Part shown: in pieces, positions 1 to 64,000 of the stretch
How positions within the stretch are numbered: the first letter of the stretch is position 1
Layout of the letters: every line of letters begins with the position of its first letter
Source of the DNA: Candidatus Zixiibacteriota bacterium
GTDB taxonomy: Bacteria; Zixibacteria; MSB-5A5; GN15; FEB-12
Assembly: GCA_024280215.1 (NCBI GenBank)
Contig: JAJRQO010000008.1
Location: forward strand, 1-64,000
Direction: 5' to 3'
DNA: 64,000 nucleotides
Program-made: the position numbers and the translations under genes
Notes under the pieces: generated by a model
Database searches by the model: none
What the model was told of the DNA's origin: nothing
Seen by the model: the letters and a program-made list of their open reading frames with translations, nothing else

Positions 1-114
1 GAATGGGATTTGATAACTCGAAACACACAATTGACCGTTTCAGGTCTATATTATTGGACTGTTGAAACAGATGGCGTTGAAACTCAAATTGGCAAACTTG
101 TCATTATTATGTAA
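1..114 (+). CDS. C-terminal end of a secreted protein (partial)
   Basis: An open frame runs in from the left edge and stops with TAA at 112-114. The 37 visible residues (start EWDLITRNTQ, end GKLVIIM) match the extreme C-terminus of the next gene almost position for position (DEWDMITRNTQ ... GKFVILM). This gene is therefore the upstream member of a tandem paralogous pair. Such ends, with a GLYYW/GLYYF strand followed by GKxVIxM, resemble the last strands of FlgD-like or Por-secretion-type C-terminal beta modules of FCB bacteria. The body of the protein lies outside the window. Confidence 0.8.
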   Translation, partial: EWDLITRNTQLTVSGLYYWTVETDGVETQIGKLVIIM

Positions 115-117
115 TTT

Positions 118-2745
118 ATGAAGTATTTTAACTATACAAAAAACCGTTATATCTATTTCCTTATAACGGTTTTTTCTTTTGTTTTCCTAAGTGATTTATC
201 GCAAGCAAGAGAATTGAACCCAAAATATGATCTATTAGGCAAAAAGCAAAACTCCTATGCTTCTGCCACCGATCCTATTGTCTATTATGCAGTGCATAAC
301 CGTGGCAATTTGCAACTTTCTATTGCCAATAATGGAACCTTTGGTTCTTTTGGTGGAACTGTTACCGATGTTTTCACCAACGAAGTTGTACAATCGTGTA
401 TTTACCCGAAAAATTCAGATTTAGTTTATTTATGGGTGGGTGCTTTATGGATTGGTGCGGTTGTTGGACGCGATACATTAGTCTCTTGTGGTACGGAGGA
501 CTTTTATTCTGTACAAGAATTTTGGCCAAACCCAAATGATAGTTTTAATCTGTTGTCAATTGATGAAGGTTCTCCATTCTATTCTGATGATGCTTTTTCT
601 GAAGAAGATATTATTTGTGTCTACTATGACACTGTTACAAATGTAAATTTAACTGGGACAGACCAAACCAACAGAGTTCACAAACCCCTAAATATAAAAG
701 TCACCCAACGTTCAATGGCTTGGAGTTATGAATATGCTGACGATTTTATTTTATTTGATTTACAAATAGAAAATATTGGTAATGTAAAATTAGAAGAAGT
801 TTACATGGGGATTTTTGTTGATGGTGATGCTTGGCACACGACAAGAAATGGTCCAGAAGGTTGGAATGATGATATCGTTGGGTTCAAAAGAGAATTTCCG
901 GCTCCTGAAGGTAACGGTTTTATTGATACGGTAAATATTGCCTACAATGCTGACAATGATGGTGATCCGACCAATGGTGCTTGGGATGATAAGTCACCAA
1001 GATCAGTTGTTGGCACAAGAGTCATTCGTACACCATCGGATTCTCTTAATTATTCATTTAATTGGTGGCGAATTGATTATAGCGAACCAAATAATGATTT
1101 TGGTCCTCGAAAAATTGGAACAATCTCTGACCCGTTCCGTGAAATGAGTGAAGGAAGACTTGGAACAGCAATTAGTGATCGTGACAAGTATTATGTCCTC
1201 AGACATAAAGAATTTGACTACGACCTTCTCACTACTGCTGTCGACCATACACTAGAGGGTTATCAACCTCCTCCTAAAGATGCAAATATTTATGCTAATG
1301 GCTGGGACACTCGTTATCTCTTATCATTTGGACCTTTTAATATCAATCCAGGTGAAAACTTACCAATCACTTTTGCCGCTGTAGCCGGTGAGAATTTTCA
1401 TCGTGACCCAGATGCTTTCTCTACTCATAACCCATTGAGTCCAAGAGTCTTTTATGATAAATTAGATTTTTCATCCATTGCTGCAAATTCAAGATGGGCA
1501 TCATGGGTATATGACAACCCAGGTGTTGATACGGATGGCGATGGATATTTCGGCAAAATTAGAGTAAGCTGTTTTGATTCGACATTAGTAACGATTGACA
1601 CTATTATTAATGAAATTGATACGAGTATTTCATATTATAAATACGATCAGTGCGACACATCTTTTTATGAGGGTGATGGAGTTCCAGATTTTAAAGGTGC
1701 TTCTCCCCCACCATCTCCTGATTTTTGGATTGAACCAGGGATTGGAGAACTTACAATACGGTTTAATGGATTACGTTCAGAGAATGCCAAAGACCAATTT
1801 TCGGGAAGTGAAGATTTTGAAGGGTATCGAGTTTATATCGGTCGTGATAATTCTCCATCAAGTTATTCGGTTGTATCATCTTTTGATCAAGAAAACTATA
1901 ACAAATATGTATATAACACAAACAAACTACCTCGTGCAGGCTTTGAACTACTTGATGTTCCGTTTTTAATTGATTCACTCCGTTTTCTTTATGGAGATTC
2001 CGCAAACGATTTGTCATTTAATCCTGAATTTTATAATCGCAGTAATTTGTTTGTACATCCTGATTTTCCCGATTCAATATTTTATTTTGAAGCACAGGAT
2101 TACAACGTCTCAATCCTTGGTGTAGATACTGATTTGAAGAAACGGTATCCGAATCAACCGTTTCCATCATCTTTAAATCCAGACTCAGCAAATGCAGATG
2201 AATTAACTGATGACGGTTATTTGAAATATTATGAATACGAACTAACAATCAAGGACCTTCTCCCAACCGTAGAGTGGTGGGTGAATGTCACCGCCTTCGA
2301 TTATGGTTCCCCAGAAGTTGGATTGGCTTCACTCGAATCGTCTCTCTCTCTACATGGACAAAGTGCATTCCCATTGTATTCAGCAGATGCTATTGCGGCA
2401 AAGAACTATGATAATATTTATGTCTATCCTAACCCGTATAGAATAGATGGCAATTATCGCAAGCTTGGTTTTGAAGGAAGAACAAAAAAAGATAGACCAG
2501 ATAATCGAGCAAGACAGCTTCATTTTGCAAATATTCCACCAGTCTGCACAATAAAAATATTCTCTTTAGATGGCGACTTAATTAAAAAAATTGATCATAA
2601 TACATCTGATTCTGACCCAAATTCAAGTCACGATGAATGGGATATGATTACCAGAAATACTCAGGAAATTGTTTCAGGATTATACTATTTTGTTATTGAA
2701 TGGGATACAGGTTCATTTATAGGTAAGTTTGTTATACTCATGTAG
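118..2745 (+). CDS. Large secreted/surface protein with Por- or FlgD-like C-terminal module
   Basis: An 875-residue protein. It has an N-terminal signal peptide (basic start, then a hydrophobic stretch at about 12-28 ending near SQA-RE). The long Asp/Tyr/Asn-rich body has no catalytic motif I recognise. A C-terminal beta module of about 90 residues begins at YPNPYR (about 785) and ends GKFVILM, like C-terminal sorting or anchoring modules of FCB secreted proteins. An acidic loop DTDGDGYFGK near residue 467 looks able to bind calcium. The start lies 3 nt after the stop of the upstream paralogue, so the two are probably co-transcribed. The role is probably structural or adhesive on the cell surface; the specific function is unknown. 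The gene converges with and overlaps the MFS gene by 8 nt. Confidence 0.75.
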   Translation: MKYFNYTKNRYIYFLITVFSFVFLSDLSQARELNPKYDLLGKKQNSYASATDPIVYYAVHNRGNLQLSIANNGTFGSFGGTVTDVFTNEVVQSCIYPKNSDLVYLWVGALWIGAVVGRDTLVSCGTEDFYSVQEFWPNPNDSFNLLSIDEGSPFYSDDAFSEEDIICVYYDTVTNVNLTGTDQTNRVHKPLNIKVTQRSMAWSYEYADDFILFDLQIENIGNVKLEEVYMGIFVDGDAWHTTRNGPEGWNDDIVGFKREFPAPEGNGFIDTVNIAYNADNDGDPTNGAWDDKSPRSVVGTRVIRTPSDSLNYSFNWWRIDYSEPNNDFGPRKIGTISDPFREMSEGRLGTAISDRDKYYVLRHKEFDYDLLTTAVDHTLEGYQPPPKDANIYANGWDTRYLLSFGPFNINPGENLPITFAAVAGENFHRDPDAFSTHNPLSPRVFYDKLDFSSIAANSRWASWVYDNPGVDTDGDGYFGKIRVSCFDSTLVTIDTIINEIDTSISYYKYDQCDTSFYEGDGVPDFKGASPPPSPDFWIEPGIGELTIRFNGLRSENAKDQFSGSEDFEGYRVYIGRDNSPSSYSVVSSFDQENYNKYVYNTNKLPRAGFELLDVPFLIDSLRFLYGDSANDLSFNPEFYNRSNLFVHPDFPDSIFYFEAQDYNVSILGVDTDLKKRYPNQPFPSSLNPDSANADELTDDGYLKYYEYELTIKDLLPTVEWWVNVTAFDYGSPEVGLASLESSLSLHGQSAFPLYSADAIAAKNYDNIYVYPNPYRIDGNYRKLGFEGRTKKDRPDNRARQLHFANIPPVCTIKIFSLDGDLIKKIDHNTSDSDPNSSHDEWDMITRNTQEIVSGLYYFVIEWDTGSFIGKFVILM

Positions 2746-3967
2746 CTGATTTATTTTGATTTAATTCTTTTGGCAAACGTTTCGCAAATAACAAATACCC
2801 CACTCCAGTAATGATAGCAAGTGATGAAATCAACATCCACGCCATTAACGGGTTTCCCGCATACCTTTCAAGTAAGAAACCTCCGTACATAGGGCCAAAA
2901 GACCATCCAGAAGCGACGAAGAAGCCGAAGATGCCCATATATCTTCCCATGCGACCTTCGGGTGCCATTTTAGATGTTAAAGCGAGTGATGGTGGTGACA
3001 TGAACATCTCCCCGATTGTCACAATCACAATAGCGATTAAGAAATAAGAAAAAGACGAAACCAGCCCAACTACGCTATATCCGACCGCATAAATAAATGC
3101 ACCAACAGAAAGTTGGAATGTGAAGGTTTTGTGTTGAAGCATTTTTGTTACAGGAATTTGTAAAGTTCCAACGAGTAATCCATTGAGCGTGTATATCATA
3201 CCAAGTTGGTATTCAGAAATACCAACAATTTCAACGGCATAGACCGAAAATGTCGCTATGAGTTGTGCGACGACAAGATACAATATAAATATTAAAATAG
3301 AATGAATTGCCAAGTCAGGGTCATCTTTGATAGCAATTAAATCTTTTAATCTAAACTTATCATTATTGGCTACAGTATTGGGTGTTTTAAGGTATAAAGC
3401 AAATACAACACCAGATATTATTGTAACAACAGATGCTATAACAAAAAGTAACCCATAGGAGTAACTTGCCATATAACCACCAATAGCAGGTCCAACAGCC
3501 CAACCTAAATTGCCAGCCGAACGGGTAATTGCGTAACCCTCGAGCCTTTTCTCTGGTGGTAATATATCCGAAACCATTGCATTGGCAGAAGGATGAAAAA
3601 CCGCACCGAAGATAGAATTTATAACAAGAAATCCTGCGACCCACCCAAACCCTAAATCATACAAGATAGCAATTGCCATTCCCGCAAATGCAATTCCTCT
3701 AATAATTTGAGTATGTACAAGTAGATATCTACGTTGAATTCTATCGGCAATTTCTCCTCCAACCAGTTGAAATGTTGAGCGAATAAGTGCCATAACACCG
3801 AAGAACAACCCGATTTCAAAAAGAGAAAGACCAATAACACGGCTAAAATAAATTGATATAAATGGAATTGCAACTGCAAATCCCATCGCTCCCACAAACC
3901 ATCCCAAAGCTAAGACCCAAAGATCCCGATCAAATTCATTTACAAATAATTTAACACGTTTAACCAT
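2738..3967 (-). CDS. MFS transporter
   Basis: A 409-residue integral membrane protein with about 12 predicted transmembrane helices in two halves of six. The loop between helices 2 and 3 reads GGEIADRIQRRYLL, the MFS motif A (GxxaDrxxrr). The second half has related glycine-rich segments such as GRMGRYMGIFGF. This makes it a major facilitator superfamily secondary transporter of the inner membrane, most like drug/metabolite exporters. The substrate cannot be read from the sequence. ATG start. The 3' end overlaps the converging secreted-protein gene, so no separate terminator is available between them. Confidence 0.85.
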   Translation of the reverse strand: MVKRVKLFVNEFDRDLWVLALGWFVGAMGFAVAIPFISIYFSRVIGLSLFEIGLFFGVMALIRSTFQLVGGEIADRIQRRYLLVHTQIIRGIAFAGMAIAILYDLGFGWVAGFLVINSIFGAVFHPSANAMVSDILPPEKRLEGYAITRSAGNLGWAVGPAIGGYMASYSYGLLFVIASVVTIISGVVFALYLKTPNTVANNDKFRLKDLIAIKDDPDLAIHSILIFILYLVVAQLIATFSVYAVEIVGISEYQLGMIYTLNGLLVGTLQIPVTKMLQHKTFTFQLSVGAFIYAVGYSVVGLVSSFSYFLIAIVIVTIGEMFMSPPSLALTSKMAPEGRMGRYMGIFGFFVASGWSFGPMYGGFLLERYAGNPLMAWMLISSLAIITGVGYLLFAKRLPKELNQNKSAT

Positions 3968-4002
3968 TTTTTAATATAGAGCAAGAAGTAGTTATAACAA
4001 AC

Positions 4003-4026
4003 AAAAAAGCCCGCATGAGCGGGCTT
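4003..4026 (-). terminator. Rho-independent terminator after the kinase gene
   Basis: On the minus strand an 8-bp stem AAGCCCGC/GCGGGCTT (4007-4014 with 4019-4026) and a four-base loop are followed by a T-rich run. It lies 19 nt beyond the kinase stop codon and upstream of the MFS start, so it ends the phosphatase-kinase transcript. Confidence 0.85.
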
Positions 4027-4044
4027 ATAAATAACATATCTAAA

Positions 4045-7026
4045 TTATGTCGTAAGCATTGCCAATCTTTCCTTCGTGTCTGTAAGTACTTTAAATTCAA
4101 TATCGGCATCTCCCCAGTATCTTAAAACTTCCTTATATCTTTTAATAGCTTCTTCTGTATTTTCTAAATGTTCATAAGCGTAACCAGCGTAATATTGAAG
4201 TGTAAGATAGGTAGATGCATTTGATGTTTCACGCTCGCCTTCAATAAACGGAAGAATTTTGTCCAAACCTTTTTGATAATCTCCTAATTCAATTTCTATT
4301 TGCCCTATTTGTCTATCTGAATTTGAGTTTGGACTTTTTTCATTCATTTCAATTAATAATGCTAAACTTTTTGCTGTATCTTTAATTGCTCCTGCATCAT
4401 AAATCTCTATCATAATATCAGAAATATACCAGAGGTTAGATGGAACTCTTGATTTAAATGTCTCTAAGACTTTGATAAAGTCAGGGCGAAGCTTAGGAGC
4501 ATAAGAACTGTCAATTGAAATAACTGATAGGTAATATTCAAAGTTCTGGAATGACGGATACCATTTATTACCTTCCTGATAATACTTAATAGCCTCTTTC
4601 TTTCTACCAAAATAATTATTGTACCTTCCTAAAGAGTTATAAGAAGTACTAATAAGAGTACTATCATTCATCAACAACGACTCATTAAGAGCTTTCTTAC
4701 GATAGACAAAACTTTGTTCTATTTTCCCTTCCCAAATAGAAAGATTCGACATATTAAAATAATAATTGCTCATCAGAAGTTTATCATTTGAGTGGTTTCT
4801 TTTTATCATCTCTAAATACTGACGAGCTTTGTTAAAGTCTCTTTTCTTGATGTACATAGAATAGAGATTATCCAAGACATTTGCATTATTAGGGAATTTA
4901 TCTAAAACTTCTAAGTTCGTTAGAATAGCATCATCAAGTCTGCCCAAACGAGTTTGAATAAGAGCGATAACTCGTAACGCATCGGGTGAATCTGGATGAT
5001 ATTTTTTTGTAAGTTCCGCATATGAAAGAGCTTCATCATATTTTTTTAAATTTATATAAATTTGAGAAAACTGAAGAAGTGCTAAATGGAATGCCGGATC
5101 AATTTCCAAAGCTTTATTTAAATGTTCAAATGCCTTTGTTGTATCCTGATTAAATGCATTTACTAAGATACCAAAGATAGTTTGTCCTTCTTTATCATCA
5201 GGGAACTGCTCAACAAACGATTCCATTTTGACATAACCGTTATTGAAATTCTTTTCAAGCCAGATTTCTGTATATACATTTAATAGTGTTTTTTCTCTAA
5301 GAGGAAGTGAAGCTTCTCTTTCTTTAGCTAATTTAAAGTATGTAAGACCTTTTTGTTGTCTACCACTAAATACGGATGTCATAGCAATTCGCATGTAAGG
5401 CAATGCAAATGAGGAGTCTATTTCGATTGCTCTATTAAATTTCTCAAGAGCTAAATCATCGGTACCTAATCCAAAAAGCTCCATACCTTCAAGATAATAT
5501 TTGTATGCCTCAGGAGAAGAAGTGAATTGTGAAACTGACATGTCATTTTGGAATTCATCTTGCATATTCAAATCAATTGCAATTTTAACAGTTAGGCTAT
5601 CAATAAGCTCAAAAGGGTCAGCACCAATAACTTTTTGAGTTTTTAAAATAGTACCATTTTTGACATCAATAATCCTGGCATCAATTCTTATTTTATCACC
5701 TAATTTGTAATAAGACCCAGACAAGACATGTATTGCCCCAAGTGTTCCAGCTGCTTTTACACTTTCATCAAATGTATGTGAGTCTCTTTCTTCAGGAGGA
5801 AAACAATCCTGTACTCTTTTTTGTGAAATTATTTTAACTGATTGAGATTGCACCAAATCAGTAACTAAAATTTCAGGCAAACCTGTTTCGAGCCAATCAA
5901 GTTCGGAGTCGCCTGTTTTATTTTCAAAGCCTAAAATCGCAAGTGAATTCCCTTTTGCCTGCACTTCACTCGTTGTATCGATATAAATTAGAGGTGAATC
6001 AATAAAAAACCAAAGTACAACTATAACTGCAACTATACCTAAAGCCCAATAAGATTTTCTGGATACTTTTATTTCGATAGTATTTGAGTCAGTTGAAGGT
6101 CTTTCAATCTCGGTTGAAATTGTAAGTGAATCGGTCATGCCAGAGTCATATTGTCTTCGCAGATTTCTTAAGTCTACAACTAAGTCTCTTGTGTCCTGAT
6201 AGCGATCTTCACAGTTTTTTTGTAGGCATTTATCAATAATACGTTCTAACTCAGCAGGGATATTGCTATTTTTTGAACGTGGTTGTTCATGTTTTGTCTC
6301 AAGTATTTTTGCTATTGTCGAAACTTGTGTTGGACCAGCAAAAGGAAACTCACCCGTAGCCATTTTATACAGCAATATACCGAAAGAAAAAATATCGGAG
6401 CGCATGTCTACATGTTCACCTTTGGCTTGTTCAGGTGACATATATGTCACCGTCCCGATAATCTTACCTGCTTTGGTAAGTTCATTCTCAGCTGTGTCGG
6501 TATTATCATTGTCAGAATTTTCAAAAATCGGGTCGATTGGTTTTGCTAAACCAAAGTCGAGAATTTTAGGTTCATTCTGTTCGTCTATCATAATATTGTC
6601 AGCTTTAATATCTCTATGTACAATATTAAGTTTATGAGCGGCAGCTAATCCAGTACATATTTTTTCAGCAATGCGAACTATCTTTGGGAGAGTTAGGGAA
6701 TTATCAGTGAAATAATTAGAAAGCTGTTTCCCCTCAATATGCTCCATTACGATATAGTCGATATCTTGTTCACTTTTAGAATCTTTGGTTGTACCGATGT
6801 CATAAATAGCCATGACATTACCATGTGAAATTTGAGCAGCAGTTTTTGCTTCTCGTTTAAATCGTTCCTGCTTTTCATTATTATCAAATGCATCAGAGAG
6901 AAGTATTTTTATAGCAACTTTACGATGTAATTTTTGATCTTCTGCGAGGTAGACAGCACCCATACCACCTTCGCCGATTTTTTCAATAATTTTAAAATGT
7001 GCGAATGATTGTCCGTTTTCCAACAT
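4045..7026 (-). CDS. Membrane Ser/Thr protein kinase with TPR sensor region
   Basis: A 993-residue Hanks-type (PknB-like) kinase. The kinase domain covers about 10-285 and is complete: glycine loop IGEGGMGAVYLAED, Lys40 in VAIKIL, catalytic HRDIKADN, metal-binding DFGLA and activation segment GTVTYMSPEQAKGE. One transmembrane helix lies at about 327-345. After it comes a TolB-N/FlgO-like domain (about 358-465, FENKTGDSELDWLETGLPE). At least eight TPR-type helical repeats fill the rest. The predicted topology is a cytoplasmic kinase with an extracytoplasmic TPR region that senses or scaffolds. It starts 4 nt downstream of the FHA-PP2C phosphatase gene, so kinase and phosphatase are translationally linked and probably act on shared targets. 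Substrates are unknown. Confidence 0.9.
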   Translation of the reverse strand: MLENGQSFAHFKIIEKIGEGGMGAVYLAEDQKLHRKVAIKILLSDAFDNNEKQERFKREAKTAAQISHGNVMAIYDIGTTKDSKSEQDIDYIVMEHIEGKQLSNYFTDNSLTLPKIVRIAEKICTGLAAAHKLNIVHRDIKADNIMIDEQNEPKILDFGLAKPIDPIFENSDNDNTDTAENELTKAGKIIGTVTYMSPEQAKGEHVDMRSDIFSFGILLYKMATGEFPFAGPTQVSTIAKILETKHEQPRSKNSNIPAELERIIDKCLQKNCEDRYQDTRDLVVDLRNLRRQYDSGMTDSLTISTEIERPSTDSNTIEIKVSRKSYWALGIVAVIVVLWFFIDSPLIYIDTTSEVQAKGNSLAILGFENKTGDSELDWLETGLPEILVTDLVQSQSVKIISQKRVQDCFPPEERDSHTFDESVKAAGTLGAIHVLSGSYYKLGDKIRIDARIIDVKNGTILKTQKVIGADPFELIDSLTVKIAIDLNMQDEFQNDMSVSQFTSSPEAYKYYLEGMELFGLGTDDLALEKFNRAIEIDSSFALPYMRIAMTSVFSGRQQKGLTYFKLAKEREASLPLREKTLLNVYTEIWLEKNFNNGYVKMESFVEQFPDDKEGQTIFGILVNAFNQDTTKAFEHLNKALEIDPAFHLALLQFSQIYINLKKYDEALSYAELTKKYHPDSPDALRVIALIQTRLGRLDDAILTNLEVLDKFPNNANVLDNLYSMYIKKRDFNKARQYLEMIKRNHSNDKLLMSNYYFNMSNLSIWEGKIEQSFVYRKKALNESLLMNDSTLISTSYNSLGRYNNYFGRKKEAIKYYQEGNKWYPSFQNFEYYLSVISIDSSYAPKLRPDFIKVLETFKSRVPSNLWYISDIMIEIYDAGAIKDTAKSLALLIEMNEKSPNSNSDRQIGQIEIELGDYQKGLDKILPFIEGERETSNASTYLTLQYYAGYAYEHLENTEEAIKRYKEVLRYWGDADIEFKVLTDTKERLAMLTT

Positions 7027-7030
7027 GCTA

Positions 7031-8671
7031 TTAATTCCTTTTCAATGCCAACATTGTTATATCATCAGATCTTGGCGAATCCATGACATAATCTAATACA
7101 TCTTTCATGACAACATCAATAACTTTTTCAGGTGAAAATTCTGTCATCTTCTTCACTAAAACTTCTAAACGATCATCACCATATAATTCGCCATATTTAT
7201 CAGCTTCCACAACTCCATCTGTGAAGACTAACAACATATCACCATCATTCATCTCAACAGTATCTTCTGTCCAGTCGGCGAAGTCAAATGCCCCAATCAT
7301 AACACCTGATGGTTCAAGATACTTCACCTCTCCCGATTTTTTCAACAGAATAGGAGGATTGTGTCCAGCATTCACAAATGAAAGGGTATGGTTTTTATTG
7401 TCGATAATTCCTATAAAAAGTGTCGCAAAAAGTTCTGGTTTGCTATATCGAACTAATTGAATAGAAACTTTTTTGACCGCATCAATCAAATCAAACTTTG
7501 AATCAGTATATAATATCCGAAATGCTGCTAAAATATTTGACATGAGAAGCGATGCTCCCATCCCCTTCCCACTTACATCGGCAACTAAAAAGAGTAGTCG
7601 CCCATCGGGTAGTTCAGCTATGTCAAAAAGGTCACCACCTACCATCTTACATTGTTCCTGAAAAGAATGCAGAGAATATCCTTTGTAATCAGGACATTTT
7701 TGAAGAAGAAGATTTTTTTGAATTGACGCAGCCTTAGAGAGTTCTGCCTCCATAACTTTCATCTCCTGACGTTCATGAATGAGCTCATAGTTGAGGAGTC
7801 GTGACGCTATTAAGTTGCCAAAAGTAGCAAGAAGTCTGAGGTAATCATTGTTATATCGGTGCAGAGGATTGGTAGTATCAACATATAGTATTCCCAATAC
7901 TTTTTCATCATCAAATAGAGGTACTGCCATAGCTGACTTAATTTCAGAAATGATAATTGACTCTTGTTTGGCAAAACGGTCATCATCTTGTGGATTTATA
8001 AGAATCGAATTTTTTTCGGTTAAAATTTCTGAGATAATAGTTTTAGAAAGATTAAATGAACCTGGAGCTTTGCCACTTGGTAATAAGACCGCGGATGTTA
8101 TCACATCACCTAAGTCCGTACGTGTTAAAATTGCGATTCGTTCAGATGGTATAACTTTTGAAACACATGCAATCGATTTATCAAGCATCGAGTCTTTTGG
8201 TTCAGGGAGTGCTAAAATCTTGGCCATTTCAAACATTGTTGGTAAGACATCGGGAAGTTCAGTCACTTTAGACGGTAAAGGTTTGAGGGCTTCATTGATA
8301 GATAGAAATACTGATTTCTCCGCATCCACTTGAGATAAATTATGTGTAATCGGAACAGCCGCAGATTTAAGTTTGGTTTCATTTGTCGTCGCTTTAAATT
8401 CGACCTGTCCAAACTGGATTAAATCAGTATCATCAAACAAAACTGGTATTGTAAGACGGACACCATTTTTAAAAGTACCATTGCGACTCCCATTATCAGT
8501 TAGCTTAAATGAATTATCTGATTCGGAGTATTCAATAGTAGCGTGATTTCTGGAAACTGTTTTATGAGCAACAACTAAATCGGCATCTTGATTTCTTCCG
8601 ATAGTATACTGCTTATTTTCAAGTGCAAAATTATAAAATCTACTTCCGTCTGTACCAATTAATTTTATCAT
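7031..8671 (-). CDS. FHA-GAF-PP2C (SpoIIE-type) protein phosphatase
   Basis: A 546-residue cytoplasmic three-domain regulator. An FHA domain (about 1-95) carries the phosphothreonine-binding signatures TIGRNQDADL, SRNHATIE and NGSRNGTF. A GAF domain (about 145-300, GILYVDTTNPLH) is a likely ligand sensor. A PP2C/SpoIIE phosphatase domain (about 340-546) has the metal-binding Asp motifs GGDLFD, VADVSGKGMGASL, FTDGVVEA and SDDITML. FHA domains bind phosphothreonine peptides, so the neighbouring kinase, 4 nt downstream, is a natural partner. The phosphatase may reverse its phosphorylations or act on an anti-sigma antagonist as RsbU does. No anti-anti-sigma gene is nearby. Confidence 0.9.
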   Translation of the reverse strand: MIKLIGTDGSRFYNFALENKQYTIGRNQDADLVVAHKTVSRNHATIEYSESDNSFKLTDNGSRNGTFKNGVRLTIPVLFDDTDLIQFGQVEFKATTNETKLKSAAVPITHNLSQVDAEKSVFLSINEALKPLPSKVTELPDVLPTMFEMAKILALPEPKDSMLDKSIACVSKVIPSERIAILTRTDLGDVITSAVLLPSGKAPGSFNLSKTIISEILTEKNSILINPQDDDRFAKQESIIISEIKSAMAVPLFDDEKVLGILYVDTTNPLHRYNNDYLRLLATFGNLIASRLLNYELIHERQEMKVMEAELSKAASIQKNLLLQKCPDYKGYSLHSFQEQCKMVGGDLFDIAELPDGRLLFLVADVSGKGMGASLLMSNILAAFRILYTDSKFDLIDAVKKVSIQLVRYSKPELFATLFIGIIDNKNHTLSFVNAGHNPPILLKKSGEVKYLEPSGVMIGAFDFADWTEDTVEMNDGDMLLVFTDGVVEADKYGELYGDDRLEVLVKKMTEFSPEKVIDVVMKDVLDYVMDSPRSDDITMLALKRN

Positions 8672-8710
8672 AGTTAACTTATCTGTTATCTTTCAGGTTG
8701 TATATATTTA

Positions 8711-9889
8711 TTACGAAGATTCTTTTGAAATGTTATGAACTATTTTCTTAAACCCATCAATCGGATACTTGTCCCATCCATTACATGCCATCTGCTTTAT
8801 TTGTTTTTCAATATGCATCTTTTTAAGAAGTAATGCAAATGCAATTGCCTCGGAATTGTTTTTTATTGGGTGAGCCGTTTGTGAATCGAGAAGAAATTTC
8901 CTGTTAAGTGGCGAAAATGGACCTATTGCGGGATCTGCTATAAACATCGGTAACCCCAGCCCAACAGCCCAGTTCGACCTTTCATGCGATGGAGACATAA
9001 AAAAATCAAACTGATGAAAGAAATGTGAGGTAAATTTATTTTCATTTTGACGATTATTAAATTGAACTATCGTTAATTTCGGAAGTGTATCGGATAAATT
9101 AGCAAGAGAGTTAATCTTAAGAGCAGTAGAATCAATTATAGGTAAAATAGCATGAATTGATTTTTCTAACAAACCATCTTTTTTTACAAAAACAAACGCT
9201 TTCCCTTTGTTTAATAGATGTGAAACGACCGCATGAACGATAGCCTCAACATGATGCTTGGGTTCAGCTCCTGAGCTGATAAAACAACCCGTCAACGAGG
9301 TTTCATCCTCAAATCGTTTCATACGAGCATGAAAGGCAGACTCTGCTATCTGTCTTATTGACGGCTCAATACAAAGTCCAGTAACAATAATTTGTTCTTT
9401 TTTGTACTTTGATAAAAATGGTTGTCCCGCAGATTTAATCGGTACATAAACTTTTTTAGCACCCGAAACGACCGCTTCATGTGGTGTAATTAGTTCGCCA
9501 TGTTGGTAGGATACTTTTGTATGTTTTCTTAAGATTGACACAAGCAGTGGATGAGCAACTAATAAAGGCTTAGAATTTTGATAAAACTGTTTATTAAGTT
9601 GCATACCAAGTAACTTTATCAAAATAGAATCTTTTTCGTAGCTGTTCTTTTGCCTTAATTGTTTATATAGCCTATTTATAAAAGTATTTTTCCCACTATG
9701 TGAATATAAGAAACGAACTAACTGCCATAATTTTAAGGTAAGCCCCGAAGCATGGTCGAAGACAGAATATTTCAAATAAGTTAATTCACTATCTCCATCA
9801 CGATTTATTTCGTCAATAATACCATCCAAATAGAATGGGTGTCCACGACCGATTTCAGTATATAAGAATTCTATTTTTTTCTTAGGCAT
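8711..9889 (-). CDS. GT-B-fold glycosyltransferase-like protein
   Basis: A 392-residue protein without signal peptide. The N-terminal strand-loop EIGRGHPFYLDGI resembles the glycine/histidine loop of MurG/MGDG-synthase/UDP-GlcNAc-epimerase-like GT-B enzymes (G-x-G-H). The C-terminal half carries SPSHERSNWAVGLGLPMF, an E/G-rich nucleotide-sugar site of the kind where a glycan transferase selects the donor. I assign it only as GT-B-like; donor and acceptor are unknown. It is transcribed divergently from the glycan operon starting at 10051, which supports an envelope role. It lies 39 nt upstream of the phosphatase gene on the same strand and could be co-transcribed with it. Confidence 0.55.
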   Translation of the reverse strand: MPKKKIEFLYTEIGRGHPFYLDGIIDEINRDGDSELTYLKYSVFDHASGLTLKLWQLVRFLYSHSGKNTFINRLYKQLRQKNSYEKDSILIKLLGMQLNKQFYQNSKPLLVAHPLLVSILRKHTKVSYQHGELITPHEAVVSGAKKVYVPIKSAGQPFLSKYKKEQIIVTGLCIEPSIRQIAESAFHARMKRFEDETSLTGCFISSGAEPKHHVEAIVHAVVSHLLNKGKAFVFVKKDGLLEKSIHAILPIIDSTALKINSLANLSDTLPKLTIVQFNNRQNENKFTSHFFHQFDFFMSPSHERSNWAVGLGLPMFIADPAIGPFSPLNRKFLLDSQTAHPIKNNSEAIAFALLLKKMHIEKQIKQMACNGWDKYPIDGFKKIVHNISKESS

Positions 9890-9983
9890 AGCCTAAGATA
9901 TATCAGAAAAGTTATAAGAAAAAGACATTTTTCCACTTCTTATGGAACTGACTATAAATTTGACTGTTTTAGATTATTAGTTG

Positions 9984-10006
9984 ACTATCTGACAAGTTCA
10001 GATAGT
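9984..10006. promoter_or_regulatory. Inverted repeat in divergent promoter region
   Basis: Perfect 9-bp arms ACTATCTGA/TCAGATAGT (9984-9992 and 9998-10006) with a 5-nt spacer lie in the 161-nt gap between the divergent genes at 9889 and 10051. A TTGACT hexamer overlaps the left arm and a TATATAAGAT stretch follows at about 10014. The spacing and symmetry fit an operator for a dimeric regulator, though the spacing between the two hexamers is too long for a standard sigma-70 promoter. It could also be an RNA hairpin in the leader of the glycan operon. Confidence 0.4.
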
Positions 10007-10050
10007 TTACGACTATATAAGATATAACAATTTAAAATGGTGAAATTAAT

Positions 10051-10839
10051 ATGAAATATATTCTACTCATATGCTCTCTTCTCGTTTTCCTAATAGGTTG
10101 CTCTCAATCTTACCCAAAAGAGGAGTTCGATCCTTCATATCAGATGTATAATTCTGTATTACAAAATTTTATACATGGGGAAAAAGTTGATTATAAATTA
10201 TTAAAAGAACAAAGAGCCGAACTTGACCATTTCATACTTCAACTTGCAGGTGCCAAACTTGAGAAGATGTCTGAAGATGAACAATTGGCGTTTTGGATCA
10301 ATGCATATAACGCTATCACATTACGCTCAATAATTGATAATTATCCTGTTAAATCAATTCAAAATATAGATGGTGTCTGGACAAAAGTGAAATGGCATGT
10401 TGCCGACCAAGAAGTTACTTTGGATCATATTGAACATAAAATTATCAGACCAACTTACAAAGACGCTCGGATACATTTTGCCGTTAATTGTGCCTCAATC
10501 GGTTGCCCACCGCTTTTAAATCATGTGTTCACAGGACAAACGGTAGATAGTTTACTTGATGTTGTATCGAGTAATTTTATCATGAACAAGAATCGACATC
10601 ATATTGATTTTGAAGCAAATACAATTGAAACATCTGAGCTATTTTCATGGTTTTGGGAGGATTTTGTTTCAAATTATAACGAACAAATATTTCAAAACAA
10701 ATCTGATGTTGAAAGTGCGATGTTAAATTTTACCTACACCCATTTAAGTGATTCATTGAGAACTAAATTTTCTAAGGATGTTTTTTGGAAAATCACCTTT
10801 GCACCGTACGATTGGTCTTTAAATGATATTGAAAGGTAA
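10051..10839 (+). CDS. DUF547 family lipoprotein
   Basis: 262 residues with a lipoprotein signal peptide. The hydrophobic h-region ends in the lipobox LIGC, so Cys17 would be lipidated after cleavage. The DUF547 core follows, with the signatures LAFWINAYNAITLRS, LDHIEHKIIRP and HFAVNCASIGCPPL. The conserved Cys/His/Glu residues suggest a papain-like or transglutaminase-like fold, but no activity is established for the family. It heads a plus-strand operon of envelope glycosyltransferases, with 9 nt to the next start. It is likely an envelope-attached accessory of that pathway. Confidence 0.85.
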   Translation: MKYILLICSLLVFLIGCSQSYPKEEFDPSYQMYNSVLQNFIHGEKVDYKLLKEQRAELDHFILQLAGAKLEKMSEDEQLAFWINAYNAITLRSIIDNYPVKSIQNIDGVWTKVKWHVADQEVTLDHIEHKIIRPTYKDARIHFAVNCASIGCPPLLNHVFTGQTVDSLLDVVSSNFIMNKNRHHIDFEANTIETSELFSWFWEDFVSNYNEQIFQNKSDVESAMLNFTYTHLSDSLRTKFSKDVFWKITFAPYDWSLNDIER

Positions 10840-10848
10840 AAACGAAGT

Positions 10849-11538
10849 TTGTATCAAAAAAAGAAAATAAGTGTTATCATTCCTGTTTTGAATGAGCAAG
10901 AATCAATAGCACATGTGCTTCGAGATATTCCCCAATATGTTGATCAGACAATAATCGCAGACAATGGTTCTTCGGATAACACTATTGATATTGCGAGAAC
11001 TTTTGATACGACAATAGTCACAGAACAACAACAAGGTTATGGTGCTGCATGTTTAAAAGGCTTACAAAAAGTTAATGGAGATACTGATATTATAGTTTTT
11101 TTAGATGGTGATTATTCTGATTACCCTAAGGAGATGCATCTGTTGTTAGACAAAATCATATCTGAAAATCAGGATGTTGTTATAGGTTCTAGGATGTTGA
11201 AACCCGATTCCAAAGCAGTCTTGCCACCTGTGGCTCAGTTTGGCAATTGGCTGTCAACAAAACTGATTGACTTGTTTTGGTCAAAAGAGTTTACTGACTT
11301 AGGACCATTTCGGGCAATACGTTGGGATGCATTCAAGAGATTAAATATGCAGGACAAAGATTTTGGATGGACAGTTGAACTACAAATTAAAGCGGCGAAA
11401 ATGAACTTGGCATGCACCGAAGTAGCAGTATCCTATAGAAACCGAATAGGAACTTCTAAGATTTCTGGGACATTTCTTGGTTCTTTCAAAGCTGGGTGTA
11501 AAATCATATACCTCATTTTTAGAGAGTTAATCCATTGA
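10849..11538 (+). CDS. Family 2 glycosyltransferase (DPM1/GT2-like)
   Basis: A 229-residue GT-A fold enzyme. It has the nucleotide-binding start ISVIIPVLNEQESI, the DNGSSDNT loop and the DXD-type metal site FLDGDYSDYP. The segment DLGPFRAIRWD is typical of dolichyl-phosphate-mannose-synthase-like GT2 proteins without a membrane tail. It would transfer a sugar from a nucleotide donor to a lipid or glycan acceptor at the cytoplasmic membrane face. The start is TTG at 10849. The 3' end overlaps the next gene by 4 nt, indicating translational coupling. Confidence 0.85.
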   Translation: MYQKKKISVIIPVLNEQESIAHVLRDIPQYVDQTIIADNGSSDNTIDIARTFDTTIVTEQQQGYGAACLKGLQKVNGDTDIIVFLDGDYSDYPKEMHLLLDKIISENQDVVIGSRMLKPDSKAVLPPVAQFGNWLSTKLIDLFWSKEFTDLGPFRAIRWDAFKRLNMQDKDFGWTVELQIKAAKMNLACTEVAVSYRNRIGTSKISGTFLGSFKAGCKIIYLIFRELIH

Positions 11539-12860
11539 TCAAACAACTACTTATTTGGATTCCTCTTTCAATTTTATTCTTGTTCATATACATGATATTT
11601 CCAAAAACGGAAACCCCTGATATAGTTAAGTTCTTAGTATTGTCCCAACTTATATTTCTTTTGTATCTCTTATTTGTCTACCTCACTAAAAGAATAAACT
11701 TTTCATTTTTGAAAAACAGAAAACTATTCTTCTATTTTATAATTATTGGAATATTGATTCGTACCGTTGTTTCATTTGCTACGGGAGAAGTTTCTTATCT
11801 TTCTGATGATGTATATCGCTATGTTTGGGAAGGAAAACTTGTCGCCAACGACTATAATCCCTTTATACTTTCCCCTGATGCGATGTATGGAACACCACTT
11901 GCAGACACAACTATTTATCCAAAAATAAATCACCCCTGGCATGTGACAATCTACCCACCAGTAAGTCAGTATCTTTTCATGGCTTCTTATCTAATAAGTG
12001 GTGATTCAATTTCGGGCTTTAAGTTATTGTCATTTTTATTTGAATTACTCTCTTTGCTACTGATGTATATATTTGTAAAAAGATACAAGCTCCCTGATTG
12101 GACATTTTTCTTGTACCTTTTTTCGCCTCTGATAATTATAGAGTTTTTATTCTCCAACCATCTTGATATATTTGGACTTCCTTTTTTGTTAGGTGCTTTA
12201 ATATTATTGAAAGACTCTAAAAGAAAACTATTCCCACTTTCTGTATTACTTGCCTTAGGTGTTTTAGTAAAATTTTATCTCTTATTTTTTATACCATTCA
12301 TGTTTTTTAGTTTCAACAGAAAAGAGAAATTGAAGTTTATTTTGATATTCGGCTTAACAATAGTCATCTTTTACTTACCGTTTATTATGAGTTCTGGATT
12401 TAATGTCTTCGGTTCGCTCGGTGTATATTTAGACCTTTGGCAATACAACGGCTCTCTTTACTTATTGCTTGGGAAGTTTTTCTCAATTGATACAGCACGC
12501 TATATCTGTTTTGGACTATTTGTAAGTGCTTACATCCCCCTCCTGACGATGAAAAGATTTAAAAATAATTTCATGCTACAATCTCTTCTGATTTTTATTG
12601 TCTATATCATTGTAACTCCCGTGATATTTAACTGGTATCTTCTTTGGGTAATTCCATTTATGGTTTACTATAGAAATTCAGCAATTATCTCATTAACAGG
12701 AACATGCATGCTCTCTTATCACGGTCTAATTGGCATATTCGACACAGGTCTTTGGTCGCAAATGCCAATACTAATATTTATTAGTTATTTTCCATTTTTT
12801 GCTTTATTAATCTACGAAGCGTACAAACAGATTAAAACCAAGAAAGTGAATTTAATTTGA
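11535..12860 (+). CDS. Multi-TM glycosyltransferase (GT87/mannosyltransferase-like)
   Basis: A 441-residue polytopic membrane protein with about 11-12 hydrophobic helices. After the first helices, the periplasmic-side loop SDDVYRYVWEGKLVANDYNP has the acidic pair and Y-R-Y-x-W-E-G pattern seen in GT-C-type enzymes using polyprenyl-phosphate sugars (GT87/DUF2029-like). It would use a lipid-linked donor, possibly made by the GT2 gene upstream, to extend a glycan outside the membrane. The start is TTG, overlapping the previous stop. The next gene overlaps this one by 4 nt. Confidence 0.75.
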   Translation: MIKQLLIWIPLSILFLFIYMIFPKTETPDIVKFLVLSQLIFLLYLLFVYLTKRINFSFLKNRKLFFYFIIIGILIRTVVSFATGEVSYLSDDVYRYVWEGKLVANDYNPFILSPDAMYGTPLADTTIYPKINHPWHVTIYPPVSQYLFMASYLISGDSISGFKLLSFLFELLSLLLMYIFVKRYKLPDWTFFLYLFSPLIIIEFLFSNHLDIFGLPFLLGALILLKDSKRKLFPLSVLLALGVLVKFYLLFFIPFMFFSFNRKEKLKFILIFGLTIVIFYLPFIMSSGFNVFGSLGVYLDLWQYNGSLYLLLGKFFSIDTARYICFGLFVSAYIPLLTMKRFKNNFMLQSLLIFIVYIIVTPVIFNWYLLWVIPFMVYYRNSAIISLTGTCMLSYHGLIGIFDTGLWSQMPILIFISYFPFFALLIYEAYKQIKTKKVNLI

Positions 12861-14326
12861 AGTCACTATTTATATATTTTTATTTTTTCCTTCTATTTTA
12901 TGTTTCATTTTATGGAATCCATTTATACTGGATGATATTGATTTATGTGAAAGATAAACATACCAAACCACCAGTTCCGATTGGTGACATCGCTACCTCA
13001 ACTTTTCCAATGGTTACGGTGCAACTTCCAATATACAATGAAAAACAAGTTGCCAAAAGGTTGATAGAAACTGTTTGTAAGTTTGACTGGCCTAAAGATA
13101 GGCTTGAAATACAAATATTAGATGACTCAACCGATGAAACTTCAGAAGTTATCTTAGCATGTATCCATGATTTGAAAGACAAAAACGAAGAACACCCTCA
13201 GATTCAATATTTACATAGAGTCGACCGAGTTGGTTATAAAGCGGGAGCATTAGCTGAAGGCTTACATGTCGCAAAGGGTGAATTTATAGCAATTTTTGAC
13301 GCTGATAATCTTCCTGATAAAGATTTCCTTTCCTATTGTATGCGATTTTTTAATGATGATAAAATTGGCATGGTACAAACAAGATGGGGCTTTTTAAATC
13401 CAAACGAATCATTTTTATGTCGAGCTCAGACACTTTTCCTCAATGCTCACTTCATTGTTGAACAACAAGCACGATACATAGGTGGATTGCTCTTTAATTT
13501 TAATGGTACCGCAGGTATTTGGAGAAAAACAACTATTTCCGACGCTGGTGGTTGGGAGTTTGATACCCTCACTGAAGATTTAGACCTTTCTATAAGAGCT
13601 CAACTAAAGGGCTGGAAATTTGTCTATGATAATTCTTATGTTGTTCCGACAGAACTACCAAACAGAATCTCTGCATTTAAGACCCAGCAATATCGTTGGG
13701 CAAAGGGTGCAGTTGAGACTGGTATAAAACTTCTTCCAATGATATTTAGATCATCAATTCCTCTAAGAGTAAAAATTGCCTCCTTCTTTCATCTTACGGC
13801 AAAATCTATTTCACCAGCATTACTCATGCTTGGACTTTTATTAATACCAGCATTGTATATTCGATTGGAGTCAGGTCTACTGAAACTTTTTTTAATCGAT
13901 TTCCCTATTTTTATTGCAGGTACTGGATCTATGTCGCTCTTTTATTCTTACGCATACAAACATGGGAACAAAGAAAAAGGCTGGAAAGATATACTGACTC
14001 TTCCAATGTTGACATCATTAGGAATTGCTTTGGCGGTAAATAATAGTAAAGCCTTTTTCTCTGCTTTGCTTAAACGTAAATCAGCTTTTGTTCGTACTCC
14101 AAAATCTGGTTCAACTGATGCGATACACAAAGAAGTTCCGAAATCTTATTTTGAGGGGTTAGACAAGACTGTCTTTATCGAATTGTTTTTGACTTGCTAT
14201 TCATTTTTGGCATTACTCATCGCATTTGAGATGCATCTTTATTTTACTATTCCATTTCTAACAACATTTTTTATAGGTTACTTTTATTTTTCATATAAAG
14301 GAATGAAGGAATTATATGTCAAATAA
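12857..14326 (+). CDS. Cellulose-synthase-like GT2 glycosyltransferase
   Basis: A 489-residue processive-type GT2. An N-terminal TM helix is followed by the catalytic domain (about 50-290): VTVQLPIYNE, ILDDSTDET (first Asp site), AIFDADNLPD (DxD), TEDLDLS (catalytic-base region) and QQYRWAKG (QxxRW). About four C-terminal TM helices follow. This is the CESA/ceramide-glucosyltransferase-like architecture, which makes or exports a beta-linked glycan or glycosylates a membrane lipid. The start is TTG, overlapping the upstream stop. The downstream DUF2064 gene overlaps it by 11 nt, so the operon is tightly coupled. Confidence 0.85.
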   Translation: MKSLFIYFYFFLLFYVSFYGIHLYWMILIYVKDKHTKPPVPIGDIATSTFPMVTVQLPIYNEKQVAKRLIETVCKFDWPKDRLEIQILDDSTDETSEVILACIHDLKDKNEEHPQIQYLHRVDRVGYKAGALAEGLHVAKGEFIAIFDADNLPDKDFLSYCMRFFNDDKIGMVQTRWGFLNPNESFLCRAQTLFLNAHFIVEQQARYIGGLLFNFNGTAGIWRKTTISDAGGWEFDTLTEDLDLSIRAQLKGWKFVYDNSYVVPTELPNRISAFKTQQYRWAKGAVETGIKLLPMIFRSSIPLRVKIASFFHLTAKSISPALLMLGLLLIPALYIRLESGLLKLFLIDFPIFIAGTGSMSLFYSYAYKHGNKEKGWKDILTLPMLTSLGIALAVNNSKAFFSALLKRKSAFVRTPKSGSTDAIHKEVPKSYFEGLDKTVFIELFLTCYSFLALLIAFEMHLYFTIPFLTTFFIGYFYFSYKGMKELYVK

Positions 14327-14942
14327 TATTGTAGCAGTTATGGCAAAACACCCTCAACTTTCTAAAGTAAAGACAAGGCTTGCAGAGACTATAGGCGATA
14401 AAAAAGCTCTTCAAGTCTATAAGTTACTTCTTGAAAGTATAACTGAAAATTGTATCCCAACCAACAACATGAGCTATCAACTCGGATGTTTTATAACTCC
14501 AACAGAAAAGATGGCAGAATTTAAAAAGTTATATAATTCTTTTGCTTTTTATTCTACTCAAGCAGATGGTGATTTAGGAGTTAAAATGTTTCATGCTTTT
14601 AAAACAATCCTTGAAAACAGAAAAGCTGAAAAAGCGTTACTAATTGGTGCCGATATCCCTGATTTGAATTCTAAAATCATAGAAAACGCATTTATACAAT
14701 TGTCGTCTAATGATATTGTGCTTGGACCGACTGATGATGGTGGCTATTATTTAATTGGTATGAAAAAAAGTAACAAATGTTTATTTGAAAATATCTCTTG
14801 GGGTAGTTCTCTGGTACTTGAGTCGACAATTCAAATTTGTCAATACAATTCTCTCTCAGTTGGACAACTTGAAACTCTTTCAGACCTTGACAGAGAGGAT
14901 GATTTAGAATTATTCCCTGAACTCGTAAAGAAAATGCAATAA
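14316..14942 (+). CDS. DUF2064/TIGR04282-type nucleotidyltransferase-like glycosyltransferase
   Basis: A 208-residue single-domain GT-A/nucleotidyltransferase-like protein. It has the loop MAKHPQLSKVKTRLAE (K-x-P-x-x-x-x-x-KTRL), the GADIPDL strand and the LGPTDDGGYYLIG signature. These are diagnostic of DUF2064 (TIGR04282, named for arsenosugar clusters). The biochemical role of the family is poorly defined. No arsM or arsS-like gene is present here, so an arsenosugar role is not supported. It is the last gene of the glycan operon and is followed at once by a terminator. Confidence 0.8.
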   Translation: MSNNIVAVMAKHPQLSKVKTRLAETIGDKKALQVYKLLLESITENCIPTNNMSYQLGCFITPTEKMAEFKKLYNSFAFYSTQADGDLGVKMFHAFKTILENRKAEKALLIGADIPDLNSKIIENAFIQLSSNDIVLGPTDDGGYYLIGMKKSNKCLFENISWGSSLVLESTIQICQYNSLSVGQLETLSDLDREDDLELFPELVKKMQ

Positions 14943-14975
14943 AAAAACCGACTGTTCCCCGTAGTCGGCTTTTTT
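14943..14975. terminator. Bidirectional terminator between glycan operon and cheW
   Basis: A CCGACT/AGTCGG stem (14948-14953 with 14963-14968) has A-runs to its left and T-runs to its right. It can terminate the plus-strand glycan operon, whose stop is at 14942, and the converging cheW transcript. Confidence 0.8.
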
Positions 14976-15005
14976 ATCTTTGGATTTCCCTATCCCAAGA
15001 TCCCC

Positions 15006-15506
15006 CTACTGCTTAAAACTTCCCATTTCACTTATATCAATAACTTTTGAAAGGTCTAAGAAAATAAGTAACCGATCTTCAAGTTTTGCGACACCTTTGA
15101 TATATTCAGAATTAATACCAGTTACGATTTCAGGTGGTGGTTCAATAGTGTTTGATGGGAGACGCAGAACTTCTGAAACAGAATCAACTACCATTCCTAA
15201 GATATTTCCACTGATATCAACAACAACAATACGAGTATTCTTGTCATATTCTTTTAACTCAAGGTTAAAACGTTTTCGTAAATCAACAATTGGAATCACT
15301 TTTCCGCGAAGATTTATAACACCTTCTACATAATGAGGAGCTTGTGGTACTTTTGTGATTTCTACCATTCGATTGATTTCTTGAACTTTTAATATGTCTA
15401 CACCAAATTCTTCTGAACCAATATTAAAAGAAACAAGCTGCAATAATTCATCTACAGCTCCTCCAACATGAATATTTTTTGTTTGTTCAGCTACTCCTGT
15501 TTTCAT
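15006..15506 (-). CDS. cheW: CheW-like coupling protein
   Basis: A 166-residue protein containing one CheW (SH3-like) domain. LLQLVSFNIGSEEFGVDILKV, PHYVEGVINLRGKVIPIVDLR (about residues 54-73) and TRIVVVDISGNILGMVVDSV follow the CheW consensus in order. In chemotaxis arrays CheW couples methyl-accepting receptors to the CheA kinase. No CheA, receptor, CheY or flagellar gene lies in this window, so it is an orphan copy here and its partners are elsewhere. The extension before the domain (about 20 residues) is polar. Two inverted repeats lie in its upstream region. Confidence 0.9.
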   Translation of the reverse strand: MKTGVAEQTKNIHVGGAVDELLQLVSFNIGSEEFGVDILKVQEINRMVEITKVPQAPHYVEGVINLRGKVIPIVDLRKRFNLELKEYDKNTRIVVVDISGNILGMVVDSVSEVLRLPSNTIEPPPEIVTGINSEYIKGVAKLEDRLLIFLDLSKVIDISEMGSFKQ

Positions 15507-15575
15507 AATTTCAACCTTTATCTAAATATTTAATTTTCTCAATTTAGTAGGATTTCTCCTTAATCTTTTTATCGG

Positions 15576-15635
15576 AGTAATTCGGAATTACTTTATAGAG
15601 ATAACATGGATTAAACATTCAAGTATTTATCTCTA
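15576..15635. promoter_or_regulatory. Two inverted repeats upstream of cheW
   Basis: AGTAATTC-G-GAATTACT at 15576-15592 is a perfect 17-bp palindrome with a one-base centre. Just beyond it, TAGAGATAA (15596-15604) pairs with TTATCTCTA (15627-15635). They lie 70-130 nt upstream of the cheW start, in a gap of about 200 nt, and are plausible operator sites. No regulator gene is adjacent. Confidence 0.35.
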
Positions 15636-15715
15636 CCATAACGACATATTATGCACGCTTATCTACTGACAGGCATGCTATTTACGACCCTCTACATGAC
15701 GCTATACTTTAATAG

Positions 15716-16465
15716 TTAAAAAAATGATTTAAATTGTTCTGCCGTAGATGGAGAATGTCCAGAATAGTGATTGTTAAAAAAAGCGAAACAGTCATTTTCC
15801 TTTTCTAATCTCTTTTGAATGATTTCTTTCCAGTAAATAAGTTCAGGTTTACGTTCGTTTCGAACGAAGCTAAAATCATCACCAATCATTTTCCTGTCAC
15901 CTAAAAAGCGAAAATAAGAAAAATCTGCTGTTTGAATGTCAAGTTTGGGCATCCAGGGATGGTCTATTTGGCAAAATGCAATATTCTTTTCTTGAAGCTG
16001 ATCAAAGAACTTATCTTCGGATAACCAACATTTATTACGCACCTCAAGAGCGATACGAACATCGGATGGAAGCACAGACAATATTTCATACAGTATCTCT
16101 TTTTGACACGGCTTAAAACTATACGGAAACTGTAACAACAGAACTGCCAATTTATTATCTAACAACTTCATAGTATCTACAAATTTAACAGCTGTCGATA
16201 AACGTTGCTCAAGATACCCCACATGAGTAACTGCTTTTGGGAATTTGGCCGTAAATTGAAAACAATCAGGGGTAATTTTACACCATCGCTTAATTGTCTC
16301 AAGACTTGGAATTCTATAATAGGTAGAGTCAATTTCAACAATTTTAAACTTCGAACTATAAAACTGCAAGTAATCAAGTTTTGGGCAAAATTGCGGATAA
16401 AAATTACCCAACCAATCATCATAAGAAAAACCTGATGTGCCTATATGAAGTTTTTTCGTATTCAT
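15716..16465 (-). CDS. DUF72 family protein (YecE-like)
   Basis: About 249 residues of the DUF72 family, a TIM-barrel fold of unsettled function. It begins with the characteristic HIGTSGFSYDDWLGNFYP. It continues with FKIVEIDSTYYRIPS, LLLQFPYSF, IALEVRNKCW and FAFFNNHYSGHSP, all in the order expected for the family. I place the start at the ATG at 16465, which gives the usual family N-terminus. A TTG seven codons upstream (16486) is also possible. Neither has a strong ribosome binding site. It is divergent from the M29 peptidase gene. Confidence 0.85.
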   Translation of the reverse strand: MNTKKLHIGTSGFSYDDWLGNFYPQFCPKLDYLQFYSSKFKIVEIDSTYYRIPSLETIKRWCKITPDCFQFTAKFPKAVTHVGYLEQRLSTAVKFVDTMKLLDNKLAVLLLQFPYSFKPCQKEILYEILSVLPSDVRIALEVRNKCWLSEDKFFDQLQEKNIAFCQIDHPWMPKLDIQTADFSYFRFLGDRKMIGDDFSFVRNERKPELIYWKEIIQKRLEKENDCFAFFNNHYSGHSPSTAEQFKSFF

Positions 16466-16601
16466 ATTGGTAAGAACAATACTCAACTTAAATAGTTCTC
16501 TAATTATGAATTTTATTCAACTTTTTTCAGTCGCATGCTGTTGATTTCTTCAGAAAGTTTATGTATTTTCATATCAAACATTATTGACTTAAGGATAGAA
16601 A

Positions 16602-17741
16602 ATGAAAGATAAACGTAACGAAATTTTAGCTCGCCAGTTGATCGATTACTCTACAGAGATCCAAAAAGGTGAGAAGCTGTACCTTGAAATCAAAGGGAAA
16701 GAAACTCTTGAATTAGGCAAAGAAATTATTAAATATGCCACTAAAAAAGGTGCAACAACATTTTGGTATTACAATGATGAGTCGCTCTTGCGTCAATTTG
16801 TTGGAAATGCGGCAGACGACCAATTTAAAGCACAAGCAGACATGCATCTTCATTTAATGGAACAAGCAGACTGCTATATTGGTTTACGTGGTTCAGACAA
16901 CCCATTTGACATGGCTGATATTCCTCGGAGTCAAATGGACAAGCAAAACACAATTTTTTACAAACCTGTACACTTAGAAGAACGGGTCAAACGTACTCGT
17001 TGGGTTGTTCTTCGGTATCCAAATAATGCGATGGCTCAACTTGCTGAAACATCTCAGGAGAAATTTGAAGATTTCTATTTTGATGTTTGCTGTGCGGACT
17101 ACGCCAAAATGTCAAAAGCTCAGGATAAATTATTTGCCCTTATGGAAGCAACTGAAAAAGTTCATATAAAATCACCAAATACAGACCTGACATTTTCACT
17201 CAAAGATATTCCTTGTATAAAGTGTGACGGTAAACGTAACATCCCTGATGGTGAAGTTTATACTGCTCCTGTGCGTGATTCTATAAACGGCATAATCACC
17301 TACAACACTCCTTCGTTGTACCAAGGAACTGTTTTCAATGATATCTCCCTGACATTTGAAAATGGCAAAATTGTCAAAGCAACATGTGATGGTGAAAATG
17401 AAAAACTGAATAAGATATTTGATACCGATGAAGGTGCCCGATATGTTGGTGAGTTTGCAATCGGCGTGAATCCATTTATTTTACATCCGATGAAAGATAC
17501 GTTGTTTGATGAAAAGATTGCTGGCTCATTCCACTTCACCCCTGGTCAATGTTATGATGAAGCACCAAATGGCAATGACTCATCGATTCATTGGGATTTA
17601 GTTTTGATTCAACGCCCTGATTACGGTGGTGGTGAAATTTATTTTGATGATAAATTGATTCGTAAAGATGGTGTTTTCACTGATGCCGAAATGGAAAAAT
17701 CATTTTCCAAAGAAAATTTAAAAGGTGCGGGAATGGAGTAA
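16602..17741 (+). CDS. M29 family aminopeptidase
   Basis: A 379-residue metallo-aminopeptidase of the M29 (AmpS/PepS, thermophilic aminopeptidase) family. Likely metal ligands are visible in the C-terminal half: the Glu of GEFAIG (about 285), the Glu/His segment EKIAGSFHF (about 308), the Tyr of CYDEAPNGND and the HWD of SIHWDLVL. The family removes N-terminal residues from peptides and is dinuclear (Zn/Co). The length matches the family (about 370-415). The ATG lies at 16602, after AAGGATAG. The ferritin-like gene follows after 33 nt, and co-transcription is plausible. Confidence 0.85.
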   Translation: MKDKRNEILARQLIDYSTEIQKGEKLYLEIKGKETLELGKEIIKYATKKGATTFWYYNDESLLRQFVGNAADDQFKAQADMHLHLMEQADCYIGLRGSDNPFDMADIPRSQMDKQNTIFYKPVHLEERVKRTRWVVLRYPNNAMAQLAETSQEKFEDFYFDVCCADYAKMSKAQDKLFALMEATEKVHIKSPNTDLTFSLKDIPCIKCDGKRNIPDGEVYTAPVRDSINGIITYNTPSLYQGTVFNDISLTFENGKIVKATCDGENEKLNKIFDTDEGARYVGEFAIGVNPFILHPMKDTLFDEKIAGSFHFTPGQCYDEAPNGNDSSIHWDLVLIQRPDYGGGEIYFDDKLIRKDGVFTDAEMEKSFSKENLKGAGME

Positions 17742-17774
17742 CCTCCATCCCTTTTAAATAAGAGGTAATAATTA

Positions 17775-18284
17775 ATGGATATTTTAGAATTTGCCATGAA
17801 AATGGAATTAGACGGTAAAGCTTTCTATGAAAAGAATGCTCGCCTAACTGATGATAAAGAGCTAAAACGGATTTTCATTTTACTTGCTGAAGAAGAAGAA
17901 AAACACTATCACTTTTTTAAAGCAATGCAAGAAGGAAAAGCAGATGAAGCAGCAGCACTCATAAAATCGTCATCTTCTTCTTTAAAAGAAGTGCAGAATA
18001 TTTTTGTCGATATGTCTCAATCAAAAGAGAAAAAAGTATTTGGTGCTGACGAAGAAGCTACTTGGATGAAAGCAATGGATATTGAAGAAAAAGCGGAATC
18101 ATTTTATCGTGAAAAAGCTCAGACTGAGGAAAACGATGACCAAAGACTACTTCTTAATATGATTGCTGATGAAGAACGGAATCATGTCCACATGATTGAT
18201 TCAATTCTGACATATTTGAAATTTCCTGAAGCATTTGCTGATTCAGCACAGTTTAAGAATTTTCAAAGTTTAGAAGGTAAGTAA
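17775..18284 (+). CDS. Ferritin-like/rubrerythrin-type diiron protein
   Basis: A 169-residue all-helical protein of the rubrerythrin-like superfamily. Two helix pairs carry the diiron ligands: FAMKMELDGKAFYEK (first Glu), EEEEKHYHFF (ExxH), MKAMDIEEKAESFY and ADEERNHVHMID (ExxH). There is no rubredoxin Cys4 tail, so this is an erythrin-type protein. Likely roles are peroxide or iron handling in the cytoplasm under oxidative stress. A second, diverged relative lies at 20877-21398. A hairpin follows 19 nt after the stop. Confidence 0.85.
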   Translation: MDILEFAMKMELDGKAFYEKNARLTDDKELKRIFILLAEEEEKHYHFFKAMQEGKADEAAALIKSSSSSLKEVQNIFVDMSQSKEKKVFGADEEATWMKAMDIEEKAESFYREKAQTEENDDQRLLLNMIADEERNHVHMIDSILTYLKFPEAFADSAQFKNFQSLEGK

Positions 18285-18303
18285 AGTATTTTTTTATACA
18301 CGT

Positions 18304-18337
18304 GCTGTCAGGCGTCCCCACCTGACAGCTTCTTTAG
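18304..18337 (+). terminator. Terminator-like hairpin after the ferritin-like gene
   Basis: A perfect 9-bp stem GCTGTCAGG/CCTGACAGC (18304-18312 with 18321-18329) with an 8-nt loop is followed by TTCTTTA. The position after the stop suits a terminator, although the T-run is short. Confidence 0.6.
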
Positions 18338-18482
18338 TAGGTCGGCGTTCCGATTCCAAGAATATAATTGTGAGAAACCCGACAGATTTTAATTGAATAA
18401 AACTTAATATGATATTGATTTATTGTCGGGTTTCTCGATTTTAAAATCTAACGATTTCAAATTAACGGAACGCCGACCTACT
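18336..18482. repeat. Nested inverted-repeat element (MITE-like)
   Basis: Outer 17-bp perfect arms AGTAGGTCGGCGTTCCG (18336-18352) and its complement (18466-18482) enclose inner 13-bp perfect arms GAGAAACCCGACA (18372-18384) and complement (18424-18436). A small palindrome GATTTTAAAATC lies between the right-hand arms. The 147-bp unit has no ORF and sits between two convergent genes. The GC-rich arms in an AT-rich setting suggest a short non-autonomous repeat element. It could also serve as a bidirectional terminator. Confidence 0.7.
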
Positions 18483-18488
18483 TTATAT

Positions 18489-19379
18489 CTATACCTCTGC
18501 TATGACAATCCCAGCTATCGCTACCAATCCGCCAAAAATAAGTACGGTTGATATTGGTTCTCCTAACCAAAGATATGCCACACCTGCTGCTATAAATGGT
18601 TGTAAGTTGTGATAAACTGCAATACGAGATGCCTCCATATATTTTAGCACCCAATACCACAACACATAAGCAAAGACCGAAGTCCCAATAGCCATATACA
18701 AAACAGACCACCACGCTTCAAAAGGAACTGCCGTATAGTCAAAGTTAATAGCTTTATAAGTTCCAAATGGCATATACAAAAGTGAACCAAAGCTAAGTGA
18801 ATACGCCGTCACCCTCAATGCACCATACTGCTTAACGAGTTTTTTTCCTAAGATTGTATAGTATGCCCATGCAATCACAGCAAACAAAATAAGCATATCA
18901 CCAAAGAGATATTCTTTTCCTAAACTGATAGCCCCCGACATCATTACCGTTGCCACACCACCTAATGCGATGCAAATCCCAATGATACGACGCACTCCAG
19001 GTTTTTCCTTGAGATGTATAAATGCTGCAATAAATATCCAAATCGGTGTCGTCGCAAACAGAAGAGACCCATGAGATGCGGTTGTATAAGATTGTCCCAG
19101 CAAAAACAAAACCTGATTGAATGGAATAATTAAAACACCAAGCCCAATAATTTTGAGGTAGTCTTTTTTTTCAATTTTCACATCATAATGTTTAAATGAA
19201 ACTACTGCTAAAAGAGAAATAGCCGCTATAACAAATCGATAATAAGCAAAAACAAATGGATCAATAAATACCAACCCGTATTTTGAAATTGGAAATGCTA
19301 ATGCACCTAATGTTTGTTGGAGAAATAACACCGAAAGGATACTGATAGTAGAGTATTGTTTTGTTTCTATATTGCCCAA
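18489..19379 (-). CDS. DMT superfamily (EamA) transporter
   Basis: A 296-residue polytopic protein with about ten transmembrane helices arranged as two EamA repeats. PFVFAYYRFVIAAISLL and LFATTPIWIFIAAF belong to the first half. LFAVIAWAYYTILGKKL, ATSVFAYVLWYWVLKY-like and LQPFIAAGVAYLWLGEPI belong to the second. Members export metabolites, amino acids or drugs; the substrate cannot be predicted. The start is TTG at 19379, and no internal ATG gives a better fit. It lies downstream of the M20 peptidase, separated by a strong terminator, so it is probably transcribed on its own. Confidence 0.8.
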   Translation of the reverse strand: MGNIETKQYSTISILSVLFLQQTLGALAFPISKYGLVFIDPFVFAYYRFVIAAISLLAVVSFKHYDVKIEKKDYLKIIGLGVLIIPFNQVLFLLGQSYTTASHGSLLFATTPIWIFIAAFIHLKEKPGVRRIIGICIALGGVATVMMSGAISLGKEYLFGDMLILFAVIAWAYYTILGKKLVKQYGALRVTAYSLSFGSLLYMPFGTYKAINFDYTAVPFEAWWSVLYMAIGTSVFAYVLWYWVLKYMEASRIAVYHNLQPFIAAGVAYLWLGEPISTVLIFGGLVAIAGIVIAEV

Positions 19380-19391
19380 ATCTACTTTCTA

Positions 19392-19423
19392 TAAAAAAAG
19401 AGACCTTCAAATGAAAGCCTCTT
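19392..19423 (-). terminator. Rho-independent terminator after the M20 peptidase gene
   Basis: On the minus strand an 11-bp stem with two G-T pairs (19398-19408 with 19413-19423, loop of four) is followed by seven T residues. It lies 15 nt past the peptidase stop. Confidence 0.85.
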
Positions 19424-19437
19424 CTTATTTTCTATTT

Positions 19438-20799
19438 TCATTTAACCGATGCGAGTTCGTCGGGGAGGATTGCGGCTGTTTTACAACCTTTGACAAAATC
19501 AACAATCCGAAAACGTTCATTCGGTGAATGAATATTATCATCCTGTTGACCAAATCCAATTAGTAGCGTATCAACACCTAATATCTTTTTAAAGTCTCCA
19601 ACAATAGGAATAGAACCACCCTCTTTCATAAAGACAGGTTCTTTGCCAAATCCTTTTTTAATTGCCCTACCTGTAGCTTCAAGCCATGGACCATCTGTTG
19701 GAACTTCAACAGCAGATGCCCCTCCATGTTTGTCAACTTTGACACGAACAGATTTAGGAGCAATCTTTAGTAGATGTTTTTCAAGTAGATTACAAATATC
19801 TTTTGCATCCATACCTGGTACTAAACGCATGGTGATTTTACATGATGCCATTGACGGGATAATTGTTTTCGCACCTTCACCTTGATAGCCACCAGTAATA
19901 CCATTAACATCAAGAGTAGGACGAACCCAAGTACGTTCAAAAGTTGTAAACCCTTTTTCACCATGTAAGGCTTGGAGTTTTAAGCTTTTCTTGTAAGCAG
20001 CTTCATTGTATGGAAGTTGTTTAAATTTTGCTTTTTCCCACTTAGACATTGCTTTGACATTTTTATAAAAACCAGGTATAGCGATTTTTCCATTTTTATC
20101 ATGCAGTTGTCCAACCATTTGACATAGAACATTGATAGGGTTGGCAATTGCTCCCCCATAGGACCCAGAATGTACATCACGGTTTGGACCATATACAAAA
20201 ACTTCACATGATGCGATACCACGCAATCCAAATGTTACCGCTGGTAATGTTTTACTAAATTGAGCAGTGTCAGATACAACAGCAATATCAGCTTTGAGCA
20301 TTTTTTTATTTTTCTTTAGCCACGCAGGAAGATTGGCGGAATGTACTTCTTCTTCTCCCTCAATGAGAAACTTTACATTAATAGGAAGGGTTCCTGTCTT
20401 TTTGATAATCGCTTCCAAACCTTTAACGTGACACCATGTTTGCCCTTTGTCATCGGTAGCCCCACGAGCATAGATATACCCTTTGCGGATATCTGCTTTA
20501 AATGGTGAACTTTCCCATAGTTCAAGAGGTTCAGGAGGTTGTACATCGTAATGACCATAATAGAGGACTGTAGGAAGTTTTGGGTCGACCATATATTCAG
20601 CATAGACCAACGGATGTCCGCCAGTAGGACAGACTTTAGCTTTAAAGCCGATTTTATTTAGATGGTCTTTCAGCCAACTTGCACATGCTTTGAGATCTTT
20701 TTTATGTTCGGATTTAGCCGAAACAGATGGAAAGCTTAAAAAAGTTATGAGTTCTTTGAGGTTTTTATCTTCATTTTTTTTTAGTAATGATAACGGCAT
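19438..20799 (-). CDS. M20 family metallopeptidase (dipeptidase-like)
   Basis: A 453-residue cytoplasmic M20/M28-clan peptidase. The expected dinuclear zinc ligands are in order: His/Asp in YYGHYDVQPP (about 82-84), the bridging Asp in YARGATDDKGQ (about 116), the catalytic Glu pair in EGEEEVHS (about 148-149), Asp in VVSDTAQ (about 177) and the C-terminal His in IHSPNERF (about 428). A lid/dimerisation domain lies between. It resembles the carnosinase/ArgE/DapE-like dipeptidases of about 450-470 residues. Transcribed alone, with a terminator downstream. Confidence 0.9.
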   Translation of the reverse strand: MPLSLLKKNEDKNLKELITFLSFPSVSAKSEHKKDLKACASWLKDHLNKIGFKAKVCPTGGHPLVYAEYMVDPKLPTVLYYGHYDVQPPEPLELWESSPFKADIRKGYIYARGATDDKGQTWCHVKGLEAIIKKTGTLPINVKFLIEGEEEVHSANLPAWLKKNKKMLKADIAVVSDTAQFSKTLPAVTFGLRGIASCEVFVYGPNRDVHSGSYGGAIANPINVLCQMVGQLHDKNGKIAIPGFYKNVKAMSKWEKAKFKQLPYNEAAYKKSLKLQALHGEKGFTTFERTWVRPTLDVNGITGGYQGEGAKTIIPSMASCKITMRLVPGMDAKDICNLLEKHLLKIAPKSVRVKVDKHGGASAVEVPTDGPWLEATGRAIKKGFGKEPVFMKEGGSIPIVGDFKKILGVDTLLIGFGQQDDNIHSPNERFRIVDFVKGCKTAAILPDELASVK

Positions 20800-20876
20800 A
20801 AGACGCCCCTATATTCGAATTAAACTGAATTTAATTTTTAAATATCTTATTGAGAGACAATTATTCACATAGCTCA

Positions 20877-21398
20877 CTAAGATTTATTTCTTTTTTCAAA
20901 CCATTCGGTTGGATTTTCTACAAATTTAAGACATGAATTAATCAAGCGTGAATGCATCGTCTCCTCCGCTTCAAGCCATTTGTAGAATTTAATTATCTTA
21001 GGATCAACCGCACCTTCAAGTTGATCGGCATAAAATGTCTCGGCACCATTTTCAAATTTTAAAGCCATTTTGTATGCTTCAACATCTGTCGATGATGGTT
21101 CAAAACCTTCTCGTAATGACTCAAGCATTAAGTTAAAACTCTCAAGCTTTTCATCAGCTTTAGAATCTTCCAAATCTGGAAGTTGTTCCATATCTGAATC
21201 GACAAGTGTATCATAAAATAGTTTTATATTTTCGATATGCTTATCTTCTTCATTTGCTAAAAATTCAAAAGTTTGCTTAGCGAGTTTACTTTTAGTTTCA
21301 GAAGCAGCCTGTAAAAACAATGCTTTCCCTTCTGTTTCTAATTTGAGCGCAATAGCGAGTGTTTCAATTAGTTTCTGATGTCGTTCTTTTTCTTCCAT
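20877..21398 (-). CDS. Ferritin-like/rubrerythrin-type protein (second copy)
   Basis: About 173 residues, helical, with two ferritin-like helix pairs: IALKLETEGKALFLQAA, LANEEDKHIENIKLFYD (ExxH), YKMALKFENGAETFYAD and WLEAEETMHSRLINS (ExxxH-like). It has no rubredoxin tail. It shares the architecture and helix motifs of the protein encoded at 17775-18284, but sequence similarity is modest, so this is an old paralogue or an independently kept relative. The ATG at 21398 is preferred. A TTG two codons upstream (21404) is in frame. Confidence 0.75.
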   Translation of the reverse strand: MEEKERHQKLIETLAIALKLETEGKALFLQAASETKSKLAKQTFEFLANEEDKHIENIKLFYDTLVDSDMEQLPDLEDSKADEKLESFNLMLESLREGFEPSSTDVEAYKMALKFENGAETFYADQLEGAVDPKIIKFYKWLEAEETMHSRLINSCLKFVENPTEWFEKRNKS

Positions 21399-21445
21399 AT
21401 CCAAAATATATACGAAAAGAATCAGAGAAAATCAATCAAATTTGC

Positions 21446-22246
21446 CTAATAATTCTTCCGCTTAAAAAGAACCAAAGTGAAGAATAAAATAGACAACGAA
21501 AAACCAACCGATGAATATAGTATATAGCTATTTAAAGAAGTAGTTTCTCTTATAACTCCCTCAAGAAGTGAGGACAACTCGCTCATTTTGGGAAATAGAT
21601 AATAAAGATAGTCTAAGGTTTTCCCTAATGTTTCATATCCTATTTGAGCAACAATTTGAGAACTAAATAACATAAATAATCCCATTTGTGTAGCCCAAAG
21701 CAAAAAGAGAGACATAATCACAGAAACTGTTTTCCCTGTCAGAATCCCGATGAAGAAGCTAAAAGTAAGCCACAAAAATAATTCTATAAAGACATAGCCG
21801 ATAATAATAAATATTGTATTACTAAACACCGAGTGAACTAATGCTCCAGTGAGATAACAGATAAATCCACATGTTGACACAAGTAGTCCATAAATAATCC
21901 ATACTGATAGAAATTTTTTTAGAAGTAATGATGTTCTCGAGATAGGTTTTGAAAGAAAATAATCGGCTCGTCCTTTAATAAACATCGTTGGTAGAATCCC
22001 AGCCGATAACATTACTGCAAGAAATGTCAGTAATGCCATAAGAGTACTTACACCCAGTAATAACGGAGTTCCAACTTCAACCCCCATTTCTTCTAAGCCC
22101 ATCTCCTTTGAAGAACCATTGATAGACATGTTAAAAGAACCTGAAAAAATCGTAATTACAACAGCAAATGCCGTGAGAACTAAAAAGATATAGACCGCTT
22201 TTTTATCAAAAAGTTCGGCAAGAGTATCTTTAAAAAGACCGTTCAT
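21446..22246 (-). CDS. ABC-2 type transporter permease
   Basis: A 266-residue inner-membrane permease with about six transmembrane helices. A first helix near residues 19-33 and a large extracytoplasmic loop come before helix 2. ILPTMFIKGRADYFLSKPISRTSLLLKKFLSV is the cytoplasmic coupling segment common to ABC-2 permeases of the NosY/GldF kind (residues about 82-112). It pairs with the ATPase encoded just upstream, whose stop overlaps this start. Export of a lipid, an antibiotic or an envelope component is likely, but the substrate is unknown. Confidence 0.85.
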   Translation of the reverse strand: MNGLFKDTLAELFDKKAVYIFLVLTAFAVVITIFSGSFNMSINGSSKEMGLEEMGVEVGTPLLLGVSTLMALLTFLAVMLSAGILPTMFIKGRADYFLSKPISRTSLLLKKFLSVWIIYGLLVSTCGFICYLTGALVHSVFSNTIFIIIGYVFIELFLWLTFSFFIGILTGKTVSVIMSLFLLWATQMGLFMLFSSQIVAQIGYETLGKTLDYLYYLFPKMSELSSLLEGVIRETTSLNSYILYSSVGFSLSILFFTLVLFKRKNY

Positions 22247-23175
22247 TAGACACCCTCTTTCTTATGTGTAACTGTTTCGATAAATGATTGTTCAAGTGTT
22301 ATTTTTATAGGTTTAATCACTCGCAATGAAATCTTTTTATGCCTAAGAAAATCAATAACCCAGTTAATTTTGGACTCATCAACAAGCTCAACAACCATAC
22401 GTCCTCTTGAAAGAGATTGAAGCTTACCAACATCAGAAGGGATTTCAAGAAGTGTTTCGCCAAAATCACCTTGTACTTCATATTGAAGTTTCTTATTGGT
22501 CAACTCTTCAACAGAGCCAATTTTCACAAGTTTTCCGTGTTGTAAAATTGCAACCCTATCGGCAACCATTTCAACTTCAGACAACAGATGAGAATTGAGA
22601 ATAATCGTCTTTCCACTATCTCGAATTTTCAACATGACATTTTTAATTTCCGCACGACCAACTGGATCAACACCATCAGTCGGCTCATCCAAGAAAAGCA
22701 GTTCAGGGTCGTTTATCATTGCCTGTGCTAAGCCAACCCGCTGGAGCATTCCTATGGAATACTTTTTCATTTTGGTATTTGCCCATTTAGACATATCGAC
22801 TAATTCAAGTAATTCTGATACCTTAGATGTTATCATATCTTCAGACATTTTGCACATTCTCCCAGAAAGTTGTAACAATCCCAAACCAGTTAAATGTTCA
22901 GGGAAACGATGATTCTCTGGTAGATAGCCTATTTTTTCGCGTGATTTTGGATTAGAAGGTGGATAGCCCATCAATGTCGCTTCACCAGATGTTATCGAAC
23001 TAATTCCGAGTAGTAATTTAAATAGGGTTGTCTTGCCTGCTCCATTTGGGCCAAGCAGTCCGAAAATTTCACCTGGCTCGATTTGAAGGGTTACCGAATC
23101 AAGAGCAGTGAAATCACCTTTTTTCATGCCAGTACTATAATTTTTTGTTAATTCGCTGACCGTTACAACATTCAT
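22246..23175 (-). CDS. ABC transporter ATP-binding protein
   Basis: A 309-residue nucleotide-binding subunit. It has Walker A LLGPNGAGKTTLFKLL, a Q-loop-like region at YLPENHRFPEHL, the signature YSIGMLQRVGLAQAM (a variant of LSGGQ), Walker B LLFLDEPTDGVDP and a switch His in ILNSHLLSEVE. A C-terminal extension of about 90 residues (from about 215) follows the core, as in CcmA/NatA-type exporters. It is encoded immediately upstream of its permease, with stop and start sharing a base, so the two form an export pair. Confidence 0.9.
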   Translation of the reverse strand: MNVVTVSELTKNYSTGMKKGDFTALDSVTLQIEPGEIFGLLGPNGAGKTTLFKLLLGISSITSGEATLMGYPPSNPKSREKIGYLPENHRFPEHLTGLGLLQLSGRMCKMSEDMITSKVSELLELVDMSKWANTKMKKYSIGMLQRVGLAQAMINDPELLFLDEPTDGVDPVGRAEIKNVMLKIRDSGKTIILNSHLLSEVEMVADRVAILQHGKLVKIGSVEELTNKKLQYEVQGDFGETLLEIPSDVGKLQSLSRGRMVVELVDESKINWVIDFLRHKKISLRVIKPIKITLEQSFIETVTHKKEGV

Positions 23176-23375
23176 CTATAAACCTCTATGCTTATTTTTT
23201 CCTAATATTATAATATAATATGACGGATTCAAGATAAAAATGTTACTGATATTTCTGTTATCGGAAGTATTCAGAAGTTTATGTAATTATCCAACACGAG
23301 GCTTTCGTTCTTGTACCATAGTATTAGACATAGTTACTTAATGTTATGCTTTATGTAATGTCAGATCTTTTTAAA

Positions 23376-25748
23376 TTATGGGCAAGCAACAGGTGCAGAG
23401 CCACCAGAGAACATAAAGCTCACAAGCATAACTATATCAGAAATATCAATAGATGTGGATCCGTTAATATCTGCTTCTTCAAAACAATCTGGAGCTGGAC
23501 CAGATAAAAAAGAATAAGCTACAAAATAAACTAAATCACCTATATCAATTTGGTCATTAAAATCATTATCAATATTCCCACGAAACCCTACACAACAACT
23601 TGAATTCCCAAAAAGATTAAAAATAGTTGAATACTTCGATTCCTCACCACCATTTTTTGCTTGATATGCCACAAAGTAATCAATGGAATTATCACCATTA
23701 AAGTCATTTGCAGTAACATGATCAATATTAAACTCGTCGAACAAATAAATAGATGTCGTATCAAAAACACCAAACCAATTATTAAGCCTAACCGATAATA
23801 AATTTCCACTTATTGAACTTCCATCAGGATACCCATCACCATTTAGATCATGTAAATAACCGAAAGAGTTATCTATGTTATTTGGAAAAGGTGTCGTTAT
23901 AGTACCATCTCCAACATTTAATGCTGTCATCGAATTAGATAAAAGAAAGTCAACATCGCCGTCAGCATCGACATCACTTATTGCTTTTAATTCAATATTA
24001 GATAATAATACAGTAGGAGAAAATGACCCATCGGTATTATTAAAATAAATAGTAACATCATTTATTGTATTTGTAATATTACAAGCTATATCAACATATG
24101 AATCATTATTAAAATCAGCAAAAAAGAATTTCGTTACAGAAGTAGGAATTATTATAGTAGAATCACTAAAACTTGAATTATTATTAATATACAAAACAGC
24201 CTCGAAACCAGTATATGAAATAATATCCATGTCACCATCATTATCTATGTCTTGTGGATAAATTGTCCCATTTAGATTATCTATAAAGAATGATAATTCA
24301 TTTGGGAAATTTCCAAATCCATCATTATGATGAATAGTTATTCCTTGATTATTTCTATAGATAATATCAGCAAAAGTGTCATTATTCATATCGACAGTAT
24401 GAAAATCACCATTGTAGGCACCATCAACATTTATAAATATCGACTCAGTAAAATTACCAATCCCATCATTGTCATATAGCTGTATTCTAGTTCCTAAGGC
24501 ATAATCATGAACAACCAGTCCAATATCAAAATCACCATCTTTGTCAAAATCAGCATTATTTACTCCTCTTATTGGTTGACCAGGTATTGAGAAAGTATTG
24601 ATTGATTGAACGTGAAAATTACCAAATCCTTGATTTGCAAAACCATAACGGTTGAGCAAAATATCCACTTGATTGTTATTATCTATATCGACAAGTCGAA
24701 CTTCTCCTTGTTTGGAAAATAGTGGTAAATCTTCAGAATGTGAAAAAGTTCCAGTCCCATTGTTTAAGAAAATAGAAATAAAATATTGATTAGAATTGGC
24801 AACAACAAAATCTATATCCGAATCATTATCAATATCTGCTGCGTAAATATCACTAAGTTGAGCATCAATAAAATATGAACTGTCAATTATCAGGTTCCCT
24901 GTCCCATCGTTTAGTAAAACAGACACATCGTTAGAAATTGCATGTGTTACAATAAAATCATCAATTGAATCACCATTTAAGTCAGCGGCAAATATTTCAG
25001 TTGGACTATCACCTGTATAAAAACTGTTTTGAAGGGTAAAGGTACCATCTCCATTATTGAAAGAAATTGTTATTCCGTCAGAAAATGAATTTGGTGCTAC
25101 AAGGTCAAGAAAGGAATCATTGTCAACATCTGACAACACAATTGACATAGGATATTCACCTATATTATAATTCAAATAGCCGCCAAATGTCCCATCTCCA
25201 TTGTTTAAGAGTACAGAAACTGTATGAGAGAGTGGATTTGTTGTAACGATATCAATATAAGAATCATTATTAAGATCAGAAGAAAAGAGAGTTCTTCTAA
25301 TGTGAGATGGCTCGATACCTGTAAAATATTTTATTGCAGGAGCAAATGTACCGTCACTATTATTTAAAAATACGGTAATAGAATCAGTGTCATCAGTAAC
25401 TAAAATCAAATCACTGTCAGAGTCATTGTCAATATCTGACGCTTTTAAAGCAACCGGACTATCCTGAGTTGCTATAATATAACCTTGACCAAATGTCCCA
25501 TCTCCATTATTTAGAAAAACACCAATACCAATATCCTTGTAACCAACAATAGCATCTACAAAACCATCACCATTTATATCAGTAGATTCTAAAGTGTTAT
25601 CGACAGTGTTATTATACCAAGGGAGATTTAAATAAAAAACTGAATTCAAATCAAATATTTTTTCTTTGGCATTTATAGAAACTGTAAGTGTGAAAATTAA
25701 ACCAATAAATAAACACAACCCCACTAAAGATTTAAGCCTTGTAAACAT
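23376..25748 (-). CDS. Secreted FG-GAP/VCBS repeat protein with dockerin-like tail
   Basis: A protein of about 790 residues. The signal peptide has a basic start and then LVGLCLFIGLIFTLTVSINA. About 16-18 FG-GAP/VCBS-type repeats follow, each with an acidic loop of the type DINGDGFVD, DIDNDSDSD or DFNNDSYVD, plus a FLNNGDGTF turn. They should form calcium-binding beta-propeller blades. The last 70 residues hold two dockerin-like loops, IDNDFNDQIDIGD and ADINGSTSIDISD, each followed by a GGSAP-type turn. Such dockerin tails are common in Zixibacteria and relatives. I place the start at the ATG at 25748, preceded by GGAGG with 8-nt spacing. An in-frame upstream extension to 25781 lacks a Shine-Dalgarno site. 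Likely a surface or extracellular-matrix protein. Confidence 0.8.
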   Translation of the reverse strand: MFTRLKSLVGLCLFIGLIFTLTVSINAKEKIFDLNSVFYLNLPWYNNTVDNTLESTDINGDGFVDAIVGYKDIGIGVFLNNGDGTFGQGYIIATQDSPVALKASDIDNDSDSDLILVTDDTDSITVFLNNSDGTFAPAIKYFTGIEPSHIRRTLFSSDLNNDSYIDIVTTNPLSHTVSVLLNNGDGTFGGYLNYNIGEYPMSIVLSDVDNDSFLDLVAPNSFSDGITISFNNGDGTFTLQNSFYTGDSPTEIFAADLNGDSIDDFIVTHAISNDVSVLLNDGTGNLIIDSSYFIDAQLSDIYAADIDNDSDIDFVVANSNQYFISIFLNNGTGTFSHSEDLPLFSKQGEVRLVDIDNNNQVDILLNRYGFANQGFGNFHVQSINTFSIPGQPIRGVNNADFDKDGDFDIGLVVHDYALGTRIQLYDNDGIGNFTESIFINVDGAYNGDFHTVDMNNDTFADIIYRNNQGITIHHNDGFGNFPNELSFFIDNLNGTIYPQDIDNDGDMDIISYTGFEAVLYINNNSSFSDSTIIIPTSVTKFFFADFNNDSYVDIACNITNTINDVTIYFNNTDGSFSPTVLLSNIELKAISDVDADGDVDFLLSNSMTALNVGDGTITTPFPNNIDNSFGYLHDLNGDGYPDGSSISGNLLSVRLNNWFGVFDTTSIYLFDEFNIDHVTANDFNGDNSIDYFVAYQAKNGGEESKYSTIFNLFGNSSCCVGFRGNIDNDFNDQIDIGDLVYFVAYSFLSGPAPDCFEEADINGSTSIDISDIVMLVSFMFSGGSAPVACP

Positions 25749-25871
25749 AGACATTTCCTCCAAATTCGCATGATTCACCAACTAATTGATTATACGTGTA
25801 CCTTATAGGTCTAATATAGAGATTTACAAAAGCATTGTCAATGTATTAATTTGTAGGGAAAATAAAGAAAA

Positions 25872-25944
25872 AGCCGTTGGAGGGAATCGAACCCCCGACC
25901 TATTGATTACAAATCAATTGCTCTGCCTGCTGAGCTACAACGGC
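25872..25944 (-). tRNA. tRNA-Thr (UGU anticodon)
   Basis: A 73-nt cloverleaf. The acceptor GCCGTTG pairs with CAACGGC, the D arm contains GCTC...GAGC and the anticodon stem ATTGA/TCAAT encloses TTTGTAA (anticodon TGT). The T arm holds GGGTTCGATTCCC. The discriminator is T and no CCA is encoded. It lies downstream of cysS on the same strand, but the 111-nt gap suggests independent transcription. Confidence 0.95.
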
Positions 25945-26055
25945 TTAAATTATGAATCACTAATGAACTAAATTTTTACACAAAGTCAATTAGTTTTTTA
26001 TGTTTTCGACAATAATCTATTATATCTTATCAATTATTATTCAATTTTGTCTCTA

Positions 26056-27459
26056 TTAGACTTTTTTCTTCCATTTGGTACCTTCGCGACTGTCTTCGAG
26101 AATAATACCTGACTCAAGTAAGTCAGCTCGGATTTTGTCGGCTAAGGCAAAATCTTTATTTTTCTTTGCATCAGCTCGTTGCTGAATCAATGATTCTATC
26201 TCAGTAGAATCGCTATCATCAGTTGAAATATGAAACCTAAAATTAAACACTGAATCAAATCCAAGCATTGTATCAAGTGCAGCATCACGTTCTTCCACAG
26301 AAAGTTTATCCTCTGCTTTCAAACGGTTTATATCACGAATAAAATCAAAGACCACGCCCAAAGCACCCGAGACATTTAAGTCATCATCGAGAGCCTCTTC
26401 AAAGCCAATTTTAGTCTTATTGATAATTTCCGTCGCCGTGTTATCTGATTGACCGCCTTTATAGCTTTCTAAATTAGTTATAAAATCGTTATATCGCTCA
26501 AGTGAACTCCGAGCAGCGTCAAGACCTTGGAAGGTGAAATTCAATTGTTGACGGTAGTATGTCGACGCCAGAAGATATCTGACCACCACACCCGCATATC
26601 CTTTTTTAATAATGTCACGCAAGGTAAAGAAATTGCCAACCGACTTGGACATTTTCTTTCCCTCAACAATCAGATGTTCGCCATGAAGCCAGTAGTTGAC
26701 AGATTTAGAACCTGTACAACCTTCAGACTGAGCTATTTCATTCTCATGATGCGGGAACATCAAATCAACGCCACCTGTGTGAATGTCAAAAAGATTACCG
26801 AGATATTTTTGTGACATCACCGAACATTCAATATGCCATCCAGGACGACCTTTTCCAATAGGAGTCTCCCAGAAAATTTCACCATCTGTTTCCTGCCATG
26901 ATTTCCATAGAGCAAAATCGGAAGCGGAGTCTTTTTCGTATTCGTCAGCCGCAACTCTCGCCCCTACTTTAAGTCCATCCATATCAAGATTAGCGAGTTT
27001 GCCGTAATCTTTGAATGCGGAAATTTTGTAGTAATAATTTCCGTCGATTTCATAGGCGAAACCTTTTTCAACTAAAATTTGAATCATCTCAACCATACCG
27101 TCAATATGGTCAGTAGCGTATGGTTGCACATCAGGTTTCAAAAACCCGAGCGAATCAAGATCTTCCAAAAAAGCATCGACATATTTAGATATAAACTCTT
27201 TACGAGATTTTTTCTGTGCTTGTGAGTCACGAATAATTTTATCATCAATGTCAGTAATGTTCATGACATAGGTGACATCGTAACCTTTATATTTTAAGAA
27301 GCGACGTAAGATATCGCCCCACATGAAAGTACGAAAATTTCCAATATGTTGAAAGTTATAGACTGTTGGTCCACAGGTATAAATTTTTACTTTACCATCT
27401 TCAATCGGTTTAAAATCTTCTTTGACTCTGGTAAATGAATTTTTAAATCGTAGTGCCAT
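26056..27459 (-). CDS. cysS: Cysteinyl-tRNA synthetase
   Basis: A 467-residue class I aminoacyl-tRNA synthetase that charges tRNA-Cys. The HIGH-type signature is FQHIGNFRTF (about 36-45) after CGPTVYNFQ, with its zinc-binding Cys. Further zinc ligands lie in WHIECSVMSQ and in MFPHHENEIAQSE. The KMSKSVGNFF loop (about 268-277) is complete, and a helical C-terminal domain follows. The length is the family norm (about 460-480). It is the last gene of the ispD-to-cysS run, 7 nt after the M42 peptidase gene. Confidence 0.97.
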   Translation of the reverse strand: MALRFKNSFTRVKEDFKPIEDGKVKIYTCGPTVYNFQHIGNFRTFMWGDILRRFLKYKGYDVTYVMNITDIDDKIIRDSQAQKKSRKEFISKYVDAFLEDLDSLGFLKPDVQPYATDHIDGMVEMIQILVEKGFAYEIDGNYYYKISAFKDYGKLANLDMDGLKVGARVAADEYEKDSASDFALWKSWQETDGEIFWETPIGKGRPGWHIECSVMSQKYLGNLFDIHTGGVDLMFPHHENEIAQSEGCTGSKSVNYWLHGEHLIVEGKKMSKSVGNFFTLRDIIKKGYAGVVVRYLLASTYYRQQLNFTFQGLDAARSSLERYNDFITNLESYKGGQSDNTATEIINKTKIGFEEALDDDLNVSGALGVVFDFIRDINRLKAEDKLSVEERDAALDTMLGFDSVFNFRFHISTDDSDSTEIESLIQQRADAKKNKDFALADKIRADLLESGIILEDSREGTKWKKKV

Positions 27460-27466
27460 ATTATTT

Positions 27467-28543
27467 TTAGTCCTCCGTCAAAGTCTTGACAGTTTTGGCA
27501 TCGAGTTTTTTAATCAACTCAAATAATAGTTTCACAGTATTATCATAGTCGACACGAGCGAGAATTCCATTATGAGAATGTATATATCTGATTGGCGGTC
27601 CAATAACAATTGACGGGACACCTAAACGACTCACATGAACCCTTCCACCATCGGTAGCACCTCCAACCATATAGGAAGTATGGTACGGAATTTTCTTTTC
27701 TTCGGCGGTCTTAAAGACCAAATCACGAAGTTTTAAATTCGGTATCATGCCAGCATCATAGATCAAGACCACAGGTCCCGCTCCAAGACGTTCAGCTTTT
27801 GAAAAATTATTTGGTGGAATATCCTGAGCTATACCTGTATCAACAATGATACAGACATCAGGGTTAGCAAGATGAGCTATAGTTTGAGCTCCACGCAAGC
27901 CAACTTCTTCCTGAACAGTAGCACCGCCTAAAACGGTATTTGGATGTTTTGCTTTTTTCAGCTTTTCCATGACTTCTAAAATAATCGCACATGAGACACG
28001 GTTATCAAATGCTTTTGCCATGTATGCTTTTTTATTCGCCATAATTGAAAAATCAGAATCAGGAACAATTGGGTCTCCAGGTTTGACGCCAAGTTTTTTG
28101 GCTACGTCAAATTTATCCATTGCTCCAACATCAATAAACATATCTTTAATTTCAATTACCTTTTTGCGTTCTTCAGGAGGTAACAGATGTGGAGGTGTTG
28201 AACCTACTACTCCAATTATAGTTCCTTTTGACGTGATAATACGCATTTTTTGTCCGAGCGCAACATGCCCCCACCATCCACCAAGAGGAATAAATTTTAT
28301 AAATCCTTCAGGAGTGAGTTCTTTGACCATGAACCCAACTTCATCCATATGACCTATTGTCATAATTCGAGGAGAATCTTTACTACCGTTTTTCACACCA
28401 AGAATTGAACCCATTTTATCATATTCTATGTTGTCAGTAGTTTTTTCAAGCTCACGCTTCATAATTTTACGTACTTCACTCTCATAGCCAGAGACACCAT
28501 TTGCATTGGTTATTTCTTGTAGGAGCAGTTCTGATTTATCCAT
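27467..28543 (-). CDS. M42 family glutamyl/cellulase-type aminopeptidase
   Basis: A 358-residue dodecameric-type M42 peptidase (FrvX/YpdE/PepA-like). Zinc and catalytic residues are in order: His in GHMDEVGFMV (about 64), Asp in AFDNRVSCA (about 187), the Glu pair in QEEVGLRGA (about 220-221), Asp in VDTGIAQD (about 243) and the C-terminal His in YIHSHNGI. The inserted dimerisation/tetrahedral domain lies between residues about 75 and 165. It cleaves N-terminal residues from peptides in the cytoplasm. It is 3 nt after the HAD gene and 7 nt before cysS, so it is within the operon. Confidence 0.9.
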   Translation of the reverse strand: MDKSELLLQEITNANGVSGYESEVRKIMKRELEKTTDNIEYDKMGSILGVKNGSKDSPRIMTIGHMDEVGFMVKELTPEGFIKFIPLGGWWGHVALGQKMRIITSKGTIIGVVGSTPPHLLPPEERKKVIEIKDMFIDVGAMDKFDVAKKLGVKPGDPIVPDSDFSIMANKKAYMAKAFDNRVSCAIILEVMEKLKKAKHPNTVLGGATVQEEVGLRGAQTIAHLANPDVCIIVDTGIAQDIPPNNFSKAERLGAGPVVLIYDAGMIPNLKLRDLVFKTAEEKKIPYHTSYMVGGATDGGRVHVSRLGVPSIVIGPPIRYIHSHNGILARVDYDNTVKLLFELIKKLDAKTVKTLTED

Positions 28544-28546
28544 TTT

Positions 28547-29326
28547 CTAATCCTTTATCTCTTCATGTTTTTCATCATCTTCGATTACAACATCAATATG
28601 TTCAGAAAGTTCGGCAAGACAGGATATTGACCGAAGTGTCTCAGACATATCAGGTGAGTACTCACGTTTATCTATTTTTTTAAGAATGGCATTCATACCA
28701 ATAGATTCAGGTCCACAAAAGTCTTCCAAATATCTGTCACCAATATAGACACATTCACTTGGAGCAAAGCCAGCCATATTGCACGCTTTATAAAAGATAT
28801 CAGGATGAGGTTTTCTTAATCCAAATGTAGAGCTAAACAAAGTAAAGTCAAAATATGAATCAATTCTAAATTTCTTTAGCTCTTTTAGATGAGTCGCTTC
28901 GGGGAAAATAGTATTAGACACCAAGCCGATAGTGTACCCTTTTGATTTTACAAGCTCTAATATTTCGATAGTGTCGTCATAAATAGATAAGTTTTTTTCG
29001 ACAGGTTTGTAATATGCGGCAAACATTCCATCTATTAGTTTTTCATCATATTCAACGGACATTTTTTTTAGTAACTTTTCTGCTGCTTGCGGAATTGTCC
29101 ATTCTATAAATTTGTCAGCCGCAAGTTTACGATATTCCTTTTTCACTGCATCAAAATCTTTTATAAATTGCTCATCCTCTGGGATTTTTATTTTTTTCTT
29201 CCGTAAAAATTTCGCAACTTCTTGCATGCAGTAAACAGAAACTTCTGCCCAAGGGATTTTTTCATATTCTATGAGAGTTGACCCTAAATCAAAAATTACT
29301 GCTTTTGGATTTAATTTTTCATTCAT
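28547..29326 (-). CDS. HAD superfamily hydrolase
   Basis: 259 residues with a HAD fold. Motif I is AVIFDLGSTLIEYE, in which the second Asp of DxD is replaced by Gly-Ser (DLGST, as in many HAD hydrolases of the YjjG/HDHD1 type). Motif II is GLVSNTIFP, the motif III Lys is in LRKPHPDIF, and motif IV is YIGDRYLEDFCG with the Asp. A helical cap lies at about 30-110. Likely a small-molecule phosphatase or a pyrimidine/nucleotidase-like enzyme; the substrate is unknown. It starts directly after ddl (adjacent stop and start). Confidence 0.85.
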   Translation of the reverse strand: MNEKLNPKAVIFDLGSTLIEYEKIPWAEVSVYCMQEVAKFLRKKKIKIPEDEQFIKDFDAVKKEYRKLAADKFIEWTIPQAAEKLLKKMSVEYDEKLIDGMFAAYYKPVEKNLSIYDDTIEILELVKSKGYTIGLVSNTIFPEATHLKELKKFRIDSYFDFTLFSSTFGLRKPHPDIFYKACNMAGFAPSECVYIGDRYLEDFCGPESIGMNAILKKIDKREYSPDMSETLRSISCLAELSEHIDVVIEDDEKHEEIKD

Positions 29327-30352
29327 CTATATTTTTTTCTCAATTGCGGAACCTATCATTCTGTTAATGAGCTCATCAAATTCAAGCCCACTTGCTTTAG
29401 CTGCCATCGGAGCAAGCGAAAGTTCTGTCATTCCTGGTAAAGTATTTAATTCTAAAAAGTAGAAATTATCATTTTCATCAATAATAAAATCAGCACGGGC
29501 AAGCCCCGCACAGCCAATAATTTTGTATATCTGCGATGCTGCTGTTTGGATTCGAACAGTCAACTCATCAGTAATTTGAGCAGGGGCTATATATTCGGTC
29601 ATCCCTTTTTGATATTTTGCTTCGTAATCATAGAGATCATTTTTGGTAATTATTTCAACAATTGGCAATGGCTCACCATCTAAGACCGCAGCAGTAACTT
29701 CACGTCCTCCTATAAATTGTTCTATCAAAACATTTGGAGATTCATTTGCACACAGCTCGAGTGCATCCTTCAAGTCTTCGACTTTTTCAACTTTAGATAA
29801 TGCTATTGTTGAACCACCATCATTAGGTTTTACTATAACAGGAAATTTGAATTTTTCGGCAATCTCAAATATGACTTCATCAGGAATATTTGTTGCCCCC
29901 AACCGATACAATGAAAATTGTGCAGTATTAATATTTGCCGAGATACAGAGTCGTTTCGCTATCGCTTTATCCATCGCAATCGCTGATGCTTCCATCTCAG
30001 ACCCAGTATGTTTTCGTCCTGCCAGCTCAAGTAAACATTGAAGCATACCATCCTCACCAAAACCACCATGCATTGCAATAAAGACAATATCTATGTCTTG
30101 AAATGCTGGCGAGCCAAGCGTTTTTACTAACGACCAACCTGATGCTCTCGGAGGTACGACAGCTCGACCAGTTTCATCTCTCTCATATTCAATATAGGAA
30201 CCATCAGAATTAAGTAGTGACTTTCCAGAGATTGGATCAATGGCATAGACAATATGTCCTGAAATTTTTAACGATTCATAGATAGCTTCACCTGAATCAA
30301 GCGACACCGCTCGTTCATTAGATTCACCACCAGCTAAAAGAAGTATTTTCAT
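29327..30352 (-). CDS. ddl: D-alanine--D-alanine ligase
   Basis: A 341-residue ATP-grasp ligase that joins two D-alanines for peptidoglycan precursors. The N-terminal domain has LLLAGGESNERAVSLDSG (serine loop) and FIAMHGGFGEDGMLQCLLE. The central ATP-grasp domain has FPVIVKPNDGGSTIALSKV and VLIEQFIGGREVTAAVL. The C-terminal part holds GLARADFIIDENDNFYFLELN and NTLPGMTELSLAP, which position Mg and substrate. It overlaps dedA by 4 nt. Confidence 0.93.
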   Translation of the reverse strand: MKILLLAGGESNERAVSLDSGEAIYESLKISGHIVYAIDPISGKSLLNSDGSYIEYERDETGRAVVPPRASGWSLVKTLGSPAFQDIDIVFIAMHGGFGEDGMLQCLLELAGRKHTGSEMEASAIAMDKAIAKRLCISANINTAQFSLYRLGATNIPDEVIFEIAEKFKFPVIVKPNDGGSTIALSKVEKVEDLKDALELCANESPNVLIEQFIGGREVTAAVLDGEPLPIVEIITKNDLYDYEAKYQKGMTEYIAPAQITDELTVRIQTAASQIYKIIGCAGLARADFIIDENDNFYFLELNTLPGMTELSLAPMAAKASGLEFDELINRMIGSAIEKKI

Positions 30353-30987
30353 CCTTGTAAATCCTTTTGATTTTTTAACTTACTCAGTATAAACAAAACT
30401 ACTACGATAATCAAGAGCGGTATGACAATCCAATTATACGTTTTAATAAATCTTGACAAGCTTTCATAGTTCTCTACAAATGCTATTGAAGAATAAAAAA
30501 GCAGAGAAGTGAAAAGAATATATGAAATAAATGAATAGATTAACATCTTCACTGCTTGATACTGCCCCACTCCAGCAGCAAGTGCAATCGCAGAACGAAA
30601 GCCAACTACAAAACGAGAAAATATTAGAATCAATGCACCATATTTTTTAAAATAAATTTCGCTCTTGACCATATCTTCTTCTGAATATAGTTTATAGTTT
30701 TTCTTCTTGAAAAAATTATATCCTTTATGTTTTCCAAAATAATAAATCAGCATCACAGACAAAACACCACCAGCGATAACCGAAACAGACGATGCAAAAA
30801 GGTCTAACCTTCCCAGTCCTACCAATGCACCCGCCGCAACTATAAATGTATCACCTGGGAATGGCGGGAATATATTTTCTATAAAACAGGCAAGGAAAAT
30901 TGTTAAGTATACCCATATCGTTCCATAAGAAAAAATGACATCAAGCCAGTTATTTATTATATCAAGGTTCTCAAACATCAGATTCAA
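30349..30987 (-). CDS. DedA family membrane protein
   Basis: A 212-residue polytopic protein of the DedA/SNARE-associated (VTT) family. It shows the family signatures FIENIFPPFPGDTFIVAAGAL, GKHKGYNFFKKK and FSRFVVGFRSAIALAAGVGQY (F/G-x-R-x-x-P/S-G-type re-entrant segment). Such proteins flip undecaprenyl-phosphate or phospholipids across the inner membrane, which fits its place beside ddl and the isoprenoid genes ispD/ispF. It overlaps ispF by 17 nt. An alternative start three codons downstream (MFENLD) is possible. Confidence 0.88.
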   Translation of the reverse strand: MNLMFENLDIINNWLDVIFSYGTIWVYLTIFLACFIENIFPPFPGDTFIVAAGALVGLGRLDLFASSVSVIAGGVLSVMLIYYFGKHKGYNFFKKKNYKLYSEEDMVKSEIYFKKYGALILIFSRFVVGFRSAIALAAGVGQYQAVKMLIYSFISYILFTSLLFYSSIAFVENYESLSRFIKTYNWIVIPLLIIVVVLFILSKLKNQKDLQG

Positions 30988-31459
30988 TCAAACAAACAGC
31001 CGAGGCTGCGATTCCTTCTTTTCTTCCGACAAAACCTAATTTTTCGGTAGTCGTTGCTTTTATTCCAATTTGTGAATCATCAATCAGTAGAATATGAGCT
31101 AACAATTTTTTCATCTCTGGAATATATCTGAGCATTTTTGGTGCTTCAGCAATGATGACTGAATCTATATTTATAATTTTAGTGAAGCCTTTTTCTTGAA
31201 TCAATTCCTGCACTTTTTTTAATAATTCCAGAGAGTTCGCATCTTTATATTTTTTATCAGACGGTGGAAAATAAGTGCCGATATCAGCAAGACCAGCCGC
31301 CCCTAAGAGTGCATCCATAATCGCATGAGTAAGTACATCAGCGTCAGAATGGCCATCTAAACCAAAATCATGAGCAATAGTTACCCCACCAATAACAAGT
31401 TCACGGTTTTCAGCAAATTTGTGGACATCAAATCCATGTCCAACTCGTATATTAGACAT
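30971..31459 (-). CDS. ispF: 2-C-methyl-D-erythritol 2,4-cyclodiphosphate synthase
   Basis: A 162-residue IspF of normal length, the cyclisation step of the MEP isoprenoid pathway. Zn ligands are in RVGHGFDVHKF (Asp and His) and in LDGHSDADVLTHAIMDALL (His). The substrate-binding GLADIGTYFPPSD and the C-terminal TTTEKLGFVGRKEGIAA are also present. The start overlaps the ispD stop by 8 nt, so the two sequential pathway genes are coupled. Confidence 0.95.
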   Translation of the reverse strand: MSNIRVGHGFDVHKFAENRELVIGGVTIAHDFGLDGHSDADVLTHAIMDALLGAAGLADIGTYFPPSDKKYKDANSLELLKKVQELIQEKGFTKIINIDSVIIAEAPKMLRYIPEMKKLLAHILLIDDSQIGIKATTTEKLGFVGRKEGIAASAVCLIESDV

Positions 31460-32144
31460 TCTTTTTTTCTCCTAAAATCATTTCGGCAAGTTGAAAATCC
31501 GTTTGGGTTGTTACTTTAAAATTGACCGATGTTGGCTCAATAATTTTTACTTTTATATTTTGTAACTCAAGCAAAGATGCATCGTCAGTTATCAAAGACT
31601 CATCACCGTTATAGTTTTCATGAGCATCCAAAATCAAACCAAACTCAAAAACTTGTGGCGTTTGTGCATGATACAGTATTGTTCGGTCAAGGGTTAATTC
31701 GATATACGTATCTGACGATTTCTTTATAGTATCTACGGCTTGCGAGGCAAGTATCGCGGCATTTTCTTCATGAGCAATATTGACTACTTTGTTAATATCT
31801 TCAATCGAAACCAGAGGACGGGCAGCATCATGGATTGCAACATGTGTTGTAGTGGATGATAAAGATTTAAGACCGTTTAAAACTGATTCACGACGAGTGC
31901 TACCACCTGAGACAATTTTTGATACTTTTTGGAAATCATAAGGGTCAACGATATTTTCAGATGTATATGCTAAGTAATCTTCTGCGACAACCAGCACAAT
32001 AGAGTCGATAGAGTCCGCTTGTTCAAATTTTCCGATAGTATGCGACAATAACGGTTTTCCGGCTATTTCGATATACTGTTTGGGAAGTTTACACCCAAAC
32101 CGCTGGGAGCTTCCGCCTGCTACTATGAGTGCGACCGTTTTCAT
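31452..32144 (-). CDS. ispD: 2-C-methyl-D-erythritol 4-phosphate cytidylyltransferase
   Basis: A 230-residue nucleotidyltransferase of the MEP pathway. It opens with the CTP-binding ALIVAGGSSQRFGCKLPKQY. VAIHDAARPLVS, the AQTPQVFEFGLI site and ITDDASLLE are family signatures, followed by the C-terminal KVTTQTDFQLAEMIL. It begins a minus-strand operon of seven genes that continues through ispF, dedA, ddl, HAD and M42 to cysS. The two isoprenoid genes sit with undecaprenyl-phosphate and peptidoglycan functions. Confidence 0.95.
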   Translation of the reverse strand: MKTVALIVAGGSSQRFGCKLPKQYIEIAGKPLLSHTIGKFEQADSIDSIVLVVAEDYLAYTSENIVDPYDFQKVSKIVSGGSTRRESVLNGLKSLSSTTTHVAIHDAARPLVSIEDINKVVNIAHEENAAILASQAVDTIKKSSDTYIELTLDRTILYHAQTPQVFEFGLILDAHENYNGDESLITDDASLLELQNIKVKIIEPTSVNFKVTTQTDFQLAEMILGEKKNV

Positions 32145-32191
32145 TTTGGGAATATAAGCTGTTGAGTGTCAATTAGCAATAGTAGGAATCA

Positions 32192-32271
32192 GGCATGCTG
32201 AACAGCTTGCAAGCTGTGAGCTTGTCGAAGTATGCTTAATATTCAGTGCATGGCAGACGCCCTCGTCTGCC
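32192..32271. repeat. Cluster of dispersed palindromic repeats
   Basis: The 144-nt gap upstream of ispD holds two repeat units. At 32192-32234 (minus strand) CATACTTCGACAAGCTCA and a terminal CAGCATGCC match the 27-nt repeats at 34201 and 35317, except for a central insert with the palindrome CAGCTTGCAAGCTG. At 32252-32271 the hairpin GGCAGACGCCCTCGTCTGCC is related to the one at 51294-51313. These belong to a family of short repeats spread through intergenic gaps. Confidence 0.7.
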
Positions 32272-32288
32272 AACAGATTTCTAAACAC

Positions 32289-33329
32289 CTACCAAATAAG
32301 CATGGCATCGCCGTAGCTGTAAAAACGGTATTTCTCTTTAATAGCTAAAGCATATGCATCAAGCACTTGTTCACGTCCTGCAAAAGCGGAAATAAGTATT
32401 AGAAGCGAGGATTTCGGAAGATGAAAATTTGTTATCAAATGGTCGACCACTCTAAATTTGTAACCTGGCTGAATATACAAATCGACAAATTTTTCAAATG
32501 GCAACAAGTTACTGTCTTTATCTATTTCAGCCGACTCCAAAGTACGAGTCGAAGTTGTCCCGACGGTGATAATTTTATTACCGTTTTGTCGTGCTTTGTT
32601 GATTTTATCGGTCGCAACGGATGATAAAACTGCATACTCTGGGTCAACAGTGTGGTCTTCGATATTGTCAACCGAGACAGGCTTGAAAGTCCCTGGTCCG
32701 ACGTGCAAAGTCAGTTCGGCAATCTCGACACCAATCTCTTTCAGCATGGCAATTATTGCATCGGTAAAATGAAATCCTGCCGTCGGAGCAGCGACTGCTC
32801 CAGCTTGGTTTGGGTCGGCAAATATAGTTTGATATCGGTTGACATCTGTTGGTGTGTCAGAACGTTTGATATATAACGGAAGCGGCACATGCCCAAACTG
32901 TTCAATAATGGTCTCTTCCACTTTTTGCGACTCAAAGAGTATATCCCACCTTCCTTCTCCTCTACTTTTCCGTAAAGAGAGAAAGAGACTATTGTCTCCG
33001 AACAAAATTTCTTCATTTTCATTGAGACGACGGGATGGTTTAACTAAAGCTGTCCATTGATTTGGTTTTTCTAAGCGACGAACTAAAAAGACTTCTACCT
33101 CGCCCCCGCTTTTCCGTTTCCCAAGCAAACGTGCTTTGAATACTTTGGTGTTATTGACAACTAAGCAGTCACCTTTTTGAAAATAACTTGTTATATCTTT
33201 GAATGATTTAGAAGCGATAGAATTGTCTTCTCGATTTAAAACAAGCAGACGGGATTCATCTCTGTTGCGGGATGGTGCCTGAGCGATTAGCGCATCGGGA
33301 AGTTCAAAATCAAAAAGTGAAATATCCAT
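32289..33329 (-). CDS. queA: S-adenosylmethionine:tRNA ribosyltransferase-isomerase
   Basis: A 346-residue QueA of normal length. It transfers and isomerises the ribosyl of SAM onto preQ1 in tRNA to make epoxyqueuosine at the wobble position. Signatures in order: FDFELPDALIAQAPSRNRDESRLL, CLVVNNTKVFKARLLG, GGEVEVFLVRRL, AVAAPTAGFHFTD, LHVGPGTFKPV and TNFHLPKSSLLIL. It is at the end of the yebC-ruvCAB-queA neighbourhood, a conserved arrangement, but two unknown genes and a repeat separate it from ruvB. Confidence 0.95.
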   Translation of the reverse strand: MDISLFDFELPDALIAQAPSRNRDESRLLVLNREDNSIASKSFKDITSYFQKGDCLVVNNTKVFKARLLGKRKSGGEVEVFLVRRLEKPNQWTALVKPSRRLNENEEILFGDNSLFLSLRKSRGEGRWDILFESQKVEETIIEQFGHVPLPLYIKRSDTPTDVNRYQTIFADPNQAGAVAAPTAGFHFTDAIIAMLKEIGVEIAELTLHVGPGTFKPVSVDNIEDHTVDPEYAVLSSVATDKINKARQNGNKIITVGTTSTRTLESAEIDKDSNLLPFEKFVDLYIQPGYKFRVVDHLITNFHLPKSSLLILISAFAGREQVLDAYALAIKEKYRFYSYGDAMLIW

Positions 33330-33402
33330 GAGGTTTATATACGAAAAATTTTAGACTCTGTCATTAGTTTTTAATCTTCGGCAACTATTAAAGAGAAGAT
33401 AT

Positions 33403-33816
33403 TCATTCCCATTTATATATTATCGGTTCAATATCCTGGTTTAAAATAAATATAAAAGAGTCTGTTGTATACCAATAGGAATTCCCGTAACTACTATAAT
33501 CATGCCGTAATAAATTTACTTGCAAGGTATTTGAGTCGATAAATTTTAGATCAGCGGTATCTTTAGCATCATAATATAGTAACAATGTTTCTTTGTCTTT
33601 ACTTTTATCATAAAGTTTAATTTTTATATATGGGGTAGTACCGAAACCACTTGGAAAATGAAGTAGTTTGACTTTATATTTGTTATTATCAATTTCAGAC
33701 TTCACTCTTTCATGATGTTCATATAGGTACACACCACACATACTCAAAAAAAATAGAATGATAACAACGACAATTGATGCTACTGAATAAAGAAAATATT
33801 TAAGTGGCTTTTTCAT
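33403..33816 (-). CDS. Hypothetical membrane-anchored protein
   Basis: 137 residues. One N-terminal transmembrane helix (about 8-32) follows the basic start MKKPLKYF, so it is a signal-anchored protein or one with an uncleaved signal. The remaining 100 residues would lie outside the membrane and are rich in Lys, Tyr and Asp, with predicted beta structure (YKVKLLHFPSGFGTTPYIKIKLYD). I do not recognise a domain. It starts 24 nt downstream of the other unknown gene in this gap. ATG with AGGTAAAAGT just upstream. Confidence 0.55.
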   Translation of the reverse strand: MKKPLKYFLYSVASIVVVIILFFLSMCGVYLYEHHERVKSEIDNNKYKVKLLHFPSGFGTTPYIKIKLYDKSKDKETLLLYYDAKDTADLKFIDSNTLQVNLLRHDYSSYGNSYWYTTDSFIFILNQDIEPIIYKWE

Positions 33817-33840
33817 ACTTTTACCTCCAAAATCTTTATC

Positions 33841-34149
33841 CTAAAAACCATAATTGTACAGCACAACCGTATCTATTAATATTTGGGCCAATGCTTTTTG
33901 TTCAGATGTTAAATCTTTTGGAAATTTTTCATTCCGCAAGTGAGATTCCAACGCTTCAAGTGCCTTGCGAGTATCTTCTACGGTTATAATATAACCAGTA
34001 TCTTCTTTGAGTTTGTCACGAAACTTAACTGTTTCACGCATCAATTTCCGTAATATCTCTGGTTGTTTTTCAGAATTGACTTCTTCCTGATTGCCAAAAA
34101 TCTGGTCACTCATTGAATCTAAAAGTAATTTATATTCTTCATCTGACAT
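33841..34149 (-). CDS. Hypothetical soluble protein
   Basis: A 102-residue, acidic, mostly helical protein with no membrane segment or signal peptide and no motif I recognise. It is bounded by repeat DNA upstream (34201-34227) and by the membrane-anchored gene 24 nt downstream on the same strand. The pair may form a small two-gene unit inserted between ruvB and queA. The codon use and composition look like those of neighbouring genes, so it is probably a real gene. Confidence 0.5.
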   Translation of the reverse strand: MSDEEYKLLLDSMSDQIFGNQEEVNSEKQPEILRKLMRETVKFRDKLKEDTGYIITVEDTRKALEALESHLRNEKFPKDLTSEQKALAQILIDTVVLYNYGF

Positions 34150-34200
34150 ATACTAAACTCCATATTATATGGTCTGTTGATAAACCAGCATTGTTGTGAG

Positions 34201-34227
34201 CATACTTCGACTCCGCTCAGTATGACA
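34201..34227 (+). repeat. Dispersed 27-nt palindromic repeat, copy A
   Basis: A 27-nt unit beginning CATACTTCGACTCCGCTCAG and ending TATGACA. It is identical to the copy at 35317-35343 apart from one T/C change. It forms an imperfect hairpin (CATACT..AGTATG). The two copies bracket ruvB. Confidence 0.85.
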
Positions 34228-34229
34228 TA

Positions 34230-35261
34230 TTATAACAAGCTCTGTTGGTCGGAGTTGTCATTCGGTAGAGTCAGCTTAAGATGTTTGACCGCTTTATCAG
34301 AGACCATCCGCCCACGTTTGGTACGCTGAATAAAACCAGTCTTTAACAGATACGGTTCGACCATATCAACTAAAGTATCGGTCTCTTCATTGAGCGTCGC
34401 CGCCAATGCTTCAATCCCGACAGGTCCACCTTTGTAAAATTTGACAATCACCTCAAGCAGTTTACGGTCGAGATTATCCAAGCCAAGCGAATCAACACCT
34501 TCGGTGTCCAACGCTTTAACAGCAATTTCTTCATTGATAGTACCATCAGACTTTACATCGGCAAAATCACGTACCCGACGAAGCAGACGGTTGGCAATAC
34601 GAGGAGTGCCTCTTGACCTAAGTGAAATAATTTCAGCCGCCGCTGAATCAATTTTTGATTCCAACAAATCAGCCGAACGAGTAACAATCTCTTTTAACTC
34701 CTCAGGAGGATAAAAATCAAGATGATAGTACAAACCAAAACGATCACGAAGAGGAGCCGAAAGCATTCCAGCACGAGTCGTTGCACCGATTAAGGTAAAT
34801 TTTTTGAGTGGGACATTGATAACTTTGGCAAAGGCACCTTTGTCCACGACAAAATCAACTTTGTAATCTTCCATAGCAGGGTACATAAATTCTTCGATAG
34901 TTGCTGACAAACGATGGATTTCATCAATAAACAAAATATCGCCATCGTTGAGATTAGTCAGAATCCCCATCAAATCACCAGTCCGTTGCAAGGCAGGACC
35001 AGCGGTCGCATACAGCTTTGAGCCCATCTCGTTTGCGATAATATGAGCAAGAGTTGTTTTGCCAAGTCCGGGCGGACCATACAACAGAATATGCTCACAT
35101 GACTCATCACGCTTTTTAGCGGCTTGAAGTGCAACTTCAATCTTTTGGCGTATCTCCTTCTGCCCTATATACTCAGTGAGTTTCTGAGGGCGAAGCGAAA
35201 GATGTACTCTATCTTCTTCGGGGGTTACCTGTTCGCCTGATACTATTCGTTCTCGTGACAA
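34230..35261 (-). CDS. ruvB: Holliday junction branch migration helicase RuvB
   Basis: A 343-residue AAA+ motor of the RuvAB complex, which drives Holliday-junction branch migration. It has the N-terminal SLRPQKLTEYIGQKE, Walker A YGPPGLGKTTLA, Walker B ILFIDEIHRLS, the sensor I loop LIGATTRAG, the Arg finger of APLRDRFG and a winged-helix C-terminal domain with GLDNLDRKLLE and GPVGIEALA. The gap to ruvA holds a palindromic repeat, so ruvB may have its own promoter. Confidence 0.97.
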   Translation of the reverse strand: MSRERIVSGEQVTPEEDRVHLSLRPQKLTEYIGQKEIRQKIEVALQAAKKRDESCEHILLYGPPGLGKTTLAHIIANEMGSKLYATAGPALQRTGDLMGILTNLNDGDILFIDEIHRLSATIEEFMYPAMEDYKVDFVVDKGAFAKVINVPLKKFTLIGATTRAGMLSAPLRDRFGLYYHLDFYPPEELKEIVTRSADLLESKIDSAAAEIISLRSRGTPRIANRLLRRVRDFADVKSDGTINEEIAVKALDTEGVDSLGLDNLDRKLLEVIVKFYKGGPVGIEALAATLNEETDTLVDMVEPYLLKTGFIQRTKRGRMVSDKAVKHLKLTLPNDNSDQQSLL

Positions 35262-35316
35262 TATTGTACCTATTATTACATTTCTAAAGTTTATTGAATA
35301 AGTTATTTTTTATGAA

Positions 35317-35343
35317 CATACTTCGACTCCGCTCAGCATGACA
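35317..35343 (+). repeat. Dispersed 27-nt palindromic repeat, copy B
   Basis: CATACTTCGACTCCGCTCAG followed by CATGACA. It is one base different from copy A (34201) and related to the fragment at 32192-32234. It lies in the 141-nt gap between ruvA and ruvB. Confidence 0.85.
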
Positions 35344-35402
35344 GATTAAAAACTTTTTCAACTGTCTCTCTTGATTTGAACAATATAAGAAATATTTTTT
35401 CA

Positions 35403-36044
35403 CTATCCAGTCATTTCATTACGAAAAACTATCGAAATCAAATCTTCAACTTTTTTTATTTTCGGATTATGCTCAACCGCACGAGCTATCATTTTTTCCG
35501 CTTCATCCTGCTTGTACTGTAGCTGGACTAATACCTCGACCGCTTCTTCCTCAAGTGGCTCCATAGCTTTTTGAGTTGGTATCACCGCCAATGGTTCATC
35601 TGTCTTTGATAGAGCGAACTTTGATGCTTTCCCATGTAGCTCAGCAATAATTTTTTCAGCAAGCCTTGCTCCAACTCCAGGGAGTTTATTTAAAGCGGTA
35701 GCATCTTTCATTTCAATAGCTGTTGCTATCTCTTTTATAGGAAGCACCAATGACTTCAAAGCTTTTTTGACCCCTAAACCAGGTACTTGCGTAAAAAATG
35801 AAAAGAACTCTCTGTCGACTTCATCCAAAAATCCGACTAATTTTGGATAATGGTTTGATTTTCGATCGCCAGCTTCAATAAAATATATCGTTTTAAATTG
35901 AATCTCTTGACCTATTTCATTATCATTTTTTAAACGTTCGGCAAGTCCAGACGGAAGCAGAATTTCATAGACCATTCCATTGTTTTCAATATAAGCAGAC
36001 TGTTCAATAATTTGTGTGAGCGTTCCTTTGATAGCGTGAATCAT
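35403..36044 (-). CDS. ruvA: Holliday junction DNA helicase subunit RuvA
   Basis: A 213-residue RuvA, the tetrameric junction-binding subunit. The OB-fold N-terminal domain (MIHAIKGTLTQI..., about 1-65) is followed by two HhH motifs in the middle domain (VPGLGVKKALKSL and LPGVGARLAEKIIAEL). A C-terminal RuvB-binding domain (EAVEVLVQLQYKQDEAEKMI) follows. Its start overlaps the ruvC stop by 4 nt. Confidence 0.96.
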   Translation of the reverse strand: MIHAIKGTLTQIIEQSAYIENNGMVYEILLPSGLAERLKNDNEIGQEIQFKTIYFIEAGDRKSNHYPKLVGFLDEVDREFFSFFTQVPGLGVKKALKSLVLPIKEIATAIEMKDATALNKLPGVGARLAEKIIAELHGKASKFALSKTDEPLAVIPTQKAMEPLEEEAVEVLVQLQYKQDEAEKMIARAVEHNPKIKKVEDLISIVFRNEMTG

Positions 36045-36535
36045 ACTTGGATTACTTTCTGATGTTGTAATGTTCTCAGATGGCAGAGTGCCACCGCTAA
36101 TGCATCAGCAACATCGGGAGGTTCTGGAATCTCAGGCAAGTTTAATGTTGAACAGACCATCATCTGCATCTGACGTTTGGATGCTCGTCCATTTCCAGTG
36201 AGTGCATTTTTCACTTTAGTCGATGCATAAGGTGTAACCGTCAGTTTCGCTTCGGCAGCTTTGTAAAAAATTATCCCTCGAGCATGCCCCATGATTATCG
36301 ATGTCTTCGGATGTTTGATATGAGAATAAAGTTCTTCGACCGCCATGACATCTGGTTTAAACTGTGCGATGACATTATCGAGTTCATCACCAAGTTCAAG
36401 AAGCCGTTGCTCAAATGGAAGTTTATTGTTGGGACGGATTACTCCTGCCTCGACAATCTTGATAGAATTATCTACAACTTCAAGCAATCCATAGCCCGTA
36501 ATATTTAGCCCAGGGTCTATTCCTAAAATTCTCAT
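36041..36535 (-). CDS. ruvC: Crossover junction endodeoxyribonuclease RuvC
   Basis: A 164-residue RuvC resolvase with an RNase H fold. The four catalytic acids are visible: Asp7 in RILGIDPGLNITGYG, Glu in VAVEELYS (about 67), and the Asp pair in EIPEPPDVADALAVALCH (about 140-143). It nicks Holliday junctions symmetrically. It is encoded upstream of ruvA with a 4-nt overlap. Confidence 0.96.
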   Translation of the reverse strand: MRILGIDPGLNITGYGLLEVVDNSIKIVEAGVIRPNNKLPFEQRLLELGDELDNVIAQFKPDVMAVEELYSHIKHPKTSIIMGHARGIIFYKAAEAKLTVTPYASTKVKNALTGNGRASKRQMQMMVCSTLNLPEIPEPPDVADALAVALCHLRTLQHQKVIQV

Positions 36536-36602
36536 ACAATAGCATAGTGATAAGAATCTCTTATTTCAATTAAAAACTATAAATTATCATAATATGTGAT
36601 TG

Positions 36603-37439
36603 TTACTTTACTGTATAAATTGCCCGCACAACTTGAAGTTTCCCCTCATTGATACCATCTAATATATTTTTTGCTTTAATAGGCACATCATCGGCGATAA
36701 TTACTTTGAGTCCTAACTTTGGTGGCCCACTCGCTTTCATATTATCAAGCATTTTCTGAAACCAATCAGAGGCAAACTGAGATTTATCTTCCCATACTTG
36801 TTCAACAAGTCCCGCATCTTCTAATGCCGACTTATACGAATTTTTATTTACGAGAAAACTTAGTTCATCAGTTGGTGACCAAAAAACCGGATAAGCAATC
36901 GGTTGATCATTTCCTTTGATTATTTCATAAAAAACAAGTTTGCCGTCATCTTTTAACAAACGGTGGACTTCTTTAAACAAATTTTTCTTATCTTCGATAT
37001 TCATCGTGACATGTTGCAACCAAACATAGTCGAACTCTTTTGATTCAAATGGCAATGTTCCCGTAGCATCTCCCTGAGAAAACGATACTTTGTCTTCCAT
37101 CCTCAGCATCGATGTCAGTTGAGTAGCCGCATGCACATACGCTTCAGTTAAGTCAACTCCAACGACTTTGCATCCGTAGTCCTCTGCCAATGTTCTCGCT
37201 GGCCCCCCGATACCACATCCAATGTCTAAGACTTTGGCACCTTTGGGGAAATTGGCAAACTCGGCAAGATGATGCGTTGCTAATTTTCCACCAATATGAA
37301 AGTCTTCAAATGTTTCTAAATCTTTGCGAGTGAGGTTGTCTGGGTCGATTTTATTAATTTTAAGTTTTTCAAGTATTGAATCTAAAATTGATACTTTTCC
37401 GTAGTGTTCATTTATTTTTGCTTTGTAAACTTCATTCAT
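36603..37439 (-). CDS. SAM-dependent methyltransferase (sarcosine/dimethylglycine-type)
   Basis: A class I Rossmann methyltransferase of 278 residues. Motif I is VLDIGCGIGGPARTL and is followed by VVGVDLTEAYVHAA (acidic loop), QGDATGTLPF and YVWLQHVTMNIED. The overall layout resembles glycine/sarcosine/dimethylglycine N-methyltransferases, which make betaine. The substrate is not proven. I choose the ATG at 37439 because GGAG stands 7 nt before it; an in-frame TTG/ATG extension to 37463 lacks a site. It sits between yebC and ruvC, breaking the usual cluster, and follows the yebC terminator. Confidence 0.75.
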   Translation of the reverse strand: MNEVYKAKINEHYGKVSILDSILEKLKINKIDPDNLTRKDLETFEDFHIGGKLATHHLAEFANFPKGAKVLDIGCGIGGPARTLAEDYGCKVVGVDLTEAYVHAATQLTSMLRMEDKVSFSQGDATGTLPFESKEFDYVWLQHVTMNIEDKKNLFKEVHRLLKDDGKLVFYEIIKGNDQPIAYPVFWSPTDELSFLVNKNSYKSALEDAGLVEQVWEDKSQFASDWFQKMLDNMKASGPPKLGLKVIIADDVPIKAKNILDGINEGKLQVVRAIYTVK

Positions 37440-37502
37440 CGAAATACTCCATTTATTTATCAAACTTTATAGATATTCACTATGTTTTTTAATCTGTCAG
37501 AA

Positions 37503-37533
37503 ATCAAAAAGGGGTTCAAAAGATTGAACCCCT
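37503..37533 (-). terminator. Rho-independent terminator after yebC
   Basis: On the minus strand a 10-bp perfect stem AGGGGTTCAA/TTGAACCCCT (37510-37519 with 37524-37533) with a 4-nt loop is followed by TTTTTGATTT. It lies 26 nt past the yebC stop. Confidence 0.9.
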
Positions 37534-37559
37534 AAAAATATTATAACTCAAAAAGTTAT

Positions 37560-38309
37560 TTAAAGTAGTTTTTCAAGCAATGCTTCGTCGATGTCAAAAT
37601 TGGCATACACTTTTTGTACATCTTCATTTTCTTCAAGAAGTTCAAACATCTTGAGCATCGAGCTTGCTTCAGATTCTTTGGTCAACTTGACCGTATTTTG
37701 AGGAATCATGGTTACCTCAGCAGAAACCATTTCGATACCTTTTTCTTCTATAGCAGAACGAACAGTATCGATATCAGCAGGAGCAGTACGGATTTCAAAT
37801 ACGCCACCCTCATTGATAACATCATCGGCACCAGCTTCCGTGGCAATTTCCATAATAGTATCTTCGTCGGTCGCATCACCATCGATTATAATCACGCCAG
37901 CCTTGTCAAACATCCAAGCGACACATCCGTTTGAACCTAAATTTCCACCATGCTTGGTTAAGATATGCCTGACATCAGCAACAGTTCTGATTTTGTTGTC
38001 AGTGAGTGCTTCCATATATACCGCAACGCCACCAGGGCCATAGCCTTCATAATTATGACCTTCATAGACAACACCTGGGAGATCACCTGTTCCTTTGAGG
38101 ATTCCTCTTTTGATATTATCAGCAGGCATATTGGCAGCTTTTGCTCCCGCAACAGCAGTTCTCAGACGTGGGTTGCCTTCGATATCGCCACCACCTTCAC
38201 GGGCAGCAACAGTAATTTCTTTAATTAAACGGGTGAAAATTTTGCCACGCTCGGCATCAGCTTTCCCTTTTTTCCGTTTAATGGTCGACCACTTTGAATG
38301 ACCTGACAT
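37560..38309 (-). CDS. yebC: YebC/PmpR family transcription/translation regulator
   Basis: A 249-residue YebC-family protein. It begins with the hallmark MSGHSKWSTIKRKKGKADAERG, followed by GGGDIEGNPRLRTA, NMPADNIKRGI, YEGYGPGGVAVYME and GGNLGSNGCVAWMF. Members bind DNA or act in ribosome function at polyproline stalls. I use the ATG at 38309, 9 nt after AGGAG. A GTG two codons upstream (38315) is too close to the site. It is conserved next to ruvC in many bacteria and is divergent from the HIT gene. Confidence 0.94.
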   Translation of the reverse strand: MSGHSKWSTIKRKKGKADAERGKIFTRLIKEITVAAREGGGDIEGNPRLRTAVAGAKAANMPADNIKRGILKGTGDLPGVVYEGHNYEGYGPGGVAVYMEALTDNKIRTVADVRHILTKHGGNLGSNGCVAWMFDKAGVIIIDGDATDEDTIMEIATEAGADDVINEGGVFEIRTAPADIDTVRSAIEEKGIEMVSAEVTMIPQNTVKLTKESEASSMLKMFELLEENEDVQKVYANFDIDEALLEKLL

Positions 38310-38442
38310 TGGCACATTCTCCTATATTTTTATATAAGCTATTATTTCACATAGTTAACAGTTTATAATATAATATCAAATCTTGTTTTTGGCAAGTGGG
38401 TGGTGTATATATTATTTAAGTCGAAAATGAAAGGAATCAACC

Positions 38443-38775
38443 ATGTCATCAATTTTCACAAAAATCATAAACAGAGAATTACCATCAAAAATATTTCATG
38501 AAACCGACGATGTTATCGTCATCGCAGACATCGTCCCCAAATCACCCGTGCATCTTCTTATTATACCCAAAGAAGAATCCATAAATTTCTACGAGACCAA
38601 GCCTGAGACACTACAAATGCTCAACGAAACAGCCAAAATCGTTGCCGACAAACTCGACATAGCTGACCATTTTAAAATTCTAATAAATAATGGCTTAGGA
38701 CAGGAAATCCCCTACCTGCATTTTCATTTTCTATCTGATAAAGGGATGGATAAATTAGTATATGTAGAAGAATAA
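38443..38775 (+). CDS. HIT family protein with altered His triad
   Basis: A 110-residue HINT-like protein with the N-terminal SIFTKIINRELPSKIF and the beta strand VHLLIIPKEE. The HIT motif normally reads H-x-H-x-H; here it is PYLHFHFLS, so the first histidine is Tyr. The second (catalytic in HINT) and third histidines are kept. Members hydrolyse nucleoside phosphoramidates and related adenylates in the cytoplasm. It is a single gene with a good AAAGGAATC site before ATG. Activity with a Tyr at position 1 is uncertain. Confidence 0.85.
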   Translation: MSSIFTKIINRELPSKIFHETDDVIVIADIVPKSPVHLLIIPKEESINFYETKPETLQMLNETAKIVADKLDIADHFKILINNGLGQEIPYLHFHFLSDKGMDKLVYVEE

Positions 38776-38776
38776 T

Positions 38777-39005
38777 TTATTCCGTTTGTTTATCTTTTTG
38801 ACAACAAACAGATTCTTTAGAATTTTTCATATTAGCACCTATCATCATACCAATGATCATACCAATTCCAGGGCCTATTGATAGGTCAAATTGGCTCATC
38901 GGTAAATGCAAACAGAATTGTACCAAGTCCACTTCCAAAAATCATTCCAAAGATTAGCCCAGTTCCTGTTTTATTTTGCTTTGCTATTTGTTTTTTATTT
39001 TCCAT
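38777..39005 (-). pseudogene. Frameshifted small glycine-rich membrane protein
   Basis: From the ATG at 39005 the frame reads MENKKQIAKQNKTGTGLIFG and stops at a TGA after 39 residues. In the next frame the sequence continues at once as DLSIGPGIGMIIGMMIGANM and ends at TAA (38777-38779). Dropping one T from the ATTTGA tract restores a 75-residue product. That product aligns with the intact neighbour at 39017-39241 (IWLSIGPGMGVAFGPAIA). So it is the diverged second copy of a tandem pair, broken by a +1 shift, unless the extra base is a sequencing error. Confidence 0.7.
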
Positions 39006-39016
39006 ACAAAACCGCT

Positions 39017-39241
39017 TTACCTTTTAAGTTCTGACTCTTCTTTACATCTTTTAGAATAAAATTTTGCTATGGCAGGACCAAAGGCAACACCCATTCCAGG
39101 CCCAATTGACAACCATATAGTATTTCCAGTAATGGCAAAAATCATTATTCCAATACCTCCCCCAAAACAGATACCAAGTCCAAACCCAAGTACAAGATAC
39201 TTATCATTACCGCGACATTTTTTCTTTTCTAATTTTTCCAT
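39017..39241 (-). CDS. Small glycine-rich two-helix membrane protein
   Basis: A protein of about 74 residues. The Lys-rich start MEKLEKKKCRGNDK is followed by two hydrophobic glycine-rich helices (GFGLGICFGGGIGIMIFAI and SIGPGMGVAFGPAIA) separated by a short TGNTIWL turn. A Cys/Lys-rich tail follows. The small-residue spacing fits tightly packed helical hairpins. I use the ATG at 39241, preceded by AAAGGA. A longer in-frame version to 39289 lacks a site. Function is unknown. The upstream half of a tandem pair, with the frameshifted copy 11 nt beyond its stop. Confidence 0.65.
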   Translation of the reverse strand: MEKLEKKKCRGNDKYLVLGFGLGICFGGGIGIMIFAITGNTIWLSIGPGMGVAFGPAIAKFYSKRCKEESELKR

Positions 39242-39299
39242 ACAATTCCTTTCTTTATTAATATACTTCATAAAACGTATAAAATTCAAAAATTTATAA

Positions 39300-40067
39300 T
39301 TATTTCTTAAACCGTTTATACAACCCTAGCCCTATCGTTAGATAGAAAAATCCAGACCAGCCGGCAAGCCCAAATATAGTTCTGGCACTTATAACTTTCT
39401 CTGGAGCATAATACATATACAAATGTAAAACGATATAAGCAAACAAAGCTGAAAATAAAGTTGTAATGACCCAAAACGAAATTTTATAAATTACTGGTGG
39501 CACGTTCAAAATTTCAACCCGTTTAGGAAGATTTGAAGAGTAAGAAAAATATATTACTATGGCTGCTGCCCCAAATATCGTACTCAAAAATTGCATCATT
39601 CGAAAAACTCGAAATGAACCATCAAGAAGATATATATTATCCTGCAATATCGGGAAAAACTGCACGACTTCCCCATCAAGATGGGTACAGGAATCCCATC
39701 CAAAATGCGACAGCCCGCCAATCAAAACCGAGACAATCAGCACAATCCAACCATACATCGAAGTTACTTTCCACTCAGAATAAGCCAATCCAGAAAAATG
39801 CTTCATCATTCGATTAGGTAGATGCGTGATTAATTCTTTTTTAAACAAAAAATGAAATACAAACGAAAATAGTAGCCCTAAAGGCAAACTGACCAAAAAG
39901 AGTCCATCCCAGCTATGACTCAATCCTCTGTTAACTGTATTCATTTCAAGGAAATAGAGCAAATCTGGAGACATCGCACCAGCAATCAATCCAGTCAATG
40001 AAACATGTTTTGGGAACGCATTTTTGAGTAATAAAACTACAGCAGGGTGTGAGGTCGTAAACGGCAT
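39300..40067 (-). CDS. DUF4184 family membrane protein
   Basis: A 255-residue protein with several membrane helices. It opens with the DUF4184-type MPFTTSHPAVVLLL and contains GAMSPDLLYFLEM and GGLSHFGWDSCTHLDG. The His/Asp pattern (HP, SPD, SHxxWD, H) resembles metal-dependent membrane hydrolases (YdjM/phospholipase-like), so a catalytic role at the membrane is possible. The start at the ATG at 40067 gives the family N-terminus. A longer frame to 40133 adds a Lys/Arg-rich extension without support. Activity is not established. Confidence 0.75.
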   Translation of the reverse strand: MPFTTSHPAVVLLLKNAFPKHVSLTGLIAGAMSPDLLYFLEMNTVNRGLSHSWDGLFLVSLPLGLLFSFVFHFLFKKELITHLPNRMMKHFSGLAYSEWKVTSMYGWIVLIVSVLIGGLSHFGWDSCTHLDGEVVQFFPILQDNIYLLDGSFRVFRMMQFLSTIFGAAAIVIYFSYSSNLPKRVEILNVPPVIYKISFWVITTLFSALFAYIVLHLYMYYAPEKVISARTIFGLAGWSGFFYLTIGLGLYKRFKK

Positions 40068-40248
40068 GTTTCTTATACGCAAGTTTTTCCTAAAAAACCT
40101 TATTTCTTTAAAATAAACCTTTGTTTTTAACAAAAAAACATTAGATTGACATGCTTTACAAAATTAGAGTTTTACCGATAACATTTTGTAGTTATCTGAT
40201 TTACAGTTATTAATCTTTTACGAGTCCTCTTGAAGGAGGTGTTGTTAC

Positions 40249-40449
40249 TTGACCGGTGTTAAAGTTAGAGATGACGAATCATTTGAAAAAGCGTTACGTC
40301 GTTTTAATAAATTTTGCGAAAAAACAGGCATTATTACAGATATAAAAAAACATATGCACTTTGAAAAACCTTCTGACGAAAAAAAGCGTAAGTTGGCTGC
40401 CGCAAAACGGAAAAACCGTAGAACTAAATATTTAGCGAATAAGTACTAA
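40249..40449 (+). CDS. rpsU: 30S ribosomal protein S21
   Basis: A 66-residue basic protein with the S21 pattern VKVRDDESFEKALRRFNKFCEKTG and the Lys/Arg-rich tail AAAKRKNRRTKYLANKY. The start is TTG at 40249. It is preceded by an almost perfect Shine-Dalgarno AAGGAGGTG and the reading frame then opens immediately, so TTG is well supported. It opens the macromolecular-synthesis-type cluster and is 2 nt from yqeY. Confidence 0.93.
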   Translation: MTGVKVRDDESFEKALRRFNKFCEKTGIITDIKKHMHFEKPSDEKKRKLAAAKRKNRRTKYLANKY

Positions 40450-40451
40450 AA

Positions 40452-40898
40452 ATGTCTCTATATAAAACAATAGAAGTAAATATTATTAAGGCTCTTAAAG
40501 CTGGCGAGAAAGAAAAACTCACTGTACTTAGGGGCCTTAAATCTGAACTCAAGTATAAACAGATTGAACTCGGTAAAGAACTTACCGATGATGACTGTAT
40601 TGCTGTGTTCAACTCTGCCCTTAAAAAACGTAATGATTCTATTGAACAGTTTGGCAATGCAGGTCGCAATGACTTAGTTGAAGCTGAACAGTTTGGTGCT
40701 GAAATTATTAAAGCATATCTTCCTGAACCACTCTCTGATGACGAACTAACATCTTTTATCAAAGATGCTATCGCAGAATCGGGTGCCGATTCTCCTCAGA
40801 AAATCGGACTTATTATGAAGATTGTTATTCCAAAAGTTAAAGGTCGTGCTGACGGAAAACGTATCAAAGATATTTCTATCAAACTATTAACTTCTTAA
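40452..40898 (+). CDS. yqeY: GatB/YqeY domain protein
   Basis: A 148-residue helical protein of the YqeY family. It has the N-terminal LYKTIEVNIIKALKAGEKEKLTVLRGLKSELKYKQ, the middle KKRNDSIEQFGNAGRNDLVEAE and the C-terminal ADGKRIKDISIKLL. YqeY resembles the C-terminal tail of the GatB amidotransferase subunit and is thought to bind tRNA. It commonly follows rpsU in bacteria. The start is 2 nt after the rpsU stop. Confidence 0.92.
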   Translation: MSLYKTIEVNIIKALKAGEKEKLTVLRGLKSELKYKQIELGKELTDDDCIAVFNSALKKRNDSIEQFGNAGRNDLVEAEQFGAEIIKAYLPEPLSDDELTSFIKDAIAESGADSPQKIGLIMKIVIPKVKGRADGKRIKDISIKLLTS

Positions 40899-40989
40899 TC
40901 AATTTCCTCTAAATTTTTATCTTGTGTAATAATCAAGAACTTTTCTATATTTAAATAGTAAAAAGAGAATAATTAACAAGGAGTAATAA

Positions 40990-41619
40990 ATGAATTGGGT
41001 TGATATCGTTTTATTAGTATTACTATTAGCATCTGTGATTGTCGGTTCAAAAAAAGGACTTATTCGTGAACTGATGGCATTTATAATATTTTTCACCGCA
41101 ATTATAGTCTCAGTGAACTACATCGATCAATTTGCCGTCTGGGTCTATGAACGTATCGGTGGATCTCCATTGATTTCCGCATTTTTATCATTTGTTATCC
41201 TACTCGCAATTTCTTATGCCGCATTCAAAATTTTAGGGTTACTCTTTTATAAAATAGCCAATATCAAAACATCTGGACGAAAAGACCAGATGGGTGGTGC
41301 ATTGATAGGTTTCTTACGTGGATGGGTCGCAGTTGGATTTTTAACCTTTGTCGCTTTCTTGCTTCCTCTCCCTGACGCGTTTTATATTTCCTTCGAAAAT
41401 TCGTTTTTTGGACCTGCTATAGCAAAGACTATTCCGATTCTCTACGAGGGTACCGCACAAATTCACCCTGAAAGCCCTAATTTTATGCGTCAAATAGAAA
41501 AAACCTTGCTTGATACTCCAGGCAAAACATCATCTGGAGCAATGCTTGATGCTGACCGTATTGAAGTACATCGAGTCTTGTATCAGATTGAAAAGTTTTT
41601 TACCTCAAATATCACATAA
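40990..41619 (+). CDS. CvpA family membrane protein
   Basis: A 209-residue protein with four hydrophobic helices in the first 125 residues. It has the CvpA-type start NWVDIVLLVLLLASVIVGSKKGLIRELM and the segments FLSFVILLAISYAAFKILG and GGALIGFLRGWVAVG. A polar cytoplasmic tail follows. The family is linked to colicin V production and to envelope or biofilm phenotypes; its molecular role is unsettled. The start lies after AAGGAGT. It is followed by a strong terminator at 41663-41688. Confidence 0.85.
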   Translation: MNWVDIVLLVLLLASVIVGSKKGLIRELMAFIIFFTAIIVSVNYIDQFAVWVYERIGGSPLISAFLSFVILLAISYAAFKILGLLFYKIANIKTSGRKDQMGGALIGFLRGWVAVGFLTFVAFLLPLPDAFYISFENSFFGPAIAKTIPILYEGTAQIHPESPNFMRQIEKTLLDTPGKTSSGAMLDADRIEVHRVLYQIEKFFTSNIT

Positions 41620-41662
41620 TCTGATTAGCTGTTTTACAATTGACAAGTATATATGTATATTG

Positions 41663-41688
41663 AACCGACTGAAAAGTCGGTTTTTTTT
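41663..41688 (+). terminator. Rho-independent terminator after the cvpA-like gene
   Basis: AACCGACT/AGTCGGTT stem (41663-41670 with 41675-41682), GAAA tetraloop and a T8 run. It sits 11 nt before the mutS2 start, so it can attenuate entry into mutS2-dnaG-recN. Confidence 0.92.
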
Positions 41689-41699
41689 AGTGGAAAATT

Positions 41700-44060
41700 A
41701 TGAATAAACATAGCAGAGAAATATTAGAATTTGATAAAGTCATTTCCACTATTCGTGGTAAGTGTCTTACACCGTATGGGGCTGAAAAGATTGATGGCAT
41801 CGAGCCTCTTTTTGTAGCAAAAGAGATACGCCTCAAACATCAAGCACTTTCTGAGATGAAAGATATTATCAATTTTGGAACACCTTTCCCATTGTATCGA
41901 ACAGAAGATTGTAAATCATTTATTGACCAAACAACAGTACAGGATAATTTCATCGATCCAAAAGAAATTCTGATAATCCTCCAATTGGTAAACATCTCAA
42001 ATGAACTGTTTAGATACAACAAAGACGACAGAGACAATTTTCCACTTATAGCTGAACACCTTTCTATCTTGCGTCCTTTTCCCGAACTTAAAAAAGAGAT
42101 TGAAACAGCTATCGACCCTGATGGTGAGATTAAAGATAATGCCTCAAAAAAACTTCGTTCGATTCGTTCTGAACTCTCAGAGAGTAAACGAAAAATCATT
42201 CACACCCTCAATCAGCTCTTAGCCAAACAATCAAAACAAGCTGGCTGGCAGGATGATATCGTTACGATGCGTAACGACCGTTATGTCATCGGAATCCCTA
42301 CCAATAATTACGAAGCAAATATGGGAATCTTACATGATCGTTCTCAGACAGGAGCTACTTTTTACATTGAGCCAAAAGAAACTGTTGAGACAAACAACAA
42401 AATTAATATGCTCTACCAAGAAGAGCGGATGGAAATCCAACGGATTCTCAAAACGATTACCAGAGAAATCGGAACTCGAGCCGAGTCGTTACTATCAAAT
42501 GCCAACATAATTGGTATTCTTGATGCCCTCCACGCCTCAGCTAATTTTTCAAATCAGGTCAAAGGCAACTCACCTATCATTATTGAAGAACCGTCGTTTA
42601 ATCTCATCGACGTCAAACATCCTTTATTGATGATGCAGTTTAAAGATCAGACAAAAGTGATAGCAAATTCGCTTGGACTCAATGATAACCAGCAAGCGAT
42701 TCTTATTACAGGTCCTAATACTGGTGGTAAAACAATTTTGCTTAAAACTATTGGACTTTCTATTCTGATGGTACAATCAGGACTACATATCCCCTGCGAC
42801 GAAAAATCTGAAGTTGGTGTATTTCATGACATTCATTCAGACATTGGCGATGAACAATCAATAGAACTTTCGCTCTCTACATTTTCATCACATATAAAAA
42901 ACATCATAGAAGGTCTCCAAGGAGCCAATAGCAACACTCTTATCCTCTTTGATGAAATTGGTGCTGGAACCGACCCTAATGAAGGCTCTGCCCTTGCTGA
43001 AGCAACAATCCTGTATGCCATCGAAAAAAATGCTCGCATGATAGTAACAACTCATTACTCGCAACTCAAAACACTTGCCATGGAATATGCTGAACTTGAA
43101 AATGGTTCGCTTGAATTTGACCGCGACTCTCTCGCCCCAACCTACAAACTTCGTGTCGGCATTCCTGGTTCATCGTATGCCTTAGAAATCGCCGAACGAC
43201 TTGGCATGCCAAAATCAATTTGTGATAAAGCAGAATCACTTTTGTCAAGTGGTGAAAAATCATTAGATAAATTGATTTCCTCTCTTGAAGAAGAACTCAA
43301 AGTTTTAAGAACTGACAAAGTAGAACTTGCTGAAAAACTTGAAAAAGCTACCCTTCTTGAAAATTATTATAAAACACAAATTGAACATCTCAAAAAAGAA
43401 ATAGATTCCGAAAAAGAAAAAGCTCTCGCCGATACATCAAGTTTCCTTAAAGAAACACGCACTGATATTGAGAGACTTGTTGCTAATATCCGAAAGTCAC
43501 AAGCTTCGGAAGAGTCTGTCAAAGAGTTTCACCGTAAATTAAAAAGCCGAGAACATCTTGTTCGCACACAAATTGAGAATGAAAAGAAAAAAGTTATCGT
43601 ACAAGATAAATACTATGTTGGTGACACAGTCGAAATTATTTCGCTCCAGCAAAGAGGTGAAATTGATTCGTTAATAGGCAAAGATAAAGCAAAAGTAAAA
43701 GTTGGCAATATCTATACGACAGTCGAAATTCGTAATTTGAGAAAGACTGACACTTTAAATTCAACTATGCCTACAACAAAACATTCCAATACTATCTATG
43801 ACAACTCATCCCCTGCTACAAGAGAAATCCATCTGCGAGGTATGACTGTTGAAGAAGCGACCGAAAAATTAGACCAGTTTTTAGACCAAGCTATTATGAG
43901 TGGACTCTCCCAAGTCTATGTTATTCACGGTAAAGGTGCAGGAATACTCAAACGAACTTTAACTGAGTATCTCAAAAAACATAGTGAAGTTGCATCGCTT
44001 CGCTTAGGTGATTTCAACGAAGGCGGTGCCGGTGTCACCGTAGTGAAACTAAAAGAATAA
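41700..44060 (+). CDS. mutS2: Endonuclease MutS2
   Basis: A 786-residue MutS2 protein. It lacks the mismatch-recognition domain I. The clamp/core region is at 1-300, and the ABC-type ATPase has Walker A ITGPNTGGKTILLKT and Walker B LILFDEIGAGTDPNEGSALAEA. A coiled-coil follows (about 510-620). The C-terminal Smr domain has EIHLRGMTVEEATEKLDQFL and VIHGKGAGILKRTLTEYLKKH. MutS2 acts in recombination control and in rescue of collided ribosomes. It is 2 nt from dnaG. Confidence 0.95.
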   Translation: MNKHSREILEFDKVISTIRGKCLTPYGAEKIDGIEPLFVAKEIRLKHQALSEMKDIINFGTPFPLYRTEDCKSFIDQTTVQDNFIDPKEILIILQLVNISNELFRYNKDDRDNFPLIAEHLSILRPFPELKKEIETAIDPDGEIKDNASKKLRSIRSELSESKRKIIHTLNQLLAKQSKQAGWQDDIVTMRNDRYVIGIPTNNYEANMGILHDRSQTGATFYIEPKETVETNNKINMLYQEERMEIQRILKTITREIGTRAESLLSNANIIGILDALHASANFSNQVKGNSPIIIEEPSFNLIDVKHPLLMMQFKDQTKVIANSLGLNDNQQAILITGPNTGGKTILLKTIGLSILMVQSGLHIPCDEKSEVGVFHDIHSDIGDEQSIELSLSTFSSHIKNIIEGLQGANSNTLILFDEIGAGTDPNEGSALAEATILYAIEKNARMIVTTHYSQLKTLAMEYAELENGSLEFDRDSLAPTYKLRVGIPGSSYALEIAERLGMPKSICDKAESLLSSGEKSLDKLISSLEEELKVLRTDKVELAEKLEKATLLENYYKTQIEHLKKEIDSEKEKALADTSSFLKETRTDIERLVANIRKSQASEESVKEFHRKLKSREHLVRTQIENEKKKVIVQDKYYVGDTVEIISLQQRGEIDSLIGKDKAKVKVGNIYTTVEIRNLRKTDTLNSTMPTTKHSNTIYDNSSPATREIHLRGMTVEEATEKLDQFLDQAIMSGLSQVYVIHGKGAGILKRTLTEYLKKHSEVASLRLGDFNEGGAGVTVVKLKE

Positions 44061-44062
44061 TT

Positions 44063-45793
44063 ATGATTCCTCAAGAGACTATAGAACAGATTCGTGAAGC
44101 GGCAGACATTGTCCAAATTATAGGTGAGTACCTGCGTCTCAAAAAACGTGGTAAAAACTATCTCGCTATCTGTCCTTTTCATACCGAAAAAACTCCGTCA
44201 TTCAATGTCTCCCCTGACAAACAAATTTTCCATTGTTTTGGATGTGGTAAAGGCGGCAATTTGTTTACTTTTTTAATGGAACATGAAAAGATGTCATTTG
44301 TCGAAGCAGTAAAATATGCCGCACAGAAAACAAACATCACCATTGCTGAAGACAAACAATCGGACTATAAAAAAGATTTAGTAGATAAACTAAATTTCGC
44401 CAATACAACCGCAGTTGAATATTTCCAAAAAGTTCTTCATGCATCAAAATATAAATCAATCCTTGAAAAATATCTCAAAACAACTCGAGCTATAACGACT
44501 GAAGCAATTGAACATTTTAAGTTAGGTCTTGCAGGTGAAGAATGGGATGGCTTTATCAATTATGCCGATAAAAAAGATATTTCTACTGACATCTTAGACA
44601 AAGCTGGCTTAGTTCTTTATTCTGAAAAAACACGAAAACATTTTGACCGTTTTAGACAACGCCTGATGATTCCGATTATGAATCTTTCTGGACGCCCGAT
44701 AGCTTTTGGTGGACGCACTCTCAAAAAAGGTGAAATGGCGAAATACATGAACTCACCTGAAACGACTCTCTACAATAAAAGTAATGTCCTCTATGGACTC
44801 AACCTTGCCAAAGATTATATCCGTGACTCAAATACGGTTTATATTGTTGAAGGGTATTTCGATGTTATCTCGCTCTGGCAAATCGGTATTAAAAATGTCG
44901 TGGCATCATCAGGTACCGCATTCACTCAGCAACAAGCAAGACTCCTCGCACGATTCGCAGAGACCGCCTATCTCTTTTTTGATTCAGATTCAGCTGGTCG
45001 GACTGCTGCCTTACGTTCGGTCGACTCCCTCTACGATGCTGGCTTGGAAGTAAAAATAATTCAACCGATTGCTGGTGAAGATCCAGACACTATTGCTAAA
45101 AAATATGGCAAGGAAAAAATTGACGAACTAACCAACTATGCAATCGGCTTTATTCAATTTCGGGTTGTTGATATTGATATTGAAAGCTCAGGTATAATCG
45201 GAAAAGAAAAACTGATAAAAGAATTTGCATCAATCGGATTAAAAATTAGTGACCCAACTCGACGTACTCTCTTTTTTGCCGATGCTGCCGAACGACTCAA
45301 CACCAGTCCTCAAATCTTTTTGCAAACAAATATAAAAGTTGATAACTCTCAAGATATTGTTGCTTCACAACAAAAAGGTCACAATAAAAATGAGATAAAC
45401 TTACTCTCATTATTAAGTACAAATCCAAGTAATGTTGAAACAGTTTTTGAAAAGATATCACCAGATGATTTTGACTCCAAAAAACTTTCTCGTTTTTATT
45501 CCGCACTAATTCAGCAGTATAAAGAAATCGGAAAGATAGACATCAATATCATGCTCGACAATACTTCCGACGTAGAGTTTACAAATTTGATATCAATGAT
45601 TGGAACAAAACAATGGGACGAAGAAAGAATTGAAAATGAAATAGGCGATTCTATCTTGCACATTATTCGAGATAAAAGAAAAAAAATAATTAAAAAATTA
45701 AAATTAGAATTGCCTCTTGCTGAAGCAGACGGAAACCAACAACGGGCTGATGAAATCTTAGCCGAAATTAAAAGTCTTTCAAAACATGCTTAA
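44063..45793 (+). CDS. dnaG: DNA primase DnaG
   Basis: A 576-residue primase for lagging-strand priming. The N-terminal CHC2 zinc finger is CPFHTEKTPSFNVSPDKQIFHCFGCGKGGN. The Toprim domain has VYIVEGYFDVISLWQ and FFDSDSAGRTAAL. A helicase-binding helical region makes up the C-terminus. The start follows the mutS2 stop by 2 nt, and the stop overlaps recN by 8 nt. Unlike many genomes, rpoD does not follow. Confidence 0.95.
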   Translation: MIPQETIEQIREAADIVQIIGEYLRLKKRGKNYLAICPFHTEKTPSFNVSPDKQIFHCFGCGKGGNLFTFLMEHEKMSFVEAVKYAAQKTNITIAEDKQSDYKKDLVDKLNFANTTAVEYFQKVLHASKYKSILEKYLKTTRAITTEAIEHFKLGLAGEEWDGFINYADKKDISTDILDKAGLVLYSEKTRKHFDRFRQRLMIPIMNLSGRPIAFGGRTLKKGEMAKYMNSPETTLYNKSNVLYGLNLAKDYIRDSNTVYIVEGYFDVISLWQIGIKNVVASSGTAFTQQQARLLARFAETAYLFFDSDSAGRTAALRSVDSLYDAGLEVKIIQPIAGEDPDTIAKKYGKEKIDELTNYAIGFIQFRVVDIDIESSGIIGKEKLIKEFASIGLKISDPTRRTLFFADAAERLNTSPQIFLQTNIKVDNSQDIVASQQKGHNKNEINLLSLLSTNPSNVETVFEKISPDDFDSKKLSRFYSALIQQYKEIGKIDINIMLDNTSDVEFTNLISMIGTKQWDEERIENEIGDSILHIIRDKRKKIIKKLKLELPLAEADGNQQRADEILAEIKSLSKHA

Positions 45794-47441
45794 ACAACTT
45801 GAAATTCAAAACATAGCACTCATCGACAGGACATCGCTCAAGTTTCAAAACGGACTCACAGTACTCACAGGAGAAACTGGTGCGGGAAAATCTGTCATCG
45901 TCACCGCCCTTGCTCTGGTGCTTGGTGGACGGACCGACCGTGATGTTATCAGACATAGTGAAAAATTCGGCAAAGTAGAAGCGACTTTTAATATTGCTTC
46001 GATGTCAAAATCTTTCAAAAATAAATTCAAAGAGTTTATCAAAGAGAATCAAATAACAATTGTTCGTAAAATTCGCACGTCAGGTAAATCCAAAATCCTT
46101 ATTGCCAATATCCCCTCTACTCTTACGGAGTTAAAAGAACTAACTACACCGATAGCTGAAATTCTTGGGCAACATGCCAATCAACTTTTGATGCACGAAG
46201 AAAATCATATTCTTTTCTTAGATAATTTTGCCAATCTTAACCAATTAAAAGATACTGTTTTTACCAAATATCATACTTGGAAAGAATCATTTGATACACT
46301 CAATAAAACAATCTCCAAGCGTGATACTTATAAAAATGAACGAGAACTTTTGCTCTTTCAACAAAAAGAGATTACTAATGCCGATGTTCAAATAGGTGAG
46401 TCGGAAGATTTACTTTCAGAAAAAAAGATTTTAGATTCCGCAAGAACCCTCATGGCATCATCAAACCAAATTTCTGAAATTATAGAAAGCGAAGAGAACT
46501 CCACCCTTCCTCTCCTCCAAATTGCCCTCAAAGAACTTGACAAAATGAACGAAGTTGATTCATCACTTTTAAAACAAACTGAAGAACTGACAGACATTAT
46601 CTATCGTATCGGAGACATCAAGCAATTTATAGACTCGTACGGCTCATCTATTATAGACGACCCACAACGTATCGAAGAAATCAATGTTCGCTTAGATGAG
46701 TTATATAATCTCAAAAAAAAATATGGTGGTTCAGAAAAATCAATTATAGAATCACTTGCTATCATCCAAACCTCGCTTCAGAAAATTCCGACAGACATTG
46801 ATGAGTATATTTCAAAACTTGAAGATACCACTAACAATCTTTTTGATGACTACTCTAAAGAAGCAATAGCTCTTACAGAAACAAGAAAAAAAGCATCCAA
46901 ATATTTAGAGAAGTTAGTTCAAAAAGAACTCTCTGAGTTATCAATTTCAAATTCAGGATTTCAACTTGAATTTATCTATGAAGATGACATTAACGGTGTG
47001 CTGTTTGATGACAGACGAGTTAAAGCAACTGAAAATGGTCTCGAGACTGCTCGTATATTGTTCTCAGCTAACATCGGTGAACCACTCAAGTCACTCGTTA
47101 AAACCGCATCAGGTGGTGAAATCTCTCGACTCTTACTTGCTCTCAAATCCGCTGAAAAGAAAAATAAAAAGTTGCCACAATCATTGATGGTTTTTGATGA
47201 AGTTGATGCGGGAATTGGCGGACAAACTGCTATTGAAGTTGCTACGAAAATTAAAAAACTATCTAACGATAGTCAGCTTCTTGTCATTACCCATCTTCAC
47301 CAAATAGCTCGTGAAGCCGATAATCATTTTGTCGTTCAAAAAACAACCGCAACTGATAATCGTACTATTATCAATGTTATCAGTTTGGATGCCGTCGGTA
47401 AAAAAGCAGAACTCAAACGAATGATTGCCTTGCCAGAATAA
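45786..47441 (+). CDS. recN: DNA repair protein RecN
   Basis: A 551-residue SMC-like ATPase. Walker A VLTGETGAGKSVIVTALALVLG is at about 29-50. A coiled coil (about 160-360) links it to the ABC signature TASGGEISRLLLALK and Walker B LMVFDEVDAGIGGQTAIEV. The D-loop/H-loop VITHLHQIA completes the set. RecN tethers double-strand break ends. It overlaps the dnaG 3' end by 8 nt and ends this cluster. Confidence 0.95.
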   Translation: MLKQLEIQNIALIDRTSLKFQNGLTVLTGETGAGKSVIVTALALVLGGRTDRDVIRHSEKFGKVEATFNIASMSKSFKNKFKEFIKENQITIVRKIRTSGKSKILIANIPSTLTELKELTTPIAEILGQHANQLLMHEENHILFLDNFANLNQLKDTVFTKYHTWKESFDTLNKTISKRDTYKNERELLLFQQKEITNADVQIGESEDLLSEKKILDSARTLMASSNQISEIIESEENSTLPLLQIALKELDKMNEVDSSLLKQTEELTDIIYRIGDIKQFIDSYGSSIIDDPQRIEEINVRLDELYNLKKKYGGSEKSIIESLAIIQTSLQKIPTDIDEYISKLEDTTNNLFDDYSKEAIALTETRKKASKYLEKLVQKELSELSISNSGFQLEFIYEDDINGVLFDDRRVKATENGLETARILFSANIGEPLKSLVKTASGGEISRLLLALKSAEKKNKKLPQSLMVFDEVDAGIGGQTAIEVATKIKKLSNDSQLLVITHLHQIAREADNHFVVQKTTATDNRTIINVISLDAVGKKAELKRMIALPE

Positions 47442-47596
47442 ATTTTCAGATAATTTTATCACAAATTATAACTTTTTGACTCTTATATTCAACTTTTTGT
47501 ATCATTTTTATTTGTTAATGAATTTTATACTTGAAAAAAGGATATAATTAAAATTAGTTTGAATAAATTTAAAATTACTCAGTATATATATTAAAG

Positions 47597-48163
47597 ATGG
47601 AAAATCAGGAAAAAATGTGTAACGATAGAGCCTTAATTATGGATATCAAATCTGGTGACAAACAAGCCCTCGGAACGCTGGTACATAAGCATAAAAAAAC
47701 TGCTTATCGGATAGCCTTGGGACTTGTCGGCAACAAAGATGACGCCTATGATATTTCACAGGAAGCATTTCTGCGTGTCTATCGTTCTGCCAATACTTTT
47801 GATTCATCACAACCTTTCTTACCTTGGTTTTACAGAATCATATCAAACCTCTCAAAAACATGGCTGGTTAAAAGAAGTAATCGAGAAAATAAAATGGTCG
47901 ATGTCGACGATACCTCTTATCTATTAATCGATTCATCAAACCCTGAAGAAGCACTCGTTAAAAAAGAGACTGCAGCACAATTACGCAAGGCACTTTTACA
48001 ATTAGATTTTGAAGATAGAGAAATTATCACTTTACAACATTTTAGAAATATGTCATACGATGAAATATCTGACATGTTAGATATTCCAAAAGGAACAGTT
48101 ATGTCAAGACTGTATTACGCCAGAAAAAAATTGGCAACGCTCATGAGGTCTTATTATGAGTAA
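47597..48163 (+). CDS. ECF sigma factor
   Basis: A 188-residue extracytoplasmic-function sigma factor. Region 2 holds DAYDISQEAFLRVYRSANTF and PFLPWFYRIISNL (core binding, -10 recognition). Region 4 holds LDFEDREIITLQHFRNMSYDEI with DIPKGTVMSRLYYARKKL (helix-turn-helix, -35 recognition). It overlaps the membrane anti-sigma gene by 8 nt, the usual sign of a sigma/anti-sigma pair. Targets are unknown; the downstream YbjQ and LtaS-like genes may be members of the regulon. Confidence 0.92.
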   Translation: MENQEKMCNDRALIMDIKSGDKQALGTLVHKHKKTAYRIALGLVGNKDDAYDISQEAFLRVYRSANTFDSSQPFLPWFYRIISNLSKTWLVKRSNRENKMVDVDDTSYLLIDSSNPEEALVKKETAAQLRKALLQLDFEDREIITLQHFRNMSYDEISDMLDIPKGTVMSRLYYARKKLATLMRSYYE

Positions 48164-48599
48164 TAATATGAGAGAAATGTTAGCAGGTTATGTCGACGGA
48201 GAACTTCCTGAGAATGACCGTCTTGCCTTTGAAAAAGAACTCGATACTAATCCAGAGTTACGTGCCGAGTTGGAGGAGTTTATGAACTTAAAAGAAGTGA
48301 CTGGTATAATGACCTACGCCGATCTTCCAGATGAAGTATGGGAAAATTATTGGCAATCTCTCTACAAAAAAACCGAAAGAAGTCTCGGCTGGATACTCTT
48401 CTCTGTTGGTGCTATAGTTTTAATCTTTACTGGTTTATTTCAAATCATGAATGAACTCTATGCAGACTCATCGGTACCACTACTTATAAAAATCTCAGTC
48501 ACCGCACTTATATTAGGAGCTGTTATTTTATTTGTTTCTTTTGGAAGAGAACGTATATTTGCTTACAAACGAGACCGTTACAAAGAGGTGAAAAAATAA
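48156..48599 (+). CDS. Membrane anti-sigma factor
   Basis: A 147-residue protein with a cytoplasmic N-terminal segment, LAGYVDGELPENDRLAFEKEL, like an anti-sigma domain. It has no zinc-binding Cys/His, unlike ZAS domains. Two transmembrane helices follow (about 75-97 and 107-127). It probably holds the upstream ECF factor at the membrane until a signal. Its stop overlaps the next gene by one base, so three genes are tightly linked. Confidence 0.75.
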   Translation: MSNNMREMLAGYVDGELPENDRLAFEKELDTNPELRAELEEFMNLKEVTGIMTYADLPDEVWENYWQSLYKKTERSLGWILFSVGAIVLIFTGLFQIMNELYADSSVPLLIKISVTALILGAVILFVSFGRERIFAYKRDRYKEVKK

Positions 48600-48922
48600 T
48601 GATTATTGCATCAGGTGAACAAATAATAGGTAAAAAGATCGTCAAAACTATTGGATTAGTTCGTGGCAATACCGTAAGAGCAAGACATGCTGGTCGTGAT
48701 ATTGGTGCTTTTTTTAGAGCGGTTATTGGCGGTGAAATTAAAGAATACACAAAGTTAATTGCTGAATCTCGTGAACAGGCACTCGACAGAATGATTGCTG
48801 AGGCAAGAGACATGGGTGCTAATGCCATTATCATGACTCGCTTCTCTACATCGGGCATCATGTCAGGTGCTGCCGAACTTCTTGCCTATGGGACAGCAGT
48901 TATAGTTGAAGAGACCGACTAA
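48599..48922 (+). CDS. YbjQ family (heavy-metal-binding domain) protein
   Basis: A 107-residue protein of the YbjQ/UPF0145 family. GEQIIGKKIVKTIGLVRGNTVRARH, AESREQALDRMIAEARDMGANAIIMTRF and an AAELLAYGTAVIVE tail match. The family assembles as a pentamer/decamer barrel; the function is undefined. It begins at the last base of the anti-sigma gene, so it is probably co-expressed. Confidence 0.88.
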   Translation: MIIASGEQIIGKKIVKTIGLVRGNTVRARHAGRDIGAFFRAVIGGEIKEYTKLIAESREQALDRMIAEARDMGANAIIMTRFSTSGIMSGAAELLAYGTAVIVEETD

Positions 48923-48967
48923 CCTTAATTAGTTGACAAGAGTTTCATTCATACTCATATTCTCTTG

Positions 48968-50953
48968 ATGAATAATACTCGTAAATCATTATTAGAAAAA
49001 TTAAATCTCCCTCCACAATTTCAGTATTTATTACTGCTCTATGTTACTCTTGTATTGTTCTTTGCCTTTCATCGTCTTTTGTTCCATTTGAGTTTTTCTG
49101 AGCAATTTTATGATGTCGTTTCATTTGGACAAATTTTACAATCATATTTTATCGGATTTCGTTTTGACCAAATAATTATTCTCGCTTTCTTGACACCTCT
49201 TTTAATCCTGCTTCCATGGTTTGACTTTCAAAATAAACCGCTACGGATTCTTATCACGATATATTCTTGCATACTCTTTCCAATTTTATTTTTAGGAATG
49301 ATTGCTGATATTCGTTTTTATGAATATTTCAACATCCGACTAAATTTTATGGCTTATGAATATACTGGCGGTGAAGGACTCAATAACAAATTCGTCAATG
49401 CGGACCGTCTCTTTTTGGAATATATTTCCGTTTGGGTTTTGACAACGATTCTATATATAGTGCTTCATATCAAATTTTTAATCAAACGAACAACAACAAT
49501 AAAATATTCTTTTACAAGTAGAATCATCTGGTTACTCTGTTTTCTTATTTTATTTGCTGGAGGTATCCGTGGACGAATTTCCTTAGCTCCGATGGATTGG
49601 GGTATCGCATATTTTTCCGACAACCATACTCTCAATCAGTCTGCCCTCAATGGTATCTATACCCTCTTTAGAAATTATACCGAGACTGAACACGACCCCC
49701 GATTGTCATTTTTAGATGAGTCCGAACGATTTCCATTTGTTTCTCAAATGACCGCAATGACAGATGTACAGACAATGCTTTCAACAAAAAATACAACTTT
49801 TCAAAATGACAGTTCTCTACAATTGACCATAGACAAACCGAAAAATTTTGATTTTCAACCAAACATCATTATTGTCCTAATGGAAAGCTGGGCTGGAAAA
49901 CGAACTTCTTCATTAGGTGCTGACAAAAATCTCACTCCACATTTTGATTCATTGACGCAACATGGAATGTTGTTCAACAATTTCTATGCCAATGGATTTC
50001 GTACAAACTTTGGACTTGCGGCTACTCTTTGTTCATACCCTGCTTTGCCGGGACGCTCTATTTTAAAACGGTATGAATCTAAACATCCTTTTATATCTCT
50101 TTCGGAAATTTTACATGATGATGGCTACTACAATATTTTTTGCTATGGTGGGGATTTTGCTTTTGATAATATGGAAGGATTCTTCCGTACAAAAAAGTAT
50201 GATGCATTTTACGGAGAAGAAATCTTTGATTTTGACCAATCATTTTCAAAATGGGGTGTACCAGACCAAATTCTTTTTCAACGAATAAATCAAATAGTTG
50301 ACTCTCTGCCCCGCCCATTCCAACTTTCAACTTTAACACTTTCTAACCATGAACCATTTGCAATTCCTGACTCTTCGATAGTTCGTTTTTATGACGACTC
50401 GTTTGAATCTAAGAAGAACAATGCTATTTTGTATGCTGATTTTGCAATTGGCAAATTCATGGAAACCATGAAAACAAAACCACTTTTTGACAGTACTATT
50501 TTTGTTTTTGTTTCGGATCATTCAATTTTAGAAAGTTCACATATGAGCTTGAACCCTAACCTCTTTCATATTCCCCTTCTTATTTACTCACCTACACTTC
50601 TCGGTGATTCAGCAATCATTATAGATAAAATTGGTTCACAAGTTGACATTCTACCAACTTTGTTAGGGTTGCTTGGGGGGCAATATCGAACAGAAAGCTG
50701 GGGGCGTGACTTGTTGAAACTTGATGAGAGTGATTCAGGTTATGCTGTTATCAATCTTTGGGATCGTATCGGGTATATTGATAATAATTATTTCTACTTT
50801 GAACAAGTAGGACAGTACTCAAAATTTTACTCTAATAACAATCGTAAATTCACCGAATTAGATTCATTGCAACATGTCTCAACACTCGCAAAACTCAGAA
50901 AGCGGTTACGAAGTTACACACAACTCGCCGACCAACTGACACTGCCAAAATAA
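48968..50953 (+). CDS. LtaS-like sulfatase-fold membrane enzyme
   Basis: About 661 residues. Five transmembrane helices (about 20-210) precede an extracytoplasmic alkaline-phosphatase/sulfatase fold domain with IIIVLMESWAGKRTSSLGADKNLTPHFDSL, NGFRTNFGLAATLCSYPALPG and FVSDHS. These are the metal-site and nucleophile-region signatures of lipoteichoic acid synthase/phosphoglycerol transferase enzymes. It would transfer phosphoglycerol or phosphoethanolamine to an envelope glycan. The likely ATG is at 48968; a TTG one codon upstream is in frame. It is the last gene before the repeat-rich flank at 51.0 kb. Confidence 0.85.
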   Translation: MNNTRKSLLEKLNLPPQFQYLLLLYVTLVLFFAFHRLLFHLSFSEQFYDVVSFGQILQSYFIGFRFDQIIILAFLTPLLILLPWFDFQNKPLRILITIYSCILFPILFLGMIADIRFYEYFNIRLNFMAYEYTGGEGLNNKFVNADRLFLEYISVWVLTTILYIVLHIKFLIKRTTTIKYSFTSRIIWLLCFLILFAGGIRGRISLAPMDWGIAYFSDNHTLNQSALNGIYTLFRNYTETEHDPRLSFLDESERFPFVSQMTAMTDVQTMLSTKNTTFQNDSSLQLTIDKPKNFDFQPNIIIVLMESWAGKRTSSLGADKNLTPHFDSLTQHGMLFNNFYANGFRTNFGLAATLCSYPALPGRSILKRYESKHPFISLSEILHDDGYYNIFCYGGDFAFDNMEGFFRTKKYDAFYGEEIFDFDQSFSKWGVPDQILFQRINQIVDSLPRPFQLSTLTLSNHEPFAIPDSSIVRFYDDSFESKKNNAILYADFAIGKFMETMKTKPLFDSTIFVFVSDHSILESSHMSLNPNLFHIPLLIYSPTLLGDSAIIIDKIGSQVDILPTLLGLLGGQYRTESWGRDLLKLDESDSGYAVINLWDRIGYIDNNYFYFEQVGQYSKFYSNNNRKFTELDSLQHVSTLAKLRKRLRSYTQLADQLTLPK

Positions 50954-51360
50954 AATACTTCTCTTCCCTTGCACAATCCCTTGTCCTTGCACAAACCCCT
51001 TCCCTGGCTTGACCAGGGATCCAGTCCTTTCGTCATATAAAATGGGTTCGTTTCTCACATAAAGGGAACCTACAGACTGCGTCTGACACATCATCCCCGA
51101 ACTTAACGACTACAATTTCAGTCGGTTATAACAAAATGGCTTTTCTAAATAAAATGGCTTAAGCCATTTGTACTAATATTATTTGTAGCCTTTTTGTACA
51201 TGACTTTTCTCAATTATTAAATTGCTTCGTCATGTATGGAGATGTATTTATATTATGCGTTGAATCTGTCAATAATTTGAGAGTGAACTTAGGGGTAGAC
51301 GAGAACGTCTACCGCCCACAGAAATGAAATAATAAATCTCCGACAATACAGCTATTATAG
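50954..51360. repeat. Gene-free flank with palindrome cluster (left of TIR module)
   Basis: No gene is supported in these 407 nt. The region contains, in order: a unit at 51001-51063 that is a diverged inverted copy of 53502-53564 (CCCTGGCTTGACCAGGG hairpin, CCAGTCCTT, AAAATGGG); the perfect palindrome AAATGGCTTAAGCCATTT (51152-51169); TACATGAC/GTCATGTA arms (51197-51204 with 51229-51236); and the hairpin GGTAGACGAGAACGTCTACC (51294-51313). The last one lies 48 nt beyond the stop of the converging TIR gene. Confidence 0.7.
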
Positions 51361-52161
51361 TTATTTAAGCAGTAACCATTTAAAGAAATTTTTGCCTTTA
51401 TCAGAGATAGTTATATAATAGTTATTTTTAGGATTATGTTCAACTAGTCCAAAAGCCATTGCTTCCGCAAGGTCTTGAATTTCTTTTCCCTCTAAAAGAC
51501 CAGGTTTTAAAATATTTTCTTTAGAATTTATAAAATTACCTATTTTCCCAGAATTTAGAAATTGTTCAAACTCATCATACATTTGAGTTTTTGAATTCTT
51601 AGATTTAATCTCTTTAACTAGTGTCTTTAAAGATTCAATTTCTTTCTCCTTCTGAAATAACTCTTTGTCTTTTAAAAGTATCTGCTTCTGAGTTTCTACA
51701 TCCCCATCTTGTAAAGAAAGATATTTACTCCAAATAGCAGTTACTAGCTTCCCTAATTGAATTTTATCATATTCAACAGGCATAAGATGTAATAAGTCAT
51801 CAGTTAGTTCAGGGTATCTTTTATCAATCTCTTCATAGGTTGCTTTAGAATCGAAAATAGAAATAATTTTACTTAGGTCAAAACTATTTCCTTTTTTTAT
51901 TTCTTCTCGTAAAACATGTTTTATCTCTCTATCTACCCATGAAGATTTTAGAGATTTCTCAGTAAAAAATATTAGTACTATATCTGCTTTATCTAAACCA
52001 TCTCTAAATATTGATTTTCTTAAATTTTCGCCAGGAACAATTTCATCCTTATCAAGCCAAATACTTATAAAGCAATCCCTTAAATCTTTGACAACAGGTT
52101 CGATTAAAGATTCCTTATCTTCCGAAGAATGACTAACAAATACTAATACAGATTGTCCCAT
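51361..52161 (-). CDS. TIR-domain protein (putative NADase effector)
   Basis: A 266-residue protein. The N-terminal TIR domain (about 1-150) has VFVSHSSEDKESLIEPV, WLDKDEIVPGENLRKSI, DIVLIFFTEKSLKSSWV and DREIKHVL, with Glu79 at the catalytic position of NAD-cleaving TIR domains (W-x3-E). A coiled coil follows (about 158-200), then a C-terminal winged-helix-like segment (about 205-266, ending YYITISDKGKNFFKWLL). TIR effectors in antiphage systems deplete NAD or make cyclic ADP-ribose signals once a partner detects infection. It starts 19 nt after the DUF3883 gene with a strong AGGAGGTAATT-ATG site, so the two form one unit. Confidence 0.8.
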   Translation of the reverse strand: MGQSVLVFVSHSSEDKESLIEPVVKDLRDCFISIWLDKDEIVPGENLRKSIFRDGLDKADIVLIFFTEKSLKSSWVDREIKHVLREEIKKGNSFDLSKIISIFDSKATYEEIDKRYPELTDDLLHLMPVEYDKIQLGKLVTAIWSKYLSLQDGDVETQKQILLKDKELFQKEKEIESLKTLVKEIKSKNSKTQMYDEFEQFLNSGKIGNFINSKENILKPGLLEGKEIQDLAEAMAFGLVEHNPKNNYYITISDKGKNFFKWLLLK

Positions 52162-52180
52162 AATTACCTCCTATTGCAAA

Positions 52181-53053
52181 TTATTTTTCTTTTAAATAAA
52201 CTTTATAATCAATTGGTTGAAATAACAACTCATTCATTGGATCAGAAATTATGAAATAGTCAGCTATATTATTTACATCATCATAATTATAAAGTCTGTA
52301 TATATAATATGTTTCTTTATTTCGTTCACCAAACAATTTTTCATTAAGACTAAGATAAAATGGTGTTTTTTTATCATCTTTTGTTGCTTTAACTTCTATA
52401 TAAATAGTGTTACCTTCTTCATTATATGATAGAACATCAAAGCCCTCTCCGTCTTTAGCTATTCTAACTTTTTTAGCTAAATTAGCTTTCTTTAATAATT
52501 TTAATTTCTTTACTTCTATTTCTTTAACTAATAATTCACCAGCATCACCCAAATCTTTATCGTGTTTATGCTTCTTGACATAATCGACATAAACCCCTTT
52601 GAAATTTGGCTTCAATTCTGGAAGTTCTGTGATACCATCAACAGGCATATTTTTCAATGAAAGTGTGTTAGGGGTAATTTTTATGGATTTATTTAAAACG
52701 TAATAACTTTTATGATTTAATCCTTTTTGCCAAAATATTTTTGATTTATCCATTTCTAAAAAACCAAATAATTTATTTCTCAAACTCGTTGCTTTACCTA
52801 AACCTAATTTCTCACACAAATTATAAAAGCCATATCCATGATCATTTTTCACTTTATAGATTACAATTGAACTTATTAACGGTCGATTATTATTGTGTTC
52901 AAAGGTAGATATTTCACCTAACGTTTTACTTAGTATTAAACGATCAGATTGCAATTCTAAATTCAAACCTAATTTATTTCCTACATCTTCATAGTAAATA
53001 GGTTTTCCTTTTACACATTGATCAATCAAATAATTTCTGATTTCATGATTCAA
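52181..53053 (-). CDS. DUF3883 (PD-(D/E)XK nuclease-like) protein
   Basis: A 290-residue protein. The C-terminal DUF3883 domain (about 165-290) has GDAGELLVKEIE (Glu173), KDGEGFDVLSY (Asp206) and TIYIEVKAT (Glu220-x-Lys222). These are arranged as in PD-(D/E)XK nuclease cores. The N-terminal 150 residues form a separate unrecognised domain containing HNNNRPLISSIVIY. DUF3883 domains recur in restriction and defence proteins, often as nucleic-acid-binding or sensor modules. The start is TTG at 53053, preceded by AAGGGG 8 nt upstream. It is the first gene of the two-gene module and is followed by the TIR gene. Confidence 0.75.
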   Translation of the reverse strand: MNHEIRNYLIDQCVKGKPIYYEDVGNKLGLNLELQSDRLILSKTLGEISTFEHNNNRPLISSIVIYKVKNDHGYGFYNLCEKLGLGKATSLRNKLFGFLEMDKSKIFWQKGLNHKSYYVLNKSIKITPNTLSLKNMPVDGITELPELKPNFKGVYVDYVKKHKHDKDLGDAGELLVKEIEVKKLKLLKKANLAKKVRIAKDGEGFDVLSYNEEGNTIYIEVKATKDDKKTPFYLSLNEKLFGERNKETYYIYRLYNYDDVNNIADYFIISDPMNELLFQPIDYKVYLKEK

Positions 53054-53628
53054 TTATTTTTCCCCTTTCGCTATCAAAATATTATGGGTAACGCGATTAC
53101 CTCGCCATACATAAATTTATTCCATACTTTTAATTACGAGTTATTTATCTTTATTGTCAATCACAAAACACTAGATTGTCACGTCTACATAATCGGATAA
53201 TCGTGTGTGGTAGATAGTCTCGTCTGCATTCCTCTGGATTCCCGATTTCGCGGAAATTACATTATAGAGAACTGTTGAAAGCTTTCACACATTCCATTCA
53301 ACTCTTCCATAAAAACTTAATGCACACGCTTGTATGAGAGAATGATTTTATAATAGTAATATGCATGCACAAAAAGAATACAGTTTTTATGAGGGGAAAT
53401 GGGTTAAAGCCATTTTTTTAACCTATCCCATTTCGTTGTAACACCCTGCGGGTGAATTATTTACCATGATAGTTTATTCAATAAATCAGCCTTCAGGCTG
53501 TGTTATATATGAGATGAGTCCCATTTTGTTATTGTAAGGACTGGTTCCCCAATCAAGTTGGGGATGGTGTGTCGTAGAGTTAGAGAGTAAGTAGAGGCGT
53601 TACATGTAACGCCCCTACAAATTTACAT
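53054..53628. repeat. Gene-free flank with palindrome cluster (right of TIR module)
   Basis: No gene is supported in these 575 nt; the first part should hold the promoter of the module. The palindromes are GGTTAAA/TTTAACC (53402-53408 with 53417-53423), CACCC/GGGTG (53442-53454), CAGCCTTCAGGCTG (53487-53500) and a 28-nt near-perfect palindrome GTAGAGGCGTTACA... (53591-53618). The unit at 53502-53564 is an inverted, diverged copy of 51001-51063, with the same GGACTGG..CCC.. core. Confidence 0.7.
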
Positions 53629-55152
53629 CTACCCTAACGAGCCAACAGCTTTTTCGACTTCGTCGAGAATTTCACCTGACTTGATTAGTTTCTGCATATT
53701 GGTATTATCGGTATGAAGCGGTCTGTCGATGTCCAAGAACTCAACATGACGACGGACAACTTCGTGTGCCTTGGTTGTACCTTTACCAAACTTATAGTCT
53801 CTGAAATCTAAGGCTTGGGCAGCAGCCATGATTTCAATACCTAATACACCATTGGCATTGTCAAGAATTTGGAAATTTTTAATCGCAGTGTTCATTCCCA
53901 TTGAAACAAAATCTTCTTGGTCAGCCGCTGCAGGAATTGATTGAATAGATGCAGGTGTTGATAAAATCCGTTGTTCAGCAAGAAGTGTATCAGCCGTATA
54001 CTGTGTCAGCATCAGACCTGAAAACATTCCAGCACCTTTGGTAAGAAATGGTGGAAGCCCGACTGATAATGCTGGATTGTTAAGACGGTTCATGCGACGT
54101 TCAGAAAGCAACGAGACCATTGTGATTGCGATACCAGCCATATCCATCGGAAGAGCGACTGGGGTTCCTTGAAAGTTTGCTCCTGAAATTTGAATACCTT
54201 CATCAGGGAAAAATATTGGATTGTCGCCAACACCATTAAGTTCAATTTCTACCTGAGTTTGTCCATACGCCAAAGCATCATGGGCGGCACCGATAACTTG
54301 TGGAGTCGAACGCATCGAATAAGCATCCTGTACTTTACATTGAATCTTCTCTTGTTCAAGGTCTCCACCTGTAACTAATTTACGAATCGATTCCGCTGAA
54401 CGCACCGCCCCAGAGAATCCTCGTGCTTGATGAAGCTTGGCTGTATACGGCTTCATATTCGCTTTGAGAGCTTCAAGCGACATAGCCGCACCTATCTCGG
54501 CTTGCTTGAGCCACCGTTTGGCATCATAGAGAAATATCGCAGACATTGCAGTAAGAACATTTGAGCCGTTGATTGTAGCCAATCCATCTCGAGCTTGCAA
54601 TCCAGGGACTTCGATAGCTGCTTTTGCCATGGCATCATTACCACTAAGCAGTTCACCTTTAAAATACGCTTGTCCTTCCCCCATCAGCAAAAGAGCAATT
54701 TGAGACATCGGGGCTAAATCTCCACATGCACCAACTGATCCTTTTTGACAGACATAAGGAGTGACCCCTTTGTTGAGCATTTCAATAAGAGTCTGAGTAA
54801 TAATAGGACGCACGCCAGAATTACCATGGGCATGAACATTGATACGCCCAGCCATTGCACCACGGATATATTCAATCGGAGCGGGATCGCCTATACCAGC
54901 AGAGTGATTATAGATGAGATATTTCTGGAAATCTTTTACTTGGTCATCAGTAAGTACAACTTCAGAAAACTCACCAATTCCTGTATTGACCCCATACATA
55001 ATTTCTTTGGCTGCGATTTTTTTCTCAACCATATCCCGACATTTTTCCATACGCTTAAGAGCATCTGGACAAAGCTCAACTTTTTCATTGTTACGAGCAA
55101 TTTGAACAACTTTTTCTATGGTAAGTCCTGAACCATCTAATTTGATTGACAT
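53629..55152 (-). CDS. Aromatic amino acid lyase (histidine ammonia-lyase-like)
   Basis: A 507-residue member of the HAL/PAL/TAL family, which deaminates aromatic amino acids through the MIO electrophile. The MIO tripeptide Ala-Ser-Gly at 142-144 is Ala-Cys-Gly here (GSVGACGDLAP). Other signatures are YGVNTGIG, NHSAGIG (a His at the substrate-selecting site, as in HAL), TINGSNVLTA, YSMRSTPQVIGA and AADQEDFVSMG. No hutU, hutI or hutG gene is adjacent. The start has AAGGAATATAGT before ATG. Family membership is sure; the substrate is less so. Confidence 0.85.
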   Translation of the reverse strand: MSIKLDGSGLTIEKVVQIARNNEKVELCPDALKRMEKCRDMVEKKIAAKEIMYGVNTGIGEFSEVVLTDDQVKDFQKYLIYNHSAGIGDPAPIEYIRGAMAGRINVHAHGNSGVRPIITQTLIEMLNKGVTPYVCQKGSVGACGDLAPMSQIALLLMGEGQAYFKGELLSGNDAMAKAAIEVPGLQARDGLATINGSNVLTAMSAIFLYDAKRWLKQAEIGAAMSLEALKANMKPYTAKLHQARGFSGAVRSAESIRKLVTGGDLEQEKIQCKVQDAYSMRSTPQVIGAAHDALAYGQTQVEIELNGVGDNPIFFPDEGIQISGANFQGTPVALPMDMAGIAITMVSLLSERRMNRLNNPALSVGLPPFLTKGAGMFSGLMLTQYTADTLLAEQRILSTPASIQSIPAAADQEDFVSMGMNTAIKNFQILDNANGVLGIEIMAAAQALDFRDYKFGKGTTKAHEVVRRHVEFLDIDRPLHTDNTNMQKLIKSGEILDEVEKAVGSLG

Positions 55153-55429
55153 ACTATATTCCTTTAAAAATTATTTTTCAAACTAAATTTGTATATAAAT
55201 TGATACGAAATATTATAATATTTAATGATGATTTAAATCGGTAGGTTTTATTATGTGTCTTGAAGACCTGAAGCAGATGTCGGAGTATAGCGCGTCATAA
55301 CTTTTGTTGCACGTTTAAAAAGATTTAACTGTAATAAATATTTATTCAACACTTTCTCCATTTCATTATATGAAAGATACATCATAAAAAGTGGTTGTCA
55401 AATGCTTTTAAACTGTAGATATTTAGTCT

Positions 55430-56275
55430 ATGAAATTAGACAACCTCTCAGACTACCTGAAAAACCAGATATTCATCGCATTTGACTCAGAAACAACTGG
55501 AATGTGGGCACCAATCAACCGCTTGGTTGAATTATCAGCGGTAAAATTCACTCTCAATTTAGGTGAAATCGAGACTTTTGATTTCCTGATTAATCCTCAA
55601 AAAAATATCCCTAAAGATGTAATCGAAATTCATGGAATCACCAATGCTATGGTCAAAGATTCACCGACTGCCAAGCCTGTCTTGAAAAAATTTAATGAGT
55701 TTTGTGGTGAAGATTCTATTTTAATGGCTCATAACGCCCCGTTTGATATTTCCTTTTTAGCCTCTGCTCTCAGACGAAATAAGATGAAATTTTCAGATAA
55801 TATGATTGTTGATACAATTGAAATTTGTAAAGAATTTTTTCCAAATTTACAGTCGTATTCGTTGCTCAATTTGATTAAGAAATTCGGGATGTCACAATCG
55901 CAAGACCATCGAGCATTATCAGATGCACGCTTTGTCTATTATCTATTTCGACATGCTGCCGAAAAGTTCCCATCTATTGAAACTCATGAAGATTTTATCA
56001 ACGCCTTTACGATTCATCGCATCACAGATTCTGATGATGAGATTAAAGAACTTCCTTCTGAATATTCTGATTTGAATTTTGCTTTTGAGAATAAACTTCG
56101 TGTTGAAATTGATTATTATCATCCTACTCGTGAGATAAATAAGCGAACAATCCAGCTTCGCGAAATTCATAAATTAGGATCAGTTTATTATATCATTGCC
56201 TATTGTGAACGAATGTGTTCTGAGCGGACATTCCGAGTCGATAGAATCAAAGAGTATAAGGTTTTAGCGGGGTAA
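55430..56275 (+). CDS. DnaQ-type 3'-5' exonuclease fused to a WYL-like domain
   Basis: 281 residues. The exonuclease domain (about 10-180) has the ExoI motif FIAFDSETTG (Asp19, Glu21), ExoII MAHNAPFDISFL (Asp) and ExoIII QDHRALSDARFVY (His, Asp), the DEDDh set of Pol III epsilon-type nucleases. The C-terminal part (about 205-281) reads LRVEIDYYHPT...RTIQLREIHKLGSVYYIIAYCERM...RTFRVDRI and looks like a WYL domain, which senses ligands or binds single-stranded nucleic acid in many regulators and defence proteins. Divergent from the lyase gene. No transcription-factor HTH is seen. Confidence 0.8.
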   Translation: MKLDNLSDYLKNQIFIAFDSETTGMWAPINRLVELSAVKFTLNLGEIETFDFLINPQKNIPKDVIEIHGITNAMVKDSPTAKPVLKKFNEFCGEDSILMAHNAPFDISFLASALRRNKMKFSDNMIVDTIEICKEFFPNLQSYSLLNLIKKFGMSQSQDHRALSDARFVYYLFRHAAEKFPSIETHEDFINAFTIHRITDSDDEIKELPSEYSDLNFAFENKLRVEIDYYHPTREINKRTIQLREIHKLGSVYYIIAYCERMCSERTFRVDRIKEYKVLAG

Positions 56276-56281
56276 TAATTT

Positions 56282-56543
56282 TTACTCGACATTACCTTCG
56301 GAGTCAGTTTTGATAAGGTAAATGTCTTTTCCACCAGCACCTTTAGATTTTGTTTCACCTACTACGACATAACCACCTTGATTATTTTGAATCACACCAT
56401 TAGCATATTCATGATTATCCCCACCATAAGTTTGCTCCCAAAGTAAATTGCCACTTTGATTAATTTTTACTAAATAAACATCTTTTAAACCGTCATATTC
56501 TAATGAGTATAGACATTGATAGATTTAAATAATTTACTCTCAT
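56282..56543 (-). pseudogene. Remnant of a secreted beta-propeller gene
   Basis: From ATG 56543, preceded by GGAGGAATTT, the frame begins MRVNYLNLSM and stops after 16 codons. In a different frame the last 75 or so codons read through a propeller-type repeat: DVYLVKINQSGNLLWEQTYGG, then GGYVVVGETKSKG, ending at TAA 56282-56284. The repeat is typical of Trp/Gln-rich beta-propeller lipoproteins of FCB bacteria (LxWxxTYGG). The start and end of a gene remain while its middle is missing and the frame is shifted. I judge it a decayed remnant. Confidence 0.65.
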
Positions 56544-56581
56544 AAATTCCTCCATCAAAACTTACAGGATTTTAATAAAAA

Positions 56582-56654
56582 TGGAGCCTAACGGGATCGA
56601 ACCGTCGACCTCTTGACTGCCAGTCAAGCGCTCTCCCAACTGAGCTAAGGCCCC
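56582..56654 (-). tRNA. tRNA-Ala (GGC anticodon)
   Basis: A 73-nt cloverleaf. Acceptor GGGGCCT pairs with AGGCTCC (one G-T), the D arm has GCTC..GAGC and the anticodon stem CTTGA/TCAAG encloses CTGGCAG (anticodon GGC). The T arm GGTTCGATCCC is standard. The discriminator is A; no CCA is encoded. Confidence 0.95.
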
Positions 56655-56679
56655 ATATAAGGGAACACATTTAAAAACT

Positions 56680-56792
56680 GGGTAGCCTAACCCCTTGGGT
56701 TAGGTTTCTATTCTCTTGGAATATTTCCACACCCCAAGGGGTGTGCCACCCGACATATATATTGTAAGCCCCTTCGACAAGCTCAGGGTGAC
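56680..56792. repeat. Palindrome cluster between tRNA-Ala and the DHA2 pump
   Basis: CCTAACCC-CTT-GGGTTAGG (56686-56704) and CACACCCC-AA-GGGGTGTG (56728-56745) sit between GGGTAGC and GCCACCC arms (56680-56686, 56745-56751), which nearly pair, so the unit is nested. At 56769-56792 a further unit begins CCCCTTCGACAAGCTCAGGG. Its core CTTCGACAAGCTCA is shared with the repeat fragment at 32192-32234. Confidence 0.65.
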
Positions 56793-56843
56793 TTCTTTTA
56801 ATTGGACTGGTAAAATAGTCAATATTTCGCTTATGTCAATATT

Positions 56844-58253
56844 TTAATTACTTTCAGCTGATGCGTTTTTCTGTCCACGCATCAAGGAAAACAGTAATGC
56901 GATACCTGTGATTCCTATCGAGACATATATAACTGTTGCATAAGACGCTACAAAAACAACCGATTCATCACCAAGATTGCTGTTGCGAGTTTGAAAATAA
57001 GTGAACAAAGCAGTAGACAATGCCACCCCTAAGGACATACCGATATTTCTTGTCGTTCCCAATATCGATGATGTCACGGCGACATGTTCTTTTGTTACTG
57101 AGCCCATCAATGCAGATGAATTGGGTGTGTTAAAGATTCCAACCCCCATTCCAAGTAGTACGAAACTGAGGATAATATAATTTTGTGTAGAGTCTACCGT
57201 TAAATCTGACAAGAAGTACATACCAAGCATTAGCACTAACAATCCCACAACTGTCAATTGTTGAAAACCAATTCTATCTGATAACCTTCCTGACAATGGG
57301 GCAAAGATAAACATCATTACAGGGAAAATTATAAGAAACAGCCCAACTTCATTCGGTGCATACCCTTTTATAGTTTCAAGATAAAATGGAATCAGAATAG
57401 AAATCCCCGAAAGAGCCGCAAACATAAATAGCATTGCACCAATCGAGGATGTAAATTGTTTATTGGAAAAAACATCAAGACCTATAAGAGCTGTCTTTGG
57501 CTTTGATTCAAAATAGAAAAACAGTCCATACATGAATAAAGCAATGACACCTAATCCCCATACTCGAATATCATGAAGCGGATACGAATTGATTTGAGAC
57601 ATACAAAATGTTGTCGATACTAAAGCGACCGAAATCGAAACGGCACCTTTTATTTTCAAGGTACGTTTGAGAGATGGTTTTGGCATAAATTTAAAAAACT
57701 TAAATGTCATCAATAATCCAATAAAGCCAATTGGGATATTGATAATAAAAAGAGCTTGCCAATCAAAATAGTTCAATAAAAATCCACCAAGCGGAGGACC
57801 AACCATAAATCCAGCTGCTACCATCATGACCATCAAGCCAATTCCTTTTCCCCGTTCCTTTTCACCAAAAATCGAAGTTACCATTCCAGGTCCAATCGCA
57901 GCAAACATAGCCGTGCCTATTGCCTGAATAATCCGACTAAATACAAGAAATTCGAAAGTTGAACTCAAAGCACACATTGCTGACCCAATAATAAAGAGAA
58001 TATATCCAAAACGATAAGCAAAGAAATAGCCTTTTTTGTCAACCCATACACCAAAAACCAATAACAATGAAATCAAAGTAAGAGAATATGAGATTGCTAC
58101 CCATGCAATTTTGTCAATAGAGACAGAAAAATCGCTTGAAATCGTTGGAAGAGCTACATTTAGGATTGAGCCATCCAAAGTCGCCATAAAAGTACCAATC
58201 GCACCTACGGTAAATAGGAGGTATTTATTTTTTGAGATATGAGCTTCTGACAT
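56844..58253 (-). CDS. MFS transporter, DHA2/EmrB-QacA type
   Basis: A 469-residue pump with about 14 transmembrane helices, the DHA2 arrangement. Signatures are FMATLDGSILNVALPTIS at the start (DHA2 motif D1), WVAISYSLTLIS, GVWVDKKGYFFAYRFGYI (motif A-type loop) and GPPLGGFLLNYFDWQALFIIN (motif C). Members export drugs or amphiphilic compounds with proton antiport. Divergent from the ECF sigma operon at 58416. No TetR- or MarR-type regulator lies next to it. Confidence 0.9.
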   Translation of the reverse strand: MSEAHISKNKYLLFTVGAIGTFMATLDGSILNVALPTISSDFSVSIDKIAWVAISYSLTLISLLLVFGVWVDKKGYFFAYRFGYILFIIGSAMCALSSTFEFLVFSRIIQAIGTAMFAAIGPGMVTSIFGEKERGKGIGLMVMMVAAGFMVGPPLGGFLLNYFDWQALFIINIPIGFIGLLMTFKFFKFMPKPSLKRTLKIKGAVSISVALVSTTFCMSQINSYPLHDIRVWGLGVIALFMYGLFFYFESKPKTALIGLDVFSNKQFTSSIGAMLFMFAALSGISILIPFYLETIKGYAPNEVGLFLIIFPVMMFIFAPLSGRLSDRIGFQQLTVVGLLVLMLGMYFLSDLTVDSTQNYIILSFVLLGMGVGIFNTPNSSALMGSVTKEHVAVTSSILGTTRNIGMSLGVALSTALFTYFQTRNSNLGDESVVFVASYATVIYVSIGITGIALLFSLMRGQKNASAESN

Positions 58254-58415
58254 ATTTATGATAATCTTTCTAAGTTGTTGTCATAAAAAAGATTGACAAT
58301 TTACAAACATAACTGTAATGTTAAATTATTAGATAGTCAAGTTTATTTACTAATTACTTAAACAGATACGTAACAGAAGCGTCTATATGTTGATGAAAAG
58401 ATATTTTGAGGGGTT

Positions 58416-58733
58416 ATGGAAAAGACAATTCCTCAAATAGTCGAGCAATTTTTAAATGGCGATGAATCGGCATTCACGGAAATAGTACACCGTTACCAAA
58501 AGAAAATTTACTCGGTTGCTTTTCGTATATTGGGAAACCATTTAGATGCCGATGAAGTTGTGCAGGAGACATTTGTACGAGTTTACAAAAAACGTAAGGA
58601 TTTACAGAATGTAAGATATTTCACCAGTTTTATTCTGCGGATAGCAACAAATTATTCAATTGATTTATTGCGAAAGCGAAAAGGTCATACGACTATGTCT
58701 GATGATTCAACTGATTTACCCGGACATATTTAA
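58416..58733 (+). CDS. ECF sigma factor, N-terminal half (stopped by in-frame TAA)
   Basis: Encodes 105 residues covering region 2: NGDESAFTEIVHRYQKKIYSVAF and HLDADEVVQETFVRVYKKRKDL, with FTSFILRIATNYSIDLLRKRKG. The frame stops at TAA 58731-58733, after PGHI. The same reading frame continues at once with IDLSSKVATPSDELRNKR into the second half at 58788-58991. One codon therefore splits what reads as a normal 191-residue sigma factor. Either a CAA-to-TAA type substitution, a sequencing error, or a split arrangement. The anti-sigma gene downstream is intact. Confidence 0.75.
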   Translation: MEKTIPQIVEQFLNGDESAFTEIVHRYQKKIYSVAFRILGNHLDADEVVQETFVRVYKKRKDLQNVRYFTSFILRIATNYSIDLLRKRKGHTTMSDDSTDLPGHI

Positions 58734-58787
58734 ATCGACCTATCGTCAAAAGTTGCTACCCCCTCAGATGAACTGAGAAATAAACGG

Positions 58788-58991
58788 TTGATGGCCGAGA
58801 TTTTAAAAGCTTTGGATATGCTTCCAACAAAACAACGCTTAACAGCAATTCTGCATGATATCGAAGGATACACAAAAGCAGAAATAGCGGAGACTTTTGG
58901 ATGCCCCGAAGCGACAGTTCGCTCGAATCTTCATATCGCCCGTAACAAACTGAAAAAGATTTTAAAACAGCGATTATATAAAAAGGAGTAA
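58788..58991 (+). CDS. ECF sigma factor, C-terminal half (region 4)
   Basis: A 66-67-residue piece in the same frame as the gene upstream. It carries region 4: ALDMLPTKQRLTAILHDIEGYTKAEIAETFGCPEATVRSNLHIARNKLKK, with a normal helix-turn-helix. It could be started from TTG 58788 or ATG 58791, but no ribosome binding site is clear. It is followed after 2 nt by the anti-sigma gene. By itself it would be a region-4-only protein, like the RsoA partner of split sigma systems, or simply the remnant of a disrupted gene. Confidence 0.65.
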   Translation: MMAEILKALDMLPTKQRLTAILHDIEGYTKAEIAETFGCPEATVRSNLHIARNKLKKILKQRLYKKE

Positions 58992-58993
58992 AA

Positions 58994-59548
58994 ATGACAT
59001 GTCTCCAATATAAGCCGCTCATAGATGATTTTGCCGATAACAATCTTGCTCATGAGTTAGTAACACAACTCAAAGAACATATCTCTACATGTTCTGATTG
59101 CAAGCAAGAATTAGAAGCTACCAGAAATCTCAAAGAGTTGCTTCAAAATACAACTTCTCACATTCCAAGTGACCTTTACTTTGAGGAAACTGTTGAACTA
59201 ATCATTGCTCGAACTATTGAGAAAAACAACTGGCAAGATAATCAGATTTCAGCATCAAAAGTACGGTCAGAATTTACTCGTGCATTATTTTCAACTGCCG
59301 CTGCTTTATTCTTATTGATAGCTTCTATTCTAATTGGTACAAGCGACACAAATTTTGCTCAAAACAATCCAACTGAAAGTACTATTTTTGTTATGACTCC
59401 AGTAGAGCAAATGATAGAACCTGAGAACTCACCTATGTTTACCAAAGCTGAACAATTAAATCATATACAAGGAATGTTATTGATTAGTCCTCCAGGAATG
59501 CTTGGAAGATTATCTGTGTTACATGAATATAATCGATTAGTAAATTGA
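58994..59548 (+). CDS. Zinc-type membrane anti-sigma factor
   Basis: A 184-residue protein with an N-terminal ZAS/zf-HC2 anti-sigma domain: CLQYKPLIDDFADNNL followed by LKEHISTCSDCKQELEA (H-x3-C-x2-C, the zinc site). A single transmembrane helix lies at about 95-115 and an extracytoplasmic tail follows. It would hold the upstream ECF factor in the cytoplasm until release. The start is 2 nt after the sigma stop. It ends 25 nt before the lipoprotein gene. Confidence 0.82.
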   Translation: MTCLQYKPLIDDFADNNLAHELVTQLKEHISTCSDCKQELEATRNLKELLQNTTSHIPSDLYFEETVELIIARTIEKNNWQDNQISASKVRSEFTRALFSTAAALFLLIASILIGTSDTNFAQNNPTESTIFVMTPVEQMIEPENSPMFTKAEQLNHIQGMLLISPPGMLGRLSVLHEYNRLVN

Positions 59549-59573
59549 TTATTGGTTTACCAAGGAGAAAAAA

Positions 59574-60404
59574 TTGAAAAGATTAACCGCCATCATCTTA
59601 CTTTCTATTATAGTCATAGGCTGTTCCGAAAGTGATAAAGCTATCAAACTTGAGTTTAAATACAAACCAGGTATGATTTTAGAATACGAACAAAACTCAA
59701 AACGTCAAACCGACATTTATAAGTCAGATTCATTAGTAAAAAGTGAAGTCGATGAATCTATGGCAACTGTACGACAAGAGATTTTAGAAATTGTTAATGA
59801 CTCTACATTCAAAATTAACGAAATCGATACCTGGTTTTATACAAAGCCAAACAAAGATGACTCCTCTCAAGTTGACTCTGTTACCTATTCCAGAGAGATG
59901 GATTTACTTGTCTTGCAAAACGGAAAAATTATTGATTTTGATTTTAAAAAGAAAAAAGAAAAATCGACATTTTATATGAAAAACTACTACGAACAAGGTT
60001 TACCTATTTTCCCATCAGTAGATGTTCACCCTGGTTATAGCTGGACTCAAACGACATCGGTCGTACTTCCATCCGAAACTATGAATGCATCAACAACATA
60101 CACTGTAAAATCTTTTGTACGTGAATTAGGATACGATTGTGCTGTCATAGAATACGAAGGAAATCTACTCATTCCTATTGAACCAAAAAAAGATGACGAA
60201 ACTCAACGTTCTGGTTTAGATAGAATCCAAACCAATGGAATGATATACTTTGCTTATGTCGATGGTATCGTTATTAAACAGACAGAAAAATGGAAAACTA
60301 TCGGGGATCGAACTCAAATTATAGACGAACAATGGGAACGGTATAAATACGAATCTAATTACGATGTAAACTTTATCTTAGTCAAGTCTGAGGGATTAAA
60401 GTAA
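59574..60404 (+). CDS. Lipoprotein of unknown function
   Basis: A 276-residue protein with a lipoprotein signal peptide (hydrophobic LTAIILLSIIVIGC; Cys17 lipidated). The mature part has Asp/Lys/Glu-rich beta structure and GLPIFPSVDVHPGYSWTQ, which resembles DUF6263-like lipoproteins, but I do not assign a function. The start is TTG at 59574, preceded by AAGGAG. It is the third gene of the sigma/anti-sigma operon and may be the regulon's envelope stress effector. A terminator follows. Confidence 0.7.
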   Translation: MKRLTAIILLSIIVIGCSESDKAIKLEFKYKPGMILEYEQNSKRQTDIYKSDSLVKSEVDESMATVRQEILEIVNDSTFKINEIDTWFYTKPNKDDSSQVDSVTYSREMDLLVLQNGKIIDFDFKKKKEKSTFYMKNYYEQGLPIFPSVDVHPGYSWTQTTSVVLPSETMNASTTYTVKSFVRELGYDCAVIEYEGNLLIPIEPKKDDETQRSGLDRIQTNGMIYFAYVDGIVIKQTEKWKTIGDRTQIIDEQWERYKYESNYDVNFILVKSEGLK

Positions 60405-60430
60405 GTCTATATTCTAAAGCTACAACTTCA

Positions 60431-60467
60431 AAGTCACGCTACGTAAAATCTAAGCGTGACTTTTTTT
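60431..60467 (+). terminator. Rho-independent terminator after the lipoprotein gene
   Basis: A perfect 10-bp stem AAGTCACGCT/AGCGTGACTT (60431-60440 with 60453-60462) with a 12-nt loop runs into a T-tract (60461-60467). It lies 27 nt past the stop. Confidence 0.9.
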
Positions 60468-60512
60468 ATTCTTGATATTTACATCTTTGTATAAAAATTA
60501 TATCTTTATAAG

Positions 60513-61694
60513 ATGGAAATTAATAGAGTCATTCTCCTTATTATTGATGGATGTGGTGTTGGTGAATTAGCTGATGCGTCCGCATACAACGACATTGGAG
60601 CATCTACTATCACAAATTGTGCTGATGCCGTTGGTGAGTTAAATATGCCTACCTGTCAATCTTTCGGCTTAGGAAATATTGCCAATATCAAAGGTCTCCC
60701 ACCAGCTGAAACTCCACGTGCTTGCTTTGGTAAAATGATTGAGCAATCAGTTGGTAAAGATTCCACCATTGGGCATTGGGAGATTTCTGGTATTATAACA
60801 GACAAACCATTTCCTACATATCCAAATGGCTTTCCTCATGAATTAGTCAAAGAGTTTGAACAAACTGCATCTGTAAAAACAATTGGAAACTGCGTCTCAA
60901 GTGGTACGGAAATTATTGAACACTTAGGAGATCAATATCTGCAGACAAAAGAAATTATCCTCTATACATCCGCCGATTCTGTTTTTCAACTTGCAGCTCA
61001 TGAAGAGATTTATTCTATTGATGAACTCTATACTATATGTAAAGTTGCTCGGAAGATTCTCACAGGTCAACATGGCGTTGCTCGTGTAATCGCTCGACCA
61101 TTCGATGGAGTTGTTGGTAACTTTAAAAGAACGCCTCGAAGAAAAGATTTTTCTCTCCTTCCTCACTCAAAAACAATCTTAAATTATTTAGAAGAAAAAA
61201 ACCTTCACACTCTTGCAATTGGGAAAGTTAAAGACCTTTTTGCTGGTAATGGAATTGAAACTCACTTACAATCAAAATCTAATCTTGATGGACTTCAAAC
61301 TCTAAAAGAAAATATCAGAGATGACCATGAGCATGCTTTTATATTTACAAACCTTGTTGATTTTGATGAACTATGGGGACATCGTCGAAACCCTCAAGGC
61401 TTCGCGACGGCTTTAGAAGAGTTTGATTTGCGTTTAGGACAACTTCTTCCGATACTCCTTGATGACGATTTGCTTATAATTACTGCTGACCATGGATGTG
61501 ATCCAACGTATACAACTCATACAGACCATACTCGTGAGCATGTTCCTCTTTTAGTATATAATAAGCTAATGAAACATGGAACAAATCTTGGAACTCGAAA
61601 TTCTTTTGCAGACATCGGTAAAACAATTGCTGATTTGTTTGACATAAAGAATAATTTATATGGAACTTCATTTAAAAATGAGATTATAAAATGA
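60513..61694 (+). CDS. deoB: Phosphopentomutase
   Basis: A 393-residue phosphopentomutase of the alkaline-phosphatase superfamily. It interconverts (deoxy)ribose 1- and 5-phosphate. Signatures: VILLIIDGCGVGEL (metal Asp), GKDSTIGHWEISG (catalytic Thr), YTSADSVFQLAAHE, NLVDFDELWGHRRNP (metal ligands) and LIITADHGCDPTYTTHTDHTREHVPLL. The length is the family norm. It overlaps deoC by 4 nt (ATGA), so the two are translationally coupled. Confidence 0.96.
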   Translation: MEINRVILLIIDGCGVGELADASAYNDIGASTITNCADAVGELNMPTCQSFGLGNIANIKGLPPAETPRACFGKMIEQSVGKDSTIGHWEISGIITDKPFPTYPNGFPHELVKEFEQTASVKTIGNCVSSGTEIIEHLGDQYLQTKEIILYTSADSVFQLAAHEEIYSIDELYTICKVARKILTGQHGVARVIARPFDGVVGNFKRTPRRKDFSLLPHSKTILNYLEEKNLHTLAIGKVKDLFAGNGIETHLQSKSNLDGLQTLKENIRDDHEHAFIFTNLVDFDELWGHRRNPQGFATALEEFDLRLGQLLPILLDDDLLIITADHGCDPTYTTHTDHTREHVPLLVYNKLMKHGTNLGTRNSFADIGKTIADLFDIKNNLYGTSFKNEIIK

Positions 61695-62362
61695 CATCAA
61701 AAATAAAAATTCTACCCTTGTTTTTTGATCATACGAATTTAAAACAAGATGCGACCGAAGCTGACATCCTAAAACTTTGTCAGGAAGCGAAAGATTATAA
61801 ATTCTACGCAGTTTGTGTAAATCCAATATTTGTTTCTTTTGCCTCTTCACAATTACAAGACAGCAAAGTAAAGTTAGCTACGGTAATTGGTTTTCCACTT
61901 GGTTCAAATCGCACAGAAATAAAACTGAAAGAAGCTCTCTTAGCAGTTCAAGATGGTGCTGATGAACTCGACATGGTTGCAAATATTGGCAAGATAAAAG
62001 AGCATAAATACACTGACGTAGAAAAAGAAATCTCGGAAATAAGAAAAAACATTCCACATAATATTCCCCTAAAAGTAATTGTCGAATCATCACAACTATC
62101 AGAAATTGAAATAATTGAATCGACCAAAATAGTTATAAATTCTGGTGCTGATTTCATCAAAACTTCCACTGGCTTTTTTGGTGGTGCTACAACAGTTGCT
62201 GTTAGTTTAATGCGTAATGCTTCAAACGGCAGAATTAAGGTTAAAGCATCAGGCAATATAAAGACTGTAACTGATTGTAAGAGCATGATATTCGCAGGAG
62301 CATCACGCTTAGGATGTTCGGCATCGGTAGACATAATGAATGAGATGGCAAATAAAAATTAA
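61691..62362 (+). CDS. deoC: Deoxyribose-phosphate aldolase
   Basis: A 223-residue TIM-barrel aldolase that cleaves 2-deoxyribose 5-phosphate to acetaldehyde and glyceraldehyde 3-phosphate. The signatures are DHTNLKQDATEADI, YAVCVNPIFV, ATVIGFPLGSN, DGADELDMVANIGKI and ADFIKTSTGFFGGATT with the Schiff-base Lys (about 157). KVKASGNIKTVTDCKSMI carries the second Lys. Together with deoB it makes a deoxynucleoside salvage pair; no deoD or deoA gene is in the window. Confidence 0.96.
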   Translation: MTSKIKILPLFFDHTNLKQDATEADILKLCQEAKDYKFYAVCVNPIFVSFASSQLQDSKVKLATVIGFPLGSNRTEIKLKEALLAVQDGADELDMVANIGKIKEHKYTDVEKEISEIRKNIPHNIPLKVIVESSQLSEIEIIESTKIVINSGADFIKTSTGFFGGATTVAVSLMRNASNGRIKVKASGNIKTVTDCKSMIFAGASRLGCSASVDIMNEMANKN

Positions 62363-62407
62363 GCAATAGTAGTTGTATAAATTCTGGAAATTTCGTATTT
62401 TATAGTT

Positions 62408-62599
62408 ATGACAACTGGTGATAAACATAGGAAAAAACCGTTTATAGGAATGCATTTCAAATGTTGCCATGTTTACTCTCGTATTTATGTAAATGCAACT
62501 CAGACAGCATTTAAAGGACATTGTCCAAAATGCGCCGCACCTGTCGAGATTAAAATTTCAAAAGACGGTACAAGCACACCGTTTTTCACATCAGGATAA
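62408..62599 (+). CDS. Small zinc-ribbon-like protein
   Basis: A 63-residue protein with MHFKCCHVYSRIYVNATQTAFKGHCPKCAAPVEIKIS. Two Cys pairs (CC and CPKC) could bind one zinc, with the rest forming beta hairpins. The pattern (FKCC-x-VY-x-R-x-Y, CPKC) is one I recall as a small conserved unnamed family in other bacteria. It is 6 nt upstream of the archaemetzincin-like gene, so the two are likely co-translated. Function unknown. Confidence 0.7.
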   Translation: MTTGDKHRKKPFIGMHFKCCHVYSRIYVNATQTAFKGHCPKCAAPVEIKISKDGTSTPFFTSG

Positions 62600-62605
62600 A
62601 TTAGT

Positions 62606-63148
62606 ATGGGTCTATTAAAATCAAAAATAGTTGTAATACCTCTTGGTGAAGTTGACTTCATGGTTGTCAATCGCTTAGCAGCAGAAATAGGTCCTGTTTT
62701 TATTCGCTCGGTTGATATTCTCAAAGGGATGAAAATGCCCGTGGAGGCTCATAACATTATCCGCAACCAATACTATGCGACTGTACTTTTACAAAAGTTA
62801 GAACGTTCCAAAGCGAACAGTCGTGAAATTGTTCTTGGGGTGTGCGAAGAAGATTTATATATCCCCGATGAACGAAATGTCATTGCCTACTGTGATACTC
62901 TTGCGGGTACATCGGTAGTATCGCTTTATGAAATCAGGCAGGAGTTTTACGGACTTCCTGAAGATGATAAAAAGATTTTCCCTCGACTATTTAAAGAATC
63001 GGTTCATCAACTCGGACATCTTTTTGATTTGAATGATTGTCGTAATCCAAAATGTGTAAATTATTATTCACAGATGATGAACGACATAGATAACAAAACC
63101 GAAAAATTCTGCGACATCTGCAAACGCCAACTCACTGGTGCATTTTAG
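62606..63148 (+). CDS. Archaemetzincin-like protein with degenerate active site
   Basis: A 180-residue protein of the archaemetzincin (AMZ) family. It is recognisable by overall length and by the cysteine zinc site DC-x4-C ... FCDIC (Cys145, Cys150, Cys169, Cys172). The canonical catalytic motif HExxHxxGxxHC reads HQLGHLFDLNDC (134-145). The catalytic Glu is Gln135, the Gly is Asp141 and the third zinc His is Asp144. The M of C-x-M is Asn152. Catalysis by the usual mechanism is unlikely, so it may be a binding protein or a changed enzyme. It is downstream of the zinc-ribbon gene. Confidence 0.8.
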   Translation: MGLLKSKIVVIPLGEVDFMVVNRLAAEIGPVFIRSVDILKGMKMPVEAHNIIRNQYYATVLLQKLERSKANSREIVLGVCEEDLYIPDERNVIAYCDTLAGTSVVSLYEIRQEFYGLPEDDKKIFPRLFKESVHQLGHLFDLNDCRNPKCVNYYSQMMNDIDNKTEKFCDICKRQLTGAF

Positions 63149-63162
63149 AAGCTAAATACAGA

Positions 63163-64000
63163 TTAAGAACAGTACCACATCCAAAGACCAGCAAAAACCA
63201 ACGAAATTACAGCAACAGGTATTCCAGTTTTTGCATGCTGCCTCCAATCGATATATACACCGTATTTTTGGGACTGCTGAACAACTATAATATTCGCAAT
63301 GGATCCGATAATAAAAAAGTTACCAGCTAAAGTTGTTGATAAAGCAAGAACAGCCCCTGACAAAGGGGTTTTAGCAAACGGCAATAGTAGCATTACAGTA
63401 GGAACATTAGAAACAATATTTGACAAGACAGCACTAATAACAAAAAGCCATTCAGGTTCATGTAAATTAATTCCTACGCTTAGAATTAACTTTTGAAAAT
63501 CATGTAAAAGCCCAGTCTGAGACAAAGCAAAATTTACTAAAAATAATGAAATAAACAAAATGAGTAACTGCCAATTAACATTCTTAATTATATCTCTAGA
63601 TTTTATACTTCGAGAGACTAAAAGAAAACCGACTGTACTTAAAGCCGCAACATCTCTTGAGAAAAAGTTCGTTAAAAATACAACGAATAAACATAGCGTA
63701 ACAATTCCTCCTTTTATTGTCTGATTCAGATTAAAAGGTTGAAAATCAAAATTATTATTTTGTATCTTTATAAACCAGCAATTTTTGTATTGCCAAGATA
63801 ATATTAACCAAAGGAAAACAAGACTTAATAAAACAGGTACGAGACTATCTAAGAAATAATTTGCAAAAGATAGTTGAAGTGCTTCGCCCACCAAAATATT
63901 TTGAGGATTTCCTACTAATGTTGTTGCGGAGCCGATATTAGAGGCACAGGCAACACCCAAAAGAAAAGGAATGGGATTAAACTGACGCTTACTACAGATT
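63163..64000 (-). CDS. Ion transporter superfamily permease (ArsB/NhaD/SLC13-like), partial
   Basis: The frame is open to the right edge of the window, so the N-terminal part is missing. The visible C-terminal 279 or so residues are strongly hydrophobic, with about seven membrane helices. ACASNIGSATTLVGNPQNILVG is the loop of the ion transporter (IT) superfamily that contains the re-entrant hairpin. VISAVLSNIVSNVPTVMLLLPF is the matching second hairpin. Substrate could be Na+/H+, arsenite or dicarboxylate. Codons upstream of 63960 (SKRQFNPIPFLL) are in frame, so any start placed there would be artificial. Confidence 0.85.
   Translation of the reverse strand, partial: ICSKRQFNPIPFLLGVACASNIGSATTLVGNPQNILVGEALQLSFANYFLDSLVPVLLSLVFLWLILSWQYKNCWFIKIQNNNFDFQPFNLNQTIKGGIVTLCLFVVFLTNFFSRDVAALSTVGFLLVSRSIKSRDIIKNVNWQLLILFISLFLVNFALSQTGLLHDFQKLILSVGINLHEPEWLFVISAVLSNIVSNVPTVMLLLPFAKTPLSGAVLALSTTLAGNFFIIGSIANIIVVQQSQKYGVYIDWRQHAKTGIPVAVISLVFAGLWMWYCS

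Follow-up and report, generated by a model that had tools for sequence, protein, structure and literature searches.

Two neighbouring genes, one encoding a DUF3883 protein and the other a TIR protein, raise the question of whether they work together as one defence system or only share a site in the genome. The pair lies in a window of 64,000 nucleotides (contig JAJRQO010000008.1 of the Candidatus Zixiibacteriota assembly GCA_024280215.1), and an earlier note made from the letters of this window had proposed it as a candidate uncharacterised two-gene defence system. The reading that we favour, with a probability of about 0.43, is that the pair is an acquired operon for abortive-infection phage defence, in which a DNA-directed nuclease protein would control a TIR NADase. 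The note's broader interpretation survived in its domains, residues, operon-like layout and lack of a named match, but not in recurrence or in the specificity of the flanks.

Both open reading frames were found on the minus strand with 19 nt between them, exactly as first described (Table 1), and this layout supports an operon-like arrangement. Their GC contents of 0.259 and 0.285 are the lowest of 46 long open reading frames in the window (mean 0.361, sd 0.034). By Pfam, the pair is flanked by genes for a Sulfatase-family protein and a hutH-like aromatic amino acid lyase, one to each side. The same lyase-sulfatase site holds other genes in relatives, or only 39-51 nt; in relative G002 the interval contains a low-GC interrupted gene, and in G003 it probably contains one for HNH_5. 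Given this deviant composition and variable site, both directly observed, the pair was probably acquired horizontally. Promoter-like sites in the region were at shuffle level (14 vs. 14.1 on average), and the terminator-like ones (3 vs. 0.9 in shuffles, sd 1.1) all lay in the right flank, so that neither a promoter nor a terminator is claimed.

Table 1. Features of the gene pair and its surroundings, in window coordinates.
Feature	Positions	Strand	Basis
Upstream gene: DUF3883/NOV_C protein of 290 aa, starting at TTG	52181..53053	-	ORF; Pfam; Algoriphagus relative starts at the same residue
Downstream gene: TIR protein of 266 aa	51361..52161	-	ORF; Pfam
AGGAGG in the 19-nt gap, 5 nt before the ATG of the TIR gene, likely ribosome-binding site	52167..52172	-	sequence
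GGGG 8 nt before the TTG start of the DUF3883 gene, possible ribosome-binding site	53062..53065	-	sequence
N-terminal domain of the DUF3883 protein, residues 1-110, conserved LGEIS..EH...RPL...G.GF...W	52724..53053	-	alignment of 20 sequences; AlphaFold
NOV_C/DUF3883 PD-(D/E)XK nuclease domain (predicted), residues 173-260, with E173, D206, E220, K222	52274..52537	-	Pfam; alignment; fold match
TIR_2 domain, residues 7-91, Glu79 in WxxxE motif	51889..52143	-	Pfam; residue check; alignment
Predicted long helix / coiled coil of the TIR protein, residues 155-186	51604..51699	-	low-confidence model only
Possible winged-helix-like tail of the TIR protein, residues 208-266	51364..51540	-	pattern seen by eye in the sequence; low-confidence model
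Left flank, copies of repeats interspersed in the genome, outside the module	50994..51239		at least 48 matches in own genome
Right flank, copies of repeats interspersed in the genome, in part resembling an inverted left flank, outside the module	53345..53570		at least 60 matches in own genome
REP-like palindrome of 28 nt with two 14-nt arms of 93% complementarity, many other genome copies	53591..53618		sequence; genome search

The domain assignments were supported by profile searches. Pfam matched NOV_C/DUF3883 (PF13020) in the 290-aa protein at 59.8 bits (cut-off 22.1; E 2.7e-16) and TIR_2 at the start of the 266-aa protein at 61.5 bits (cut-off 28; E 1.4e-16), both so far above their cut-offs that they are not chance matches. 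The residues that had been proposed as catalytic in the DUF3883 protein, Glu173, Asp206, Glu220 and Lys222, are all in place and invariant among 6 aligned DUF3883 proteins; Asp206 was not invariant in a separate alignment that included the genome's own second NOV_C protein. Judged by its Pfam score and PD-(D/E)XK residues, the domain is of the NOV_C class and a predicted nuclease. A fold search matched residues 169-283 to Hjc/RecU-type nucleases (Z up to 7.5) and also to restriction enzymes. Glu79 of the TIR protein, likewise correctly named, was invariant in a hand-picked, aligned set of 14 TIR proteins, and a TIR domain with this catalytic glutamate has the mark of a putative NADase; TIR-type enzymes often destroy the cell's NAD. 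No relative of the TIR protein's C-terminal part was found in the sets searched, plasmids included; a coiled coil and winged-helix-like tail are plausible there from the sequence pattern and from helices that a single-sequence model predicts with low confidence (mean pLDDT 39.7).

The nuclease protein begins with a second domain, residues 1-110, which AlphaFold modelled with pLDDT block means of 93-97 and which matched no Pfam family in the window protein at E up to 10. Its relatives were found through a DNA pattern for the motif in Table 1, which by design yields only proteins close to that motif. Among these the N-domain recurs as stand-alone genes, sometimes within type I restriction operons, and also fused to NOV_C or HNH nucleases, i.e. 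to more than one nuclease type. Structural comparison with MGMT gave VIA-align Z scores of 5.1 (5llq_B, 77 aligned) and 4.9 (1yfh_B, 81 aligned). Profile-profile comparison with MGMT gave a probability of 5.9% over only 15 columns (0.2% in a control against TIR), and Pfam PF01035 matched 1 of 20 members at E 0.23, while four unrelated families each matched one member at 0.11-0.15. The PCHR active-site motif of MGMT was absent from all 20 aligned N-domain sequences, which speaks against MGMT proper. Alkyltransferase-like proteins without the cysteine are known, and an identity of the MGMT/alkyltransferase-like kind is kept as a lead; no paper on alkyltransferase-like fusions was found in the open-licence literature. 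A profile search of the PDB returned sigma factor A only (E 0.033 and 0.29) and no MGMT; these matches, like those to PHROGs (best 0.026), were too weak to be taken as kinship.

The only full-length relative of the nuclease that we found is an Algoriphagus protein with 54% identity, the third and last gene of a stretch that reads DUF4062 / SLFN_AlbA_2+HATPase_c_4 / N-domain+NOV_C, in which adjacent genes overlap by 8 and 4 nt. DUF4062 has been shown in a 2026 preprint (PMC13174449) to be a TIR-like antiphage NADase. The Algoriphagus locus differs from that in the window by an extra middle stretch in the nuclease and by its third partner gene. In a one-sequence search DUF4062 lay beside none of 24 NOV_C loci and none of 19 other N-domain loci, and the Algoriphagus arrangement is therefore a single case. 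No full-length nuclease relative was found in 97 other kin genomes or, by single-protein and alignment searches, in viral contigs, and none covering 80% of the protein in plasmids or phages; single-protein searches for relatives returned none in genome contigs or viral contigs.

Recurrence of the DUF3883-TIR adjacency in other genomes, to which the earlier note had looked for support, did not materialise. A TIR gene lay beside NOV_C at 0 of 24 other NOV_C loci, within the stretch examined; NOV_C lay beside TIR at 0 of 19 TIR loci fetched, by one-sequence and profile search alike; and the pair was seen at none of 20 N-domain loci. The one-sequence NOV_C search recovers 19 of 24 known NOV_C loci and a profile of 24 segments recovers 22 of 24, most of which are in the profile; absence in these searches does not show absence in nature. 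We nevertheless counted both the failure to refind the exact pair and the single Algoriphagus case against our favoured reading. In its favour we counted that in two plasmids a DUF3883 gene of ~280 aa sits 3-5 nt after a gene annotated as HEPN, a label that comes from the records; Pfam found no HEPN there.

The missing recurrence also fits a reading that we hold to be quite possible, though doubtful, namely that the two are solitary, independent defence genes, one for a DUF3883 nuclease and one for a TIR protein, in the same variable site, sharing a transcript at most and having no joint action. In relatives, unrelated genes occupy the interval between lyase and sulfatase, and NOV_C proteins at the 24 loci are mostly orphans with varied N-termini, as this reading would have it. 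Independence sits poorly, however, with the matching composition of the two genes, with a 19-nt gap that contains AGGAGG, and with the TIR-fold gene that also accompanies the nuclease's closest relative found. Moreover, the whole genome has one TIR_2 match and two NOV_C matches, and two of these three adjoin; random placement among an assumed ~2,700 genes would put the sole TIR_2 beside one of the two NOV_C genes with a chance of ~0.1-0.2%, a figure that is too low because defence genes cluster.

Two further readings keep a function for both genes. Signalling might run in reverse, as in Thoeris, with the TIR protein sensing infection and making a nucleotide signal that the N-domain binds to unleash DNA cutting. 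In bacterial immunity, signals derived from ADP-ribose can be produced by TIR proteins, according to PMC13174449, and a domain joined to more than one nuclease type is what would be expected of a regulator; yet the N-domain stands alone in type I restriction operons with no TIR gene in the locus and is thus not tied to a TIR signal, and we consider this direction distinctly improbable. We give very little credence to the DUF3883 protein being a plain restriction enzyme (type II/IV-like) that acts alone, with the TIR gene as a back-up firing on damage. Publications that describe DUF3883 as a novel restriction endonuclease domain in restriction operons (PMC3710099) or as a presumed type II enzyme in archaea (PMC10609329) speak for it, as do the fold matches to Hjc/RecU and restriction enzymes. 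Against it, Pfam detected no methyltransferase in the pair or the seven flanking genes scanned, so that the methyltransferase-nuclease neighbourhood of a type II restriction-modification system is missing.

No named defence system matched the pair, in agreement with the earlier note, and PADLOC gave partial, one-domain matches only. Thoeris resembles it in having two genes and a TIR protein: PADLOC ThsB models matched residues 7-94 (E to 3e-9), and Pfam ThsB_TIR barely passed its domain cut-off (23.2 vs. 21.2 bits), whereas the curated Thoeris model NF058526 (ThcB4) in NCBIfam gave 24.7 bits against a cut-off of 220. The Thoeris partner is of the ThsA type, with SIR2, SLOG or another ADPR-signal receptor; here the TIR gene is flanked by the NOV_C nuclease and the Sulfatase-family protein, and neither protein of the pair matched SIR2 or SLOG in Pfam. 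Retron-TIR, a single-gene anti-phage reverse transcriptase with TIR, was the best NCBIfam match of the TIR part, but over residues 6-126 only and far under the cut-off (60.4 vs. 600 bits), and the window TIR protein has no reverse transcriptase. In SPARTA and SPARDA a short Argonaute has a partner in which APAZ is joined to TIR or to a nuclease; they share with the pair the TIR effector or a nuclease chain among the best fold matches (9qcc_M, Z 7.3), but Pfam found neither Argonaute nor APAZ in it.

The C-terminal nuclease domain is shared with the PADLOC candidate PDC-S36 (E 6.9e-29; window residues 150-274 on 140-265 of a 280-aa model) and with PD-T4-1 (E 6.3e-14; residues 155-287 on 237-377 of a 383-aa model). 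Neither match is full-length, and the window protein differs in its N-terminal domain and in the TIR gene that follows. DUF3883 in the restriction-modification operons described in PMC3710099 is fused to an SNF2 helicase, whereas the protein in the window is small and its gene lacks a neighbouring methyltransferase. Swarozyc is comparable in its TIR-fold NADase effector, and the nuclease's Algoriphagus relative sits in an operon that opens with DUF4062, the Swarozyc effector; the window gene is instead TIR_2, and PF13271 did not match its protein at E values up to 1, while the relevant passages of PMC13174449 name the phage portal as the trigger and mention no nuclease partner. Searches of the open-licence literature found no paper on DUF3883 joined with a TIR system or on PDC-S36, nor the term NOV_C among the matches listed, and the word DUF3883 was not found in the main text of PMC9519451 (PD-T4-1).

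If the pair is an abortive-infection operon, as we favour, the N-terminal domain would direct or regulate the upstream PD-(D/E)XK nuclease, and the nuclease protein, on meeting invading DNA, would bind and possibly cut it before engaging the downstream TIR protein, whose TIR domain would then assemble and consume NAD+, stopping the infected cell. We base this on both domains, their conserved catalytic residues, the tight same-strand layout, the deviant composition, the variable site and the relative's TIR-fold association, all of which were observed. From these we infer that the two proteins act together, that foreign DNA would be the trigger and that NAD loss would be the output. Such a system would unite, in a very compact form, restriction-type DNA cutting and TIR-type NAD depletion, which are usually found separately, and it would point to DUF3883 nucleases working with interchangeable effectors. 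The unnamed domain seen repeatedly in type I restriction operons and nuclease fusions of several phyla would also gain a function. A more far-reaching proposal, which we rate as unlikely, is that the N-domain reads DNA as a module which is widespread in bacterial immunity but so far unrecognised, perhaps with an alkyltransferase-like fold lacking the cysteine, and which occurs alone amid the subunits of type I restriction systems or as a fusion with NOV_C or HNH nucleases. Here it would be the sensor of a unit in which the nuclease controls a NADase of the TIR fold, TIR_2 in the window and DUF4062 in Algoriphagus, coupling restriction directly to NAD-depleting suicide with exchangeable effectors.

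The gene-free, palindrome-rich flanks between which the module had been placed are indeed gene-free, but they consist of genome-wide interspersed repeats and are not specific to it (the match counts in Table 1 include the flank itself, with 40 candidates scored per flank). Pfam assigned none of the genes bordering the pair to a defence family, and identified RecN-like, sigma-70-like, exonuclease and MFS genes beyond the immediate neighbours.

The minus-strand pair has a nuclease gene upstream and a TIR gene downstream, separated by a 19-nt gap that holds an AGGAGG 5 nt ahead of the TIR gene ATG; one shared transcript is likely. Pfam placed a NOV_C (DUF3883) domain at residues 173-260 of the nuclease protein (E 2.7e-16) and a TIR_2 domain at residues 7-91 of the TIR protein (E 1.4e-16), bearing out the domain assignments of the earlier note, which are near certain. 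The residues it had named were also correct: E79 was invariant across a hand-picked set of 14 aligned TIR proteins, and E173, D206, E220 and K222 across 6 aligned DUF3883 proteins, D206 losing its invariance once the genome's second NOV_C protein joined the alignment. The gene for that protein, which has another N-terminus, overlaps an 82-aa ORF, and its neighbours look like housekeeping genes.

Locations of the features discussed (L numbers, compared loci; G000, the window's own genome)
Feature	Location	Strand	Remarks
Nuclease gene	window 53053-52181	minus	290 aa, TTG start
TIR gene	window 52161-51361	minus	266 aa, ATG start
Left flank	window 50994-51239
Right flank	window 53345-53570
REP-like palindrome	window 53591-53618		dozens of copies in own genome, as with the longer interspersed flank repeats
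RNase_T-WYL gene	window 55430-56275
ORF of low third-position GC	window 23376-25781		801 aa
Second NOV_C gene	G000:C6:33349-33612 (L068 6936-7945)		255 aa
G002 interrupted frame	L061 2850-3760
G003 HNH_5 ORF	L063 106-570		154 aa
N-domain genes by hsdM	L108 2761-3135, L111 6199-6573, L117 5266-5646, L120 3-257		~125 aa; L120 cut by the locus end
HEPN-annotated/DUF3883 plasmid loci	L217 2910-4456, L218 2888-4417		Qipengyuania and Sphingobium; DUF3883 ~280 aa
Priestia plasmid genes	L216 3470-8285
Three TIR genes	L179 4633-6401		281, 127, 145 aa

The predicted structure of the nuclease protein, built from 16 sequences of which only 2 covered the nuclease part, was good over residues 1-110 (pLDDT block means 93-97) and mixed over residues 171-270 (54-88); the TIR model was too poor for use. 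A Foldseek search of the PDB with the nuclease model gave nothing at E ≤ 0.001, the best match being Hjc (0.0073). VIA-align of residues 169-283 returned the Hjc resolvase 1gef_E (Z 7.5, rmsd 3.2 over 95) together with RecU and the SPARDA nuclease chain 9qcc_M (Z 7.3), at Z values in the range that VIA-align itself terms common. These Hjc/RecU-type matches of the model nevertheless fit both the Pfam assignment and the residue conservation.

The pair is flanked by a Sulfatase-family gene and a hutH-like aromatic amino acid lyase gene; farther away come RecN-like, sigma-70-like, exonuclease and MFS genes. Its ORFs have the lowest GC in the window, 0.259 and 0.285 versus a mean of 0.361 (sd 0.034) for the 46 non-overlapping ORFs that reach 180 aa. 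Both flanking genes are recognisable in relatives too, and the interval between them differs: 39 nt separates the two ORFs in G011 and 51 nt the matches to them in G005, while other genes occupy the site in G004, G009 and G001. G002 and G003 are of the same genus. In G002 the site holds a low-GC ORF of 145 aa, the downstream portion of a frame broken by a single stop (GC 0.278); in G003 an HNH_5 ORF, likewise low in GC, lies between the sulfatase gene and the contig end and the lyase gene near the end of a different contig, ends that we infer to belong to one interval. The site is therefore variable and the pair was most likely acquired; possibly the site is a minor hot spot for integration. 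By eye the G002 frame is nuclease-like, without a Pfam match. Adjoining the lyase gene in the window is an RNase_T exonuclease domain fused to WYL, as in sister species, and the 801-aa ORF, whose third codon positions have a GC of 0.183, close to the low value of the pair, is possibly another acquired gene. The palindrome-rich flanks mentioned in the earlier note do contain repeats; as the mark of a module they fail, because copies are scattered genome-wide, with at least 48 matches in the own genome for the left flank and at least 60 for the right (self included; lower bounds from 40 scored candidates each). The flanks thus give no evidence for a module.

The argument that the pairing is meaningful comes most strongly from Algoriphagus, whose protein is 54% identical to the window nuclease over the aligned parts and carries an additional middle stretch. 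Three same-strand genes, overlapping by 4 and 8 nt, encode in order DUF4062 (E 8.4e-13), SLFN_AlbA_2 with HATPase_c_4, and finally this protein, in which the N-domain (residues 1-110 of the window nuclease) is joined to NOV_C. A May 2026 preprint describes DUF4062 as a family of TIR-like NADases and its bacterial member Swarozyc as an antiphage abortive-infection protein (PMC13174449). Since Algoriphagus belongs to the Bacteroidota and the window, judging by the sizes of the two genome groups (132 genomes against a larger group), to a different phylum, this nuclease type has now been met in each of two phyla, next to a separate branch of the TIR fold in each; the base of the argument is two cases.

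The earlier note had proposed adjacency in many genomes as a test, and its outcome goes against a common two-gene system. A profile of the window and Algoriphagus proteins matched 21 of 395 Bacteroidota genomes, Algoriphagus included, the other matches being to the NOV_C part at 18 places, the N-domain at 3 and the middle stretch at 1; PF13020 was present in 6 of 132 genomes of the own phylum, own genome counted. A profile of 22 TIR segments (E up to 1) found no TIR gene at the resulting 24 NOV_C loci (18 from Bacteroidota, three of them shortened by contig ends or choice to 4.3, 6.4 and 8.0 kb; 5 own-phylum; the second NOV_C gene). Because this profile does not see DUF4062, that family was searched separately with the single Algoriphagus sequence as query, again with 0/24. 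Besides the own pair, the 132 genomes gave 32 TIR matches, and the 19 loci taken from these with flanks, several on short contigs, held no NOV_C. No TIR_2-type gene was found at the 20 N-domain loci, and no TIR-DUF3883 pair was listed in 13 plasmid neighbourhoods, one of them unannotated. Two of these neighbourhoods have a DUF3883 gene 3-5 nt downstream of a gene annotated HEPN, a domain that Pfam did not confirm there; this is possibly another two-gene unit. On a Priestia plasmid, genes for a DUF3427-NOV_C protein and for an HNH endonuclease lie near dndD and the gene of a small DNA-modification-associated protein, and one genome of the phylum has three consecutive TIR genes.

We tentatively favour, at a probability of roughly 0.43, a two-gene unit for abortive infection: the nuclease protein would meet foreign DNA and, acting jointly with it, the TIR protein would deplete NAD+ as output. 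The recurrence beside two TIR-fold branches speaks for such joint action; set beside it are the empty adjacency counts and the variable site, and the main alternative, somewhat less probable, is that of two independent defence genes sharing this site. A signal running in the opposite direction, from the TIR protein to the nuclease, is unlikely. The favoured abortive-infection unit would work like TIR effector systems, except that a nuclease protein takes the sensor's place. By the features tested the pair is not Thoeris, Swarozyc, SPARTA or retron-TIR, nor PD-T4-1 or PDC-S36, which have the same C-terminal nuclease domain, so the earlier statement that this two-gene form matches no named system holds for these six; open-licence published papers yielded no DUF3883-TIR system.

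In 97 further genomes of kin we found no full-length relative of the nuclease (one weak match, residues 165-274 only), nor in the viral contigs searched; among 72,556 plasmid and 50,697 phage records, none covered 80% of its length. For the N-domain, for which we found no Pfam family, a DNA pattern of its motif LGEIS..EH...RPL (one occurrence in the window, 0/100 shuffles) matched 1 viral contig and 19 places in genome contigs. The motif sits in a 109-136-aa protein at 15 of these 20 loci; the L120 ORF runs into the locus end, and four proteins are longer. Of these, the Algoriphagus yeomjeoni protein (L106, 485 aa) is a fusion with NOV_C, that of a Planctomycetaceae MAG (L124) a fusion with HNH, and that of the viral contig (L105) a fusion with a stretch whose XisH match is weak and below threshold; the L116 protein is extended N-terminally. 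An HsdM gene adjoins the N-domain gene at 4 of the 19 genome loci (the N-domain sequence of L120 being that of L111 over its available part), with HsdR on the opposite side in L108 and L111, and a DNA methylase lies near it at three rhizobial loci (L112, L122, L123); neighbours at the remaining loci were judged by ORF reading alone. The N-domain therefore belongs, at part of its places, to restriction-type surroundings. In these four type I restriction operons, the gene for the protein of ~125 aa directly precedes hsdM, following hsdR in two.

VIA-align of residues 1-106 pointed to O6-methylguanine methyltransferases (5llq_B, Z 5.1; 1yfh_B, Z 4.9), a likeness that sequence profiles did not confirm: profile-profile comparison gave a probability of 5.9% over 15 columns (TIR control 0.2%), PF01035 matched a single one of the 20 members (E 0.23), and four unrelated families did at least as well, and the methyltransferase was absent from the N-domain profile search of the PDB. 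The best match among viral models, S5VMJ6, a 116-aa protein of phage PaBG (E 5.4e-4, TM 0.75 by S5VMJ6 length), suggests that phages also carry a stand-alone form of the N-domain.
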